NCBI GenBank assembly: GCA_019310385.1
Contig: JAFDEK010000003.1
Location: 55,183 to 119,182, forward strand
Direction of reading: 5' to 3'
DNA length: 64,000 nucleotides
Source of the DNA: Deltaproteobacteria bacterium
Lineage (GTDB): Bacteria > Myxococcota_A > UBA9160 > UBA4427
Shown: piece by piece, positions 1 to 64,000 of the stretch
Layout: every line of letters starts with the position of its first letter
How positions within the stretch are numbered: position 1 is the first letter of the stretch
Translations under genes and position numbers: made by a program
The notes under the pieces: model-generated
What the model saw: the letters and a program-made list of their open reading frames with translations, nothing else
Told to the model about the DNA's origin: nothing
Databases searched by the model: none

Positions 1-2
1 GG

Positions 3-1229
3 GTCGGCCGCTTCTGGGCGCGCGCCACGCGGATCCGCGCTCCCGAGGAGGGCGCCGGCGCCGAGGAGCTCCAAGTCGATCTCGTGCCGAAGCGGCGCCT
101 CAAGAACCAGGCCCCCGTCTTTCTGGCCCTGTTGCGCCCCGGTCGTTACGGCAGCGAGCGCAGCATCCGGGTCGAGACCGTGCCCGCCGGGGCCGAGCTC
201 GAGCTCTTCTATCTGCGCAACGGTGCCCAGCTCGCCTACAAAAAGGGAAGCGCGCCGCTCCGGGTGCGGCTGCCGCGCCGCCTCAAGGTCTCGGAGCTCG
301 ACTACTTCGTTGCTCGGGCGCGTGCGCCGGGCTACGAGACGCAGGAGACGAGCGTTCCGGTGATCTCCGATGTCACCCTCCTGCAGATCCCCTTGCAGCC
401 CCTGGGCAACGAGCTCCTCGCAGCTGCCCACAGCCACCTGGCCGGGCGGACCGCCCTCGCCCTCGACACGAGTGAGCTGCCCAATCTGCGCAGCTACCGC
501 GGAGCCGACGGGATCAACGTCATCTTCCTGCGCACGGCGCCGGGCTCCGAGGAGCTTGCTGCGGCGCTCGGCGCGCTGCGCAGCCCGCATCTTGCCCGGG
601 TAGGGCTCCTGGCGGCGGGAGAGGACCTGGTGGTCCAGCTCGAGCTGACACCGGAGGCGGTCGAGCAGGGTCTCGACCTGCGGGTGCTGTCGGCACCAGG
701 GGCGAGTCACTTCAGCCACCGCACCGTCGTGGTGCTGGCGTCGCCGACGGCGGCGGTCGCTCGTGTGGCGCGCACTCGCCAGGCCCTGGCCCGCATCGGC
801 GGCGAACGCGTCTTCGGCTGCGGCTCGAGCTTCGACGGGGCGCTGCGCGCGGCCCTCGAGCGCGATGCGCTGTCCCGTGCGCTGGCCCCCGGCTCGCGCA
901 CCATGGGCCCGACTCTTCGCGCGGCCATGCGCAGGCTGGGCGAGATCAGCGACGAGGGCACCCTGCAGCTCGAGGACGGCTCGACCCTCGATCTCCGCCG
1001 GCCCCTGGAGCTCGAGCTCGCCATGAGCCGGGCCGCCGAGGTGCGCGGCTATCTCAGTCTGTTGCGAGCGCTCTGTGAGGAGCTCGAGGACGAGCAGTGG
1101 CGGGCCACCGCGCTACAGGGGCTGGTCGCACCGGCGGAGCAGGGCCAGGCCTTCCCTGCCGCCCTGTCCGCCGCGCAAGACGCCGAAGCGCGCTGTCGGC
1201 TCGCCGCGAGTCCTGGGTCAGTCTACTAG
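3..1229 (+). CDS. Hypothetical protein, 5' truncated by window edge; PEGA-like beta segment near N-terminus
   Basis: Frame is open to the window start; ORF ends at 1229. Segment VETVPAGAELELFYLRNGAQLAYKKGSAPLRVRLP resembles a PEGA-type repeat; rest not recognised. Confidence 0.6.
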   Translation, partial: VGRFWARATRIRAPEEGAGAEELQVDLVPKRRLKNQAPVFLALLRPGRYGSERSIRVETVPAGAELELFYLRNGAQLAYKKGSAPLRVRLPRRLKVSELDYFVARARAPGYETQETSVPVISDVTLLQIPLQPLGNELLAAAHSHLAGRTALALDTSELPNLRSYRGADGINVIFLRTAPGSEELAAALGALRSPHLARVGLLAAGEDLVVQLELTPEAVEQGLDLRVLSAPGASHFSHRTVVVLASPTAAVARVARTRQALARIGGERVFGCGSSFDGALRAALERDALSRALAPGSRTMGPTLRAAMRRLGEISDEGTLQLEDGSTLDLRRPLELELAMSRAAEVRGYLSLLRALCEELEDEQWRATALQGLVAPAEQGQAFPAALSAAQDAEARCRLAASPGSVY

Positions 1230-1240
1230 CCCAAATCGAT

Positions 1241-2437
1241 TCAAATGAAGCGTTTGAGCTCGCGCCGCGCGATTACGCCTTTGTGGACCTCGTCGGGGCC
1301 ATCGGCGATGCGCAGGGCCCGGCCGTGGCGCCACATGAGCGCAACCGGCGTGTCGTCCGATACGCCAAGGGCGCCGAGGCTCTGGATCACCCGGTCGAGG
1401 ACCGCCATCATCATGTTGGGCACCACGACCTTGATCATGGAGATCTCCTGGCGGGCCTCCTTCTTGCCGCGGCTGTCCATCTTCCAGGCCGCGTAGAGGG
1501 TCAGGAGCCGCGCCTGGTCGATCTCCATGCGGCACTGGGCAACCCAGTCCTGCAGGAACTGCTTCTCGCTGAGGAGTCCACCTGCCACCTTTCGGGTGTT
1601 GGCGTTGCGGCACATGATCTCGAAGCCGCGCTCCGCCATCCCGATGGCGCGCATGCAGTGGTGGATGCGCCCCGGCCCGAGCCGTGCCTGGGCGATGACG
1701 AAGCCCGAATGCTCGGGGCCCAGCAGGTTGGCGGCTGGCACCCGGCAGTTTTCGAAGCGCACCTCGCAGTGGCCTCCGTGCCCGGTGTGGCCCATGACCG
1801 AGACCGGGCGAATGATGTCGAAGCCGGGCGTGTCGATGGGGACGATGATCTGGCTCGCCCGGGCGTGGAGCGGACCGTCGGGGTTGCTGACCGCCATCAC
1901 GATGGCGAAGGCCGAGCCCAGGGCGCCCGACGTGAACCACTTGTGGCCGTCGATCACCCATTCGTCGCCCTCGAGCCGGGCCCGGGTCTGGATGCCCGTG
2001 GGATCCGAGCCCGCCACCTCGGGCTCCGTCATGGCGAAGCAGGAGCGGATCTCGCCGTCGAGCAGGGGCTTCAGGAAGCGTTTCTTCTGGTCGTCGCTTC
2101 CGAACTCGAGCAGGATCTCCGCGTTGCCGGTGTCGGGCGCCTGGCAGTTGAAGATCCGGGGCGCCATGGGGCTGCGTCCCATGACCTCGCAGAGGGGCGT
2201 GTAGTCGAGATTGCTCAGGCCGGCGCCCCATTCCTCGTCGGGCAGGAAGAGGTTCCAGAGCCCGATCTTCCGGGCCCGGTCCCGCAGCTCGAGCACGATG
2301 GGTGGGTCGGCATGGGGGTCCTCGGCTCCGTGCATCTGCTCGATGCAGGCCTGCTCGTTGGGATAGACGTGCTCGTCCATGAAGCGGCGAAGCTGCTCCT
2401 CGATCATCTTGGACTGGTCGCTCAGCTCGAAATCCAT
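1241..2437 (-). CDS. Acyl-CoA dehydrogenase family protein
   Basis: 398 aa; CFAMTEPEVAGSDPTGIQTRARLEGDEWVIDGHKWFTSGA is the typical ACAD flavin-binding segment. Confidence 0.93.
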   Translation of the reverse strand: MDFELSDQSKMIEEQLRRFMDEHVYPNEQACIEQMHGAEDPHADPPIVLELRDRARKIGLWNLFLPDEEWGAGLSNLDYTPLCEVMGRSPMAPRIFNCQAPDTGNAEILLEFGSDDQKKRFLKPLLDGEIRSCFAMTEPEVAGSDPTGIQTRARLEGDEWVIDGHKWFTSGALGSAFAIVMAVSNPDGPLHARASQIIVPIDTPGFDIIRPVSVMGHTGHGGHCEVRFENCRVPAANLLGPEHSGFVIAQARLGPGRIHHCMRAIGMAERGFEIMCRNANTRKVAGGLLSEKQFLQDWVAQCRMEIDQARLLTLYAAWKMDSRGKKEARQEISMIKVVVPNMMMAVLDRVIQSLGALGVSDDTPVALMWRHGRALRIADGPDEVHKGVIARRELKRFI

Positions 2438-2474
2438 TTTGTCTCCGGTTCTCGTCTACGTCGTGGGGAGCGCC

Positions 2475-2528
2475 TCGCCGTGGCTCCGGGGATCGCCGTG
2501 GCTCCGGGGAACGCCGTGGCCCCGGGGA
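2475..2528. repeat. 18-bp tandem repeat x3 in intergenic region
   Basis: tcgccgtggctccgggga / tcgccgtggctccgggga / acgccgtggccccgggga read directly. Confidence 0.9.
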
Positions 2529-2546
2529 AAGTCGGGAGAGCCCCGC

Positions 2547-3596
2547 TCAGGGTATGACGCTCACCTTCACGGCTCCTGCCTTGCGATCCGAGGCCAGCTC
2601 GAAGGCGCGTCCGATCTCTGCGAGCGGCAGCTCGTGGGTGGCGAGCAGGGCGAGACGCTCGCGCTCCTCCTCCACCAGGGTCGCGGCCCGGGCGAAGTCG
2701 GGGCGCTTGCCCTGGGGGCGTGCGTAGCAGTTCGACCAGCAGAGGCAGCCCTCCCGCAGTAGCAGACTGTAGGGGTCGATGGCGGGGGAGGTCATGAAGA
2801 GACCGAGGACGCTCACGGTGCCGCCCGGCTTGATGGCCGAGCAGGCGTCCGCGAGGGTGTTGGCGCCGCCACCCACCGTCTCGACCACGAGATCGAAGTC
2901 GTCGCCGCCCCGCGCGAGCCGGGCCAGGGACTTGCCCGAGGCCTCCTCCTCGCCGAGCACCCGGTGGGCTCCCATTTCCCGGGCCAGGTGCGCCTGGTGC
3001 TCGTGGCGCGCGCTGGTCCACACGGCGGTGGCCCCCATGGCGCGCGCCACCAGGGTGGTGGCGAGGCCGATCATCCCCGCTCCCAGGACGAGGACGCGCT
3101 GGCCGGCTTCGAAGCCGCCTCGCTCGAGTCCGTGGAGCGCCACCGCGACGGGCTCCGTCATGGCGGCCACCCGGGGGCTGAGAGCGCCGTCGATGGGAAA
3201 GCAGCGCCGGGCGGAGATCACGACGCAGTCCGCAAAGCCCCCGGGAAGGTGGACACCGAAGATCTCGAAGCGGCGGCACACGTTCTCCCGGCCCGATCGA
3301 CACTGCGCGCACTCGCCGCAGGTCGCCAGGGGCTCGACGGTGACCCGCTGTCCTTCGCGCAGGCCCTCCACGCCGGCGCCCAGGGCCTCGACGACACCCG
3401 CGAACTCGTGGCCCGGCGTGCTGCCCGGGGCCAGGAAGCCCGAGTGGTAGAGATGGAGGTCGGAGCCGCACACGCCACACGCTTCGATGCGAACCCGTAC
3501 TTCGCCCGGGCCCGGCTCGGGGAGCGGCCGGTCTTCGACGGCGAAGCCGCCGCCGGCCTGGGCCGCCGCGACACGCATGGACGCTGACTCCGTCAT
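2547..3596 (-). CDS. Zinc-dependent alcohol dehydrogenase (MDR family)
   Basis: GHEFAGVVEALG, structural-zinc CGECAQCRSGRENVC, Rossmann VLVLGAGMIGLA. Confidence 0.92.
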   Translation of the reverse strand: MTESASMRVAAAQAGGGFAVEDRPLPEPGPGEVRVRIEACGVCGSDLHLYHSGFLAPGSTPGHEFAGVVEALGAGVEGLREGQRVTVEPLATCGECAQCRSGRENVCRRFEIFGVHLPGGFADCVVISARRCFPIDGALSPRVAAMTEPVAVALHGLERGGFEAGQRVLVLGAGMIGLATTLVARAMGATAVWTSARHEHQAHLAREMGAHRVLGEEEASGKSLARLARGGDDFDLVVETVGGGANTLADACSAIKPGGTVSVLGLFMTSPAIDPYSLLLREGCLCWSNCYARPQGKRPDFARAATLVEEERERLALLATHELPLAEIGRAFELASDRKAGAVKVSVIP

Positions 3597-3642
3597 TCGG
3601 CGCAGGATACCACGAGCGGTCTGTGCTGCCGCGCCCGCAGGC

Positions 3643-4686
3643 TCAGGCGTCGAGTCGCTCCATCACCGCCCGCACGATCAGCGGCCACGCGATAGTGGCA
3701 TCCGAGAAGACCTCGACGTGGCGGCCCCCCTCGCTCTCGGGCACGAACTTTCCCCAGGACACGCCCTCGGTGTAGCTGCAGCCGGACAGTCCACCCCAGT
3801 GCTCCGGCTCGGGGCAGATGCGCACCGCGTAGCGGTAGCGGCGCAGGGGCTCGTCGCGACCGAGTCGTACCTGCTGGATCTCGAGGTAGGGGGCGACCTG
3901 CTGGGCCCAGTTGCGTGGCACGCCGCCGCCAATGGTGAAGATGCCCGTGGTTTCGTGCTGCCGGATGCGGTCGGTGAAGTCGTCGAGGTCGAGGAAGGGG
4001 TCGAAGAGGAAGCGCGCATCGCCCGCGGCCTCCCGGGCATGGTTGTAGATGGCGAGGTCGAGACCGAGCTCCGAGTCCGTGAAGGCGGGCACGTAGACGG
4101 GCACCTCCTTCTCGAAGGCACTCTTCAGGATCGCGCGGCCACTGCTCTGCTCGGCCAGGTAGGCGCCGAGCCGCTCGAGAACGAGGCGGCTCGACAGCAC
4201 CGTGCCGGGTGGGAGCTTCGCCATGGCGGCCTGCAGCATGGCCTCGGCGTCGTCCAGGTTCTTCTCCAGCTCGATGGTGTCGTAGACGCGGTTGTAGCCT
4301 CGCTTGTAGAGCTCTTCGTCCTTCATGTTCGGGCGGTGCTTGAAATGCTGCAGCCCGGCGCCTTCGACGAAGCCGTGGGTCATGAGGGCACCCGTGGTCA
4401 CGACGGCCTGCACCCAGCCGCGGTCGATCATCTCGCAGAGCAGCAGCCCCTGCTTGGCGATCGTCATGGCGCCGGAAATCGTCACCACCCGAAAGCAGTC
4501 CTCGTCGCGCACCATTGCCTCGAGGACGTCGCAGGCCTCTCCTACGCGCCGTCCGCCGAAGGCCGTGTTCGCCATGGCGCGAACCAGGGCGTCGACACTG
4601 GTGGCTTGACTCGGGTCGAGGGGCTCGAGGGGCTCGAGGCCGTCGTCGTATCCGGTGCCGTACTTGGTCTCGTCTCGGTTGTACAT
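3643..4686 (-). CDS. Deoxyhypusine synthase-like (DHS/homospermidine synthase fold) protein
   Basis: ISGAMTIAKQGLLLCEMIDRGWVQAVVTTGALMTHGFVEG; C-terminal EGVSWGKFVPESEGGRHVEVFSDATIAWPLIV carries the SWGK catalytic-lysine motif of DHS. Confidence 0.88.
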   Translation of the reverse strand: MYNRDETKYGTGYDDGLEPLEPLDPSQATSVDALVRAMANTAFGGRRVGEACDVLEAMVRDEDCFRVVTISGAMTIAKQGLLLCEMIDRGWVQAVVTTGALMTHGFVEGAGLQHFKHRPNMKDEELYKRGYNRVYDTIELEKNLDDAEAMLQAAMAKLPPGTVLSSRLVLERLGAYLAEQSSGRAILKSAFEKEVPVYVPAFTDSELGLDLAIYNHAREAAGDARFLFDPFLDLDDFTDRIRQHETTGIFTIGGGVPRNWAQQVAPYLEIQQVRLGRDEPLRRYRYAVRICPEPEHWGGLSGCSYTEGVSWGKFVPESEGGRHVEVFSDATIAWPLIVRAVMERLDA

Positions 4687-4792
4687 CCTGGAAAGCTCCT
4701 GTGTCTGTTCGGTAGCGGGAGGTGCGTCGGCTTCGCGTGGCCCATGCTTGCCGGTCGCGCGGACGTGCGTGTCGTGCCGGGGTCTTGCCGGA

Positions 4793-6952
4793 TCAGGCCC
4801 TGAGTCCTTCCAGGGGAAAGAGCTCCGCCGGGTCGCTCACCGGCAGCGAGCAGGTCTCGCCCCGGCACAGGTAGGCGAGGGCGGCGGATCCGGCCTGACC
4901 CGTACGCCCTGTGAGCCAAGCGGGATCGAGTCCGGCCGGCGGCGCCACACCCGGCTCCACGACCACGACCGCGTCGTCGGGGAGCAGCACCTGCCGGGCC
5001 CGCCGGGCGAGGGCGGCGCGTCCCGGATCGTCTCGCGCTCCCACCACCACTGCGACCGCCGGGCCCCGGGCCACCAGGGCCACGGCGCGCAGCATGGTGG
5101 GCAGGCTGTGGGGGAACTCGGCGATCTGGCTGGCGTGAGTTGCAAAAACCTGGCTCGCCACATCCGCGAAGCGGCGCTCGCCGGAGAGGGCGGCGGCGCG
5201 CACCAGACCCAGGGTGGCGAGGCCCGCTGCCGCCGGGGTGGCGCCGTCGTGGTCCGAGCGCGGCCGGTGGACCAGGGGCTCCGAGTCTGCGGCGGTGAGG
5301 AAGAGATCGCCGGCCTCTTCGTCGAAGAAGCGTCCGGCGATGGCCCCGGCCAGCTCCATCGCCCAGGCCAGATAGCCGTCGCCGTCGGCGTCGGCGGTGG
5401 CGGCGCCAGGCGTATCCTCGCCCGCGCGGCCATCGCCTTCGGCGCTGGCGGCGCCATGCGTATCCTCGCCGGCGCCGGAGCGGTGGAGCTCGAGGGCGGC
5501 GTCCAGCAGGGCGGCGTGGTCGTCGAGGAAGGCCGGGATGTGGGCGCGGCCGCCGTCGTAGGAGCGCAGCAGCCGGCCGTCGGCGTCGCGCAGCTGCTCG
5601 CGGACGAAGCGCGCGGCGGTGGCGGCGTCGGCGATCATCTCCTCGTCGCCCAGCAGGCTGCCCGCCCGGGCAAGGCCCGCGATCGCGTAGCCGTTCCAGG
5701 ACGCGACACGCTTGGTGTCGGTGCCGGGGGGAATCCGCCGCTCCCGGGCCGCGAGTAGACGCGCCCGTTCGGCGGCGAACTTCGAGCGATCGAAGTCCGC
5801 CCGGTCCTGGAGCTGCGTGGTGCCGTCTTCGAAGTTGCCGTCGCGGGTGACCCCGTAAGCCTCGCAGAAGGCCTCGGTCGCGTCGCCCAGCACCTCGCGC
5901 ACCTGCTCCGGCGTCCAGACGTGATACTTGCCCTCGATCCCCTCGGCGTCGGCGTCCTGGCTCGCGTAGAAGGCGCCCTCGGCCCCGCGCATTTCACGGC
6001 GCAGGTAGGCGGCGGTCTCGCGAATGGGCCAGGCCAGGTCGTCTGCGCCTCGCGTGCGCCGCCACACCTCGGCGTAGAGCCGTATGAGCAGACCCTGGTC
6101 GTAGAGCATCTTCTCGAAATGGGGGATGCCCCAGTGGCCGTCGACGCAGTAGCGGTGGAAGCCGCCCGCCAGGTGGTCGTAGAGACCGCGGCGGGACATC
6201 TCCCGGCAGCTCAGCACGCAGTGCTCGAGCACGGACGTGGCATCGTCGGGTGGCAGGAAATCGAGGGCGCAGAGCAGCAGCTCGAGATTCGTGGGCGTGG
6301 GGAACTTGGGAGCGTCCCCGAAGCCGCCGTGCCGGTGATCGGCGTTCTGCATGATCAGCTCGGCGGCTCGCGTCACCGAAGCAATGCCCGGCGCGTCCGG
6401 CTGCTCACCCGACTCGGCTGCGGCCGGTCGCGGGTCGAGTGAGCGGAGCAGCTGCTCGGCGCTGTCTTCCACCTGGTCCCGGCGTTCCCGGTAGGCCCGC
6501 TCGGCCGCAAGCAGGACGTCGCTGAAGCTGGCGCGGCCCTGCACCTGGCGCGGGGGGAAGTAGGTGCCGCCGTAGAAAGGGCGACCGTCAGGCATGCAGA
6601 AGACCGTGAGGGGCCAGCCTCCCTGACCGGTGAAGCGCACCACCGTGTCCATGTAGATCTGATCGATGTCGGGCCGCTCCTCGCGGTCCACCTTCACGCT
6701 GACGAAGAGCCGGTTCATGAGCGCCGCTGTCTCGGCGTCCTCGAAGGACTCGTGGGCCATGACGTGGCACCAATGGCAGGCGCTGTAGCCGATGGAGACG
6801 AGAAGCGGCTTGTCCGCCTCCCGGGCGCGGGTGAGAGCCTCATTGCCCCAGGGATACCAGTCGACGGGGTTGTCCCGGTGCTGGCGCAGGTAGGCGCTGG
6901 TCTCGCGCGCCAGTCGATTCGCGCCCGGGGCGGCGCTGCTGGAATCGCTCAT
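4793..6952 (-). CDS. DUF255 thioredoxin-like / six-hairpin domain protein (YyaL/SPATA20 family)
   Basis: [29 protein letters not shown]...[20 protein letters not shown]; start chosen at MSDSSS (6952), trimming the ORF extension. Confidence 0.92.
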
Positions 6953-7034
6953 GGGGGGGCTCGTCTCCTCGCGGCCAGTGTAGCGGGCGGTCCGATCTGT
7001 AGGCGCCGCCTTGTTGTGGGGGCGCCGATGGACG

Positions 7035-8225
7035 ATGGTCCCGGTCGTGATCGAGCTGACCCTCAAAGCCGGACGCGAGCGCTCGGTGCTGCGCCGCCAT
7101 CCCTGGATCCTCTCGGGGGCGGTGGCGGCCGTGGAAGGCGCCGAAGGGCAGGAGCCCGGGGGCGCGGTCCGGGTGAGCAGCGCCACGGGCAAGGTCCTGG
7201 GCTACGGGCATTATTCGCCAGCCTCGCAGATCCGCGTGCGCCTGCTCAGCTTCGGCGCCGCCGCGCCCGGGGAGGGCGAGCTGGCCGCCCGGGTCGCCGC
7301 CGCCGTGGCGCGCCGCGCCGGGTGCCCGCTGCTGGGGGAAACCAACGCCCTGCGCCTGGTGAACGCCGAGGGCGACGGCTTGCCGGGGCTCATCGCCGAC
7401 CGCTACGGCGACGTGGTCGTGGTGAAGCTCGGCTCGGCGGGGATGCAGCGACGCCGCGACGAGATCGCCGAGGCGCTGCGCGAGGCCACGGGCGCCGCCG
7501 CCGGCTTCGAGCGCGCTGACGCTGCGGCGGCCCGGCGCGAAGGGCTGCCGGCCCACCAGGGGCCGCTCTGGGGCGAGGCGCCAGCGGCCCCCGTCGCCAT
7601 CCGCGAGCGAGATCGGGAGTTCGAAGTCGACGTGGTCGAGGGACAGAAGACCGGCTTCTACCTCGACCAGCGCGATGCCCGGGATCGGGTCGCGCAGCTC
7701 GCGGCCGGCCGGCGGGTTCTCGACCTCTTCAGCTTCACCGGGGGCTTCGCCGTCGCGGCCGCGCGCGGAGGCGCCGAGCAGGTCACCCTGGTGGAATCCT
7801 CTTCCTCGGCGTTGGCTCGGGCCGAGCTCCACATGAAGCGCAACGCGCCGGCGGCTTCCTTCGAGTGTCACGGCGAGGATGCCTTCGAGTTCGCGCGCAA
7901 GAGCGAGCGGGGCGTCTACGACCTGATCATCGCCGACCCGCCCCCCATGGCGCGGCGGCGGGGCGACGTGCAGAAGGCGAGCCGCGCCTACAAGGACCTC
8001 TTCCTGCACGCCATCGGGCTGGCCGCCCCCGGCGCCCGGCTCCTCTTCTTCGCATGCTCCCATCACGTCGACGCCGACCTGCTGCGCAAGATCGTCTTCG
8101 GGGCCTCCGTCGACGCCCGGCGCAGCTTGCGCGTGCTGGGTACCCTGGGAGCGCCGGTCGACCACCCTGTCTCGCTCGATCATCCCGAAGGCGAATACCT
8201 GCGAGGGCTACTGCTCGAGCTGTGA
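7035..8225 (+). CDS. Class I SAM-dependent 23S rRNA methyltransferase (RlmI-like, PUA + RFM)
   Basis: [67 protein letters not shown]. Confidence 0.9.
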
Positions 8226-8279
8226 GCGCCGAAGCCACTACGACCCAGTTCGCGAAACCAACGAGGAAGCACACCAAGA

Positions 8280-9212
8280 ATGCCCGGCAAGTCGGATTCC
8301 AACGACAGGCACGCAGGCAGCGAGAGCGCGGAGCTTCGCATGGAACCCTTGCGCCGGCGCGCGGCCACCGCCCTCGAGCGCGGGCTCACCTTCGTAGAGG
8401 CTCATGGCAACCCCTTCTCCCGCCTGCGGGTTCAGGTGCTGCTCGAAGCGGTTCCGCCGGATCGCGGCATCGACGCGCTCTCGGCCCGGCAGAACCGGGA
8501 CGGGTCCTTCGTCCGGCTCGGGCAGGTTCTGCCGGGTGCCCTCGAGGCCGATCTCGCCGCAGCCGGCGTTCCGGATCCGCTTCTCGGCACCTTCGAGGCG
8601 CTGCGGATCCTGTCGGATCAGCGGGGACTCCACGCCGCTGCTGCCGAGAAGGCCGTGGACTTCCTCGCATCGGTTCAGCAGGAGGACGGGAGCTGGGGGC
8701 CGGAGCCAGGCGACCGGGCGGCGGAAGAGGGAGTCGAGGGCGTTCGCCTCTTCGTGACCGGCTGCCTGACCGGGCTGCTGGGCGGGACGCGCTTCGCCCG
8801 GCCGCAGCTGCTCGAGAGCGCGGGCCGCTACCTGGCCGCAGAGTGGAAGCCGGAGCGCATCGTGACCGGCGGCTGGGCCGACCTCGCCGCGTTTGCGAGC
8901 TACTTCGCGAATGTGCCCAGCGACGCCTCGGAGGCCGCGCTCGAGTGGTGCGGCCGCGAGCTGGAGCGGGGCTTTCGGGCCGGTCACTTCGACGCCCGGG
9001 AGACCCTGCGGGTGCTGCGCAGCTGCAACGTCATGGCCCTGCCGGGGGCGAGCCTGGGTATCCAGGAGCTCCTCTCCACGCTGCTGGGCGAGCAGGACGA
9101 AGACGGAGGCTTCGCGGCCGAGGAGCCGACGGGGTCTGCCGGCCGGGTCGGTCCCACCCTCGACGCCATGCTGGGTCTGCTGGCGCTGTGCCGCCACGGC
9201 AGCGGGGCTTGA
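8280..9212 (+). CDS. Prenyltransferase/squalene-cyclase type alpha/alpha-toroid repeat protein
   Basis: Toroid-style repeats: LSARQNRDGSFVR, LASVQQEDGSWGP, LLGEQDEDGGFAAEEP. Confidence 0.75.
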   Translation: MPGKSDSNDRHAGSESAELRMEPLRRRAATALERGLTFVEAHGNPFSRLRVQVLLEAVPPDRGIDALSARQNRDGSFVRLGQVLPGALEADLAAAGVPDPLLGTFEALRILSDQRGLHAAAAEKAVDFLASVQQEDGSWGPEPGDRAAEEGVEGVRLFVTGCLTGLLGGTRFARPQLLESAGRYLAAEWKPERIVTGGWADLAAFASYFANVPSDASEAALEWCGRELERGFRAGHFDARETLRVLRSCNVMALPGASLGIQELLSTLLGEQDEDGGFAAEEPTGSAGRVGPTLDAMLGLLALCRHGSGA

Positions 9213-9237
9213 ATGCGGCTCTCGGCGGTTCAGAAGG

Positions 9238-9702
9238 TCAATAGACGCCGCTCAGCTTCGTGTGATCCCAGGTAATGAAGCGCTCGGGCGTGACGAGGAT
9301 GGCGGTCTTCTTCGGCGCCATGGCGGCGCTCGCCTTTTCGAGGACCTCCTCGGGGATCTCGGGAGTGTTGCGTAGAAGCACCTTCATGTGTAGCGCGTGT
9401 ACCCGGTCGACCTCGCGCACCAGCTCGACTTTTCCCTTGATCGACACGCCGCGCAGCTTCTCGTAGGTGTCGCCGTCCTCGCAGAGGATGCTGATGCGAG
9501 CGTCGCGCTCGAGGTTCTTCACCTTCTGGCTCTTGGTGAAGGTCTCGAGGACGATGCGGCCGTCTTCCATGGCAAACCACAGGGGCATGAGGTGCGGCGT
9601 GCCGTCCTTGTTGATGGTGGCGACCTGGATGGTCTTCTGGGACTCGATGAAATCCCAGATCTCCTTCTCCGTCATCGCAACCTGATCTCGGCGCTTGGGC
9701 AT
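9238..9702 (-). CDS. Pyridoxamine 5'-phosphate oxidase-like / F420-type split-barrel protein
   Basis: IQVATINKDGTPHLMPLWFAMEDGRIVLETFTKSQKVKNLERDARISIL. Confidence 0.88.
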   Translation of the reverse strand: MPKRRDQVAMTEKEIWDFIESQKTIQVATINKDGTPHLMPLWFAMEDGRIVLETFTKSQKVKNLERDARISILCEDGDTYEKLRGVSIKGKVELVREVDRVHALHMKVLLRNTPEIPEEVLEKASAAMAPKKTAILVTPERFITWDHTKLSGVY

Positions 9703-9763
9703 CGAATTCTCCTTGGCGAAGGATTTGGCGAAGGATCGAGTCAACGGGTTCCGCGATGGCGTG

Positions 9764-11314
9764 TCAAGGGCCGGCCTTCGGGGGCCGGGCCAGCAGGCTG
9801 GGCGGTGTGCCGGGCAGGGCGCCGAGGTTGCGCCCGACCTGCACGGGCGCGTCGAAGTGGTGGGGGTCGTGGAGCACGAAGTCCGGCAGCGGGTCGCCGT
9901 CGAAGTCGGCGAAGTGAATGACCCCGGCGGTGCTCATCTTCTGGCGGCCGCCCCACTGGGAGAGGGGGCCCTTTGCGTCGCCCAGGTGGATCTCGAGGGC
10001 CTTGCCGCCGCCCGAGGACACGAAGTCGAGGAAGCCGTCGCTGTTGACGTCCACGTTGCCGACCGGGACGAAGCCTCTGAGGCGCAAGGTGTCGAAGTTG
10101 ACGGGCAGAGAGAGCTTCTTTTTCATCCAGGGGCGCTTGCCGAAGTGCTCTTTCTCGTTGTAGCGGTAGATGGCGACGTCGATGTCGATCTCGCGACTCA
10201 TCAGCAGCTCGATGACTTCGAGCATGCTGAACTGGAACTCGATGCTGAATAGCTCGCGGCGGCCGTCGCGATCCATGTCGAAGAGCGCGTTGGAGCCGAT
10301 GCTGGCATTGCTGGTGAGCGTCTGGTCCGGATCTCCGAGCTTCCATTCGCCGCCGTGATTCAGATAGAGGAAGATGGTCGTGGCAGCGTCGGTGAAGCCT
10401 CCCTTCACCTGGGAGATCAGCAGATCGAGTCGGCCGTCGCCGTTGATGTCGGCGATCTCACTGGCGACCCCGCCGGAGCCGCGGATGTGATCGCGCGGCG
10501 CCACGAGCCGTAGGGGCAGCGTGCGGTCCGGCGCCTGGGGATAGCTCCCGTCTTTGCGGCGCAGGAACACGCGAATCTCGTGGCGCGTGGAGGAGACGAT
10601 GTCGATGCGTCCGTCGCCGTCGACGTCTCCGATGGCGAGCTTGGGGACGTCGACGAAGATCTGGAAGTCGCTCTCGATGGCGACGAGCCCCGTGCGGGGG
10701 AGGATGAGGTAGTTGGCGCGCCGCGGCACGTCGAGTCGGGCCCGTACCTCGCCCTTGGGCGAGAGCGCCGTGAGCCGGCCGATCTGGGGGACCAGGATCC
10801 AGGGCTCGTCGCCAAAGTCGTCGTACACGAGGGTATAGGGCTCGAGGCCCCGCTCGTCGTCCGCCAGGCCGACCGTGGTGGGTCCCGGCACCGGTAGCTG
10901 CCAGCTCTTTCCGGAGGCGTCGGCGAGGGAGAGGAGGGTGATGCCTTCGGGCTGCAGCAGGACCAGCTCCGCGCCGGGGCTCTCTTCTACGAGGTCAGCG
11001 ATGTCGTAGACGGCGCTCCATTCGGGAACCCGCAAGGTGTGGTCGGGGCTCTCGGGCAGGGAGCCGTCGGGTCGTTGCAGGTAGACCCGGATGATGCGCC
11101 GCTCCTCGGGGGGAATCCCGAGCAGGACCACCACGAAGAGGTCCGCTCGCCCGTCGCCGTTCAGCTCGGCCAGCTCCGCTGCGACACAGCGGCCGCGATT
11201 GGGAAAGGAGGCGACTTCGAAGAGCTCCTCGGCTGCGGACGGCAGGGCGAAGGCGAAGGCGAGCAGAATCGGGATCCAGGCCAGGGGCACAGAGGCGGTG
11301 CGGGAGCTGCGCAT
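9764..11314 (-). CDS. FG-GAP/VCBS repeat secreted protein
   Basis: N-terminal signal-like segment; repeats NGDGRADLFVVVL, DGDGRIDIVSS, NGDGRLDLLIS, VNSDGFLDFVSSG. Confidence 0.85.
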   Translation of the reverse strand: MRSSRTASVPLAWIPILLAFAFALPSAAEELFEVASFPNRGRCVAAELAELNGDGRADLFVVVLLGIPPEERRIIRVYLQRPDGSLPESPDHTLRVPEWSAVYDIADLVEESPGAELVLLQPEGITLLSLADASGKSWQLPVPGPTTVGLADDERGLEPYTLVYDDFGDEPWILVPQIGRLTALSPKGEVRARLDVPRRANYLILPRTGLVAIESDFQIFVDVPKLAIGDVDGDGRIDIVSSTRHEIRVFLRRKDGSYPQAPDRTLPLRLVAPRDHIRGSGGVASEIADINGDGRLDLLISQVKGGFTDAATTIFLYLNHGGEWKLGDPDQTLTSNASIGSNALFDMDRDGRRELFSIEFQFSMLEVIELLMSREIDIDVAIYRYNEKEHFGKRPWMKKKLSLPVNFDTLRLRGFVPVGNVDVNSDGFLDFVSSGGGKALEIHLGDAKGPLSQWGGRQKMSTAGVIHFADFDGDPLPDFVLHDPHHFDAPVQVGRNLGALPGTPPSLLARPPKAGP

Positions 11315-11361
11315 GGAGGCATGCTAACGCGACTGGCCCCATCGGCGCTGCAGGGGGCCGG

Positions 11362-12135
11362 TCATTCGGGCGTCACGTAGGCGGCGGTGATGCCGCCGTC
11401 CACGCTGAAGGTCGCGCCGGTCGTGTAGGAGGAGTCGTCCGAAGCCAGGAAGAGGGCCGAACGGGCCATTTCCGAGGCTTCGCCGAAGCGGCCCATGGGG
11501 ACATGGACCAGCCGTCGCTGGCGCTTTTCCTCGCTGTCGAGGAAATTCATGAGCAGCTCCGTCCGCAGGGGGCCGGGGCACAGGGCGTTGACCCGGATGT
11601 TCTCGCGGGCGTGCAGGACCGCGAGCTCGCGGGTCATGGCCAGCACGCCTCCTTTGCTCGCCGTGTAGGCGAGCTGGGGCGTGGCGGCGCCGAGCAGGGC
11701 CACGAAGGAGGCGGTGTTGATCACGCTGCCGCCGCCGGCCCGGCGCAGGGCCGGGATGCCGTACTTGCAGCCGAAGAAGACGCCCTTGAGGTTGATCGCC
11801 ATGGTGCGATCCCAGGTGGCCTCCTCGGTCTCCTGGGCGTCGCCGTCCCGGGCGTCCATGATGCCGGCGTTGTTGAAGAGCACGTCGAGGCGGCCGAAGC
11901 GCTCCTCGGCGTGGCGCACCATGCCCTCGCAGTCGGCGCCCCGCGAGACGTCGGCGATCACGCAGCTGGCCTCGCCCCCCGCAGCGACGATCTGCTGCGT
12001 GGTCTCCTCCGCACGGTCGGCGAGCAGGTCGGCGACCACCACCCGCGCGCCCTCGGCGGCGAAGAGCAGGGCCGACTCCCGGCCGATCCCGCTGGCCGCA
12101 CCGGTGATCAGGGCCACCTTTCCTTCGAGTCGCAT
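11362..12135 (-). CDS. SDR family oxidoreductase
   Basis: MRLEGKVALITGAASGIGRESALLFAAEGA, YTASKGG catalytic motif. Confidence 0.92.
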   Translation of the reverse strand: MRLEGKVALITGAASGIGRESALLFAAEGARVVVADLLADRAEETTQQIVAAGGEASCVIADVSRGADCEGMVRHAEERFGRLDVLFNNAGIMDARDGDAQETEEATWDRTMAINLKGVFFGCKYGIPALRRAGGGSVINTASFVALLGAATPQLAYTASKGGVLAMTRELAVLHARENIRVNALCPGPLRTELLMNFLDSEEKRQRRLVHVPMGRFGEASEMARSALFLASDDSSYTTGATFSVDGGITAAYVTPE

Positions 12136-12190
12136 GGGTCGTCTCCCTTCGTTGCGGGCCGCTGGCGCTCTTTCCCTCGTCTTGCGCGGC

Positions 12191-12901
12191 TCAGCCGCAC
12201 TCGTCCGCACGCGACGTGGTGACGAGCCAATCGAAGAGCCGCTGCTGGATCGGATCGTGCTTCGCGGACAGCTCCGGGTGCCACTGCACCGCGACCAGTC
12301 GCGGCTGGTCGGCAAGCTCCACCGCCTCGACGACGCCGTCGGGGGCGCGCGCCACCACCTCGAGGCCGCGACCGAGGCGGTCGACAGCCTGGTGGTGCCA
12401 CGAGACGGCCTCGATCTCCTCGGCCTCGAGGATCGCGGCCAGGCGGCAGCCGGGGTCGACCGAGACCGCGTGAGGGGTGGGCACCCGCGGCGGCAACCGG
12501 TGCAGCACGTCTTCCCCGACGACGTCGGGCAGATGCGCGTGGAGGCTTCCGCCGAGGGCCACGTTCAGGACCTGCAGGCCTCGGCAGATGCACAGAGTCG
12601 GTATCTCGTCCTCGATGGCCGCCAGGGCGAGCTCGAGCTCGTTGGCGTCGCGATCGGCATCGACTCCGTAGGTGGTCTCTACCTGGGGCCCATCCCAGCT
12701 GCGCGGGTCGAGGTCGCCGCCGCCCGCCAGGATGAGACCATCGAGGGCGGCGAGCCACGCGCGCGGCTTTGCCTCGCCCGGCGGCAGCAGCACCGCGACG
12801 CCGCCGGCGTGGCGCACCGCATCGACGTACTCGGCGGGCAGGTCGAAGCGCTGCTCCTCGCCGCGGCCGTAGGCGGTGAGACCGATGATGGGGGCGGGCA
12901 T
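12191..12901 (-). CDS. Gamma-glutamyl-gamma-aminobutyrate hydrolase-like (peptidase C26)
   Basis: LILAGGGDLDPRSW, nucleophile motif TLCICRGLQVLNVALGGSLHAHL, VQWHPE. Confidence 0.9.
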   Translation of the reverse strand: MPAPIIGLTAYGRGEEQRFDLPAEYVDAVRHAGGVAVLLPPGEAKPRAWLAALDGLILAGGGDLDPRSWDGPQVETTYGVDADRDANELELALAAIEDEIPTLCICRGLQVLNVALGGSLHAHLPDVVGEDVLHRLPPRVPTPHAVSVDPGCRLAAILEAEEIEAVSWHHQAVDRLGRGLEVVARAPDGVVEAVELADQPRLVAVQWHPELSAKHDPIQQRLFDWLVTTSRADECG

Positions 12902-12910
12902 TGCTTCCTT

Positions 12911-14305
12911 TCAGATCTGCTCGAAGTAGCGCGCGCGCTCCCAGTCGGTGACGGCGTGGTCGTAGGCGCTCTGCTCGGTGCGGAAGAAGTGCTCGTAGTG
13001 CTCGACCACCTCCGCCCCGAAGGCCTGCCTGGCGAAGTCGCTGGCCGCGAAGGCCTCGGTGGCCTCGGCGAGGCTGCCGGGCAGCTGGGGTAGATGGTCG
13101 GCCGAGTAGACGTCGCCGTCGAAGGAGGGCGGGGGCTCCGTCTGGCGCGCGATGCCGTCGAGGCCCGAAGCCAGGCTGGCCGCGAAGGCCAGGTAGGGGT
13201 TGCAGTCGGCGCCGGGGATGCGGCACTCGATGCGCAGGCTCTGGCCCGCCCCCACCACGCGGAAGCCCGCCGTTCGATTGTCGTGGCTCCACGCGAGGCG
13301 GGTGGGCGCCCAGGAGCCCGAACGGAAGCGCTTGTAGGAGTTCACGGTCGGCGCGTAGAAGACCATCATTTCCGCCGCGTGGGCGATCCAGCCGCCCAGG
13401 AACCAGCGGAAGGCGTCCGAGCAGCGCACGGCACCGAGAGCGTCGTCGCCCGGGAAGGCGTTCGCCTCGCCCGACCACAGGCTCATGTGCAGGTGGCAGC
13501 TGGAGCCGGCACGGTCGGCGAAGGGCTTCGCCATGAAGGTCACGCTGCGCCCCATGGCATCCGCGATCTCCTTCACGCACTGCTTGTAGACGCAGTGGCG
13601 GTCCGCCATGGTGAGCACGTCGCTGTAGCGCACGTTGATCTCGTGCTGGCCCAGGCCCCACTCCCCCTTGGAGTTTTCGACCGGGACGCCCGAGTCGCGC
13701 AGGTGGCGGCGCAAGTTGCCGATCAGCGGCTCCTCCCGGGTGCCCTGAAGGATGTGGTAGTCCTCGATGTACCAGCCCGCCGGCGTCATCGTCGCGTAGC
13801 CGTTCTGGACCGCTTCCGCGTAGGAGTCCTGGAAGGAGTAGAACTCGAGCTCGGAGCCCGCCATGGCGCTCAAGCCCCGGCTCTTTGCCTGCTCGACCTG
13901 CGCCCGGAGGATCGAGCGCGGCGCGATGGAGAGCAGCCCGGAGCCGCCGTCGTCGAAGCCCTCCCGGGCCGCGACGTCGCACTGCACCATGGCGCTTCGC
14001 TCGATCCAGCTCGTGCGCCGCAGGGTCGAGAGATCCGGGAGCAGGTGCACATCTCCGTAGCCTGCCTCCCAGTTGGCGAAGCGGTAGCCCGGGATCGGCT
14101 CCATGCCGACGTCCACGGTGAAGAGGTAGTCGCAGACGTGGGCGCCGTCCTCGATGGCCGCCTCCAGGAAGAAGCCGGCGTCGTAGCGCTTGCCCATGCT
14201 GCGCCCGTAGGGGTCGGTGAAGACCACGAGCACGGTGTCGATGCCGCCCGACTTCGCCTCCCGGGCGAGATCCTCGACGCTCAGCATGCCTGGGATACTG
14301 GTCAT
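12911..14305 (-). CDS. Glutamine synthetase family protein (possible gamma-glutamylpolyamine synthetase)
   Basis: 464 aa; GQHEINVRYSDVLTMADRHCVYK, VTFMAKPFADRAGSSCHLHMSLW, RIECRIPGADCNPYLAFAA. Confidence 0.88.
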   Translation of the reverse strand: MTSIPGMLSVEDLAREAKSGGIDTVLVVFTDPYGRSMGKRYDAGFFLEAAIEDGAHVCDYLFTVDVGMEPIPGYRFANWEAGYGDVHLLPDLSTLRRTSWIERSAMVQCDVAAREGFDDGGSGLLSIAPRSILRAQVEQAKSRGLSAMAGSELEFYSFQDSYAEAVQNGYATMTPAGWYIEDYHILQGTREEPLIGNLRRHLRDSGVPVENSKGEWGLGQHEINVRYSDVLTMADRHCVYKQCVKEIADAMGRSVTFMAKPFADRAGSSCHLHMSLWSGEANAFPGDDALGAVRCSDAFRWFLGGWIAHAAEMMVFYAPTVNSYKRFRSGSWAPTRLAWSHDNRTAGFRVVGAGQSLRIECRIPGADCNPYLAFAASLASGLDGIARQTEPPPSFDGDVYSADHLPQLPGSLAEATEAFAASDFARQAFGAEVVEHYEHFFRTEQSAYDHAVTDWERARYFEQI

Positions 14306-15132
14306 GTCGCCTCCACGGGTTCGCTTCGCAGCTCGGCGTAGACGCCGAAGTGATCGCTGGGCCAGACGCCGTCCTTCTCGTCATTGCACACTACACGGCA
14401 CTGCTCGACCAGCCCGATTCCGTCGCGGCGCGGCATGCCCGTGAAGATGTAATCGATGCGCCGATCGGGCTCGAAGAGCGTGCGGGCATAGGGGTTGCGG
14501 TTCGACCAGGTGATCCCCTTCGCGCCCGTCCCGCCTGCGGCCGCGTCGGGACTGCAAGCCACCCGCCAGGCATCGTTGAAGTAGAGGCTGCGGCCCTCGA
14601 TGGAGTGGAGGCCCGTCATGTAGCGGATCTCGTCGGATTCGGGCTCGGCGTTGAAGTCGCCCACGACGATGGTGGGAAAGCCGTCTCCGGGATGCCACTC
14701 GAGGACGAAGTCGCAGAGCGCGACGACCTGACGCTCGCGCACGGCCCCGTGCTCGAACATCCAATTCAGGTGCGTCACGGTGAAGCAGAGCGGGCCGAAG
14801 GGCGAATCCACCTCCACGGCGAGCGCGGCCCGGGTCTCGCCGTCTCCGCTCTCCGGGAGCTTCAGCTCGGCGCGCTCGCGAAGCGGCCAGCGGCTCGCCA
14901 CGGCGTTGCCGAATTCGATCTTGCGAAAGGGGCCCGCTCGCACGTAGTCGAAGTGGTAGCCGTAGTCGCCGAGGATCTCGACGGCCTGGTGGCTGCCGTT
15001 GCCTCGATAGACCTCCTGCAGCCCGATGAGGTCCGGATCCAGGCGATCGACCCACTCGCGGATGCGCTCGACGCGCTCCGAGTAGGGTCCGGCATCGTGC
15101 CAGAGGTTGAGGCTCAGAACCGAAAGGGACAT
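14302..15132 (-). CDS. Endonuclease/exonuclease/phosphatase family protein
   Basis: MSLSVLSLNLWHD, IGLQEVYRG, VVGDFNAEPES, IDYIFTG, PSDHFGV. Confidence 0.9.
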   Translation of the reverse strand: MSLSVLSLNLWHDAGPYSERVERIREWVDRLDPDLIGLQEVYRGNGSHQAVEILGDYGYHFDYVRAGPFRKIEFGNAVASRWPLRERAELKLPESGDGETRAALAVEVDSPFGPLCFTVTHLNWMFEHGAVRERQVVALCDFVLEWHPGDGFPTIVVGDFNAEPESDEIRYMTGLHSIEGRSLYFNDAWRVACSPDAAAGGTGAKGITWSNRNPYARTLFEPDRRIDYIFTGMPRRDGIGLVEQCRVVCNDEKDGVWPSDHFGVYAELRSEPVEAT

Positions 15133-15211
15133 CGCCCGAGAGACTGACGCCTCGGCCCGCCCGGTGTCAAGCTCGGCCCCCAACAGAAAAGGGGCACATC
15201 GCAAGATTGCG

Positions 15212-16060
15212 TTATTTGATTTCGGTGGGGGCCATGAGTTTGGGGGTTTCGGCGGCGATGATGCGCTCGCAGCGGGACCTCACGTCGGGCTCCATCTCGG
15301 GGTGGGTGCGGATCCAGAAGCGGTCGTCGAGGACCGCTTCGAGCACTTGTTCGGCGACCTGTTGCGGTGTGATGCCGCCGCTGACGAGGTCGCCCAGGAC
15401 CTTGCGCATGGCATCGAGGTTGGGGTCGGATGAATCGGCGGGCGTGCCGGCGGGCTTGTTGCGGTCCGACTCGTGGATGCGGGTCTGCACCCAGCCCGGG
15501 CAGAGCACGGAGACGCCGATCGACGCTCCGGTTGCGCGGAAGTCGTTGAGCAGGGACTCGGAGAGCGCCACCACGGCGTGCTTGGTGACGTTGTAGGGCC
15601 CGAGGAAGGCGGGGCAGGTGAGCCCCGCGATGGAAGCCGTGTTGACCACGTGCCCCGGCTCGCCCGAGGCCACCATGCTCGGCACGAAGGCGTGGATGCC
15701 GTTGATCACACCGACGAGATTGACGCCGATGATCCAGTCCCAGTCCTTGGGCGTCACCTCCCACATGGGTCCGCCTACTCCGACGCCCGCGTTGTTGCAC
15801 AGCAGGTGGGCGCCGCCGAAGCGCGCTTCGCAACGCTCGGCGAGGCCCGCGAGGGCCGAGGGCTCGCGCACGTCGATCACCGCAGACTCGATCTCGCTGC
15901 CCCCTTCAGCGAGCGCCGCCGAGACCGCCTCCAGGGGCTCCTTCTCCACGTCGGCCAGCACGAGCTTCATTCCCGCGGCCGCGAAGCGCTCCGCGAATGC
16001 GCGGCCGATTCCGCTGGCTGCTCCGGTGATGACTGCGACCTTGCCTTCGAGCTCCTGCAC
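15212..16060 (-). CDS. SDR family oxidoreductase
   Basis: MQELEGKVAVITGAASGIGRAFAERFAAAG, NNAGVG, YNVTKHAVVALSE. Confidence 0.93.
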   Translation of the reverse strand: MQELEGKVAVITGAASGIGRAFAERFAAAGMKLVLADVEKEPLEAVSAALAEGGSEIESAVIDVREPSALAGLAERCEARFGGAHLLCNNAGVGVGGPMWEVTPKDWDWIIGVNLVGVINGIHAFVPSMVASGEPGHVVNTASIAGLTCPAFLGPYNVTKHAVVALSESLLNDFRATGASIGVSVLCPGWVQTRIHESDRNKPAGTPADSSDPNLDAMRKVLGDLVSGGITPQQVAEQVLEAVLDDRFWIRTHPEMEPDVRSRCERIIAAETPKLMAPTEIK

Positions 16061-16129
16061 GGGGGGACCTCCTATGGGGGCGAGAGACTTCGCTTAGCCT
16101 ACCACGCGAGGCCTCGGGAAGTCTCCGTT

Positions 16130-17092
16130 TCAGGCAGATCCGGCGCATTCCCGCCGCACACCCTCGCGCAGGTCGATCTTCGCTTCGAAGCCGAGTTCGC
16201 GTTTCGCCCGGTCGACGCGGTAGTCGTACTCCCGCCCGATCACCCGCACCGCGTAGCGCGTGAGGCGCGGCTCCCCGCCGGTCAGTCGGGCGGCGAGCTC
16301 CATGGCCCCGGCCGCGGCCAGTGCGATGGGGTAGGGGAGGTGGCTCCGGGGCGGAGCGACGCCGAGCGCGTCGGCGACACACTCCAGCAGCTCGTTCCAG
16401 CTCGGATTGCCCGGGTTGTTCACGTTGTAGACGCCGCCGACGGCGCGCTCGTCAGCGAGGACGCGGGCGATCAGCTCGGCCACGTCCTCGACATGGACGG
16501 CGTCGACCCGGTTCTCGCCGCTGCCGATGATCCGGGCCCGGCCGCTGCGCAGGTTCTCGACGAGCTTGGGGAGGAACTTGTCGTCCCCCGGGCCGTAGAT
16601 CACCGTGGGGCGCAGGATGGTGAGGTCGATCTCGCCGCGCCGGGCGTACTCGAGCAGCAGCTCCTCGGCCTCGATCTTGGTGTCGCCGTAGGGGTCGCCG
16701 GTCTTGCGAAGGGGTGTGTCCTCGCCGACGGGAACGCCGGGCCTGCGTCCGTAGACCGAGACCGAGCTCAGCTGCACGAAGCGCCGCAGGTCGGCCGCCA
16801 CCGCCGCCGCGACGACGTTGCCGGTTCCGTCGCGGTTGATGCGCCGGCAGCGCTCCAGGGTCTGGCCGTAGCCCACGGCGGCGGCCAGGTGGACGACGGC
16901 GTCGCAGCCCTCGAAGAGCCCCTCGAGACTCTCGGGCCGGGTGATGTCGCCGCGCACCACCGGGCACCCCGCGAGTCCCGCTTCGTCTTCTTCGGGAAGC
17001 AGCAGCACTGTTGCTCGGTGGCCATCGGCCAGGAGCCGGGGCAGGAGGTTGCGGCCGATGAAGCCGCCGGCGCCCGTGACGAAGACCTGCAC
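16130..17092 (-). CDS. NAD-dependent epimerase/dehydratase (extended SDR)
   Basis: GTG start; VQVFVTGAGGFIGRNLLPRLLADGH, GDPYGDTKIEAEELL, LRPTVIYGPGD. Confidence 0.9.
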   Translation of the reverse strand: MQVFVTGAGGFIGRNLLPRLLADGHRATVLLLPEEDEAGLAGCPVVRGDITRPESLEGLFEGCDAVVHLAAAVGYGQTLERCRRINRDGTGNVVAAAVAADLRRFVQLSSVSVYGRRPGVPVGEDTPLRKTGDPYGDTKIEAEELLLEYARRGEIDLTILRPTVIYGPGDDKFLPKLVENLRSGRARIIGSGENRVDAVHVEDVAELIARVLADERAVGGVYNVNNPGNPSWNELLECVADALGVAPPRSHLPYPIALAAAGAMELAARLTGGEPRLTRYAVRVIGREYDYRVDRAKRELGFEAKIDLREGVRRECAGSA

Positions 17093-17135
17093 GCATCCCT
17101 CCCTGCGAGCCGCGACTTCCTTTTGGCCGCGGCGC

Positions 17136-18041
17136 TCAGACCCGGGCTTGGAGACCGTGTCGTGCGAAGTCCGCGCTGAGCTGCTCGTAGAATTCTTCGC
17201 TCGGCGGCCGCAGGCCCAGCGCCACCCGCTCGCTGCCGAGGCGCGGGAGCTTGGCCTCCCACAGGTGGTTGTAGGGCAGCAGCTGCAGGCTGGGTACGCC
17301 GAGCCGGCCGAGCAGCTCGGCGGTGCGCGCCACGTTCTCGGCGTCGGTGTTGCGGCCGGGCACGACGGGCATGCGCACCTCGACGGTCTGCTCGAGCTCG
17401 AGCAGTCGCCCGAGGTTGCCCAGGATCTCGTCGTTCTTGCGTCCCGTGTAGCGGGCGTGCAAGGCGGCGTCGGCCACCTTGAGGTCGAAGAGCCAGAGAT
17501 CCACCCAGCGCAGCAGTGGCTCGATGAGCTCGAACGCGTAGGCGCCCGCGGTCTCCACCGCGACGTGCAGGCCCGCGTTCTTCGCCATGGGGAGGAACTC
17601 GCCCAGGAAGGCGCTCTGCAGCGCTGGCTCGCCGCCGGATAGGGTGAGGCCGCCCCCCGAAGAGTCGAAGAAGGGACGGTCCTTGCACACCTCGACGAGC
17701 AACTCACCTGCGCTCCAGCGCTGGCCGACGAGGCGCAGCGCACTCGAGGGGCAGCGCTCCACGCAGGCGCCGCAATGGGTGCAGCGTGCGAAGTCGATGC
17801 GCCCTTCGCGTCGGGGTGCGAGCGCATCGTCTTCGCAGACGCCCAGGCAGCGGGTGCAGCCCTCGATGCAGCGATCTGGGTAGTAGGCCAGCTCGGGGCC
17901 GGAGCTCATGGCCTCGGGGTTCTGGCACCACTCGCAGGCCAGCCCGCAGCCCTTGAAGAAGACCACCGTGCGAATGCCGGGACCGTCGTGGATGGAGAAG
18001 CGTTGAACGTCGAAGATCGTCGCGCCGGGAGCCCCGCTCAC
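17136..18041 (-). CDS. Glycyl-radical enzyme activase (radical SAM, two-ferredoxin-cluster type)
   Basis: RTVVFFKGCGLACEWCQNPE (CxxxCxxC) followed by CIEGCTRCLGVC and CTHCGACVERC; adjacent to a GRE gene. Confidence 0.93.
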   Translation of the reverse strand: MSGAPGATIFDVQRFSIHDGPGIRTVVFFKGCGLACEWCQNPEAMSSGPELAYYPDRCIEGCTRCLGVCEDDALAPRREGRIDFARCTHCGACVERCPSSALRLVGQRWSAGELLVEVCKDRPFFDSSGGGLTLSGGEPALQSAFLGEFLPMAKNAGLHVAVETAGAYAFELIEPLLRWVDLWLFDLKVADAALHARYTGRKNDEILGNLGRLLELEQTVEVRMPVVPGRNTDAENVARTAELLGRLGVPSLQLLPYNHLWEAKLPRLGSERVALGLRPPSEEFYEQLSADFARHGLQARV

Positions 18042-20623
18042 GACGCGGCCTCCGCGCCGTGGACGGTGCGGGCGATGATGTCGTCCTTCATCTCTTCGGT
18101 GAGGTCGTTGAAATAGGCGCTGTAGCCCGAGATGCGGACCACCAGGTCGCGGTGCCGTTCGGGGTGGCGCCTGGCGTCGAGGAGCAGCGCGGCGTCCACC
18201 ACGTTGTACTGCAGCTGCATGCCGCCGGCCGCGAAGTAGCCGCGGGTGAGATCGCTCATCAGAGCCGTTCCGGCCGGGCCGCGCAGGTACCAGGGGTCGA
18301 GCTTCTCATTGAGGCAGAGGCCGTTGCCGGTCGCCTGGGCGCCCACCCCCACGGCAGCGCTCAGGGAGGCGGTGGGGCCCTCGCTGTCGCAGCCGTTCAC
18401 CGGCGAGATGCCGTCGGAGAGGGGCTCGCCGGCGCGTCGGCCGCTGGGCAGGGCGCCGAGGCGCCGGCCGAAGCCCACGTGGGTCGTCATGGTCCAGAAG
18501 CCGGGCGCGTAGGGGCCGCCGCGGGGGTTCTCGTGGCGTCGCACGGCCTCGCAAAAGGCCCCGGCAACTCGCCGGGCCCAGCGCTCCCCGCTCCCGCCGT
18601 CCTGGCCGTACTTGGGCGCTCGGGTGCAGAGCTGGCTGCGCAGCTCGGCCGCACTCTCGATCCGCGTGACGTCGAAGTCGGCGTCCACCGCGGCCATCAT
18701 CTCGCCCAGCTCGAGCTCACCTTGTCGAAAGACGAGCTGCTCTATGGCGGCCAGGGAGTCCGCCACGTCGGCCACGCCGACACCCTGCACGCCACTGCTG
18801 TTGTAGCGTGCGCCGCCCGCGTTCACTTCCCGGCCCGCTTCCACGCAGCCCGTGACCAGCAGCGAGAGCAGCGGGGCGGGGCGGTGGAGGGCGTGGGCAC
18901 GCTCGATGGCGTCGTTGCCCGCGACCGCGGCGTCCACGCTGCCCTCGATCTCCCGGCACAGCGCGGCGAAGAGCGCCTCCATCGATTCGAAGCCCTGCGC
19001 CGCGCCGCCATCGTCCGCGTAGCTGCCGCCGTGGAGGGCGCGGTCGAGGGCTGCGGGTAGACTCAGGAAGCAGGCGCCGGCCGCGGGGAAGCTGCGGTAC
19101 GGGACGCCCCACTCGACGCAGCCGACGATCGAGTAGTCCCGGGCGTCCGCGCGGGCCACGCCCAGGGCCTCGACGGCGGGAACCACCGCCTCGTCATTGA
19201 AGAAGGCCGGCATGCCACCGCCCTGCTTTGCGATCTCGTGGGCGCGGGCGACGAGCGCGGGGTCGCTCCCGGGATGCACGCGCAGGTGCAGGTTGGGCTG
19301 GCGCAGGCGCATCTGGTCGTAGGCTTCGAGGACGAGGAAGCTGAGCTCGTTGCTGGCGTCCGCTCCCGCGCTATCGCACCCGCCGAGGGTGATGCCCGAC
19401 GCCGAGGAGAGGCCGCTGAAGTACTCGGTCGCCATGGCGTTGAAGAGGGGCAGCAGCTCCGCGGCCTTCCCCAGCAGGCAGCCGAGCAGCTCCACGGCCC
19501 GCTCGGGCGTGATGCGCCCCGCTTCGAGGTCGTCTCTGTAGTAGGGCAGCAGGTACTGGTCGATGCGCCCGAAGGAGACGCCGTGCTGGAAGTTCTCCTG
19601 GTGGACGATGACGTGGCTGAGATAGAGGCTCTGGACAGCCTCGTGAAAGCTGCGCGCGGGCTTTGCCGGCACCCGGGCGAAGATCTCGGCCAGCTCCCGC
19701 AGCTCGGCCGCTCGCTCGCTTCGGGTCTCGCGCTCGGCCTCGGCCGCGCAGTGGGCGCTCCAGCGTGCGCCGAAGTCACAGGCGGCACGCGCCGCGATGG
19801 CCGCGGCCGCGTAGAAGGCCTGCTGCTCGGGATCACGGGTCTCGCGGCTCCGCTCTTCCACCTCGGCCAGCAGCCCCTCGAAGCCCCGGGACAGCACCGC
19901 GGGGTAATCGGGCGTCACGTGGGAGATGCCCGCGAACTGGGTCAGGATGAACTCGCGGCCGCGCATGAGCTTGTTGGGAAGCTCCAGGTCGCCCGTGAGC
20001 AGGGCGGCCCGCGATTGAACCGAGCGCGAGAACCAGAAGGGCAGGATCTCGTCCTCGAGCTGCCGCAGCTGCTCGGGCGTGGTGCGAAGGGGATTGACCT
20101 CGCGGCTCGCCAGGCCCGCGAGCTCGGGCAGCATGAGCAGGCCTCCGAGGTCGGGGTGGATCGGTGCGCCGATCCGCTGGGACGAGGGATTGCCGACCAC
20201 GAGCTCGTGCTCGTAGATGCGCAGGGGAGCGCGCTCGAGGATGTACGCGAGGGCCCTGGCGTACTCGACCACCGGAGGGTCTGCGCGTGCCGCCTCCTCG
20301 CGTGCCGCGTAGAAGCGCTGCAGCGCGTTGCTCGTGCGCAGCTGCCAGCGCTTCTGGGGGATCCCTTCACCCAGGCTGCGATCGAGGGCGCGGCGGGCCA
20401 GCGCAAAGTGAAGGCGCGCGAGCTGCGCCGTGGCGCCGGCCTTCGTGCGGGCGCGAAAGAAGCCGGTCAGCAGCTCCGCCTTCTGGCTGCACAGCGCATA
20501 GGGGGCGTCGAGCAGATCTTCCCGCAGGCGCGCGAGGCGCGGGAGCGACGGCACGCAGGCCGCATCGGCTCGATCCCGTATCGCCTCGGGAAGGGGGGTC
20601 AGAATGGAGGGAATCTTCGCCAT
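18038..20623 (-). CDS. Glycyl-radical enzyme (PFL/diol-dehydratase superfamily), substrate unknown
   Basis: Active-site loop YSIVGCVEWGVPYRS and C-terminal glycyl loop VVRISGYSAYFNDLTEEMKDDIIARTVHG; stop overlaps the activase start by 4 nt. Confidence 0.93.
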   Translation of the reverse strand: MAKIPSILTPLPEAIRDRADAACVPSLPRLARLREDLLDAPYALCSQKAELLTGFFRARTKAGATAQLARLHFALARRALDRSLGEGIPQKRWQLRTSNALQRFYAAREEAARADPPVVEYARALAYILERAPLRIYEHELVVGNPSSQRIGAPIHPDLGGLLMLPELAGLASREVNPLRTTPEQLRQLEDEILPFWFSRSVQSRAALLTGDLELPNKLMRGREFILTQFAGISHVTPDYPAVLSRGFEGLLAEVEERSRETRDPEQQAFYAAAAIAARAACDFGARWSAHCAAEAERETRSERAAELRELAEIFARVPAKPARSFHEAVQSLYLSHVIVHQENFQHGVSFGRIDQYLLPYYRDDLEAGRITPERAVELLGCLLGKAAELLPLFNAMATEYFSGLSSASGITLGGCDSAGADASNELSFLVLEAYDQMRLRQPNLHLRVHPGSDPALVARAHEIAKQGGGMPAFFNDEAVVPAVEALGVARADARDYSIVGCVEWGVPYRSFPAAGACFLSLPAALDRALHGGSYADDGGAAQGFESMEALFAALCREIEGSVDAAVAGNDAIERAHALHRPAPLLSLLVTGCVEAGREVNAGGARYNSSGVQGVGVADVADSLAAIEQLVFRQGELELGEMMAAVDADFDVTRIESAAELRSQLCTRAPKYGQDGGSGERWARRVAGAFCEAVRRHENPRGGPYAPGFWTMTTHVGFGRRLGALPSGRRAGEPLSDGISPVNGCDSEGPTASLSAAVGVGAQATGNGLCLNEKLDPWYLRGPAGTALMSDLTRGYFAAGGMQLQYNVVDAALLLDARRHPERHRDLVVRISGYSAYFNDLTEEMKDDIIARTVHGAEAAS

Positions 20624-20707
20624 GGCGCCTCGCGGCGGTAATTCTACCGCGCAGCTCTCCACAGTGCGAAGGGTCGGTGAGCGCCCCACGGGCGCTCCGG
20701 GTCAGCC

Positions 20708-21190
20708 TCAGCCGCGGCGGCGCAGGCGCTTCGACTTGCTCTTGAGGCCCGCGGCCGCCAGGAATTGGATGCGCCGGCTCGCCCAGCCCAGATCGTTGAG
20801 GTGGTCGCTGGTGCCTTCGACATTCGAGGTCACGATGAGTCCGTCGGAGAAGATCACCGTCTCGGCTTCGCGAACCAGGGTGGGGTCGTCCGGCCAGTTC
20901 CCGGCCGACGACTTGACCTCCTGGGCGTTGCGCACCACGATCATCTGTATCGGCAGCCGGCTCGGATTGCAGGTGCTGCCGCTGATGGGCGCCGCTGCGG
21001 ACGCAGGCGCCGGGGCCGCGGTCGTGGTCCGAGCGGACGCGGGCGCCGAGAGCGAGGCCCTTCGCGTGTCGGGTGCGGCGTTGGCCCGCTGTGCGCCGCC
21101 GTGAAGGCTGGCCTCCTCGATTCCGTACCACATGGCGAGAAGGCCGATCAGCGCCACGCAGGCGATGGCGGCTTGGCGCAGGCGTTCCAT
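20708..21190 (-). CDS. Small membrane-anchored hypothetical protein
   Basis: MERLRQAAIACVALIGLLAMWYGIEEAS single TM segment followed by an Ala/Pro-rich linker; longer ORF trimmed to this ATG. Confidence 0.55.
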   Translation of the reverse strand: MERLRQAAIACVALIGLLAMWYGIEEASLHGGAQRANAAPDTRRASLSAPASARTTTAAPAPASAAAPISGSTCNPSRLPIQMIVVRNAQEVKSSAGNWPDDPTLVREAETVIFSDGLIVTSNVEGTSDHLNDLGWASRRIQFLAAAGLKSKSKRLRRRG

Positions 21191-21340
21191 GGGATGCGTA
21201 TCGGGCCTCCCTCGGGCAAGCTTGACCCGGCCTCTACGGGGCGGTGGCCCTCCGCGGGGCTGCCGCCTCGCGTCTCCTTCGCCATAATCCGCCCGAGACG
21301 AAGAGCGCATGCCCCCCCCCCGCGAAGGAGAGCTCCCGAA

Positions 21341-22441
21341 ATGCCCCAGCCCCCCCAGCGCGACATCGATCTCGCCAAACGCCAGCTCGAGGGCTGGCTC
21401 GCGAAGCAGCTTCCGGGCGCCAGCGAGCTGTGCGTCACCCACCTCGAGAAGCCGGGAGGGTCGGGCTTCTCCAACGACACGCTGCTCATGGACATCACCT
21501 ACGAGGAGGCTGGCGCCGCGCGAGAGGAGAAGCTCGTCGTGCGCGTCACTCCCACCGGCTACCCCGTCTTCCCCTACTACGACATCGGGCACCAGTTCGA
21601 CATCATGAAGGCGGTGGGAGCCAACAGCGACATCCCCGTCCCCACCATGCGCTGGCGCGAGGAGGACAAGAGCCTGTTGGGCGAGTCCTTCTATGTGATG
21701 GAGCGCGTCTACGGCGAGATCCCCGCCGACAATCCGCCATACCCCACCGAAGGCTTCGTCTTCGACGCGACGCCGGCCCAGCGGGAGAGGATGTGGTGGA
21801 CCGGGCTGGATGCCTTGATGCGGATCGGGAAGCTCGACGTGGACAGCCTCGGTCTCGACTACCTGGAGATGCCGGCCCTCGGCTCCAGCCCCATCGAGCA
21901 GCACCTCGCCTACTACCAGCGCTATCTCGACTGGGCGCGGGAGGGCGAGGAGCAGCCCACCTCCCAGGCGGCCCTCGAGTGGCTCGTGAAGAACATGCCC
22001 GCCGACGAACCCCGTGCCCTGTGCTGGGGTGACGCGCGGGTGGGCAATCAGATCTTCCGGGACTTCGAGGTGGTCTCGGTTCTCGACTGGGAGATGGCCG
22101 CGCTGGGCAATCCCGTGTGTGACCTCGGCTGGTGGCTCTTCGTCGACCTCATCGCCATGGCGGGTAACGGCATCCCGGGCATGGCGCGGCCGCGCCTCGA
22201 GGGCATCCCGAGCCACGAGGAGACCGTGGCGCGTTGGGAGGAGGTCATGGGCCGCGAGGCGGAACACCTGCATTTCTACAAAGTGTTCGCGGGCCTTCGC
22301 TTCGCTTGTGTGATGATTCGCGTCATGGGCCAGCAAGCCCACTACGGGACCTTCCCCATGGAGGCCAAGCCCATCCTGCAGCGCAACAACGTGGTTACCC
22401 AGCACCTGGCCCAGCTCCTGGACCTGCCGGCACCAGAATAG
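21341..22441 (+). CDS. Phosphotransferase family protein (APH-like, ACAD-associated type)
   Basis: PRALCWGDARVGNQIFRDFEVVSVLDWEMAALGNPVCDLGWW (APH HxD-like and DWE motifs). Confidence 0.92.
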   Translation: MPQPPQRDIDLAKRQLEGWLAKQLPGASELCVTHLEKPGGSGFSNDTLLMDITYEEAGAAREEKLVVRVTPTGYPVFPYYDIGHQFDIMKAVGANSDIPVPTMRWREEDKSLLGESFYVMERVYGEIPADNPPYPTEGFVFDATPAQRERMWWTGLDALMRIGKLDVDSLGLDYLEMPALGSSPIEQHLAYYQRYLDWAREGEEQPTSQAALEWLVKNMPADEPRALCWGDARVGNQIFRDFEVVSVLDWEMAALGNPVCDLGWWLFVDLIAMAGNGIPGMARPRLEGIPSHEETVARWEEVMGREAEHLHFYKVFAGLRFACVMIRVMGQQAHYGTFPMEAKPILQRNNVVTQHLAQLLDLPAPE

Positions 22442-22456
22442 GGCAGGGCTGCGCGC

Positions 22457-22822
22457 TCAGGGTCGGCGCAGCCAGCGCAGCGCCTCGTCCCGGTCCCAGA
22501 AGACACGCATCGCGACGCCGTGGCGCTCCGAATAGACGCCGACGAGTCGCGCGAATCCGTGCAATAGGGGGCGGTCGACGATGACCGCGCAGCGGCGCCC
22601 TTCTCCGTAGTTGCCGGCGGACCAGAGCTCTGCGAGGTCCTGCAGACCTTCGCGGCTGGCCGTCCAGCCTTCCAGCTCGCGGACCTCGACCAAGAGGCAT
22701 GTGGTGGCGTTCACTTCGGCGTCGCTGTCGAGCTTCGACTTGAGGTCGCGGATCTCGGATCTGCTGGTGCCACCTTCGATGGTGACCTCCGCGATCCGAT
22801 TGCGGACCGTATAGGAAAACAT
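22457..22822 (-). CDS. SpoIIAA/STAS-like small protein
   Basis: MFSYTVRNRIAEVTIEGGTSRSEIRDLKSKLDSD...VFWDRDEALRWLRRP; weak fold-level resemblance. Confidence 0.5.
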   Translation of the reverse strand: MFSYTVRNRIAEVTIEGGTSRSEIRDLKSKLDSDAEVNATTCLLVEVRELEGWTASREGLQDLAELWSAGNYGEGRRCAVIVDRPLLHGFARLVGVYSERHGVAMRVFWDRDEALRWLRRP

Positions 22823-23068
22823 GTGCCCCCCCCCCAGCGACACCCAATCCCGAATCCCACGATCACATGATTACACGGGGATCGCGAGCCGGGTTTTTAC
22901 CCCACTCGACGGGTGAGTCGGATGAGCACCTGGCTCCCCGTCCGAGAGTTGGGTTCGAGGCGCAGCATAGCGTGCGAGAAGGGTGTCACGCAGCCTCGGC
23001 CGCCTCATGGGCGCCGCGGGCGCAGTATGCTGAGGCCAGCCGCTGCCCCAAGCCAGGAGATGATCCCG

Positions 23069-23773
23069 ATGACGATTCGCCTCTACGGAACCCGCCTTTC
23101 GCCCTACGTCGAGAAGGTGGCGCGGGCCATCGAGCTCAAGGGGCAGCCCTTCGAAGTCGTTTCGCCCAGGAGCCCCTTGGAGCTGAAGCGTTTGAATCCC
23201 CAGACGAGCAAGATGCCCGTCGTCGACTTCGACGCGGAGCGCTTCTATGACTCGACCTTCATCCTGCGCGAGCTCGAGACGCGTTATCCCCAGCCTCCGC
23301 TCCTCGATTCCGGCTCCAACTGTGCGGCCGCCCAACGCCTGCTCGAGGACTGGTGCGACGAGTCGCTCTACTGGCACGTAATGGCGCTGCGCGCGTGCGA
23401 GCGCAATGCGGCCGCGACGGTGCAGCAGGTCGCCGGCGTTCTCGCCCCCTGGGCTCGCCCCGTGGCAAAGGCCGTGATTCCGCGGCAGCTCGCGGCCATG
23501 ACCCGGGCCCAGGGCTTCGGGCGCCTTCCCTACGAGATCCTCGTCGAGGAGATGGGGCTCAGGCTCGACGATCTCGTGCACCTGCTCGCCGAGCGGGACT
23601 TCTTCTACTCGGACCGCCCCAGCATCGCGGATCTCGCTGTCTACGCGCAGCTCCACACCGCCCGGTCGGGGCCGACGCCCGAGTGCGAATCGCTCATCTC
23701 CCACCGGCCGGCGCTGCTCGCCCACTGCGAGCGTGTCGAGGAGGTCTGCTTCAAAGCCAGCGCGGCCCGGTGA
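23069..23773 (+). CDS. Glutathione S-transferase family protein
   Basis: MTIRLYGTRLSPYVEKVARAIELKGQPFEVV...TSKMPVVDFDAERFYDSTFILRELE. Confidence 0.9.
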   Translation: MTIRLYGTRLSPYVEKVARAIELKGQPFEVVSPRSPLELKRLNPQTSKMPVVDFDAERFYDSTFILRELETRYPQPPLLDSGSNCAAAQRLLEDWCDESLYWHVMALRACERNAAATVQQVAGVLAPWARPVAKAVIPRQLAAMTRAQGFGRLPYEILVEEMGLRLDDLVHLLAERDFFYSDRPSIADLAVYAQLHTARSGPTPECESLISHRPALLAHCERVEEVCFKASAAR

Positions 23774-23846
23774 CGCTCCCTTGCGGCGCACATTGTGCCG
23801 CCGCATCATCCCAACCCCTGAATCGTCGACCAAGGAGCCGCCCCCC

Positions 23847-25490
23847 GTGCAGTACAACCTCGCCCGCATCCACGAGTTCATCGCCGGCATCATTCCCGAC
23901 AAGGAGTGCATCGTCACCGCGCAAGAGCGCTTCACCTGGGAGCAGGTGACCGAGCGCACCCGGCGCCTCGCTGACGTGCTGCGCGGCGCGGGCCTCGGCT
24001 GCCATGAGGAGCGCGGCGGACTCGAGAACTGGCAGTCTGGCCAGGACCACGTGGCCCTCTACCTCTACAACGGCAACGAGTATCTCGAGGGCATGCTGGG
24101 GAGCTACAAGGCCCGCTGTGCGCCCTTCAACGTGAACTACCGCTACGTGGAGGAGGAGCTCCTCTATCTCTTCGACAACGCCGACGCGCGGGTCGTGGTC
24201 TACCACGCGGCCTTCGCCCCCACCCTGGCGAAGATTCGCGACAAGCTCGACGGCGTGAAGCTCTGGCTGCAGGTCGCGGACGCGTCGGGCAACGCCCTGC
24301 TGCCCGGCGCCCTCGACTACGAAGAGGCCCTGGCCAGGGCTACGCCGGCGCCCATGCCCGACGATGTGTCCCACGACGACCTCTACATTCTCTACACGGG
24401 CGGTACCACGGGCATGCCCAAGGGTGTGCTGTGGCGCCAGGAGGACATCTTCAAGGCGGCCCTGGCGGCCCAGGGGGTTCCCGCGGACGAGGACGAGCTG
24501 CGCCAGCGCATCGAAGCCATCGGAGGCAACATCCGCTCCCTGCCGGCGCCGCCCTTCATGCACGGCGCCGCCCACTGGGTGGCGTTCAACATGTGGCACG
24601 TGGGGGGGACGGTGGTGGTCCAGTCCGACGTGGAGCGTCTCGACCCCGACGACGTCTGGAGTACCGTCGAGCGCGAAAAGCTGAACACCATCACGATCGT
24701 GGGCGACGCCTTCGCGCGGCCCCTCATCGACCAGCTGCGCAAGAAGGAGTATGACCTCTCGAGCCTTGGTCTGGTGACGAGCGGCGGTGCCATCTTCACG
24801 GCGGCCCTCAAGCAGGAGCTGCTGGAGCTCGTGCCCCAGATCAAGATCATGGACGCGCTGGGCTCCTCGGAGACCGGCGCGCAGGGGGTGCACTTTTCCA
24901 CCGCCGACACTGGCGGCAAGACCGGCGACTTCGATCTGGCCGCGGGCAACGTGGTGCTGAAGAGCGACCTCTCGGCGCTGATCGACCCGAGCTCGGAGGA
25001 CGTGGGCTGGCTGGCGCGTACGGGCTACGTGCCCCTCGGTTACTACAAAGACGCGGAGAAGACCGCGAAGACCTTCCCGGTGGTGGAGGGCGTGCGCTAC
25101 TCGGTGCCCGGCGACCGGGCGGCCTGGTGTCCAGATGGAAACATGCACCTGTTGGGGCGCGACTCGGTCACCATCAACAGCGGCGGCGAGAAGATCTTCG
25201 CCGAGGAGGTGGAGCTGGCGCTCAAGAGCCACCCGGCCGTGTACGACACCGTCGTGTGCGGCACGCCGAGCGAGCGCTGGGGCAGTCAGGTGACCGCCAT
25301 CGTCCAGCTGCGCGAGGGTGAGCAGCCCAGCGAGGCGGAGCTCAAGGAGGCCGCCGGCAACCATATCGCCGGCTACAAGCTCCCCAAGGTCTTCGTGTTC
25401 GTGGAAGAAGTCCTGCGCGCCCCGAGCGGGAAGGCGGACTACCGCTGGGCGAAGCAGACCGCCGCGGAGGCGCTGGGGATCGAGGTCTGA
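23847..25490 (+). CDS. AMP-dependent acyl-CoA synthetase/ligase
   Basis: GTG start; ILYTGGTTGMPKGVLWRQEDI, ALGSSETG, ITINSGGEKIFAEEVE, APSGKADYRWAK. Confidence 0.93.
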   Translation: MQYNLARIHEFIAGIIPDKECIVTAQERFTWEQVTERTRRLADVLRGAGLGCHEERGGLENWQSGQDHVALYLYNGNEYLEGMLGSYKARCAPFNVNYRYVEEELLYLFDNADARVVVYHAAFAPTLAKIRDKLDGVKLWLQVADASGNALLPGALDYEEALARATPAPMPDDVSHDDLYILYTGGTTGMPKGVLWRQEDIFKAALAAQGVPADEDELRQRIEAIGGNIRSLPAPPFMHGAAHWVAFNMWHVGGTVVVQSDVERLDPDDVWSTVEREKLNTITIVGDAFARPLIDQLRKKEYDLSSLGLVTSGGAIFTAALKQELLELVPQIKIMDALGSSETGAQGVHFSTADTGGKTGDFDLAAGNVVLKSDLSALIDPSSEDVGWLARTGYVPLGYYKDAEKTAKTFPVVEGVRYSVPGDRAAWCPDGNMHLLGRDSVTINSGGEKIFAEEVELALKSHPAVYDTVVCGTPSERWGSQVTAIVQLREGEQPSEAELKEAAGNHIAGYKLPKVFVFVEEVLRAPSGKADYRWAKQTAAEALGIEV

Positions 25491-25703
25491 GAGAGCGGGC
25501 AAGAGGGCAACGGCGCCGACCTCTTCGAGCTGGTCGACGAGATCTGGGATCCTGGGGCGACACTGGGGGCCGCCGAGCAGCAAGACGAGCTGGGGCTGCC
25601 CCGCCGTTCCGAAGGGCGAGGTCCTGCAGGATGAGCCTGCAGCGAGTTCGCCCCGGGGACGTGTGCCGGCGGACTGGGGACATCACCCGGGCGGCTCGCC
25701 GGA

Positions 25704-26102
25704 TCAATCTCCGGTCTGATCTCCGGTGTAACAGCCGGTAATCAACGGCAGATCCGCGTAGGTCCGAACTCCCGCCACGGCATCGCACACGGCCGGAATC
25801 GCGTTCACGACCGGCAACGCGGTCACCGGATTCGCAAGATCGGCGATCCGGCCCGAATCGATCTGCTCCTGGGAGGGGCTGAAGCGGACGCGCGTGTGGA
25901 TGTTCGGGTTGCCGTGGACTTCCATCGTATACCCGTGCGCCACGGGCCACTCCGGTTCGAGTCCCTTGCCGACGTCCCTTCCTTCCTTCTCCTCACTCCA
26001 GGCGTAGCAGCCGATCAGCTCGAGCTGCGAGTGTCGCAAGATTGCCTTCGCGGCCTCGCGGCCGACGTGTCCCGTCGTCCATTGCACCACCCGGTAGCCC
26101 AT
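25704..26102 (-). pseudogene. Internally deleted dihydrodipicolinate reductase-like / NAD(P)H amine dehydrogenase-like gene
   Basis: N-terminal Rossmann MGYRVVQWTTGHVGREAAKAILRH...GCYAW joined in frame to C-terminal segment GYTMEVHGNPNIHTRVRF...ALPVVNAIPAVCDAVAGVRTYADLPLITG; middle missing (132 aa instead of about 340). Confidence 0.75.
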
Positions 26103-26146
26103 GGCTTCCCTCGTGTCTGAATCTTCGTTCGGCTCTAGGGGATACC

Positions 26147-28678
26147 TCAGCGGGCGTCGCGCGACCGGATGGAGTGAATCGCCGCTACGGCGGCAAGGAT
26201 CAGGGCGATTCCGAAGAGACCGACACCAATCTGGAAGCGGTCGATGTCGGTGCCAATTTCGTCGACGGAGAGGACCGTGTCTCCCTCGCCCCTCAGCACC
26301 GCGACCTGCCAGCCCTTTTCCTTCGCGTCGGAACCTGGGTAGAAGCGTTTCGAGCCCACGAGGAATCGTTGATCCTCCCCGATGAGGGGATCGGTCGCGA
26401 CTCGTGCCCCGCCACGGGTGGTGTCGAAGACGGGCCGCCAGAGGGCGGGCTGGCCTTCGGCGAAGAGGGGATTCTGCGGGTGTACGACGAGCTGCTCGCG
26501 GTCGTTCATCACGACGACCACCAGGCCGGCGGAGCCCTCGGCCCTCGGGGCCCCTTCTACGAGTTCCTGGATCGCCGCCAGGCTCATGGTGCCGAGGAGC
26601 ACGCCGGCCAGCGCTCCGGCTTCGTCGCGAATTGGTGTCGAGATGGCAACGAGCGCCTCGTTGCCCCGTGCCTGGGAGACGAAGGGTTCGGAGAAGTGAA
26701 GCCCACTCAGCGGCCTCTGACTTTCATCGCCCGCGTTGAACCAGTCACGAAAGCGGAAGTTTCGCCCCTCCAAGCCCGGATCTCGCGGGGACCGGCGCAC
26801 GAGGTTGCCGTTTACATCCGCCACGCCGAGACTGAAGAGGGCCGGACTCTGGTCGCGCGCCGAGTCGAGGAGGCCTTGGATCGCAGCACGGTCCCCCACC
26901 CGAAGGGCGCGGGCGAGACTCGGGTTGGCGGCGATCCGGAGCACTCGATTTCGGGCGTCCGTGAGCTCGCCTTCGAGCAAGCCGGCTGCCACATGGGCGA
27001 CCATCTCGTTCGCGCCCAGGACCTGCTCCTCCACGACGCCCCGCACATCGCTGACTGCAACGTCCCGGACCCAGGTCGACGCAGTGAACACACCGAGGCC
27101 CAGTGTGAGGCCGATCGCCGCGAGGATTGCGGCAAAACGCAGCTCCTTGGAGCGCTTCAGAACCTGGCGCTGGGAACGTCGCTGGTCGAGGCCACGCAGG
27201 CGTTCGGCCATCTCCGAGGCGTTCGAGAGGCGCTGCGCGGCGGAGCCATCCACGCAGACTGCGATGTCATCACGCAGGAGATCGTCGTCGATCTCTCGTT
27301 CCCAGCCGAATGAGAGTGGACGCCCCAGGTCGCCGAGAACCATCTGGTAGAGCACCACGCCAAGGGAGTAGATGTCGCTCTGTACGGAGGATTGCAGGCC
27401 ACTGAGCCGCTCGGGCGCCATGTAGAGATGGGTCCCCCCAGCGCTGCTCGCCGAATCCGCGAAGATTTCGGTCGCGATGGAGAGACCCGTGATCTCATCA
27501 CCCACGCTCTCCCGGTCGGCGATCAAGCCTATGCCGAAGTCCGCCAGGCGTACGCTGGGCCGACCCCGAGCGTCGTTGGTGATGAGGATGTTGGAGGGCT
27601 TGATGTCGTTATGGAGCACCCCGACCCGATGGGCATTCGAGAGGGCATCGGCGGTCTGGGCGACGAGCTCGAGTCGAGTCTCGAGAGGCACGTCGGAGAG
27701 GCCGCTGCAGCCCGGGCTCGCGTGCATCTGCCCTTCGGCCCAGGTGGGGAGGTCGCCTTCCTGGGCATACTCGGATTCGAGATAGAAGGGCGGATCGTCG
27801 AGCTGCCAATCGAGCAGGCAGGCGATGTCAGGCCGATCACCGAGCTTGGTCTTGAGGACCCGAAGCAGGGTCACCTCCCGCTTGAGGGCCCGCAGGCGGT
27901 CGGGCAGGAAGCAGAACTTGAAGACGTGTCGCGTTCTGGAACGAGTGTGCTCCGCCAGCCAGGCCTCGCCAAAGGCCCCCTCGCCCAGCTTCCGGGTAAG
28001 GCGCCAGTCGCTGCGGCGTGGGATCTCCTTGCCGATGGCCGGGCGCCACCCGAGGGTGTCGGCGTCCTCCGGGGCCACGTCCCGGCGGGCCTTCTGGGAG
28101 TCGGGAGGGGGGCAAAGCGGCGAGAGGCCCGGGATTCCAACCTCGAATATCGAGATTGGCCCGTCGACGCCTTTGATGCGGTAGTTGCCGTGGGCGAGCC
28201 ACTCGAGGTCCGAACCGTCCGGCGCGTCGGTGATGAACTGACGAACCGAGTCGAAGGCGGCCTGGGTCAGCAGGACCTGGTCGCCCAGGGCCAGCCCCAT
28301 GACCCGGGCCGCCGTGTCGATGGAGAGGCCGAAGAGCTCGTCGTCGACCTGTCCCCTCATCACGGCGGCCTGGCCCATGTGCACGCCAATTCGCGTGTGG
28401 AGCCGCGCATCTCCCTCGCTCCCGGCCATGCTCTGCTGGAAGTCCAGGGCGCAGTCCACCGCCTTGGAGGGCACGTCGAAGGTGGCGAAGAACCCGTCCC
28501 CGGCGTTGTCCTCCTCGACCCCGTCATACCTGCGAAGAGCCTCTCGGAAGATATCGTTGTGACTGCGGATCGCCCGGGCGCCCGCAATATCGCCGAGCCG
28601 CTGCTTGAGCTCCGTCGAGCCCACGAGATCCGTGAACAGGAAGACCTTGAGTACGACCCTTTCGCCCTCGCGACTCAT
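26147..28678 (-). CDS. Class III nucleotidyl cyclase domain + Ser/Thr protein kinase + TM + Cache-like sensor + TM
   Basis: Cyclase: VFLFTDLVGSTELKQRLG, NAGDGFFATFD. Kinase: LGEGAFGEAWLAE, LHNDIKPSNILI, LADFGIGL, GTHLYMAPERLS. TM RFAAILAAIGLTLGLGVF. Cache-like RDWFNAG...LVAISTPIRDEAGALAGVLLGTMS. C-terminal TM IGVGLFGIALILAAVAAI. Confidence 0.93.
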   Translation of the reverse strand: MSREGERVVLKVFLFTDLVGSTELKQRLGDIAGARAIRSHNDIFREALRRYDGVEEDNAGDGFFATFDVPSKAVDCALDFQQSMAGSEGDARLHTRIGVHMGQAAVMRGQVDDELFGLSIDTAARVMGLALGDQVLLTQAAFDSVRQFITDAPDGSDLEWLAHGNYRIKGVDGPISIFEVGIPGLSPLCPPPDSQKARRDVAPEDADTLGWRPAIGKEIPRRSDWRLTRKLGEGAFGEAWLAEHTRSRTRHVFKFCFLPDRLRALKREVTLLRVLKTKLGDRPDIACLLDWQLDDPPFYLESEYAQEGDLPTWAEGQMHASPGCSGLSDVPLETRLELVAQTADALSNAHRVGVLHNDIKPSNILITNDARGRPSVRLADFGIGLIADRESVGDEITGLSIATEIFADSASSAGGTHLYMAPERLSGLQSSVQSDIYSLGVVLYQMVLGDLGRPLSFGWEREIDDDLLRDDIAVCVDGSAAQRLSNASEMAERLRGLDQRRSQRQVLKRSKELRFAAILAAIGLTLGLGVFTASTWVRDVAVSDVRGVVEEQVLGANEMVAHVAAGLLEGELTDARNRVLRIAANPSLARALRVGDRAAIQGLLDSARDQSPALFSLGVADVNGNLVRRSPRDPGLEGRNFRFRDWFNAGDESQRPLSGLHFSEPFVSQARGNEALVAISTPIRDEAGALAGVLLGTMSLAAIQELVEGAPRAEGSAGLVVVVMNDREQLVVHPQNPLFAEGQPALWRPVFDTTRGGARVATDPLIGEDQRFLVGSKRFYPGSDAKEKGWQVAVLRGEGDTVLSVDEIGTDIDRFQIGVGLFGIALILAAVAAIHSIRSRDAR

Positions 28679-28703
28679 GGCCCTCGCTCTCTCTCGTGGC
28701 GCG

Positions 28704-29243
28704 TTAGAAGTTTGATCGCCCCGCCTGCACCTGCTTGATGTCATGGGACCACTGACCCACGAGCTCGCCGTCCAGGCTGTAGAGCTTCATCTGCATGGTG
28801 AAGTGAAGCACCTGGTTGTCGTCCGTGCCGTACTGACGCTTCGACGTGAGAGACTGCTTCAGGATGTAGTCGAAATCGTCGGCCGTGACGTCAAGGAGCC
28901 GCACCAACCCGGAGCCCAGGATCAGGTTCGTGACCAGATCCGACAGATCGCTCATTTGGATGCTCTCGTCGTCGGTGTTGTTCACCAGCCTGCCGAGTAC
29001 CAGGCGCGGCTTTGTGTCCCAGCCCTGCACCTGCGGCGAGCGCAGGAATTTCTGGGTGACAGTGCTTGCCAGCTCCTTCAGGTCGGTCATGGTGACGCCC
29101 ACGCGGATCAGATCGCGCTCGTTGGTGTCACCGTAGTCCACGCGGCTCTTGGGCTGACTGGTCGTCGAGGCGCAGCCCGAAAGCCCGAGCAGCGAGATCG
29201 CGGCCAGCGAGAAGCCAAGTCGTCGAAGCACTTCCATCTTCAT
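28704..29243 (-). CDS. LpoB-like outer-membrane lipoprotein (penicillin-binding protein activator family)
   Basis: Lipobox LLGLSGC; DYGDTNERDLIRVGVTMTDLKELASTVTQKFLRSPQV...KPRLVLGRLVNNTDD matches LpoB-family layout. Confidence 0.8.
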   Translation of the reverse strand: MKMEVLRRLGFSLAAISLLGLSGCASTTSQPKSRVDYGDTNERDLIRVGVTMTDLKELASTVTQKFLRSPQVQGWDTKPRLVLGRLVNNTDDESIQMSDLSDLVTNLILGSGLVRLLDVTADDFDYILKQSLTSKRQYGTDDNQVLHFTMQMKLYSLDGELVGQWSHDIKQVQAGRSNF

Positions 29244-29274
29244 TGCGTTTCTCTCCTTCGGCTCGCGGGCCGGT

Positions 29275-29721
29275 TCAGCTACTGGTGTGCGGATATCGAA
29301 CGGTAAAGGTGATTCGCGTGGCCTGGGGGCTGGGCCCGGTCGCGCGGATCTTCTTGATCAGGTTCGGAGTCAGGGAGAAACGTGTCCAGATGCCCCCACC
29401 ATCCACTTCGAAGCCGTCGTCATCCTCCCACTCGAATCGGTATTCGAGATTGTAGGTATTCTGGGAGAGGTTCTGTACGGACACGGAAGCCTCGGTCAGG
29501 GAACCCGTCTTGCGGAACTTGGGATCGATGATGACGACCTTTCCGAGCAGGTCCTTCGAGCCGAGGACCAGCTTGGCCCGCGGATAGGTGTGGTCCACCA
29601 CCACGTTGCTGGTGTCCTGGACGTGCGGCGCGGAGGCGCTGGCGCACCCGAGCTGCGAGGCCAGGAGCACCGCGGCGGCTCCTCCCAACATCCAACGATT
29701 GCTCCTACTTGCACCGGTCAT
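29275..29721 (-). CDS. YcfL-like (DUF1425) lipoprotein
   Basis: Lipobox ASQLGC; LTEASVSVQNLSQNTYNLEYRFEWEDDDGFEVDGGGIWTRFSLTPN; neighbour of the LpoB-like gene, as in enterobacteria. Confidence 0.78.
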   Translation of the reverse strand: MTGASRSNRWMLGGAAAVLLASQLGCASASAPHVQDTSNVVVDHTYPRAKLVLGSKDLLGKVVIIDPKFRKTGSLTEASVSVQNLSQNTYNLEYRFEWEDDDGFEVDGGGIWTRFSLTPNLIKKIRATGPSPQATRITFTVRYPHTSS

Positions 29722-29756
29722 CGTGTAACCCCCCTTGTCTGTATGAATCCAGGACT

Positions 29757-31340
29757 CTAGTTGAACCACAGGCTCTGATTGGCATGGGCGAGCATTTGTG
29801 CATCCATGCTGCGTACGAAAATGAAGGTCGGACCGCTCTCGGCGATCGCGACCGACTGGGTACTCAGGACTGCGCCGGTCTCGTCCCGGGAGTGGATCTC
29901 GATGGCATCCACGCCGGGCGGCGCATAGAAGCGTGCCGCAGAAATCGTGGCCGGCAAGCTCATCCACGACCGCATGTCGGGGGTCGAGAGGGCGTCGTGC
30001 ATGGTCACCACGCCCATTGCGATGCTGTTGTCTTTCGCGGCCGTGCGCTTGCCCACGGAAGCGGCGACGCGGATCAACACGTCGAGGGTCTGCTTGGATC
30101 GCTGGTCACTCTGGTAGCGCAGGGAGATGGCCTCGACGCTGGCCACCTCGTCGAGATCGGCGAGGGGCTCGCCGTTGCCCGTCACCGCGATCCCGGAGAC
30201 GACGGAGTCGACGGGCTCGTACACGGGCAGCTTGACGGGGATGATCATGTCCGAGCTGACTGGAATCTGGAACTCGAGAACCTTCTTCTCGGGCGTGAAT
30301 CCGTCGAAGGCCACGACCTGAACGAGCCGACGATCGCCCGCCTTCTCGCCCTTCTGCATCGCCTCGTAGGCCTCTCTGATCACTTTACTCTCGGGATTCA
30401 GCTCGAGAGCCTTGCCGTAGCTGATGCGCGCATTGTCCATGAGGCTGGGATCGTCGGCGCTCTCGAACTCCTGGATCATCCCTGCCATGTAGAAGCCGAA
30501 GGGGTTGACGAAGGCGCTGGGCACCGCCTGTGCCTTGGTCTCGTAATCCGCATAGGCGGCCCAGACCAGCTTCTCCACCATGCCCGAGAAGGGGTTCTTG
30601 CCCCTCTTCTTGGCCAGATCCTCCTGGATCTTGCGCTGCTCGGCATCGAATGCGGCCTTCTCGGTGTTCTGCCAGTCGATGGAGCGCCGGGTCACGTTGT
30701 AGGCGAGGCGATCCCCACTCAGCAGATAGGCGATGGACTTTCCGTTGAGCATGAGGATGCGCTCGAAGGCCACGCCGTAGTACGGCACGAACTCGTCCTT
30801 GCCAATGACCATGCCGCAGAACTTGCCCATGAAGGCCTTGCTCTTCTCCTTGGCCTTGGATTCGTCGTTGCGCAGGTTGAGCACCTGCTCGGCGCCGGTG
30901 TAGGCCTCGATGGAGCCGGCGAGATCACCCTGCGCGAGTTCCAGGCTTCCGTGCTCGACGAAGCCGAGGAACCCGACCTTCCGGAAGTATTTTGCGTCGT
31001 TTCCCTTGGCCTTCTTTCGGGCCTTGCCCTCCTTCTTGGTGTAGTGCTTGTCCACGTCCTCGAAGTTGCCCGAGAGCAGCTTGCTCTTCAGCGGCAGGAA
31101 GGACTTCGAGTATCCCGCATAGCGGATGGTGCGCCCGTGACCGAGGCTGACTGGTGCGGCCGATTGGCCGGGAGCAGCGCGTTCCGCGTCGCGCGCTGCG
31201 GCGTTCGCGGCGTCCTTCTCCTGCTTCTTCTCAATGGCATCCGCGAGCTCCTTGACGCCCTTGAAGGGGTCGAACTGGGCATGGGAAAAGACCGGCGTGA
31301 GGATCAGGGCAGTGACGAGAACGAGGCTCTTCTTCAGCAT
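29757..31340 (-). CDS. COG3014-like secreted protein
   Basis: Signal peptide MLKKSLVLVTALILTPVFSHA; GDLAGSIEAYTGAEQVLN, ALELNPESKVIREAYE; position next to YcfL/LpoB-like genes supports the call. Confidence 0.65.
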   Translation of the reverse strand: MLKKSLVLVTALILTPVFSHAQFDPFKGVKELADAIEKKQEKDAANAAARDAERAAPGQSAAPVSLGHGRTIRYAGYSKSFLPLKSKLLSGNFEDVDKHYTKKEGKARKKAKGNDAKYFRKVGFLGFVEHGSLELAQGDLAGSIEAYTGAEQVLNLRNDESKAKEKSKAFMGKFCGMVIGKDEFVPYYGVAFERILMLNGKSIAYLLSGDRLAYNVTRRSIDWQNTEKAAFDAEQRKIQEDLAKKRGKNPFSGMVEKLVWAAYADYETKAQAVPSAFVNPFGFYMAGMIQEFESADDPSLMDNARISYGKALELNPESKVIREAYEAMQKGEKAGDRRLVQVVAFDGFTPEKKVLEFQIPVSSDMIIPVKLPVYEPVDSVVSGIAVTGNGEPLADLDEVASVEAISLRYQSDQRSKQTLDVLIRVAASVGKRTAAKDNSIAMGVVTMHDALSTPDMRSWMSLPATISAARFYAPPGVDAIEIHSRDETGAVLSTQSVAIAESGPTFIFVRSMDAQMLAHANQSLWFN

Positions 31341-31355
31341 GATCGTTATCCCTTT

Positions 31356-34010
31356 CTAGAAGGCGGGACGATTGATTTCTCTCTTCGCTTTCTTCGCGGG
31401 CTGTTTGCCGGCGGGCTTCGGCGCCGTGCGTCCGATGTCGCCGACGGCGGGTGTTCCGCCGGAGATCAGTTCGGCGCGTGATCGGGAGGCCTCCACAGAG
31501 ACGACCCGTACCGTGCCGACCTTCTCCTCCATGCTGCCGAAGGACTGGCCGGTGTCCGGGTCGATCATCTCGGTACCGGGCCGCATGAGGTCGAGCAAGG
31601 TGCCCACCTCGAGGTCCCCGTCCTCGCCCCGGTTGAGGTAGACGGTGGTCTGGTCGGGGAGGAGTCCGATCACGCGGACCGGGTACACACGCTGGAGGAT
31701 CAACTTCACCGCCGAGGTGGTCAGCAGGTCGAGCAGCTCGCTCCCGTGGTCGCCGTCCTTCGGCAGGCGTTGGTCGACGGCGACCTGCTCGGCCGCCAGC
31801 ACGGAGCCTGCCCGCACGTCTACAACGCGAATCGAGAGCTTTGCTACCCCGGAGCTGCGCTTCTGGACCTCGTCGAGGAGCTCGATGTGCTTGGTCTCGG
31901 TCTCGATGCGAAAATCGGTGAGATCTCCATAGACCATGTAGTCCGAGCCGGAGAGCTGTTGGAGGTAGGCGCTGATGTCCTCGCCCTGGGTGGCGGCCTG
32001 GAAGATCTTCTCGTCGAGAACCTGGTCGATCTCCTTGCGCTCGAGCACCTCGAAACGGTTGGTCTGGGAGAGGCGGACGCCCAGGGTCCCGGCCAGGTCG
32101 CGGACGTAGCTGTGCTGGGAACTCTGCACCCGAGAGGCATCTCCCAGGCGGATCTTGCCCACCGCCAGGGTGGGTTTGGCCTTGCCGCCGCTGGGGACCC
32201 TTGCGTTGCGCGTGGACGAGGGTGAATCCGTCGCGTCCGGGCTGCGGCGGAGAATGTCGCCGACCTCGAGGCTGCTGCCCGGCGTCGCCTTGCCCCGGCT
32301 CCTGGCATCCTCGACAATGGCGACATCGACGCCGCCGATGAGGCTCTCCTGCACGCCAAGCTGGATCCCCGTGTCGGGATCGATGACGGCCTCGCCGGGC
32401 CGGAACGCCTCGAGGGTCTCGCCCCGCCGCAGGCCGCCGTCGAGGCCCCGGTTGATGTAGACCGTCCCGTCGGCCGAGATGGCCGCAACCTTGATCGGGT
32501 AGATGGCGTTGAGCAGGATCGTGACGAGCTCCGCCGAGTAGGCGTTGGCCAGGGTGGTGACGCTGCGGTCCCGGCTCGCGTTGGGATCGATGGCCTTGCG
32601 TATCTCGATATTGCGCGAGTCGAGGATGTCGCCCGAGCGTGCGTCGACGATACGGACCGTGCCGTCGACCCGCCCCACCGTCTGGGAGATGGTGCGCGTC
32701 GATCCCGGCAGCCGGGTCGACTCGCCCTGCAGGTCGAAGAGGGCCACGTTGCCGTATACCAGGTAGTCCGCGCCGGCGAGGGTGCCCATGGCGCTCCCCA
32801 TGCCGCGGTTGCCCGCGATCGCCTGGGCCTCCTGCTCGCGCAGGAGCTGATCCACCTCCTGGCGGTCGATCATCTGGAAGCGCTTGGTGGTCGCGAGGCC
32901 CGAGATGATGCGGTCGGTGAACAAAGACACAGTGGTGGAGTCGTGGTCGCCCGTAGCGCCGAAGTCGATGGTCCCCAGGGCGACCCGGGGGCGCTCCGCC
33001 CCACCCGCCGAGCTCTGTTTGAGGGGCGTTCCCGCCGCCACGGCGCTGGACGGAGCACGCGCCTCGGTGGGCTCCGCGGGGGCATCGACCAGCACGAGAT
33101 CTCCGACCATGAACGCGGTGCCGGAGGTCATCTGTGCGATGGACATGGTCTCGTTGACCTCGCTGAGCTCCAGGGAGCCCACCTTCGAGAGCAGCCGTCC
33201 CAGGGAGATGCCGCCGTCTATCACCTCCTTGCCCTCTCGCTTCACGACGTAGCGGTCACCGGGACCGACGCCGTCGTTCGTCCCCCGCGATACGACCAGC
33301 GGATCGATGCTCACGACCGTCGCGGGAAAGGTCACGTCGATGATGCGGGCCGCGGCTTCCTGGGCGAGCTGGTCGATGAAGGTGAAGTCGTCCGTGTCTG
33401 TGCTCATCCCGGCGTACACATTCTCGGTGAGCTGGGAGCGGATGCTTCCGGCTCCCATGACTTCGCCGCTCTCCACCCGTACGACGCGAAAGAGGAGCCG
33501 TCCGTCGCTGACTTCGACGGTACTCGTCCGGCCTTCACGGCTGTAGGGAACCGAGGTGGTCGTGGCCTGCCGGTTCTGGAGCTTCTCGAGCCGGGCAACA
33601 ACGAGGATGTCTGCTCCCACAGCGGTGCCGAGATCCTTGATGTCGTTGTCGGCATCCTTGAATTTCGCCAGGGCCCCGATGGCGAGGACCGTGAAGCCGC
33701 TGACCTCGGTCATGTTGCCGATGGACCCGTCGAGAGTCTGGGTCACGAAGTCGTCGGCGCGCTCCTGGCCGAAGCGCTGCTCCTCGACGACCTTGCGCAG
33801 GGCCTCCCGCTCCACCGGAACGAAGCGCCGACTCCGGGCGAGGCTCTGGAGAATGCGATCGGTGAGCGGATCGTTGAGGCCCACCACTGAGACGCGGGAA
33901 GGTGCCGTGCCCTCGATCGGTGTCGCGTGAGTGAGCGGGGCGATGGCTCCGAGAAGGAGCCCCGTGGCGATCATGAAGTGAAGTAGGTACAGGATTCCGG
34001 ATCGACGCAT
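31356..34010 (-). CDS. Secreted protein with three tandem CsgG/TolB-like + beta-domain modules
   Basis: Three module heads: RVSVVGLNDPLTDRILQSLARSRRFVPVEREALRKVVEEQ; RVALGTIDFG..FTDRIISGLATTKRFQMIDRQEVDQLL; TLAVGKIRLG..LAGTLGVRLSQTNRFEVLERKEIDQVL. Start set at the second Met, preceded by AAGGAG. Confidence 0.85.
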   Translation of the reverse strand: MRRSGILYLLHFMIATGLLLGAIAPLTHATPIEGTAPSRVSVVGLNDPLTDRILQSLARSRRFVPVEREALRKVVEEQRFGQERADDFVTQTLDGSIGNMTEVSGFTVLAIGALAKFKDADNDIKDLGTAVGADILVVARLEKLQNRQATTTSVPYSREGRTSTVEVSDGRLLFRVVRVESGEVMGAGSIRSQLTENVYAGMSTDTDDFTFIDQLAQEAAARIIDVTFPATVVSIDPLVVSRGTNDGVGPGDRYVVKREGKEVIDGGISLGRLLSKVGSLELSEVNETMSIAQMTSGTAFMVGDLVLVDAPAEPTEARAPSSAVAAGTPLKQSSAGGAERPRVALGTIDFGATGDHDSTTVSLFTDRIISGLATTKRFQMIDRQEVDQLLREQEAQAIAGNRGMGSAMGTLAGADYLVYGNVALFDLQGESTRLPGSTRTISQTVGRVDGTVRIVDARSGDILDSRNIEIRKAIDPNASRDRSVTTLANAYSAELVTILLNAIYPIKVAAISADGTVYINRGLDGGLRRGETLEAFRPGEAVIDPDTGIQLGVQESLIGGVDVAIVEDARSRGKATPGSSLEVGDILRRSPDATDSPSSTRNARVPSGGKAKPTLAVGKIRLGDASRVQSSQHSYVRDLAGTLGVRLSQTNRFEVLERKEIDQVLDEKIFQAATQGEDISAYLQQLSGSDYMVYGDLTDFRIETETKHIELLDEVQKRSSGVAKLSIRVVDVRAGSVLAAEQVAVDQRLPKDGDHGSELLDLLTTSAVKLILQRVYPVRVIGLLPDQTTVYLNRGEDGDLEVGTLLDLMRPGTEMIDPDTGQSFGSMEEKVGTVRVVSVEASRSRAELISGGTPAVGDIGRTAPKPAGKQPAKKAKREINRPAF

Positions 34011-34078
34011 GAAGGGTCTCCTTGGCAGCATGGCGAAGTGGCTGTAGCCGTTGCTTCCGGCGGGTCTGCGGGCAGGTC

Positions 34079-34978
34079 CTACTTCCTGATGATGAAGCCC
34101 TTCTCGACGCTGGTGTTCGGTGAGATGTCCAGCAGCTCGGCGATCGTGAACTTGGGATTGACCCGAGTCACCTTGATGGTCCCGACCTCACTCTCGGCGG
34201 AGCCGAGATTCTCTCCGGTATCGGGGTCGATGAGCGCGACGCCGGGGGAGAAGACGGTGAGGGTGTCGCCGACCTCGAGGCCGCCATCCTGCCCGCGGTT
34301 GATCCAGACCTGGTTCCCCTGGGCGTTGATGACCTTCATGGGGAAGACGCTGTCCACGAGCTGGTCCGCCATCTGGGCGGAGCTGTTCTTCGACAGCCGG
34401 GCGAAGTTCGACTTGGTCGGACTTCCAGTGTCGGTGTTGGCGAGTCGGGTCTTCAGCTTGAAGGAGCTGGTGGTGTCGAAGGTGCTCAGCACCTGGCCGG
34501 TCGTGGTATCCACGAGCTGGGCCGTGACGTGAAGCACGCCGGCGTCGGTGATCTTCCACTTGTTGTCGAGGTTCGGGACCGCCTTCGCCGAACGGTAGAA
34601 GCTGAAGCGCTGCACCGTCGGCAGGATCAGGTAGTTGGCGTTCGCCAGGGCCCCCGACCCGGCCGCGTCTCCCGCGAAGGCGTCGGAATCGGAGAGCTGC
34701 TGCTCCTCCCGGATGTCCTTCATGACATCCTTCTGACGGGAGACGATGTCGAACTTTCGCGTGGCGCGGATCGAGGCCTCCATGTCGGCGGTCAGGAGGC
34801 CGAGGTCGAGGTGATTGCGGGCCGCATGGCTGCCCTCGACCTCGTCGCCGAGCTTGGGCGTCTTGATCGCGACCCGGGGCTTGCCCGCGGCGGAGGCCAT
34901 CTGCGAGGCCAGGATCAGCGCACTGACGAGGACGAGCGGCAGGAGGCTCCTGCGAAGATTCGGAAGTCTTGAGTGCAA
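34079..34978 (-). CDS. CsgG-like secreted protein, single module
   Basis: Signal-like SLLPLVLVSALILASQMASA; PRVAIKTPKLGDEVEG...SIRATRKFDIVSRQKDVMKDIREEQQ; C-terminal VWINRGQDGGLEVGDTLTVFSPGVALIDPDTGENLG. TTG start inferred. Confidence 0.75.
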   Translation of the reverse strand: MHSRLPNLRRSLLPLVLVSALILASQMASAAGKPRVAIKTPKLGDEVEGSHAARNHLDLGLLTADMEASIRATRKFDIVSRQKDVMKDIREEQQLSDSDAFAGDAAGSGALANANYLILPTVQRFSFYRSAKAVPNLDNKWKITDAGVLHVTAQLVDTTTGQVLSTFDTTSSFKLKTRLANTDTGSPTKSNFARLSKNSSAQMADQLVDSVFPMKVINAQGNQVWINRGQDGGLEVGDTLTVFSPGVALIDPDTGENLGSAESEVGTIKVTRVNPKFTIAELLDISPNTSVEKGFIIRK

Positions 34979-35107
34979 GGTTGAAATCTCCGGTTCGTGG
35001 ACCGTTACGGGTGTGGGACGGCAGCGAGGTGGTGCGTCAGTATATGCGACTAGGGGCAATGATCTGACGGGAATATTTTCGAAAGCACCGGCTTGATGTA
35101 GAGAGGG

Positions 35108-35130
35108 GCGCAGCTCCTTGGGCGCTGCGC
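35108..35130. other. GC-rich hairpin in divergent intergenic region
   Basis: GCGCAGC-TCCTTGGGC-GCTGCGC, 7-bp perfect stem. Confidence 0.5.
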
Positions 35131-35589
35131 GCCACCCATGTTCGAAACCTGAAATCGTTCTATAATTCAAGCAGTTGGACCGTATTTTCTGTTCCATCAT
35201 TCGATCCCTCCTGCGGCTCGCTCGAGGCGACCCCGCCCCAGCGGCGGAGCTCCTCGTCAATTCGGTCTGCGTCGGATCGGGCCTTCCGGCTCGACCCGGC
35301 ACCGGCCAACTCCGCGACCGAGTCGACAACAACGAAGTGCAGCGTGGTCGCAGTTTGTTACCGGCACGGCTCGATCGGGCGATTTTCCTGGCGGGCTGAA
35401 GTCGTCCGGATCCAGGCCAGCGACAAAGGCCTTCATTCCTTGCATAGTCCCTTAGCGACGGCCGCCCGGCGCGAGCGAGCGGGCTGGAAACCAGTGGTAG
35501 GGAGGCCAGAGTTGAGATCCTCGCAGCAGGAGTGGCAACGCCGATCGACGGAGCGCCGGCGTGCCGCTGTCGGCAGGCGACGGAGCCCC

Positions 35590-36867
35590 TTGCTAGGAGA
35601 TCGCTCTTGTGCGGCGCTCGTCATCGCCTTGATCTCGGGCTGCACTCTGATCTCGGGCTGCACTTCGACCGGCGTCCGGAGCGGGGAGGAGCCGAGGAGC
35701 ATGACGGCCCGGCGATCCACCACGGACTTTCTCGAGGTCCGCGACGTCCGGGAGTGCGGACAGACCCTGGGCGAGGCGGGCGCTCGGGCCCGAGAGAGCG
35801 CGATCCGCATCGCCCTCGAGGAGATCGGCCGCGACGAGCTTTCGGAGGAGAGCCGAGAAGCGCTGGACTTCGAGACCCGCGAGCTGCTCAGCGTGATCTC
35901 GGTGGGAAACGAAGGCCGGCGGAATGGCCTCTACTGCCCCGTCTACGCTTTCCAGGTCGACGTGGACCGCATCCAGGACATCCTCGGTGAGGAGCGCGAG
36001 GCCATGGAGCCGGAGGCGGCGGCCAGGGTGGGCGTCGCCCTCAACCTCTGCTCTCTCCCCTCCCGCCTCCGAACGGATCGAAGCGCCTTTTCCACGACCC
36101 TCAACGATCTCATGAAGAGCCGACTCTCGGCGCTGGGCTTCGACACCGAGATGTCGAGCGGGAGTCTCGAGCGAAGAATGCGCGGCGGCTGCGACGACCT
36201 CGGCGTTCGCGCCGCCTTCCTCGAAGACCCGCTGCGCACCACGAACTACCTCGTCTACGGACGGGCCGACGTCCGGACGGAAGGAGACCCGGAGAGCGCC
36301 TACGGTCAACGCCCGGTCCGGGTCGAGCTCAGCGTTCATTTCCTCTCGGTCTCCGACGGAGTCGAGCTCGTGCGGCAGGTCAGCGGGAGGGGGATCGCTT
36401 CGGACGAGGGCCGAGCTCTTCGCTTCGCCCTCGAGCGGGCGGTGGATGCCGTCATCGATTCCGGTATCACGGACGAGGCCGTAGCTCACTGGGAGCAGGG
36501 CCTCGATGAGGGCTTCGTCTACGACCTCCTCTTCTGCCAGGTCCGCGAGCCGGCCGGCTGGGTTCGTCACCTGCGAAACGAGCTGCTCGAGCGGGGCGAG
36601 TACGTGGGTACGGGAGCCAGCATGGTGGTGGCGGGAGAGAACCGGCGCGCGTGGCGCTTCAAAGCAGAGCCCGGTGAATTCCTCTATCCCGGCCCGGAGT
36701 TTGTGTTCTTCCTGGAGGACTACCAGGAGCGAGCCGGCCTGTGGATTCCGGGGCTCTATGACGTCGAGTTCGGCGTTCGCCTCCTCGCTGGTCGCGCCTA
36801 CTACATGTTCGGCGACGAGCCGGGTGTCTGCTTCGAGGACGCGAGTCGCCTGCGCCGGATGCGATAG
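35590..36867 (+). CDS. Lipoprotein with LPP20/FlgT-N-like region, divergent from the CsgG cluster
   Basis: LVIALISGCTLISGC lipobox; GEAGARARESAIRIALEEIGRDELS...YLVYGRADVRTEG. Start (TTG) inferred; ATG alternative at 35701. Confidence 0.6.
   Translation: MLGDRSCAALVIALISGCTLISGCTSTGVRSGEEPRSMTARRSTTDFLEVRDVRECGQTLGEAGARARESAIRIALEEIGRDELSEESREALDFETRELLSVISVGNEGRRNGLYCPVYAFQVDVDRIQDILGEEREAMEPEAAARVGVALNLCSLPSRLRTDRSAFSTTLNDLMKSRLSALGFDTEMSSGSLERRMRGGCDDLGVRAAFLEDPLRTTNYLVYGRADVRTEGDPESAYGQRPVRVELSVHFLSVSDGVELVRQVSGRGIASDEGRALRFALERAVDAVIDSGITDEAVAHWEQGLDEGFVYDLLFCQVREPAGWVRHLRNELLERGEYVGTGASMVVAGENRRAWRFKAEPGEFLYPGPEFVFFLEDYQERAGLWIPGLYDVEFGVRLLAGRAYYMFGDEPGVCFEDASRLRRMR
35629..35664. repeat. 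18-bp tandem duplication creating two consecutive lipoboxes
   Basis: ttgatctcgggctgcact followed by ctgatctcgggctgcact. Confidence 0.9.
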
Positions 36868-37207
36868 AGCGCGGCCGGACGCCAGCCCGCGATACAGACC
36901 GAGCGCAGCAGACCCGCGAGGGCCGCCAGGCCCGGCGCGCTGCTCTGTTTTACCTCGCGACCGCGCTCCGCAGCGTTCGCGGCCGATACCTCGGTCTCCT
37001 CCCGAACGAATTTCGCGAGGTGTAAAGCCCTTTGCATCTTCCCTGCGAGCCTGCCGGTACAAATATGGCGTCAACACACTGTTGCTGGATTCGGAAATGC
37101 ACCGCGTTCGACCCACGCCGATCGGAGATCGGCTCCGAGCTTCCGGCGGCTCAATCGGAATCGAAGTCCAAGCGCGACCGCGAGGTCGATTCCAGGAGGG
37201 AAATACA

Positions 37208-38587
37208 ATGAAGACCCTGTTCGCTCGTCTCGCAAGTCTGGCCTGCTGTCTCTTTGCACTCGCTGGATGCGGCGTAGATGGCCTGCCGCCCTTCCTGCCG
37301 CCATTCCCGCCGCCCGTCACCACCGACACTGATGTCGACGCCCCCGCCTTCGAGGGAGAGGTCCACCTCATCGCCGTTCACGACGGACCGGCTGGCGTCT
37401 CGGACCACGAGACAGCCCACGTCTCGGTCTCGATCGACCGACCGGAAGAGAATGTCACGCTGGTTCTGAGTTCCTACGGCCCCGTGATCTGGACCGTTGA
37501 CGTCGTCACTGGGACGCTCGATACGGTCGTGCTCGCGGGTTACTACACGCAAGAAGTTGTCGGGCTGCCGGATGGCGTCGAGGTCCGTGAGCGCTTCTAC
37601 TATGCCGATTCGAGCGGGTCGACGAACCCGGATTACTTCTACCTCGATCACGCGGGTGAAGGCGGGCACCATCGCTGCGCGCTCGAGACCCTCGCAGCGG
37701 AACTCGGTGTGACCGAGTTCTCGAGCTTCATGGGCGAGTATTGGGCGGGTGGGCCCTACATCATCGACGGCGTCCAGGACGACGCTCGCCTCGCTGTCGA
37801 ATACCCCTTCGTCGATTTCGACCCCGATCTGCCGAGACTCGAATTCGAGGTCACCATCGGCGACGTGTCAGGACCGCTCTCGGAGATCGCCGAAGTCACC
37901 GGCCCCTCGGTAGACGCCCAGCAGCTGCAAAAGGTCGTTCGCTACGGAGATACAGACCGTTACTTCGGAATCTCTTCCCATGAATTCTTCGAACTCGACG
38001 TCGCGAGTGGCACGAGGACCGAGATCACGCCACCAGTGGGAATCGAGCCGCTCAGTTGGACCTCGGGCATTACGGTCGACACCATCGGTGATCGAGTCAT
38101 CATCTCCACCCTTGGCGGCGAGGGCTTCCTGTACGCCTACGAGCCTGAGACCGACATCTGGACCGTGATCGCCAGCCTCCGGAACCAGGACCTGTCCGAC
38201 ATCGCTTTCGATCGCGACGACGACCTCATCGTGGGCATTTCCGAGCGGCTCGAACTGTTCGCCTACGACTCCACCGGTCATCTCGTCAGTGAGATCCGGA
38301 TCGATCCCGAGGAGCTCCCTGGAATCAGGGACGCGACTCGAGACCACGGGCTTGGGCACGCCATGAACATCGCGATCGATCATCCCTATGCAGCAATCGC
38401 GGTCACGCCGCCTCACCATGAGCCGAACGATTGCATCCGGGACAACCTCCGCTTCTACGTGTACGACATGGATCGGGATGTCGGCGGGCTCACCTGGAAG
38501 GGCGAGACCGCGCCCGAGTCGTCCTGCAGAAGCGAGGGCGACCACTTGCAACGACAATCCGCGGAAGAGGACGCCTACCTTCGATAG
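37208..38587 (+). CDS. Lipoprotein with beta-propeller-like C-terminal region
   Basis: MKTLFARLASLACCLFALAGC lipobox; blade-like repeats RYFGISSHEFFELDVASG, TLGGEGFLYAYEPETD, GISERLELFAYDSTG. Confidence 0.7.
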   Translation: MKTLFARLASLACCLFALAGCGVDGLPPFLPPFPPPVTTDTDVDAPAFEGEVHLIAVHDGPAGVSDHETAHVSVSIDRPEENVTLVLSSYGPVIWTVDVVTGTLDTVVLAGYYTQEVVGLPDGVEVRERFYYADSSGSTNPDYFYLDHAGEGGHHRCALETLAAELGVTEFSSFMGEYWAGGPYIIDGVQDDARLAVEYPFVDFDPDLPRLEFEVTIGDVSGPLSEIAEVTGPSVDAQQLQKVVRYGDTDRYFGISSHEFFELDVASGTRTEITPPVGIEPLSWTSGITVDTIGDRVIISTLGGEGFLYAYEPETDIWTVIASLRNQDLSDIAFDRDDDLIVGISERLELFAYDSTGHLVSEIRIDPEELPGIRDATRDHGLGHAMNIAIDHPYAAIAVTPPHHEPNDCIRDNLRFYVYDMDRDVGGLTWKGETAPESSCRSEGDHLQRQSAEEDAYLR

Positions 38588-38735
38588 GTCTGAAGAGCAC
38601 TTCGCGACATCGCAAGGCGGTCCGTGTGGGAGACCACCGGGCCGTCTTGCCGTTCCAAGGCAATTGCGTTCACGCGCCGACTCGCCGCGGCCTTCATCCG
38701 GCCATCTCGAGGGGCGCTCTGGATCCGATCTCTGC

Positions 38736-38764
38736 TTGCCTGCCAGTCCAGAAGATGCTAAAGT
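38736..38764 (+). promoter_or_regulatory. Candidate promoter of the GbsR-like gene
   Basis: TTGCCT - 17 bp - TAAAGT (4/6 match to each sigma70 hexamer), just upstream of the TTCTGAAC box. Confidence 0.3.
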
Positions 38765-38773
38765 TTCACAATA

Positions 38774-38781
38774 TTCTGAAC
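38774..38781. promoter_or_regulatory. TTCTGAAC operator-like box 1
   Basis: aTTCTGAACga immediately upstream of the GbsR-like start codon. Confidence 0.55.
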
Positions 38782-38793
38782 GATAGGAAATGC

Positions 38794-39300
38794 ATGAAGA
38801 AGCGGGATGTCGAGAATTTCGTGGAGGCGTGGGGGGCGATGGGGGCTCTCATGGGCTTCAGCGCGTCTACGGCCCGGGTTCACGCCTTGCTCATCGCCTC
38901 GGATCAGGGGCTTTGCCTGGACGACATCGTCGACGGTCTCGGGATCAGCCGGGGCAATGCCAGCATGTGCCTCAAGGAGCTGCGCAGCTGGGGGGTCGTG
39001 TCTCGGGCTGGGAAGACCGCCGGCGACCGTCGCGACTATTTCGAGACGGAGTCCGACATCTGGAAGATGGCGTACACGATTGCCAGCGAGCGCAAGCGGC
39101 GCGACTTCGAGCCGGCGCTGCGCGGGCTGGAGGAAGTGCTGGGGCAGGTGAGCGGGAAGGGGCCCGCCGAAGCGCGCCTCGCCGAAATGGGGGAGTTCCT
39201 CGCGGTGATGAAGAGGATTGCAGACCACTTGCTGGGAAATGAGGCCGCGGCAAAGCAGCTCATCCTCATGCTGGGGGGGACAAAGGGGAGCGACGAGTAG
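38794..39300 (+). CDS. GbsR/MarR family transcriptional regulator
   Basis: FSASTARVHALLIASDQGLCLDDIVDGLGISRGNASMCLKELRSWGVVSRAGKTAGDRRDYFETE. Confidence 0.9.
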   Translation: MKKRDVENFVEAWGAMGALMGFSASTARVHALLIASDQGLCLDDIVDGLGISRGNASMCLKELRSWGVVSRAGKTAGDRRDYFETESDIWKMAYTIASERKRRDFEPALRGLEEVLGQVSGKGPAEARLAEMGEFLAVMKRIADHLLGNEAAAKQLILMLGGTKGSDE

Positions 39301-39314
39301 CCCCTTTTTTGTCC
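39278..39314 (+). terminator. Intrinsic terminator-like hairpin overlapping the GbsR stop codon
   Basis: GGACAAAGGGG-AGCGACGAGTAG-CCCCTTTTTTGTCC. Confidence 0.55.
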
Positions 39315-39329
39315 ATAAGGTTCAAAGAG

Positions 39330-39378
39330 TTCTGAACAACAAGAAAGTATTTCAGAACGACACAGACCATTTCTGAAC
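39330..39378. promoter_or_regulatory. Array of three TTCWGAAC operator-like boxes
   Basis: TTCTGAAC 39330-39337, TTCAGAAC 39351-39358, TTCTGAAC 39371-39378; spacing 21 and 20 bp. Confidence 0.6.
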
Positions 39379-39401
39379 GAGAAAGACCATGGAGAGCGAT
39401 C

Positions 39402-40313
39402 ATGACCCAGACTGACCTCGTTACAGGTGCCTTCAGCTTCACGGGTAGCTTTGTTGCAGAGCTGCTTCTTCAGCGTGGGCACACACTTCGAACACTCACC
39501 GGTCACCCCAATCCGGCTCACCCCCTCGCGGATCGAGTCGACACGCGGGCCTTCTGCTTCGATGACCCGGTAGCTCTTGCCGAGCATCTCAAAGGGGTAC
39601 ACACCCTCTACAACACCTATTGGGTTCGCTTCGATCACGGACGGAACACCTACGAAGGGGCCGTTCACAACACCCAGGTGCTCTTTCGCGCCGCCCGGGA
39701 CGCGGGTGTCCAGCGCATCGTCCACGTCAGCATCGCAAACCCTTCGCTGAACTCTTCACTTCCCTACTACCGCGGAAAGGCGCAGCTGGAAGAGGATCTC
39801 CAGGAGCTGGGTGTGGATTTTGCCATCCTTCGCCCAACCGTCATCTTCGGTGAGGGCGGCCTGCTCATCAACAACATCGGCTGGTTGCTACGACGCTTTC
39901 CCCTCTTTGCCGTCGTCGGCGATGGGGAGTATCGGATGCAACCCGTCTTCGTCGAGGATCTCGCCGAACTCATGGTTGATGCAGGAGCCTCGCGCGAGAA
40001 CACGGTCATCGATGCCGTCGGGCCGGAGACCTACAGCTACCTCGAACTCGTCAAACTCGTGCGAGAGATGACTGGCTCACGATCGAAGATCGTTCACGTG
40101 GGGCCACGGCTCGGGTACGCACTTGGGCGCATGCTTGGGTGGGTGGTGCGCGATGTGCTGATCACGCGGGAAGAGATCGTGGGCCTTCTCGACGACCTCC
40201 TGGTCTCTCACGAGTCGCCGCGTTGCAGGACCTCTTTTCGGCAGTGGCTGGAGCGGAGCCGGGGAGTGGTCGGGCGTGGCTATATCTCGGAGCTCGACCT
40301 TCACTACAAGTAG
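39402..40313 (+). CDS. NAD(P)-binding atypical SDR / epimerase-like protein
   Basis: DLVTGAFSFTGSFVAELLLQRGH, ILRPTVIFGEGG. Confidence 0.87.
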   Translation: MTQTDLVTGAFSFTGSFVAELLLQRGHTLRTLTGHPNPAHPLADRVDTRAFCFDDPVALAEHLKGVHTLYNTYWVRFDHGRNTYEGAVHNTQVLFRAARDAGVQRIVHVSIANPSLNSSLPYYRGKAQLEEDLQELGVDFAILRPTVIFGEGGLLINNIGWLLRRFPLFAVVGDGEYRMQPVFVEDLAELMVDAGASRENTVIDAVGPETYSYLELVKLVREMTGSRSKIVHVGPRLGYALGRMLGWVVRDVLITREEIVGLLDDLLVSHESPRCRTSFRQWLERSRGVVGRGYISELDLHYK

Positions 40314-40401
40314 CGTGTGGTCGAGGGAGTGCTGTGGTCCTCCGGGTACTCATGTGTGTTGGCTGCATTGGCGATTCTCGAGAACGCCTCGTCGACGGCG
40401 G

Positions 40402-42393
40402 CTAGGGATCGCCCTGGCCGGCCGCGGCCCGGCTGAGGGCGCCATCCACGCCGGGCTCTCCCAGATTTTGCGCGAGAAAGGCCTCGAGGCGCCGGGCGAA
40501 ATCCAGCGCGGTCGTTCCCTGGGCGTAGCCGTGAATCTCGTCGTTGTAGAGCACGAGCTCGACATTCTTACCGGCCTTGCGTAGCGCCTTGGCCATTTTC
40601 TTCGACTGGTTCACGTGGACATTGGGATCGTCCCTGCCGTGACCGAGTAGGATCGGGATGCGGATCTGCTCGGCATGGTGGATCGGCGAGGCGGCCTTCA
40701 GCTTCTTGCGGTCGTCTCCGCGGAATTCCTCCACGATTTCACCGCCGAGGTACTGCTTGTCGTGCCTGTTCTCGGCGATCAGGTCGAACACGCCCGCGTA
40801 GCTCGCGGCGCAGCGAAAGACTTCCGGGGTCTTTACGGCCGCCATCAGCGCCGCGTAGCCGCCGTAGCTAGCGCCGAAGATCCCGATCCGCTCCGGGTCG
40901 GCGATGCCCTGCTCGACGAGCCAGGCGGCTCCGTCGGTGATGTCGTCCTGCATCTCCAGGCCCCAGCGCCGGTACCCTGCGGAGAGATGTGCGTGGCCGT
41001 AGCCCGAGGATCCGCGAAAGTTCATCTGCAGCACGGCGTAGCCGCGGCTCGCCAGGAAGAGCACGTGCGGATCGAAGGCGAGGTAGTCCCGCGCCATGGG
41101 GCCGCCGTGGGGCATGAGGACGGCGGGCAGCTCCTTGCCGGCGCTGCCGGGGGGCAGGGTGAGATAGCCGTGAATCAGCAGTCCGTCGCGAGCGCTGTAC
41201 CGAATGGGGCGCGGTGTGGCGAGCTGGACGTCCTGGAGCTCCGGATACTCGTCGAAGAGCGCGAAAGCGTCGGACTCTTCGGTCCGGACCAGGTAGGTGC
41301 GAGGCGGGGTGCTGGGCCCCCTCGAGTCGACGAGCAGGACCTTTTCCTTCCTCGTGGAGCCCAAGATCTCGTTGCTGCGGCCGGGAAAGGACTTGTCGAT
41401 GCGTCGCTGTAACAGCTCCGCATCGGGGTCCAGGAAGTGGAGCTCTCGCTCGTCCACCCAGTACTCGATCGCGACGGGGTCGTTGGTACCGGGCCGGTAC
41501 ACGATGGGCCCCCCCACGTCCACGAGGTCGTGCCCGACCACCAATCGTCCGAGCTTCCTGGTCGAGAGCGAGTACTCGTAGACCGCCAGGCGATCTCCTT
41601 CGGGATCGCTGTCACGTGGGCGACGGGCCGCGACCAGGACGATCGACGGATCCTCGGTGAAGCCGAGTACGTCGAAGCCATCCCCTTCGGTGACGTGGTA
41701 GTCGGCGATGGTCTCGAAGTCCGACTTGGAATTGGTGCGCGCGATTACTCTGGCGTTGGGCGGATCGATTCCCCAGCCGAGTCGTACGATTCCCGTCGCG
41801 TCGGCGACCCAGCTGTGGACGTGGCGCTGTCCGCGCACCACCCGGCGCAGCGCCCCGTTCTTGATGTTGAGCCGGTACACGCCGGGGCCGGGACCGGAGG
41901 GCCTCCAGAGCTGAAGCAGTACGTGTTTCGGAGAGTCGGGAAGCCGATGGAGGATGTCGTCCTGAATCTGGATGCGGCCCGAGTCCCGCCACTTCTCGGC
42001 GAGGTAGTCGAGATTCCCTCCGTCCCGGTCGACGGCCATCAGCCTGGTAGTCCGTGCCCGCACTCCCACGCTGAAGCGGCTGCGCATGTCGCCGGACAAG
42101 AGCAGACGATCGTCGTTGGCCCACAGTAGGCGGCTGGGCAGGAACTCCGGGTCGGAGAAGCGTCCGACCGGAACCATCTCGCCCGAGGCGAGGTTGTGCA
42201 CCAGAACAAAGTGGTGACCGTCCTTGTAGAAGATCGTCGCCACGTGTTCGCCATTGGGTGAGAGCCGCGGGCTCTGGAACTGCGGAGGTCTGAAGAAGGC
42301 CTCGATGGGGGGCGGCGCGGCCGCAGCCGAGGCGGCTGTGAGGAGAGCGGCGAAGGCGGCTGCGAGGAGGGCGACGGCTCCGATCCGGATCAA
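40402..42393 (-). CDS. S9 family prolyl oligopeptidase-like alpha/beta hydrolase
   Basis: IGIFGASYGGYAALMAAVKTPEVF nucleophile elbow, LGHGRDDPNVHVNQS, YNDEIHGY; N-terminal propeller; TTG start with GGAG. Confidence 0.9.
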   Translation of the reverse strand: MIRIGAVALLAAAFAALLTAASAAAAPPPIEAFFRPPQFQSPRLSPNGEHVATIFYKDGHHFVLVHNLASGEMVPVGRFSDPEFLPSRLLWANDDRLLLSGDMRSRFSVGVRARTTRLMAVDRDGGNLDYLAEKWRDSGRIQIQDDILHRLPDSPKHVLLQLWRPSGPGPGVYRLNIKNGALRRVVRGQRHVHSWVADATGIVRLGWGIDPPNARVIARTNSKSDFETIADYHVTEGDGFDVLGFTEDPSIVLVAARRPRDSDPEGDRLAVYEYSLSTRKLGRLVVGHDLVDVGGPIVYRPGTNDPVAIEYWVDERELHFLDPDAELLQRRIDKSFPGRSNEILGSTRKEKVLLVDSRGPSTPPRTYLVRTEESDAFALFDEYPELQDVQLATPRPIRYSARDGLLIHGYLTLPPGSAGKELPAVLMPHGGPMARDYLAFDPHVLFLASRGYAVLQMNFRGSSGYGHAHLSAGYRRWGLEMQDDITDGAAWLVEQGIADPERIGIFGASYGGYAALMAAVKTPEVFRCAASYAGVFDLIAENRHDKQYLGGEIVEEFRGDDRKKLKAASPIHHAEQIRIPILLGHGRDDPNVHVNQSKKMAKALRKAGKNVELVLYNDEIHGYAQGTTALDFARRLEAFLAQNLGEPGVDGALSRAAAGQGDP

Positions 42394-42428
42394 GAGGAGA
42401 CCCTCCCTTGACTTGAATGATATCGGGC

Positions 42429-43175
42429 TCAGCCCGCGGCTGCGAAGGCTTCCTTGAATTTCTCGATGCGCGCGGCATTGGCGCCGAGGTCGCCCCGGCC
42501 GTCCCGTGACTTCGAGCGCAGGTCGATGACGGCTTCGCCGCCCTCGCCGCGTACACGCACGGTGACGTCGTCCACGAAGCGGAAGAAAAGCGAGGTGTCC
42601 CGGGCGTCGAAGGTGCCGTGCTCGGGGTCGCGGTGGACGACTTCCCAGCCGAGATCCTCGGCGACACCCAGGGCGCGGGTGTAGGCTTCCTCGCCGCTCA
42701 TGGATCCGCGGATGGGGCCGAGCTCGGGATAGGAGGCCCTCACGACGCCGACGAACTCCGCTGGATAGCCCATGTCTCGGCCCGCGTAGTCGGGCACCTC
42801 GCTCGCCGGAGCGAAGGCCGGCGGGTCGTCGAGGTCGGTGGTGATGTCGTTGATGGGCGGGCTCCCGATTCCCGGTCCGGCGCCAATGACGGTGAGGGTA
42901 ATGATGAGCGTCCCCGAAGCCGCGCCGAGCCAGGCGCCCTGCTGGCCCTTGGGATCGCCTCCGCCCCGGGTCAGGAAGACGCCGACCAAGCCCAGCACTA
43001 GTGCGAGTAGGGCGATCAGCAGGCCGAACTGGTAGAAGATGAAGCCTCCCAGGGGCGGAATGGCGCCCAGGTGGATGCCGAGCAGTCCGGCCAGGATGCA
43101 GGAGGGCGCAAACTTGCCCAGCCAGGACGCAATCGCGGCGACGAGCGAAGACTTGCCCGGGAGTGCTTCGGTCAT
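42429..43175 (-). CDS. DUF1499 domain membrane protein
   Basis: Multiple TM segments, then APASEVPDYAGRDMGYPAEF...EDLGWEVVHRDPEHGTFDARDTSLFFRFVDDVTVRVR. Confidence 0.78.
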   Translation of the reverse strand: MTEALPGKSSLVAAIASWLGKFAPSCILAGLLGIHLGAIPPLGGFIFYQFGLLIALLALVLGLVGVFLTRGGGDPKGQQGAWLGAASGTLIITLTVIGAGPGIGSPPINDITTDLDDPPAFAPASEVPDYAGRDMGYPAEFVGVVRASYPELGPIRGSMSGEEAYTRALGVAEDLGWEVVHRDPEHGTFDARDTSLFFRFVDDVTVRVRGEGGEAVIDLRSKSRDGRGDLGANAARIEKFKEAFAAAG

Positions 43176-43283
43176 CGCGAAACCATACACGATCGCGCCG
43201 CCGCACTCTTCCTCGCACTCTCTCCCGCACCTCGTGATATCATCCCCGGCCTGTCGAACCACCGGAAGAGGCGTCGAAGCACC

Positions 43284-44060
43284 GTGACCGAACTCATTCG
43301 CAGCGAACGGCGGGGCGCAGTTGCGCTCGTGACCCTCGCCAGCCCCGACACCCTGAATTCCTTGAGCACCGCCATGCTGCAGGCCCTGGCCGCTGCGTTG
43401 GGCGAAGTTGCCGGCGACGAGAGCCTTCGGGCCCTGGTGCTCACCGGCGAAGGGCGGGCCTTCGCGGCCGGCGCCGACATCGAGGAGATGAGTGCCATGA
43501 CGGCCATCGAGGGTGAGGCCTTCAGCCGCCTGGGCCACGAGACCTTCGGTGCCCTCGAGGCCCTGGCGATCCCCACGCTTGCGGCGGTAAACGGCTTCGC
43601 CCTGGGCGGAGGCTGTGAGCTGGCCCTGGCCTGTGACTGGATCTATGCCTCGACGAAGGCCCGCTTCGGCCAGCCCGAGGTGAAGCTGGGTCTGATCCCG
43701 GGCTTCGGCGGAACCAGTCGTCTGGTGCGCCGGGTGGGGATCGGCTGGGCGAAGGAGCTGATTCTCGCGGCCGAGAACCTGAAGGCCGACGAAGCCATGC
43801 GCATCGGTCTGGTAAACCGGGTCTTCGAGCCCGACGAGCTGCTCGACAGCGCCATGATGGCTGGCCAGGCCATCGCCGAGCGCGGGCCCCTGGCGGTGCG
43901 CATCGCCAAGCGGGTCCTCCAGGAGGGCCAGGACGCGGACCTGCGCCTCGCCAACACACTCGAGCAGAACGCCTTCGGCCTGGTCTTTGCCAGCGAGGAC
44001 AGCAAGGAGGGCACCAAGGCCTTCCTCGAGAAGCGCGACCCCGAATTCAATGGCCGGTAG
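43284..44060 (+). CDS. Enoyl-CoA hydratase/isomerase family protein
   Basis: AFAAGADIEEMSAM, NGFALGGGCELALACDWIYAS, FGQPEVKLGLIPGFGGTSRL. Confidence 0.93.
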   Translation: MTELIRSERRGAVALVTLASPDTLNSLSTAMLQALAAALGEVAGDESLRALVLTGEGRAFAAGADIEEMSAMTAIEGEAFSRLGHETFGALEALAIPTLAAVNGFALGGGCELALACDWIYASTKARFGQPEVKLGLIPGFGGTSRLVRRVGIGWAKELILAAENLKADEAMRIGLVNRVFEPDELLDSAMMAGQAIAERGPLAVRIAKRVLQEGQDADLRLANTLEQNAFGLVFASEDSKEGTKAFLEKRDPEFNGR

Positions 44061-44106
44061 ACGATTCCCGTTTCGACCGCCGGCGGAATCGAAGGAGAGT
44101 GACACC

Positions 44107-46425
44107 ATGAGCTACGCACGGACCGGACGCCGCAACTGCCTGCAGACCCTCACGGCACTCCTTCTGGTCTTGCCCTTTGCCTTCTCGCTCTCCCAGAGCG
44201 CCTCTTCCGAGGCGTCGCCGGAGTTCAAGGGCAAGATCGCGAAGCGCTATGAAGACAGCGTCGAGTGGTGGCCAGCGCCGATCGAGCCTCCGGCGGGTGC
44301 GCCCAACGTCATCATCTTCCTGCTCGACGATACGGGCTTCGCGCAGATCGGCTCGTTTGGAGGGCTGATCGAGACGCCGGTCATCGACCAGCTGGCGAAT
44401 GACGGCTTGCGCTACAACAACTTCCACACCACCGCTCTGTGCTCGCCCTCGCGGGCCTCCTTGATGGCCGGCCGCAATCCCCACTCGATCGGCCTCGGCA
44501 GCCACGCCCTCACCGCCATGGGCTTCCCGGGCTACAACGCGATGATGCCCCCGACCGCCAAGTCCGTCGCGAACTACCTCGAGGAGGCGGGCTACATCAA
44601 CTACGCATTGGGGAAGTGGGACCATACGCCCCTCTACGAGGTGTCCCAGGTGGGGCCCTTCGATCGCTGGCCCAGCGGCGAGGGCTTCCAACACGCCTAC
44701 ACCTTCATGGCCGCCGACGTTCACCAGTTCGTTCCCGTGATGTGGAACGACCATAGCCCCGAGCCCTACCGAAAATCCGAGCATCTCGACAAGGACCTCG
44801 CGGACCGCGCGATCGAGTGGATCACCGGCCACAAGTCCATCAAGTCCCAAATTCCCTTCATGATGCTGTGGGCCTCGGGCTCCATGCACTCTCCCCACCA
44901 CACTCCGCCCGAGTATCTCGAGAAGTACAAAGGCAAGTTCGACATGGGGTGGGATGCCGCGCGCGAGCAGATCTTTGCCCAGCAGAAGAAGCTCGGCGTC
45001 GTCCCGGCGAATACGAAGCTGAGCGAGCGCATTCCCGAGATCCCCGCCTGGGATTCACTGGGCGCCGACGAGAAGAAGCTCTACGCCCGGCAGATGGAGG
45101 TCTTCGCGGCGCAGCTCGAGCACGTCGACCACCAGATCGGTCGCGTCGTCGAGACCCTCCGGCGTATCGGCGAACTCGACAACACGCTGATCTTCGTGAC
45201 CTCCGACAACGGCGCGAGCGGTGAGGGCGGCCTCGCGGGCACCTTCAACGAGACCTACGTGCTCAACGGCCTGCAGACACCCTTCGATGCCAACATGCGC
45301 CACTACGACAGCTGGGGCGACGCCACCAGCTATCCCCACTACCACGCGGGCTGGGCGATGGCGGGCAATACCCCCTTCAAGTACTTCAAGCAGAGCGAGC
45401 ACCGCGGCGGGCAGCACGACGCGATGGTGGTTCACTGGCCCGAAGGGATCCAGGCGAAGGGCGAGGTGCGCAGTCAGTACCACCACATCACCGATGTTGC
45501 GCCGACGATCCTCGAGGCCGCTGGCGTCGTGATGCCCGAGGAGATCCACGGCGTCGAGCAGCAGCCCCTGGACGGCGTCTCCATGGCGTACTCCTTCGAC
45601 GCAGCCGAGGCTCCGAACCGCAAGCAGCGCCAGTATTACGAGATGTTCGGCAACCGGGCGATCTGGGTCGATGGCTGGAAGGCGGTGACGCTCCACGCCA
45701 ACCGGATGCCCTGGGAGCTCGCGGTCGTGCTTCCCTTCGATCAGGACGAGTGGGAGCTCTACAACGTCGAAGAGGACTTCTCCGAGAGCACGAACCTGGC
45801 GGCGAAGCACCCCGAGAAGCTCGCCAAGCTGCAGAAGATCTTCGACGAGGAGGCGTGGAAGTACAACGTCTACCCCCTCTACGACGACATGATCAAGCGG
45901 GTTGCTTCCCAGCAGGATCGCCTCTTCGGCGACCAGAAGGAGTTCGTGTACTTCCACCCCGGCGCCTTCCGCATCGCCGAGAAGGCCTCCGTACCGGTCA
46001 AGAACCGATCCCACGACATCGTGACGAACCTCGATCTCACGGGCAAGGAAGAAGGCGTGATCGTGGCGGTGGGGGGCATGACGGGCGGCTTCACGATGTT
46101 CATCCAGGACGGCCGCCTCTACTACGTGTACAACTACCTCGACGGCGTCTACTACACCCTGAAATCATCCAAGCTCCCCAAGGGCAAGACGGAGCTGAAG
46201 TTCGTGTTCACGAAGACCGGGGAGTTCGCGGGTACGGGTGAGCTCTACGTCAACGGGGACAAGGTCGACCAGGCCGAGATGCCGAAGATGCACATCAGCA
46301 CCTACTCCCTGGCCGAGACCTTCGACGTCGGCAGGGACACGGGCACCCAGGTGTCCAAGCTCTACCGGGATCCCTTTCCCTTCCGGGGGGATCTCGATCG
46401 GGTCGTGGTCACGCTGAAGCCGTGA
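44107..46425 (+). CDS. Arylsulfatase (type I, Cys-type)
   Basis: ILFTTALCSPSRASLMAGR-type signature (FHTTALCSPSRASLMAGRN), NVIIFLLDDTGFAQIGSFGG. Confidence 0.94.
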   Translation: MSYARTGRRNCLQTLTALLLVLPFAFSLSQSASSEASPEFKGKIAKRYEDSVEWWPAPIEPPAGAPNVIIFLLDDTGFAQIGSFGGLIETPVIDQLANDGLRYNNFHTTALCSPSRASLMAGRNPHSIGLGSHALTAMGFPGYNAMMPPTAKSVANYLEEAGYINYALGKWDHTPLYEVSQVGPFDRWPSGEGFQHAYTFMAADVHQFVPVMWNDHSPEPYRKSEHLDKDLADRAIEWITGHKSIKSQIPFMMLWASGSMHSPHHTPPEYLEKYKGKFDMGWDAAREQIFAQQKKLGVVPANTKLSERIPEIPAWDSLGADEKKLYARQMEVFAAQLEHVDHQIGRVVETLRRIGELDNTLIFVTSDNGASGEGGLAGTFNETYVLNGLQTPFDANMRHYDSWGDATSYPHYHAGWAMAGNTPFKYFKQSEHRGGQHDAMVVHWPEGIQAKGEVRSQYHHITDVAPTILEAAGVVMPEEIHGVEQQPLDGVSMAYSFDAAEAPNRKQRQYYEMFGNRAIWVDGWKAVTLHANRMPWELAVVLPFDQDEWELYNVEEDFSESTNLAAKHPEKLAKLQKIFDEEAWKYNVYPLYDDMIKRVASQQDRLFGDQKEFVYFHPGAFRIAEKASVPVKNRSHDIVTNLDLTGKEEGVIVAVGGMTGGFTMFIQDGRLYYVYNYLDGVYYTLKSSKLPKGKTELKFVFTKTGEFAGTGELYVNGDKVDQAEMPKMHISTYSLAETFDVGRDTGTQVSKLYRDPFPFRGDLDRVVVTLKP

Positions 46426-46465
46426 GCGAGCGTCAGCCCACGTAGTCGCCCACGTAGTTGTCGAT

Positions 46466-47059
46466 CTAGTTGTCGATGTAGGGCAGGGCGTTCGCGGTGC
46501 GCTCGATGGTGTCGCCCGCGTCGAGCAGCGTGCCCGTCGCGTCCCAGCTGCCTTCCATGAGCTGGTCGCGGGTGCCGTCGGGGATCGTCGCCGGAGCGAC
46601 GCCGGCCCGCGAGGTGACCGTGCGGGCCGCGATGTCCACCGCGACCTCCTGGGCGGGATCGAGCTCGACGCTCTCCATCAAGGCCGCCAGGTCATCGTCG
46701 CCCAGGGTCACGCACACCAGGCCCAGCGCGGTGCAGTTGCCCGCGAAGATCTCCGCGAAGGAGCCGCCCACGAAGGCGCGGAAGCCGAAGCGCATGAGCG
46801 CCTGGGGGGCGTGCTCCCGGGAGGAGCCGCAGCCGAAGTTGTGACCTACCACCAGGATGGAGGCGCCGTGGAAACGCTCGTCGTCCAGCGGGTGCTCCCC
46901 CTTGGCGGCCTTGCGCTCGTCCTCGAAGAGGTGCTCCCCCATGCTGTCGAAGGTCACGACCTTCATGAAGCGTGCGGGGATGATGCGATCCGTATCCACG
47001 TCGTCGCCGCGCACCACGCAGGCGCTGCCCGCGATCTTCTCGAACTTTGCGACTGTCAT
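46466..47059 (-). CDS. leuD: 3-isopropylmalate dehydratase small subunit
   Basis: DDVDTDRIIPARFMK, VVGHNFGCGSSREHAPQALMRFGFRAFVGGSFAEIFAGNC. Confidence 0.93.
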   Translation of the reverse strand: MTVAKFEKIAGSACVVRGDDVDTDRIIPARFMKVVTFDSMGEHLFEDERKAAKGEHPLDDERFHGASILVVGHNFGCGSSREHAPQALMRFGFRAFVGGSFAEIFAGNCTALGLVCVTLGDDDLAALMESVELDPAQEVAVDIAARTVTSRAGVAPATIPDGTRDQLMEGSWDATGTLLDAGDTIERTANALPYIDN

Positions 47060-47061
47060 GG

Positions 47062-48471
47062 CTAGATGACCTCCCGTACGTCGACGACTTTTCCGCGGAT
47101 GGCGGCGGCGGCCACCATGGCGGGGGACATGAGCAGGGTGCGTCCGCTGGGCGAGCCCTGGCGTCCCTTGAAGTTGCGGTTGCTCGAGGAGGCGCATACC
47201 TCGCGACCCTGGAGCTTGTCGGGATTCATCGCCAGGCACATGGAGCAGCCGGGCTCGCGCCACTCGAAGCCCGCGGCGCGGAAGACCTCGTCGAGGCCCT
47301 CCGCCTCGGCCTGCTCGGCCACCTCGTGGGAGCCGGGCACCACCAGGGCCCGCACGCCCGAGGCCACTTGTCCCTTCTGGGCGACCCGCGCAGCCTCGCG
47401 CAGGTCCGAAATGCGGCCGTTGGTGCAGGATCCGATGAAGGCGACATCGATGGGGGTTCCCGCGATGGGCCTGCCCGGTGCGAGGTCCATGTAGGCCAGG
47501 GCCTCCTCCACCGAGGCGCGCTCCTCGTCGCGCACGCCGCCCGGGGTGGGCACGCTCTCCCCCACGCCGATGTTCTGCTCGGGGTTGATGCCCCAGGTCA
47601 CCGAGGGCTCGATGGCGGCGCCGTCGAGTTCCACCACGTCGTCGAAGCGCGCGTCCGGGTCGCTCGCCATGCTGCGCCACCACGCCACCGCGCGGTCCCA
47701 GCCGGCGCTGTCGGGCGCAAAGGGGCGACCCTTCAGGTAGTCGAAGGTCTTCTCGTCGGGGTTGATGTAGCCGCAGCGCGCGCCGCCCTCGATGGACATG
47801 TTGCAGACCGTCATGCGCTCCTCCATCGACATGGCGTCGATGGCCGCGCCCGCGTACTCGTAGGCGTAACCCACACCGCCCTTCACCCCGAGGCGCCGGA
47901 TGATGGCGAGGATTACGTCCTTGGCGTAGACGCCGTGGCCGAGCTCGCCCGTGACGTCGATGCGCCGGATCTTCAAGGGCGCCATGAGGAGGCACTGGCT
48001 CGCCAGCACGTCCCGCACCTGGCTGGTCCCGATCCCGAAGCTGATGGCGCCGAAGGCGCCGTGGGTCGAGGTGTGGCTGTCGCCGCAGGCGATGGTCATG
48101 CCCGGCTGGGTGATGCCCTGCTCCGGGCCGATCACGTGGACGATGCCCTGCTCGCCGCTCGCGACGTCGAAGAGCCGGATCCCGTGGTCGCGGCAATTGC
48201 GTTCGAGCTCCCCCATCATGGCCTCTGCCATCTCGTCCGAAAGCGGCCGGATGCGCGAATCCGTGGGGATGATGTGATCCACGGTGGCAAAGGTGCGCTC
48301 GGGAAAGCGGACGGAGAGTCCGAGCTCGCGCAGCATCGCGAAGGCCTGGGGGCTCGTGACTTCGTGGATCAGGTGGGTGCCGATGAAGAGCTGGCTCTGG
48401 CCGCTCGGCAGCCCGCGCACCTGATGGGCGTCCCACACCTTGTGGAACAGGGTCTTCGCTCGATCGCTCAT
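47062..48471 (-). CDS. leuC: 3-isopropylmalate dehydratase large subunit
   Basis: [77 protein letters not shown]. Confidence 0.95.
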
Positions 48472-48621
48472 GGCTCGTGTCTCCGGGACTGGTTGCGGAG
48501 CGGGGAGGGCGGGTGATGGATCGTCGCCGCCAAACCCGGGTAGCTGAAAACGCCAGGAATTCCGCAGGGTCATGTTTGATAGCACGGGCGGGCGGGCGTT
48601 CGCATGGCGTAGGCTGCGGCG

Positions 48622-48891
48622 ATGGATCTGATCCACACGGCGCACGTTCCCGCGGGTGACGGCCCCTTTCCCACGCTCTTTGCATTCCACGGCTGGGGGG
48701 CCAACGCACACGACCTCCTCGGTCTTGCTCCTTATCTCCATGGCCGTGAGTCGCGAGACCGCCTCATCGCCATGGGGGCGAGCCCCACCTACCGCGAGTA
48801 CGAGATGGGCCACGAGATCCGCGGCGAGACCCTGCGCGATCTCGTGGAGTGGCTCGACGACAAGGTTCTGCGCAGCATCGAGCTGGCATAG
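48622..48891 (+). pseudogene. Internally deleted alpha/beta hydrolase (carboxylesterase-like)
   Basis: [41 protein letters not shown] joined directly to [42 protein letters not shown]; catalytic Ser region absent; 89 aa instead of about 220. Confidence 0.75.
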
Positions 48892-48930
48892 GAGTCCCGC
48901 GTTCGCAGCGAGAGCGCCCGGCGGCCGCAG

Positions 48931-51315
48931 CTACTGGGGTGCGCCCTCGCCGGCCAGCTCGCGCGCCAGCGCCTGGGCCTGGGGATTCTCGGGGTCGAGG
49001 GCCAGAAGCCGGGCCGCGTAGTCGCGCGCCTTGCTGACGGCGCCGGCGTCCCGATGGAACGAGGCGAGTGCGAGCAGGATTTCCCAGTCGGTTGGATGTC
49101 TGCGCTGCGCCTCAGCGAGGACGGCGAGCCCCCGCTCTGCCTGGCCGGTGGAGTGGAGTGCGATCCCGTACACGTAGGCGTAGCGGGCCCGGTCGGGCGC
49201 CAGCTCGGCCGCCCGACCCAGGGCGGACACGGCTTCGTCATGACGTTGCTCGCGCACCAGCAGCAGGCCCAGGGCGTGCTGGAGATCCGCGCTCTCGGGT
49301 TCGATCGCGAGGCCACGGCGCAGCACCTGCTCGCCGGCTTCGTCGCGGTCGAGCTGCCGGTCGAGGTCGGCGAGGTTCACGTAGGTGGGCAGGAAGTGGG
49401 GGCCCAGGCGCAGCGCGGTCTCGTACTCGCGGCGGGCCTCTGCATGCTCGCCGAACTGGGCGTGCAGTGCGCCGAGGTTGAGGTGGGCCTCGGGCCGGTC
49501 GGCGTTGGCGTGCTGGGCCTCGCGATACTCGGCCAGGCCGTCGGCGAGCCGGGCGCGCTCGCCCCGGGGCCATAGCTGGGGCGGCACCGGGGCCAGGGAC
49601 GACGCGGCCTGGATACGAACCGCGCGCAGCGGATCGCGCAGGAGCGGTGCGATGAGGCGCACCCGGGTTCCCGGATCGAGGGCTTGGGAAGCCTCGACGG
49701 CCGCGAGACGCACTAGCGGGTCCGCGTCCCCGGCGCCGGCTGCTACCGCGTCGAGGGTGGCGGAGCCGGGTCGATCGCGCAGCAGCTGCAGGGCCGAGGC
49801 GCGAACCATGGGTGGCTGCTCCCCGTTCTGGACCAGCTTCGCCAGGGCCGCTTCGGCTCCGGGCAGGCGGCGCTGACCGGCGGCGAGCAGCTCTCCGTAG
49901 TGCGTCGGATAGTGAATCGGATATTGCATTGGAGAGGAGCGCTCGGCGCCGCGCCAGGCCGCGATGGCTTCTTCGGCCCACGTGTCGCTTCGCTCCGAGT
50001 GACATCCCGTGCAGGCATTGGGCACGCCGAGCTTCAGCGAGAGATCGGGCCGCGGCACCCGGAAGCTGTGATCGCGTCGCGGGTCGACGACCATGTAGGT
50101 GCGCGCCGGCATATGGCAGTCGACGCAGCGCGAGCCCTCGCCGCCCGGTGCATGGCCGTGGTGTTCGGGAGTCGCGAACACCTCTGGCCGGTGACAGCGT
50201 GCACACACATCGCTGGGCTCGCCCTCGAGCGCCAGGGAGTGGGGATCATGGCAGTCGCTGCACGCGACCCCTTTGGCGTGCATGCGGCTCTGCAGGAAGG
50301 AGCCCCAGACGTAGACCTCGTCGAGGATCTGGCCGTCGGCGTGGTAGAGGCCCGCCTCCAGCAGCGTGGGCAGGTGGGAATCCAGGAAGGGCGCGCCGGG
50401 CTCGCGGCCGCGCCCGATGGCCGCACGGCGAGCATGACAGGGTGCGCAGGTGTCGAGCTCGGTGCCGCTGGGCTCCGGCCCTTGCCGGCGTGCAATGGCG
50501 GCCCCGGGGTCGAAGATCCATTGCCCATGGTTGCGCAGGTCGACAGCCAGGCCGAGGGATCCGCCCTCGGCAGACGCCCCCTCCTCGGCTCCTGCGGCCC
50601 GCGCCTCTGCCCAGGCGACGTGGGCCGAGCCCGGGCCGTGGCAGGCCTCGCAAGAGACGTTCAGCTCCTGCCAGGTCGTTTCGTAGCGGTCCTCGGCCAG
50701 GTCGTAGCCCTTCTGCAGGCCGGTCGAATGGCAGTCGGCGCACATGAAGTTCCAGTTCTGGGCCGCTGCGGTCCAGTGCAGGATGTCGTCGTGGGCGATG
50801 GCTTCGTCGGGATAGAGATGGAACCAGCGCTGCCCGCCGGCCTCGGCGGGGCGCGCATCCCAGGCCAGTGAGAGCGCTTGGAGGCGGCCACCTGGAAAGC
50901 GCACGAGGTACTGCTGCAGCGGGTCGAAGCCAAAGGTGTAGGCGATCTCGAAGTCGCCGAGCTGGCCGTCAGGGCCCTCGGTGCGAACGAAGAAGCCACC
51001 GTCCTGGCGAAAGAAGCTCGAGGTGACTCCGAAGTGTGTGATCGCGGCATCGGCGAAGTCGCCCAGGACGCTTTCGTCGCTCGCCTCCTGCATGGCGAGA
51101 TCGTGGTGGGAGCCGCGCCATCGTTCGGCCTCCTCCGCGTGACAATCCGCGCAGGCGGCGAGGCCCAGGTACTCGGGCGCCGGAGCGGTCTCGACGAGCG
51201 GGGCAGCGGGAGCGGGCGCCCCGGGCGCCTCGTCCTGGGTGGGCGAGCAGGCGCCGGCCGCGCACAGGAGCAGGCCCAGAAGCAGAGCGATTCCCTGTCT
51301 CCCCACCCCCGTCAC
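48931..51315 (-). CDS. Octaheme c-type cytochrome with HEAT-like and TPR repeats
   Basis: Eight CxxCH: CADCH, CADCH, CEACH, CAPCH, CSDCH, CARCH, CVDCH, CTGCH; C-terminal TPRs (PEAHLNLGALHAQFGEHAEARREYETALRLGP). Confidence 0.9.
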   Translation of the reverse strand: MTGVGRQGIALLLGLLLCAAGACSPTQDEAPGAPAPAAPLVETAPAPEYLGLAACADCHAEEAERWRGSHHDLAMQEASDESVLGDFADAAITHFGVTSSFFRQDGGFFVRTEGPDGQLGDFEIAYTFGFDPLQQYLVRFPGGRLQALSLAWDARPAEAGGQRWFHLYPDEAIAHDDILHWTAAAQNWNFMCADCHSTGLQKGYDLAEDRYETTWQELNVSCEACHGPGSAHVAWAEARAAGAEEGASAEGGSLGLAVDLRNHGQWIFDPGAAIARRQGPEPSGTELDTCAPCHARRAAIGRGREPGAPFLDSHLPTLLEAGLYHADGQILDEVYVWGSFLQSRMHAKGVACSDCHDPHSLALEGEPSDVCARCHRPEVFATPEHHGHAPGGEGSRCVDCHMPARTYMVVDPRRDHSFRVPRPDLSLKLGVPNACTGCHSERSDTWAEEAIAAWRGAERSSPMQYPIHYPTHYGELLAAGQRRLPGAEAALAKLVQNGEQPPMVRASALQLLRDRPGSATLDAVAAGAGDADPLVRLAAVEASQALDPGTRVRLIAPLLRDPLRAVRIQAASSLAPVPPQLWPRGERARLADGLAEYREAQHANADRPEAHLNLGALHAQFGEHAEARREYETALRLGPHFLPTYVNLADLDRQLDRDEAGEQVLRRGLAIEPESADLQHALGLLLVREQRHDEAVSALGRAAELAPDRARYAYVYGIALHSTGQAERGLAVLAEAQRRHPTDWEILLALASFHRDAGAVSKARDYAARLLALDPENPQAQALARELAGEGAPQ

Positions 51316-51424
51316 GTCCTTCCCCCGCCTCGGTCGGCCCCGGCGTTCTGGGGGCCGCTCCGGAGCCTAGCGTCGCGGGGGACTCCCGGGTGCCCCCTCT
51401 GGCGTGGTACGCTCAGGCCGGTTT

Positions 51425-51499
51425 CGGGGTGTAGCTCAGTGGTAGAGCCTGAACTTTGGGGGTTCAGTGTCGGGGGTTCGAATCCCTCCACCCCGACCA
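51425..51499 (+). tRNA. tRNA-Pro(UGG), CCA encoded
   Basis: Hand fold: acceptor CGGGGTG/CACCCCG (C1-G72), D-arm GCTC-AGTGGTA-GAGC, anticodon stem TGAAC/GTTCA with loop TTTGGGG (TGG at 51457-51459), T-arm GGGGG-TTCGAAT-CCCTC, ACCA. Confidence 0.93.
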
Positions 51500-51558
51500 G
51501 ACTCCCTTCCCGCCCCCGGGTCCCGAGGTAGCGCGCGCTCGCGGGCGCGAGAGGGTCT

Positions 51559-52743
51559 CTAGGGCGTATCGAATACCACCGGCAGTCGGTCCGGCCCGCG
51601 GAAGGCCACTCCCACTACGCCGCACTTCTCGTCCGGCTGGAGGCGCAGGCCCGGCAGGCGGTCGAAGAGGGTGTTCAATGCAATCTCGCCTTCGAGGTAG
51701 GCCAGGCGCGAGCCCGCGCAATAGTGCTTGCCGAAGCCGAAGGCGATGTGCTCTTTGTTCTCCCGGTCGATGTCGAAGCGATCCGGGTCGGGGAACTCCC
51801 GCTCGTCTCGGTTCGCCGAGCCCACGCACACGATGGCCTCTTCGCCGGCCGGGATGTCGACGCCGGCCAGCTGGGTGTCGCGGGTGGCCTCGCGCATGAC
51901 GAGCTGCACCGGCGATTCCCAGCGCAGGCCCTCGTCGAGGGCGTCGCGAATGCGAGTGCGGTCGGCTCGCACCCGCTCGAGCTGCTCGGGGTGGTTGAGG
52001 AGCGCGAAGAGGGTGGTGCCGATGAGGTGGTAGGTGGTCTCGGCGCCGGCCAGCACGAGCAGGCGCAGGAAGCTGATCACCTCCTCGTCGCTCATGCGTT
52101 CGCCGTCGATCTCACTGTGGACGAGCTGGCTCACGAGGTCGTCGCCGCGCTCGGTCTTGCGCTTCTCCACCATGGGTCGCAGGTAGTCGGCCAGGGCCGC
52201 GGCGGCCCGCAGGCCCCGCTCGGGGTCGGAGGCCACGTGGACCAGGTCGATGCCCCAGTTGTGGACGGTTTCGTGATCCTCGGTGGGGACGTCGATGAGC
52301 CGTGTGAAGACCTGCAGCGGAAAGGTGAAGGCGAACTCGGCCACCAGGTCCGCGCGGCCCCGGGCCGCGAAGGCGTCAATGAGCTCGTGGGCGATGCCTT
52401 CGGCCACCTTGGGGAAGTCGCCCTTGAGCGCCCGGGGCGCCAGGTGCGGCGTGACGATGTTGCGGTGCTTCAAGTGCTCGGCCCCATCCATCTCGACGAT
52501 GGTGCGTCCCATGACGATGCTGATGCCCCGGGCGTTGCAGCGGTTGGAGAAGAGCTCGTCGTCCCGGAGGACGGCACGCACATCCTCGAAGCGGGTCACC
52601 AGCCAGGCCGGGTGTCCCATGGCGAGGACGGGCAACACGGGCGACTCCTCGCGCAGGCGGCGGAATACGGGGTAGGGGTTCTCGACGGGGCTCGTCTCGT
52701 TTCCGCCGAAGAGCTCGACATAGGTCGCGCGGCCTTCGCTCAT
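51559..52743 (-). CDS. Cytochrome P450
   Basis: FGFGKHYCAGSRLAYLEGEIAL heme-Cys motif; LLVLAGAETTYHLIG I-helix; EGLRWESP K-helix. Confidence 0.95.
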   Translation of the reverse strand: MSEGRATYVELFGGNETSPVENPYPVFRRLREESPVLPVLAMGHPAWLVTRFEDVRAVLRDDELFSNRCNARGISIVMGRTIVEMDGAEHLKHRNIVTPHLAPRALKGDFPKVAEGIAHELIDAFAARGRADLVAEFAFTFPLQVFTRLIDVPTEDHETVHNWGIDLVHVASDPERGLRAAAALADYLRPMVEKRKTERGDDLVSQLVHSEIDGERMSDEEVISFLRLLVLAGAETTYHLIGTTLFALLNHPEQLERVRADRTRIRDALDEGLRWESPVQLVMREATRDTQLAGVDIPAGEEAIVCVGSANRDEREFPDPDRFDIDRENKEHIAFGFGKHYCAGSRLAYLEGEIALNTLFDRLPGLRLQPDEKCGVVGVAFRGPDRLPVVFDTP

Positions 52744-52745
52744 GT

Positions 52746-53459
52746 TTACTTCTCCCGGCCCCGGGTCGGGGCGGCTTCGGATGTTGGAGGCGGTGTTCTT
52801 GGAGTCGATGTTGTTGGAGGCGGTGTTGTTGGAGTCGATGTCGTTGGAGTCGAATGGTCTCCGTGCGTCGCGAGGGGCTCGGCGCGCAACATGCGGAACA
52901 TGGAGAGGATCCCCGAGCTCATGTCCTCGGGGCGCTGCGCGGGGAAGAGAAAGGCGCTGATCATGAAGCGGGTGGTCCAGTCGGCCAGCTGCTCCGCGGT
53001 CGCGATGCCGCCCCGCACGGGCTCCGTGTCGCGCAGGAGCGGAGCGAGCAGCCCCTCGATCGCCGCGCGGATGGCGGGGTACTGCTCGCGCAGGGATTCG
53101 AGCAGGTAGCCGGGCTCGGTCACGAGCAGGCGCTGCAGGGCCTCGTGCTCCACCACGTGGCGGGTGGCGTGCTCGAGCATGACGCGCATGCGCGCTTCGC
53201 CCTCGGACTCCGCCTCGACGGCCTCGAGCACCCGCGCGAAGAAGCGCTGGCCCTCTTCCACCGCCACGGCGTCGAGGAGCACCTCGCGATTGGGGAAGTA
53301 GCGATAGAGAGTGCCCCGCGAGACCCCGGCGCTTTCGCTCACGTCGCTCATGCCCAGCTTTGCCAGGCCGTGGCGGGCGACCGCGCGCACCGCGCCGTCG
53401 AGGATGCGCTCCCGGGTGCGCGGATTGAGACCGGCTGCGAGCCCTGGGTTTTCGCTCAC
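52746..53459 (-). CDS. TetR family regulator with Thr/Pro-rich C-terminal repeat tail
   Basis: RERILDGAVRAVARHGLAKLGMSDVSESAGVSRGTLYRYFPNREVLLDAV; tail TPTTSTPTTPPPTTSTPRTPPP. Confidence 0.9.
   Translation of the reverse strand: MSENPGLAAGLNPRTRERILDGAVRAVARHGLAKLGMSDVSESAGVSRGTLYRYFPNREVLLDAVAVEEGQRFFARVLEAVEAESEGEARMRVMLEHATRHVVEHEALQRLLVTEPGYLLESLREQYPAIRAAIEGLLAPLLRDTEPVRGGIATAEQLADWTTRFMISAFLFPAQRPEDMSSGILSMFRMLRAEPLATHGDHSTPTTSTPTTPPPTTSTPRTPPPTSEAAPTRGREK
52783..52855. repeat. 30-bp (2 x 15) minisatellite inside the TetR C-terminal coding region
   Basis: gttggaggcggtgttcttggagtcgatgtt / gttggaggcggtgttgttggagtcgatgtc / gttggagtcgaatgg. Confidence 0.85.
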
Positions 53460-53572
53460 GTCAGAAATAGAACAAATTAGGCATCGAGTGTCAAATTGAT
53501 CAGACCTGCGTGCCGGGCGGCGAAGGGGGCTGGGGTGTGGTCAATATATTTATTTATGCTTAAATTAATTTC

Positions 53573-54247
53573 ATGCCAGAGCCCCACGAGACCCGCGAGC
53601 AGCGAAAGCCCGGCCGTCCCACGGGCGAGGAGAGCGGGGCGGGGCGGGCCGCCCTGCTGGCGGCCGCGCGGGAGCTCCTCTGCGAGCAGGGTCTCTCCCA
53701 GCTGACCTCGAAGGCGGTGGCCGCCCGCGCCGGCGTGAAGCCCACCCTGGTGAACTACTACTTCGGCGGGCGCCGGGGACTGTTGCAGGAAGTGCTGGCA
53801 GAGAGCTCCGGCGAGAACACCGAGCGCATGCTCGCCGTGGCAGACCGGGAGGGGCCGCCCGAGGCGCGCCTCGCCGATCTGATCGACGGGATGCTGCGCG
53901 GCTTTGCCGAAGAGCCCTACGTGCCGCGCCTCTTCTTCGAGCAGGTGATGTTCGCCGAGGACGAGGAGCTCGACCGTTTCGTCGAGCGTTCCGGCCGCGC
54001 CTCCTTCGATGCCCTGCGCAAGGTGCTCCGGGACGGCTGCCGCGACGGGCGCTTCCGCAGCGTCGACCCCGAGATCGCCCTCGCGGCCATCGGCGGCCTC
54101 TGCGTCTTCTTCGGCGCGGCCACTCCCCTCTTGCAGCGTCTCACGGGCATGGGCCCGATGACACCGGAAACGGTCGGCGGCATCGCCGAGCGTGCGGCCG
54201 CGCTGATACTGCACGGATTGATGACACCCGGAGAGACCGAAACATGA
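53573..54247 (+). CDS. TetR/AcrR family regulator
   Basis: ALLAAARELLCEQGLSQLTSKAVAARAGVKPTLVNYYFGGRRGLLQEVL. Confidence 0.92.
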   Translation: MPEPHETREQRKPGRPTGEESGAGRAALLAAARELLCEQGLSQLTSKAVAARAGVKPTLVNYYFGGRRGLLQEVLAESSGENTERMLAVADREGPPEARLADLIDGMLRGFAEEPYVPRLFFEQVMFAEDEELDRFVERSGRASFDALRKVLRDGCRDGRFRSVDPEIALAAIGGLCVFFGAATPLLQRLTGMGPMTPETVGGIAERAAALILHGLMTPGETET

Positions 54248-56715
54248 GCAGGGACGACAGTGCGGAGCCCAGGGGCTTCGGGCTCACCACTTTTCGCGAT
54301 CCCATCGAGAAGGGCTTCGGCGACTTCGGGCGCTTCGTCCATCGCCGCGCCTGGTGGGTCATCGTCGGCGTCGTGGTGTGCTCGGCAGCCCTCTTTACCC
54401 AGCTTCCCCAGCTTGGGATCGACACCTCCACCGAGGGCTTCCTGCCCGACGACAACCCTCTCCGTGTCGCGTACGAGGATTTCCGCGACCGCTACGGCCG
54501 CGACCAGGCGATCCTGATCGCCGTCGAGGGCGACGACGTATTCGACCTGGCCTTTCTCGAGAAGCTCCGCGCTCTGCACGAGGAGCTCGAGTCCGAGCTT
54601 CCCCACCTGCAGGACGTGCAGAGCCTCCTCGACACCCGCAACACCCGGGGCGAGGGGGACCAGCTCGTCGTCGAGGATCTGCTCGAGGACTGGCCCGAGA
54701 GCGAAGCGGACCTGGCCCTGCTGCGGGAGCGAGTTCGCTCGAGCCGCCTCTACGTGGATCAGCTCATCTCCCGGGACGAGCGCATGACGACCTTGATCGT
54801 CAAGCCCGACGTGTACTCGCCCATGGGCCAGGCCACGGACGCGCTGGCGGGCTTCGAGGACGAGGCGGCCGTCCCCGGCGAGAAGCCCGTCTACCTGACC
54901 GGCGAAGAGAACAGCGAGGTCGTCGAGGCCGTTCGGGTCATCGTCGAGCGCCACCGGGACGCGGATTTCCGCATCCTCGTGGCCGGCGTGCCCGTCATGG
55001 TCCATCGCCTCATGACGGGGATGCTGACCGACATGGGTCGCTTCACGGCTCTGTCCATCCTGACCATCGCGTTCTTCCTGGCACTGCTCTTTCGCCGGGT
55101 CGCCGCGGTGATCCTGCCCCTGGTGGTTTCTGGTTTCGCCATGCTGAGCACCCTCTCCCTGATGGCCATGATGGGGATCCAGATTGCCACCACCACGCAG
55201 ATCATCCCCTCCTTTCTGCTCGCCGTCGGCGTCGGCGGGGCCGTCCACATCCTGGCCATCTTCTACCAGGCAAGTGCACGGGGCGAATCCCGCGAGGATT
55301 CCATCGCCTACGCGCTCCAGCACTCGGGCCTCGCCGTTGCGATGACGAGCTTCACCACGGCCGGGGGCATGCTCTCCTTCGTCAGCTCCGGCATCGCGCC
55401 GGTGGCGGAGCTCGGCATCATGGCGCCCATCGGCGTCATGATGGCGCTGCTCTTCTGCCTGGTGCTGTTGCCCGCGCTGATCGCCGTCTTCCCCATGAAG
55501 GCGAGCGAGCAGGTGGATCCTGAGCACGTTTCGCCCGCCCGCAGCTTCCTCATGGCCTGCGGCGACATGGCGACCGTCCACGCCTGGCCCGTGGTGGGCG
55601 CCTGGGCGCTGCTCCTCGTCCTGTCGGTGGTTGGAGCAACGCGCATCGAGCTGTCCCACGACCCCGTCCGCTGGTTCCCCGAGCAGGACCCCATGCGCAT
55701 TGCCATGGAGACCATCGACGAGCGGCTCAATGGCACCATGTTCGTCGAGGTGGTGGTGGATACGGGGGTCGAGAACGGCATCCAGAGCCCGCAGCTGCTG
55801 GATCGCATCGAGCGCTTCCAGGACTTCGCCCTGGGCCTGGAGGGCGAGGAGATCCGGGTCGGCAAGACGATCTCCATCACCGACGTCGTCAAGGAGACCC
55901 ATCAGGCCCTCAACGAGAACCGCCCGGAGTTCTACGCCATTCCCCGGGACCGGGAGCTGGTCGCTCAGGAGCTGCTCCTCTTCGAGAACAGCGGCTCCGA
56001 CGATCTCGAGGAGCTGGTGGATTCCCAGTTCAGTGAGACCCGGGTCACCCTGAAGATGCCCTTCTCCAACATGATCCACTACGCCGGGTTCTTCGATCGC
56101 CTCGCCGAGGAGGCCGAGGAAATCTTCGGCGCTGCGGCCACGCTCACCTTCACGGGGGAGAGCCGCATGATGAGCTGGCTCGTGAGTACCTTGTCCATCA
56201 ATCTCATGAAGACCTACGTCCTGGCCTTCTCCATCATCACGCCCCTCATGATCCTGCTGCTCGGCAGCGTGAGAACGGGTCTCGTGAGCATGATCCCGAA
56301 CCTGACGCCCGTGATCGTTACCCTGGGCGTGATGGGTTGGTTCGGAATCCCCCTCGAGGTCTTCACCATGCTGATCGGCAGCATCGCCCTCGGCCTCGCC
56401 GTCGACGACACCGTCCACTTCATGCACAACTTCCGGCGTTACTTCGAGTGGAGCGGCGACGTCCGCTTCGCCGTGCGCGAGACCCTGGCGACCACCGGCC
56501 AGGCGCTGCTCTTCACCACGGTCGTCCTCTCGAGCGGCTTCTTCATCTTCATGTTCGCCACCATGAAGAGCCTCCACCACTTCGGCATGCTCACGGGCAT
56601 CACCATCATCGTGGCCTTCCTGGCCGACCTGCTCCTGGCCCCCGCGCTCATGTCGCTGCTGGCCCGCTTCGTCACCCGGCCCGTGATCGCGGTAGGGGAA
56701 GCGGAGGCGGCCTGA
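54244..56715 (+). CDS. RND/MMPL superfamily exporter
   Basis: 823 aa, two 6-TM-like bundles; IDTSTEGFLPDDNPLRVAYEDFRDRYGRDQ, GLAVDDTVHFMHNFRR; ATGA overlap with the TetR gene. Confidence 0.92.
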   Translation: MSRDDSAEPRGFGLTTFRDPIEKGFGDFGRFVHRRAWWVIVGVVVCSAALFTQLPQLGIDTSTEGFLPDDNPLRVAYEDFRDRYGRDQAILIAVEGDDVFDLAFLEKLRALHEELESELPHLQDVQSLLDTRNTRGEGDQLVVEDLLEDWPESEADLALLRERVRSSRLYVDQLISRDERMTTLIVKPDVYSPMGQATDALAGFEDEAAVPGEKPVYLTGEENSEVVEAVRVIVERHRDADFRILVAGVPVMVHRLMTGMLTDMGRFTALSILTIAFFLALLFRRVAAVILPLVVSGFAMLSTLSLMAMMGIQIATTTQIIPSFLLAVGVGGAVHILAIFYQASARGESREDSIAYALQHSGLAVAMTSFTTAGGMLSFVSSGIAPVAELGIMAPIGVMMALLFCLVLLPALIAVFPMKASEQVDPEHVSPARSFLMACGDMATVHAWPVVGAWALLLVLSVVGATRIELSHDPVRWFPEQDPMRIAMETIDERLNGTMFVEVVVDTGVENGIQSPQLLDRIERFQDFALGLEGEEIRVGKTISITDVVKETHQALNENRPEFYAIPRDRELVAQELLLFENSGSDDLEELVDSQFSETRVTLKMPFSNMIHYAGFFDRLAEEAEEIFGAAATLTFTGESRMMSWLVSTLSINLMKTYVLAFSIITPLMILLLGSVRTGLVSMIPNLTPVIVTLGVMGWFGIPLEVFTMLIGSIALGLAVDDTVHFMHNFRRYFEWSGDVRFAVRETLATTGQALLFTTVVLSSGFFIFMFATMKSLHHFGMLTGITIIVAFLADLLLAPALMSLLARFVTRPVIAVGEAEAA

Positions 56716-56848
56716 GCTCGGCTCCCTGCCGGCGCACTCGCCCGCGCCCGCGTCCCGCACACGAAGGCCGGCGCCCCGGTGCGGCTTGCTAGCATCCTCT
56801 CCGAGAAGCTCGTTCGGGAGTGGGAGCGGGAGGGCGGGGGAGCACGAG

Positions 56849-57964
56849 ATGCGGGTTCGGATCGGTGCGGCCGCGGCAATCCTGGGGTTCACCGCCTGTG
56901 TGATCGCGGGCTGTACGAGTCCGCCTCCCGAAGAGGCGGAGCCCCATTGGGTGGCTCGTGGCCCGAGCAAGGAGCTGACCCAGGGCAGCTTTGCGGGGGT
57001 CGGGTCGGGCCGGGATCCCGAGACCGCCGCAGCCGTTGCCCGGGCCGAGATCGCAAGCGTCTTCCACGCGCGCATCGAGCAGGTGCTGTCCGATCGCCAG
57101 TCGACGCGTCTGCAGGACGGGGGCGAGCAGAGCACCGAAGAAGTCGACATCCACACCCGGGTAGAAACCCGGATGGCCCTCGAAGGGGTGGAGATCGTCG
57201 AGGCCTGGCGCGACCCGGCCAGCGGGCGCTGCTACGCGCTCGCGGCTCTCGATCGCGGTCGCCTGCGGGCGCGCTTGAGCGACGCGGCAGCGCTGGAGCA
57301 GGAGCTGATCGCCGCGGCCGTCGCCCTGGCGGACGGCGCGTTGCCCGCGGAGGAGCAGCTCGGTGCGGTCGCCCAGGCGCTGGATGCGGCCCGTCGGCGC
57401 GACGCCCTGCTCGCCAACCTGCGTGTGGCGGGGGGGACGGGCGAGGTCGCCAGTGACCGCGAGCCGTCTGCCCACGCTCTCGAGCGACGCCTCTCTTCGC
57501 TCAAGTCCCGGCTCCCCATCGGTGTGGAGGCCTGGGAGGTGGATCTCGAGAGCGGAGCGCGACTGGGGGCCCTCGATCCCCTGCGCGTCGAGCTCGCGAA
57601 GATCGTGACGGAGCTGGGCTTCCCCGTGAGCCAGGGCCCCCGAGCGCAGACGCCATGGCTGCAGGTGGAGTGCAGCCTCGGCTTCGCTGCCGCGCACCTG
57701 CCCCGGGACCGCTGGCCCGCCTACCGCTGGGAGGCGTCCCTCGAGGTTTCGAAGGCGCGCGGTGACGACGTGCTGGCCGTGGCGTCGGAGCACGGGCGGG
57801 CCACCGGGGTCGACGACGAGCTCGCGCGGGTCGCTGCGCGCCGGGATGCCGAGGCGATCCTCTCCGCCGAGCTCGGGCGCTGGCTCTCCCGGCTCACCCT
57901 CGACGCGTCGGCGTCGCTGGAGGGGGCGGAGCTCGACGCTCGCGGAGATGCATGGACGCCGTGA
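56849..57964 (+). CDS. LPP20-like lipoprotein
   Basis: Lipobox CVIAGC; FAGVGSGRDPETAAAVARAEIASVFHARIEQVLSD...GRCYALAALDRGRLRARL. Confidence 0.75.
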   Translation: MRVRIGAAAAILGFTACVIAGCTSPPPEEAEPHWVARGPSKELTQGSFAGVGSGRDPETAAAVARAEIASVFHARIEQVLSDRQSTRLQDGGEQSTEEVDIHTRVETRMALEGVEIVEAWRDPASGRCYALAALDRGRLRARLSDAAALEQELIAAAVALADGALPAEEQLGAVAQALDAARRRDALLANLRVAGGTGEVASDREPSAHALERRLSSLKSRLPIGVEAWEVDLESGARLGALDPLRVELAKIVTELGFPVSQGPRAQTPWLQVECSLGFAAAHLPRDRWPAYRWEASLEVSKARGDDVLAVASEHGRATGVDDELARVAARRDAEAILSAELGRWLSRLTLDASASLEGAELDARGDAWTP

Positions 57965-60339
57965 TCCAGACCGCTGCGGCGAGCGTCATCGTGTTGCTCC
58001 CTGCCGCAGCCGGCGCATTGATTTTTGCAGTGCCAGCGCTGCGCGGTCGGGCCGCTTGGATCGGAGCCCTGGGCTCGGCCGGGGCTGTGGCTTGCGTGGC
58101 CGGCCTCGCCCTGACAGGAGCCGGCGGCGTCTACGTCGCCTGGGAGTGGGTGCCGGCCCTGCAGGTGGAGATCGCCTGGCGTATCGACGCCGCCACCCTC
58201 GCCCTGGCGGGCCTGGTCTCCTTCGTGGGGACCGGGGTCATCCAGTTCGCCGGCGCCTACTTCGGGTCCTCGGCCAAGCCCTCCGCCAGCTCCTCCGCCA
58301 AGCCCTCCGCCAAGTCCTCCGCCAAGGGCGCCCGGGCGATCGCCACCCTGTGCGTCTTCGAGGCCTCCATGCTCGGCCTCGTGCTCTCGGACAACCTCTT
58401 TGCGCTCTTCACCTTCTGGGAGCTCACCGGGCTCTGCTCCTTCTTTCTCATCAATACCGACGCCGACAAGCGCGACGACACCTTCGAGGCCGCCCGGCAG
58501 GCTCTGCTCGTCACCGTGGGCGGCGGCCTCCCCATGCTCCTGGGATTCATCGTGCTCGCCTCGCAGGCGGGGAGCGCGAGCCTCTCGGTCCTCGTCGAGA
58601 CGGAGCTCTCGCCGGGGTTGCAGACCCTGGTCTTCGCCCTCGTCCTTCCCGGCGTGCTGACCAAGAGCGCCCAGGTGCCGCTCCACTTCTGGCTTCCTGG
58701 CGCCATGGCGGCGCCCACGCCGATCTCCGCCTACCTGCACTCGGCCACCATGGTGAAGGCCGGGCTGATCCTGCTCCTCTTTCTCTTTCCCGTCTGTGGC
58801 GAGAGCGGGCTATGGACCGCGGCCCTGGTGCCCCTGGGTGCGCTCACCTGTGTGTGGGGAAGCTGGCGGGCCCTGGGCCAGGACGACATCAAGCTCCTCA
58901 TGGCGTGGTCGACCGTGTCCCAGCTCGGACTCATGACCATCACCCTGGGCCTCGGGACCGATCTCGCCGTGCGCGCCGCCGCGCTCTATCTCTTTGCCCA
59001 CGCGCTCTTCAAGGCGGGTCTCTTCCTCTCCATCGGCGCCATCGATCACGTGGCCCACACGCGAATGCTCCCCGAGCTGGGTGGGCTGCGCCGGCGGGCG
59101 CCGGCCCTGTTCTGGGTCGTCGCGGTGCTCTGCGGCTCCATGGCGGGGCTGCCTCCCTTCGCGGGCTTCCTCTCCAAGGAGCTGGTGCTCAAGAAGCTCA
59201 CCCTCGCCGACGCCTGGGTGCACGACATCGCGGTACTGGGCATCGTGCTCGGCTCCATCGGCACGGTGGCCTACACGGTGCGCTTCTTTTCCGGCGTCTT
59301 CATGGACGAGGCGCGCAGCGAGGGCGCCGCCAAGGCCCACTCGCCGGGTGCGGGCTTCCTCGTCGGGCCCGCCCTGCTCGCCGCGCTCAGCCTGGCCGGG
59401 GGGCTCGGCGCGCGCTACGTCGACCGCTGGCTCCTCGAGCCCGTCAGCGCCGCTCTGCTCGGCTATCGCCTCGACGCGCCCGAGCTGGCCCTGTGGCACG
59501 GGATCAACGTTCCGCTGATCCTCAGCGCCGTAATCATCGCGGGAGGGATCCTGCTTCACCGGGTGCTGGAGCATCGCCACCTGCCGTCGGGGCCGCCGGG
59601 CCTGAGCGGGCCGCGCCTCTTCGAAGCGAGCCTGGCGGGTGCCCAGGCACTGGGGAGCCGCCTCGACCGGGGCCTCGCCGGGGCGTCGCCCAGCCTCTAC
59701 TTCGCCCTGGCGCTGCTCTTCGCCTTCGCCTGGGCGCTCCCCATGGCGGGCGGTCTCGCCGAGCTGGGCGGGCTCGTCTGGAAGCCTGCGGGCGTGATGA
59801 TCCTGCTGATCCAGCTGCTCGCGCTGGCGGGGCTGGTACTGCTGCGCGGCCGGGTGTCGCGCATTCTCCTGCTCTCGGCCGTGGGCTTCACGGTGGCGAT
59901 CTTCTACCGCCTGCTCCACGCACCGGACCTCGCTCTTACCCAGCTTCTCGTCGAGGTGCTGATCACGGTCTTCTTCGTGTTGGCCCTGCGCTTCGTCGGG
60001 GCGCGCCGGCGCGGCGACGCGCGGCGCCCGGTCTTGCTGCGCGGTGTGCAGATCGTGTTCTCCCTCGTCATCGGGCTCGCCGGTGCGGCATTGGTGCTGG
60101 CACTCAGCCGTGTCGAGCCCGATCCGCGGCTGCTCGACTACTACGCCCAGGCGGGTCCCGGCATCGCCCAGGGGCTCAACCTGGTCAATCTCATCCTCGT
60201 GGACTTCCGCGGCATCGACACGCTCATCGAGACCTTCGTGGTGCTCGTCGCAGTGGCGGGCGTGGCGGGCTGGCTGCTGGGGGACGAGAACCCGCCCCTC
60301 GAGTCGGGGCGGCCGGAGACCCGGGAGGTCGAATCGTGA
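57952..60339 (+). CDS. mrpA: Na+/H+ antiporter subunit A (MrpA/MnhA-like)
   Basis: NuoL-like core LPGAMAAPTPISAYLHSATMVKAGLILLL, plus C-terminal MVLILIQLLALAGL-type/MnhB-related region (DLALTQLLVEVLITVFFVLALRF). Confidence 0.9.
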   Translation: MDAVIQTAAASVIVLLPAAAGALIFAVPALRGRAAWIGALGSAGAVACVAGLALTGAGGVYVAWEWVPALQVEIAWRIDAATLALAGLVSFVGTGVIQFAGAYFGSSAKPSASSSAKPSAKSSAKGARAIATLCVFEASMLGLVLSDNLFALFTFWELTGLCSFFLINTDADKRDDTFEAARQALLVTVGGGLPMLLGFIVLASQAGSASLSVLVETELSPGLQTLVFALVLPGVLTKSAQVPLHFWLPGAMAAPTPISAYLHSATMVKAGLILLLFLFPVCGESGLWTAALVPLGALTCVWGSWRALGQDDIKLLMAWSTVSQLGLMTITLGLGTDLAVRAAALYLFAHALFKAGLFLSIGAIDHVAHTRMLPELGGLRRRAPALFWVVAVLCGSMAGLPPFAGFLSKELVLKKLTLADAWVHDIAVLGIVLGSIGTVAYTVRFFSGVFMDEARSEGAAKAHSPGAGFLVGPALLAALSLAGGLGARYVDRWLLEPVSAALLGYRLDAPELALWHGINVPLILSAVIIAGGILLHRVLEHRHLPSGPPGLSGPRLFEASLAGAQALGSRLDRGLAGASPSLYFALALLFAFAWALPMAGGLAELGGLVWKPAGVMILLIQLLALAGLVLLRGRVSRILLLSAVGFTVAIFYRLLHAPDLALTQLLVEVLITVFFVLALRFVGARRRGDARRPVLLRGVQIVFSLVIGLAGAALVLALSRVEPDPRLLDYYAQAGPGIAQGLNLVNLILVDFRGIDTLIETFVVLVAVAGVAGWLLGDENPPLESGRPETREVES

Positions 60340-60878
60340 AGAGCATGCTGCTCCAGGAGCTCGCCGCCCTCATCCTGCCCCTGGCGATCCTCTTCGGCAT
60401 CGCGCTCACGCTCAAGGGCCACGACGCTCCGGGCGGTGGCTTCGTGGGCGGGCTTTCGCTCGCGGTAGCGGGGGTCTTGGGCTTCTCCGCCTGGGGGACC
60501 CGGGCCTTTCGCGCTCGGGTGTCGCTTTCGCCCGAGAGCGTCGCCCTGGTCGGTGCGCTGATCCTGCTGGCCTGCGCGGGGCTCCCGCTTCTGGCCGGCG
60601 AGCCCATGCTCACCCAGCGCAGCGCCGCCTTCGTGTTGCCGCTCCTCGGCAAGGTGAAGCTCCAGAGCGCGCTGGTCTTCGATGCCGGGGTCGTCATGGT
60701 GGTGGGCGGCGGTCTCGCGACCGCGGCCATCTGGCTCTGGGACCTCGCTGCACCAGCCCTGAGCGGGGGTGAACCAGCCCTGAGCCGGGGTGAACCAGCC
60801 CTGAGCCGGGGTGAACCAGCCCTGAGCCGCGGTGAAGAGACGCCGCAGGGTCCGCCCGGATCAAGGGGGGACCGCTAG
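60336..60878 (+). CDS. mrpB: Na+/H+ antiporter subunit B (MrpB/MnhB-like) with repeat tail
   Basis: ALILPLAILFGIALTLKGHDAPGGGFVGGLSLAVAGVL; gtg start at 60336. Confidence 0.87.
   Translation: MKSMLLQELAALILPLAILFGIALTLKGHDAPGGGFVGGLSLAVAGVLGFSAWGTRAFRARVSLSPESVALVGALILLACAGLPLLAGEPMLTQRSAAFVLPLLGKVKLQSALVFDAGVVMVVGGGLATAAIWLWDLAAPALSGGEPALSRGEPALSRGEPALSRGEETPQGPPGSRGDR
60753..60836. repeat. 21-bp tandem repeat x4 in the mrpB 3' coding region
   Basis: ccagccctgagccggggtgaa x4 with 1-2 substitutions, encodes (PALSRGE)4. Confidence 0.93.
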
Positions 60879-60879
60879 C

Positions 60880-61272
60880 GTGCTGCCCGTCGTCGTGGTC
60901 TCGGTCTTCGCGCTCGTGAGCGTCGGCGTCTACCTGGTGCTGCAGCGCAGCCTGATCCGGGTCGCCATGGGCCTCGGGCTGCTCTCCCACGGCATCCACC
61001 TCATCCTGCTGAGCGCGGGACGCTGGGGCGAACGGGCGCCCCTGATGATCGACGGGGTCTCGCCGGAGCAGATGACTGACCCGCTGCCCCAGGCCTTCGT
61101 CCTGACCGCCATCGTGATCTCCATGGCGACCACCCTCTACCTGCTGGCGGGCATCGCGGCGACGGCGCGTCGCGGAGGCTCCCACGACGTGGAGCCGGCG
61201 CCGCAGAGCGACGGCGAGCGCAGCGCCGGCGAGGTGCTGGCCGAGCTCGAGGGACGCGGGGAGCGGCGGTGA
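60880..61272 (+). CDS. mrpC: Na+/H+ antiporter subunit C (NuoK-like)
   Basis: GVYLVLQRSLIRVAMGLGLLSHGIHLILLSAGR, DPLPQAFVLTAIVISMATT. Confidence 0.9.
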   Translation: MLPVVVVSVFALVSVGVYLVLQRSLIRVAMGLGLLSHGIHLILLSAGRWGERAPLMIDGVSPEQMTDPLPQAFVLTAIVISMATTLYLLAGIAATARRGGSHDVEPAPQSDGERSAGEVLAELEGRGERR

Positions 61273-62765
61273 CGCTGGCCGCGGCCTTTCTGCTGCCGGG
61301 CGTCGCGGCCATCGTGTTGTGGCTGTGGCGGCCCCCGGCCCCGGTCTCGCGCAGGGCCACCATCGCGGTCGCTGCGCTGCTCGTGCTGCTGGCGCTGCGA
61401 TTGCTGGTGCTGGCCGGCCAGGGCGAGATCGCGGTCCACGGATTCGGGAGCTGGCGCCCGCCCTACGGTGTGGTGTTCGCCGTGGATCGCCTCTCGGCGC
61501 TCTTCATTGCCCTGCACGCCGTGCTGCTTCTGCTCAGCGTCGTGATCCTGCGCGCCTCGGCCCACGGCGAGCTCGCGCTGCGCCGCGCCCACCCGCTTCT
61601 CATGCTGGCGACTATGGGCCTCGTGGGCGCCTTCGCGACGGGCGATCTCTTCAACCTCTTCGTCATGTTCGAGCTGGTGCTGGTCTGTTCCTACGTGCTG
61701 CTCCAGGTGCCGGGCAGCGGGCGATCCGTGGCCGCCGCGCTTCCGGTGGTGGTGATCAACCTGGTGGCGTCACTGCTCTTCCTGGCGGGCCTGGGGCTGC
61801 TCTACGGGATCTGCGGCTCCCTCAATCTGGCTGACCTGATCGCGCAGTTCCCCAGCGCGCCGGCCTCGCTGCGCCGCGCGGCCCTGGCGATGCTGGTCGT
61901 CGCCTTTGGCACCAAGGCGGCGCTCGTGCCTCTCTGCTTCTGGATGCCGGCCAGCTATCCCACCCTCTGCGGTCCCGTGGCGGCCCTCTTCGCCGGCATC
62001 ATGACGAAGCTCGGCGTCTACGCCCTGCTGCGCATCCTGCCCCTGTTGCGTGCGGATGCCCTGGTGCTCGAGATCCTCGTCTGGGCGGGGGCGCTCTCGG
62101 CGCTGCTCGGCGTGTTGGCGGCGCTCTCGCAGTACGAGATGCGGCGTCTCCTCGCCTTCCACAGTGTTTCCCAGGTGGGCTACATGGTCCTGGGGCTGGG
62201 CCTCGCCAGCACGGCGGGGATCGCAGGGGCGATCTTCTTCGCCTTGCACCACTCGCTGGTGAAATCGACGCTCTACTTCGTGGCCGACGAGCTCGAGCGC
62301 CGCAATTCCAGCCGCGACCTGCGCGCCATGCACCCGAACGCTCTGGGAAGCTCGCTCCTGGCGCCTTGCTTCGGGGTGGCGGCCTTTGCGCTCGCCGGTC
62401 TGCCGCCCTTCTCGGGCTTCTTCGGCAAGCTCGCGGTCTTTCGTGCCGGCATCGAGGACGAGCGCTGGGTGGGCCTCGCCCTGCTGCTCCTGGCTTCCGT
62501 GTTCACGCTGGCCAGCATGTTGAAGATCTGGCACTTCGCCTTTCACACCCGTGCCGGCGGCGCTTCGACCACGCCGCGACCGGGGCTGGCCGAGCCGCGG
62601 GGTCTGCTCGCCGCGGCGGGCCTCGTGCTGGCGATGAGCTTCGCGGCGGGCCCCGTCTATCGCTACGCCGAGGCGGCGGCGGCGGATCTCGTCGATCCCG
62701 CGCCCTACAGCGAGGCGGTTCGCGCGGTCGCGGGCCATCCGCTCCAGGAAGAGGGCCGGCCCTGA
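61269..62765 (+). CDS. mrpD: Na+/H+ antiporter subunit D (NuoN/L-like)
   Basis: FGTKAALVPLCFWMPASYPTLCGPVAALFAGIMTKLGVYALLR, FHSVSQVGYMVLGLGL. Confidence 0.92.
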   Translation: MTLAAAFLLPGVAAIVLWLWRPPAPVSRRATIAVAALLVLLALRLLVLAGQGEIAVHGFGSWRPPYGVVFAVDRLSALFIALHAVLLLLSVVILRASAHGELALRRAHPLLMLATMGLVGAFATGDLFNLFVMFELVLVCSYVLLQVPGSGRSVAAALPVVVINLVASLLFLAGLGLLYGICGSLNLADLIAQFPSAPASLRRAALAMLVVAFGTKAALVPLCFWMPASYPTLCGPVAALFAGIMTKLGVYALLRILPLLRADALVLEILVWAGALSALLGVLAALSQYEMRRLLAFHSVSQVGYMVLGLGLASTAGIAGAIFFALHHSLVKSTLYFVADELERRNSSRDLRAMHPNALGSSLLAPCFGVAAFALAGLPPFSGFFGKLAVFRAGIEDERWVGLALLLLASVFTLASMLKIWHFAFHTRAGGASTTPRPGLAEPRGLLAAAGLVLAMSFAAGPVYRYAEAAAADLVDPAPYSEAVRAVAGHPLQEEGRP

Positions 62766-63271
62766 TGTCGACCTTCTTCTACATGCTGCTCGCCGGTGTG
62801 GTGTGGATGGCCCTGCGTCAGAGCATCGATCCGCTGACCTTCGGCGTGGGGGCCGTGATCGGTGCGCTCATGTGGCGCGTCTTCGGCGCCCCGGCGCGAC
62901 GCTCCTTCAGTCCCCTGCGCGCCCTGCGCTTCGCGTGGATCTCGCTGGGGCTGCTGCTGGTCTTCCTGTGGGAGCTCGGGGTCGCCAACGTCGAGCAGCT
63001 CCGCGTGATCTTCGCGCCCCGCATCGACGTCCGGCCCTACTGGGTGGATTATCGCAGCGAGCTCGAGACCCACACTTCGCGGGCCCTGCTCGGCCTCATG
63101 ATCGCCATGACGCCCGGCTCGATCACCTGCGAGGAGATCGAAGAGCTCGAAGCAGGCGACCGGGTGTGCCATGTCCGCATACACCTCTTGAATTCCCTGG
63201 ATCCCGAAGCCCAGCTCGAGCGCATTCGCAAGCGCCTCGAGGCGCCGCTGCTGAAGCTGGAGCAGCTGTGA
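62765..63271 (+). CDS. mrpE: Na+/H+ antiporter subunit E
   Basis: LLGLMIAMTPGSITCEEIEELEAGDRVCHVRIHLLN; position in operon. Confidence 0.88.
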   Translation: MSTFFYMLLAGVVWMALRQSIDPLTFGVGAVIGALMWRVFGAPARRSFSPLRALRFAWISLGLLLVFLWELGVANVEQLRVIFAPRIDVRPYWVDYRSELETHTSRALLGLMIAMTPGSITCEEIEELEAGDRVCHVRIHLLNSLDPEAQLERIRKRLEAPLLKLEQL

Positions 63272-63726
63272 TCGACTTCGTCCAGTACGTCTACTTTGGC
63301 AGCGAGGTCGTGGTGGGGCTCTCGGCGCTGCTGATCCTCGTGCGCGTCTTCCGCGGCCCGTCGGTCTTCGACCGGGTGCTCGCTCTCGAAGCCCTCGCCC
63401 TGGCGGTGGTGGGCTTCCTGCTCCTGGAGGCCTACACCCGGGGCGGGCGCCTCTACGTCGACGCCGCCCTGGGCCTGGCGCTCTTCTCCTTCGTCGCCAC
63501 CGTGATGCTCACCTATGGGTCGTGGCCTTCGCGGGCCTCTCGTGCGCCCTTGGCGCCTTCTTCTATCTCGCCAGCGCGGTGGGGCTGCTGCGGCTGCCCG
63601 ATTTCTTCACCCGGGTGCACGCGCCCACCAAGGCCGCGACCCTGGGGATCATGTTCATGGCCCTGGGCTCCATGGCGCTCCACTTCGAACGCGGCCTCGA
63701 GGTGTGGCTCGAGGATCTCGTGCTGA
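63268..63726 (+). CDS. mrpF: Na+/H+ antiporter subunit F (MrpF-like), 3' end abnormal
   Basis: FRGPSVFDRVLALEALALAVVGFLLLEAYTRGGRLYVDAALGLALFSFVATVMLTY typical MrpF; after 63516 the frame runs out-of-phase across mrpG. Confidence 0.75.
   Translation: MIDFVQYVYFGSEVVVGLSALLILVRVFRGPSVFDRVLALEALALAVVGFLLLEAYTRGGRLYVDAALGLALFSFVATVMLTYGSWPSRASRAPLAPSSISPARWGCCGCPISSPGCTRPPRPRPWGSCSWPWAPWRSTSNAASRCGSRISC
63403..63516 (+). repeat. Direct repeat copy 1 (114 bp, inside mrpF)
   Basis: Identical to 63887-64000, offset 484 bp. Confidence 0.95.
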
Positions 63727-63860
63727 TCCTCTTCGTATTCCTCACGGTTCCGGTCAGCAGCCAGATGCTCGTGCGCGCCGCCGCCGCCCGTGGCGTTCCC
63801 CAGGTGAAGCAGACCCGGGGTGTGCGCCCCTCCGCGGTGGAGCGCCTCGAGGAGGAGTGA
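63522..63860 (+). CDS. mrpG: Na+/H+ antiporter subunit G
   Basis: LASAVGLLRLPDFFTRVHAPTKAATLGIMFMALGSM. Confidence 0.9.
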   Translation: MAFAGLSCALGAFFYLASAVGLLRLPDFFTRVHAPTKAATLGIMFMALGSMALHFERGLEVWLEDLVLILFVFLTVPVSSQMLVRAAAARGVPQVKQTRGVRPSAVERLEEE

Positions 63861-63886
63861 GCCGGGGCTGCGGGCGGAGCACGGAC

Positions 63887-64000
63887 GCGGTGGTGGGCTT
63901 CCTGCTCCTGGAGGCCTACACCCGGGGCGGGCGCCTCTACGTCGACGCCGCCCTGGGCCTGGCGCTCTTCTCCTTCGTCGCCACCGTGATGCTCACCTAT
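63887..64000 (+). repeat. Direct repeat copy 2 (114 bp, runs to window end)
   Basis: Identical to 63403-63516; may continue past the window. Confidence 0.95.

Follow-up and report, generated by a model that had tools for sequence, protein, structure and literature searches.

Matched 18-bp dyads suggest a CydE-like local switch acting on a GbsR-type regulator gene and its neighbouring SDR gene

Which sequences around a GbsR/MarR-type regulator gene serve as its operators, and what would the protein control through them? The question arose from a sequence-only reading of the 64-kb stretch of DNA analysed here (the window), in which four near-identical, phased TTCWGAAC boxes were taken as candidate binding sites for autoregulation and for control of the next gene, that of an NAD(P)-binding protein identified here as an atypical short-chain dehydrogenase/reductase (SDR). 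The four boxes were found as described, on the + strand at 38774-38781, 39330-39337, 39351-39358 and 39371-39378, with spacings of 21 and 20 bp between the last three; the box at 39330 can also be read on the - strand (GTTCTGAAC). The longer form TTCWGAACGA held for three of the four and failed at 39330, which reads TTCTGAACAA. Both open reading frames are likewise as given (Table 1). When the two non-coding stretches (100 and 101 bp) were dinucleotide-shuffled (n=5000, both strands counted), TTCWGAAC was met 0.045 times on average and twice at most, against five times in the real sequence, a count equalled by 0/5000 shuffles. Over the genome (4.93 Mb in 215 contigs, about 88% complete) it gave 85 strand-matches at about 72 distinct places, or some 1 per 68 kb, and TTCWGAACGA gave 8 matches, 3 of which lie at the regulator-SDR locus. 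This genome-wide scan, which had been proposed as a check, thus returned a scarce box and not the motif frequent at random positions that had been named as a refutation.

Comparative footprinting traced the conservation to an 18-bp dyad, TTTCAnAAnnTTCTGAAC, composed of two 8-bp half-sites that are mutual reverse complements with 2 bp between them (8-2-8). It is present once before the regulator gene (operator 1) and once before the SDR gene (operator 2), and the box at 38774 forms the right half of the first, that at 39330 the right half of the second. Since TTCWGAA, the core of a half-site, reads as a palindrome in its own right, each right half had been taken for a complete one; four equivalent 8-bp binding sites give way to a bipartite one. 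An operator matrix built from other loci alone, with the window sites left out, ranked 38764 first and 39320 second in the 64-kb window, while the third site reached 8.2 bits. With leave-one-locus-out matrices, the annotated dyad came out on top in each of the regions tested, and no more than 5/1000 shuffles did as well. Operator 2 is the weaker of the two dyads (Table 1).

Table 1. Features of the regulator-SDR locus in the window, and dyads of three further pair-carrying loci.
Feature	Coordinates	Strand	Remarks
Candidate regulator promoter, TTGCCT-17-TAAAGT	38736..38764	+	-10 overlaps first base of operator 1
Operator 1 (predicted), TTTCACAATATTCTGAAC	38764..38781	+	5' of regulator gene; 27.3 bits, 0/5000 shuffles; kept in L013
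GbsR/CydE-type MarR-family regulator, 168 aa, recognition helix ISRGNASMCLKEL	38794..39300	+	PDB 1ku9, CudC and MarR_2 matches
Possible terminator between regulator and SDR genes	39277..39314	+	G-rich arm, loop over stop codon, CCCC arm, T-run
Operator 2 (predicted), GTTCAAAGAGTTCTGAAC	39320..39337	+	5' of SDR gene; 18.6 bits, 11/5000 shuffles; L013 version GTTCAAAAGATTCTGAAA
Extra half-site unit, TTCAGAACGACACAGACCAT	39351..39370	+	tandem repeat; operator score 0.4 bits, partner half missing; absent from L013
Second copy of half-site unit, TTCTGAACGAGAAAGACCAT	39371..39390	+	17/20 identical to 39351 unit; -7.9 bits; absent from L013
Atypical SDR (NAD(P)-binding, NDUFA9-like), 303 aa, presumed target	39402..40313	+	Pfam and PDB matches
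Regulator/SDR dyads, L129			TTTCAATCGAAAGTGAAC / TTTCACAAAATTCTGAAC
Regulator/SDR dyads, L130			TTTCAGAAAGTTCTGAAA / GTTCAGTTTATTCTGAAC
Regulator/SDR dyads, L132			TTTCACTCCACAGTGAAC / TTTCATTTCTTTCTGAAC

The designation of the regulator as GbsR/MarR-type was borne out by a match of its residues 9-88 to MJ223 (PDB 1ku9; phmmer E 6.3e-10), the winged-helix structural template of the GbsR-type subfamily; the match points to the fold as well. Its score with NCBIfam CudC (NF047500), 28 bits (1.7e-6) against an equivalog cut-off of 218, is too low to class it as the choline regulator CudC, and with Pfam MarR_2 (PF12802) it reached 22.8 bits (1e-4), below the gathering score of 27; by this measure it is only a distant relative of MarR_2. 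The SDR matched Pfam Epimerase (6.8e-13) and NAD_binding_10 (8e-11), and its closest solved structures were an NAD-dependent epimerase/dehydratase (PDB 9g83, 2e-14) and complex I NDUFA9 chains (1e-11). Elsewhere in the window, two adjoining and mutually alike ORFs on the - strand (31356-34031 and 34079-35332) appeared CsgG-like by eye, and a long ORF at 43987-46425 arylsulfatase-like.

A generic promoter and terminator scan yielded no match above threshold, the candidate regulator promoter included. By comparison among relatives, six regulator promoters have a candidate -10 hexamer no more than 2 bp from the edge of the operator, which would put the start region under a bound dimer. The -35 is TTGACA or TTGACG in L130, L129 and L132, the L130 promoter being TTGACA-17-TAACTT; in L013, the -10 adjoining the operator is that of the second-ranked candidate. 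No convincing promoter was found for the SDR gene. Past the regulator stop codon, a C-rich arm runs into a stretch of Ts in the window, L013, L129 and L130, and the putative terminator of the window folds with -18.9 kcal/mol, a value not significant against shuffles (z -1.24). The layout suggests that regulator and SDR gene may lie on separate transcripts.

The nearest relative, L013 (genome G037), carries the same gene pair, with a regulator 81-82% and an SDR 80% identical to those of the window. Alignment of its non-coding DNA with the window revealed TTTCAnAA...TCTGAAC in common 5' of the regulator gene and GTTCAAA...TTCTGAA 5' of the SDR gene, and no counterpart to boxes 39351 and 39371. 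In a phylum-wide search with the SDR, 9/377 genomes had a match at E below 1e-60; besides the window and L013, the regulator stands directly upstream of the SDR in L129, L130 and L132 (regulator 43-49%, SDR 45-47% identical to the window). Dyads, some of them degenerate, occur 5' of both genes in all four of these further genomes, which provides the conservation upstream of orthologues that had been named as a further check. The L129 SDR dyad TTTCACAAAATTCTGAAC differs from the window regulator dyad in 1/18 bases. At another locus, L131, a dyad-like TTTCAAAATACTGAAA (1474-1491) lies just 5' of the start of an SDR homologue for which no adjoining regulator was detected.

Similarly, each of the 11 close regulator homologues besides the window (E below 1e-23 in the phylum-wide search) has a dyad before its own start codon, in full or, for L129/L134, L132/L136, L137, L138 and L140, in degenerate form. 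The full form was again found at homologues more distant than L013, as TTTCAGAACATACTGAAA in L011 and TTTCAGAAATTTCTGAAA in L012, and dyads are also present at L085, L078 and L060, all Betaproteobacteria. The site score fell to chance level in the more distant homologues of the phylum-wide regulator search, L142-L157, L159 being an exception among such homologues with a weak match (12/16). The recognition helix begins with SRGN in the close set and with SRSN or ARSN in the rows from Betaproteobacteria, Chloroflexi and Latescibacterota; three distant rows of the alignment (L142-L144) have none of these. This association of helix and dyad is correlative and is what would be expected if the regulator reads the dyad. 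In many Burkholderiales (L022, L072, L073, L037, L068 and others) a regulator homologue is followed about 0.1-2 kb on by an NDUFA9-like SDR, 28-32% identical to that of the window, and a related dyad such as TTTCTGTCTTGACAGAAA, containing a -35-like TTGACA, lies upstream of the regulator homologue.

Among characterized proteins a close counterpart is CydE, known from Alishewanella sp. WH16-1, where this GbsR-type protein represses cydE-cydAB and sulfate is the reported inducer (PMC6096048). Its DNase I footprint, in the promoter of its own, repressed operon, protects TATTTCAGAAATTTCTGAAAGTTCA (PMC6096048). This operator includes TTTCAGAAATTTCTGAAA, which agrees with operator 1 (TTTCACAATATTCTGAAC at 38764) in 14/18 positions and recurs unchanged as the dyad of L012 and of L085; the window regulator thus shows the operator form of the CydE/CioR group, TTTCAGAAnnTTCTGAAA, near its own start codon. 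The footprint also covers a second, unrelated sequence (PMC6096048), and the dyad alone therefore leaves the full recognition rule unfixed. Both CydE and the candidate regulator of the window are GbsR-type MarR proteins with an operator, predicted for the latter, at their own promoter; they differ in target, which is cydAB for CydE and in the window presumably an SDR gene that has a predicted operator to itself, with no cytochrome bd and no adjacent cydAB or cioAB. In a tree from which CydE itself was left out, the regulator falls outside the clade of the cydAB-linked homologues L060, L078, L084 and L085 and groups with L013, L011, L012 and other SDR-linked regulators. Placed outside the cydAB-linked rows and lacking a cydAB neighbour, it is not classed as a CydE, although it would work in the same manner. 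The cydA-linked homologues L078 and L085 share 40-41% of their residues with the window regulator, and they have the dyad too; their near-perfect versions, TTTCAGAAATTACTGAAA and TTTCAGAAATTTCTGAAA respectively, are likely operators of CioR/CydE type.

CioR of Chromobacterium violaceum is likewise a GbsR-type autorepressor and binds the promoter of its own operon; unlike the window regulator, it controls cioAB within that single operon (PMC11837568). GbsR of Bacillus subtilis is a roadblock to transcription past the start site, through a different operator with a 4-bp spacer in gbsAB (PMC7396694). GbsR and OpcR share with the window regulator the MJ223/1ku9 fold template, which places them in one family, and a repeat near the start site, repression following in their case when it is bound, whereas their A/T-rich operators have other sequences and spacers and they control genes for choline and glycine betaine (PMC7396694). 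EctR of Methylomicrobium alcaliphilum, of MarR type, also has an operator of paired 8-bp half-sites with a 2-bp gap (review PMC5924519); the likeness is one of layout, and EctR belongs to another subgroup with an ectoine gene target (PMC5924519). No SDR target of a GbsR-type regulator was found described in the literature examined.

We therefore consider it probable, at roughly 85%, that a CydE-like GbsR-type repressor binds dyads at its own gene and at the SDR gene and represses both until a ligand releases it. A regulator dimer would bind the 18-bp dyad; at operator 1, on the transcription start region of the regulator gene, this would result in self-repression, and at the dyad before the downstream gene in repression of the SDR. 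Release by a ligand would then derepress both genes. Autoregulation with SDR control, the part of the sequence-only reading that is well supported, is favoured because conserved dyads stand at both genes and a footprinted operator has a closely similar sequence; its four phased boxes are not retained. From these comparisons we infer that this regulator binds the dyads, that it represses and does not activate, that it hinders RNA polymerase sterically and that there is an inducer.

The boxes at 39351 and 39371 could enlarge this picture if the element upstream of the SDR gene were a cooperative multi-site operator, in which a dyad and two half-sites hold two or three dimers on one face of the DNA. 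The spacings of 21 and 20 bp, the close resemblance of the half-sites to TTTCWGAA and the two protected sites of the CydE promoter (PMC6096048) speak for such an arrangement. It is nevertheless somewhat unlikely, given that both boxes lie without a partner half in a 20-bp tandem duplicate missing in L013. By score they are lone half-sites and not operators, and their regular spacing, earlier read as helical phasing on one face, results from the duplication and hence offers no independent evidence of designed phasing. A lineage-specific half-site duplication that may at most strengthen binding would account for them. An attempt to unite the unit at the regulator box with those at the SDR boxes in one longer repeat was rejected, as clear likeness outside the core is limited to the 39351 and 39371 units.

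That the regulator activates the SDR gene, instead of repressing it, is improbable: the SDR promoter has no clear candidate, so that operator 2 is not placed relative to a start site, but the characterized relatives GbsR, OpcR, OpuAR, CydE and CioR are repressors and operator 1 adjoins the -10. Still less credible is a scheme in which the dyads serve another regulator and the GbsR-type gene merely adjoins them, since the dyad tracks this gene across contexts (SDR, cydAB and others) and across phyla, is mostly missing where the recognition helix of the homologue has changed, and resembles the footprint of a GbsR-type protein, CydE (PMC6096048). The core TTCWGAA is admittedly short and one perfect 16-bp match falls within a secretin-like coding region; yet the shuffles never equalled the box count and dyads are kept at both genes in five genomes, which makes chance or non-regulatory repeats extremely improbable.

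The reach of the predicted repressor was estimated by a pattern search of the incomplete genome. In its 4.93 Mb the 16-bp core TTCANANNNTTCTGAA is matched perfectly at three places, two of which are the operators, so that the regulon is probably local: within the limits of this search, the regulator would act on its own locus only. The third match, at C202:26854, was rejected as a regulon member, being inside the secretin-like ORF. The pattern TTTCANNNNNNNNTGAAC occurs at three other genomic places, and the relative G037 contains two further perfect matches to the core elsewhere. The gene pair itself (38794-40313) was absent from 29 other genomes of the same family that were searched, and is 80-82% identical in G037:C801, whose genome belongs to a different family within the order; together these suggest horizontal transfer or wide loss.

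An autoregulated local switch, largely ordinary apart from its predicted SDR target as a new element, is thus well supported on comparative grounds. A broader proposal, that a CydE-like repressor and an NDUFA9-like SDR with matched operators form a conserved module, a local redox- or NAD(P)-linked switch spread between families, with tandem duplication here building a multi-site operator, is offered as speculation and is rather unlikely as a whole. The footprinted CydE operator is now tied to a wider GbsR-type branch in several phyla. For the SDR-linked subgroup, of which no studied member was found in the literature, the analysis predicts both an operator and a target gene. With what appears to be a near single-locus regulon, this subgroup would therefore make a simple test case for the ligand sensed.
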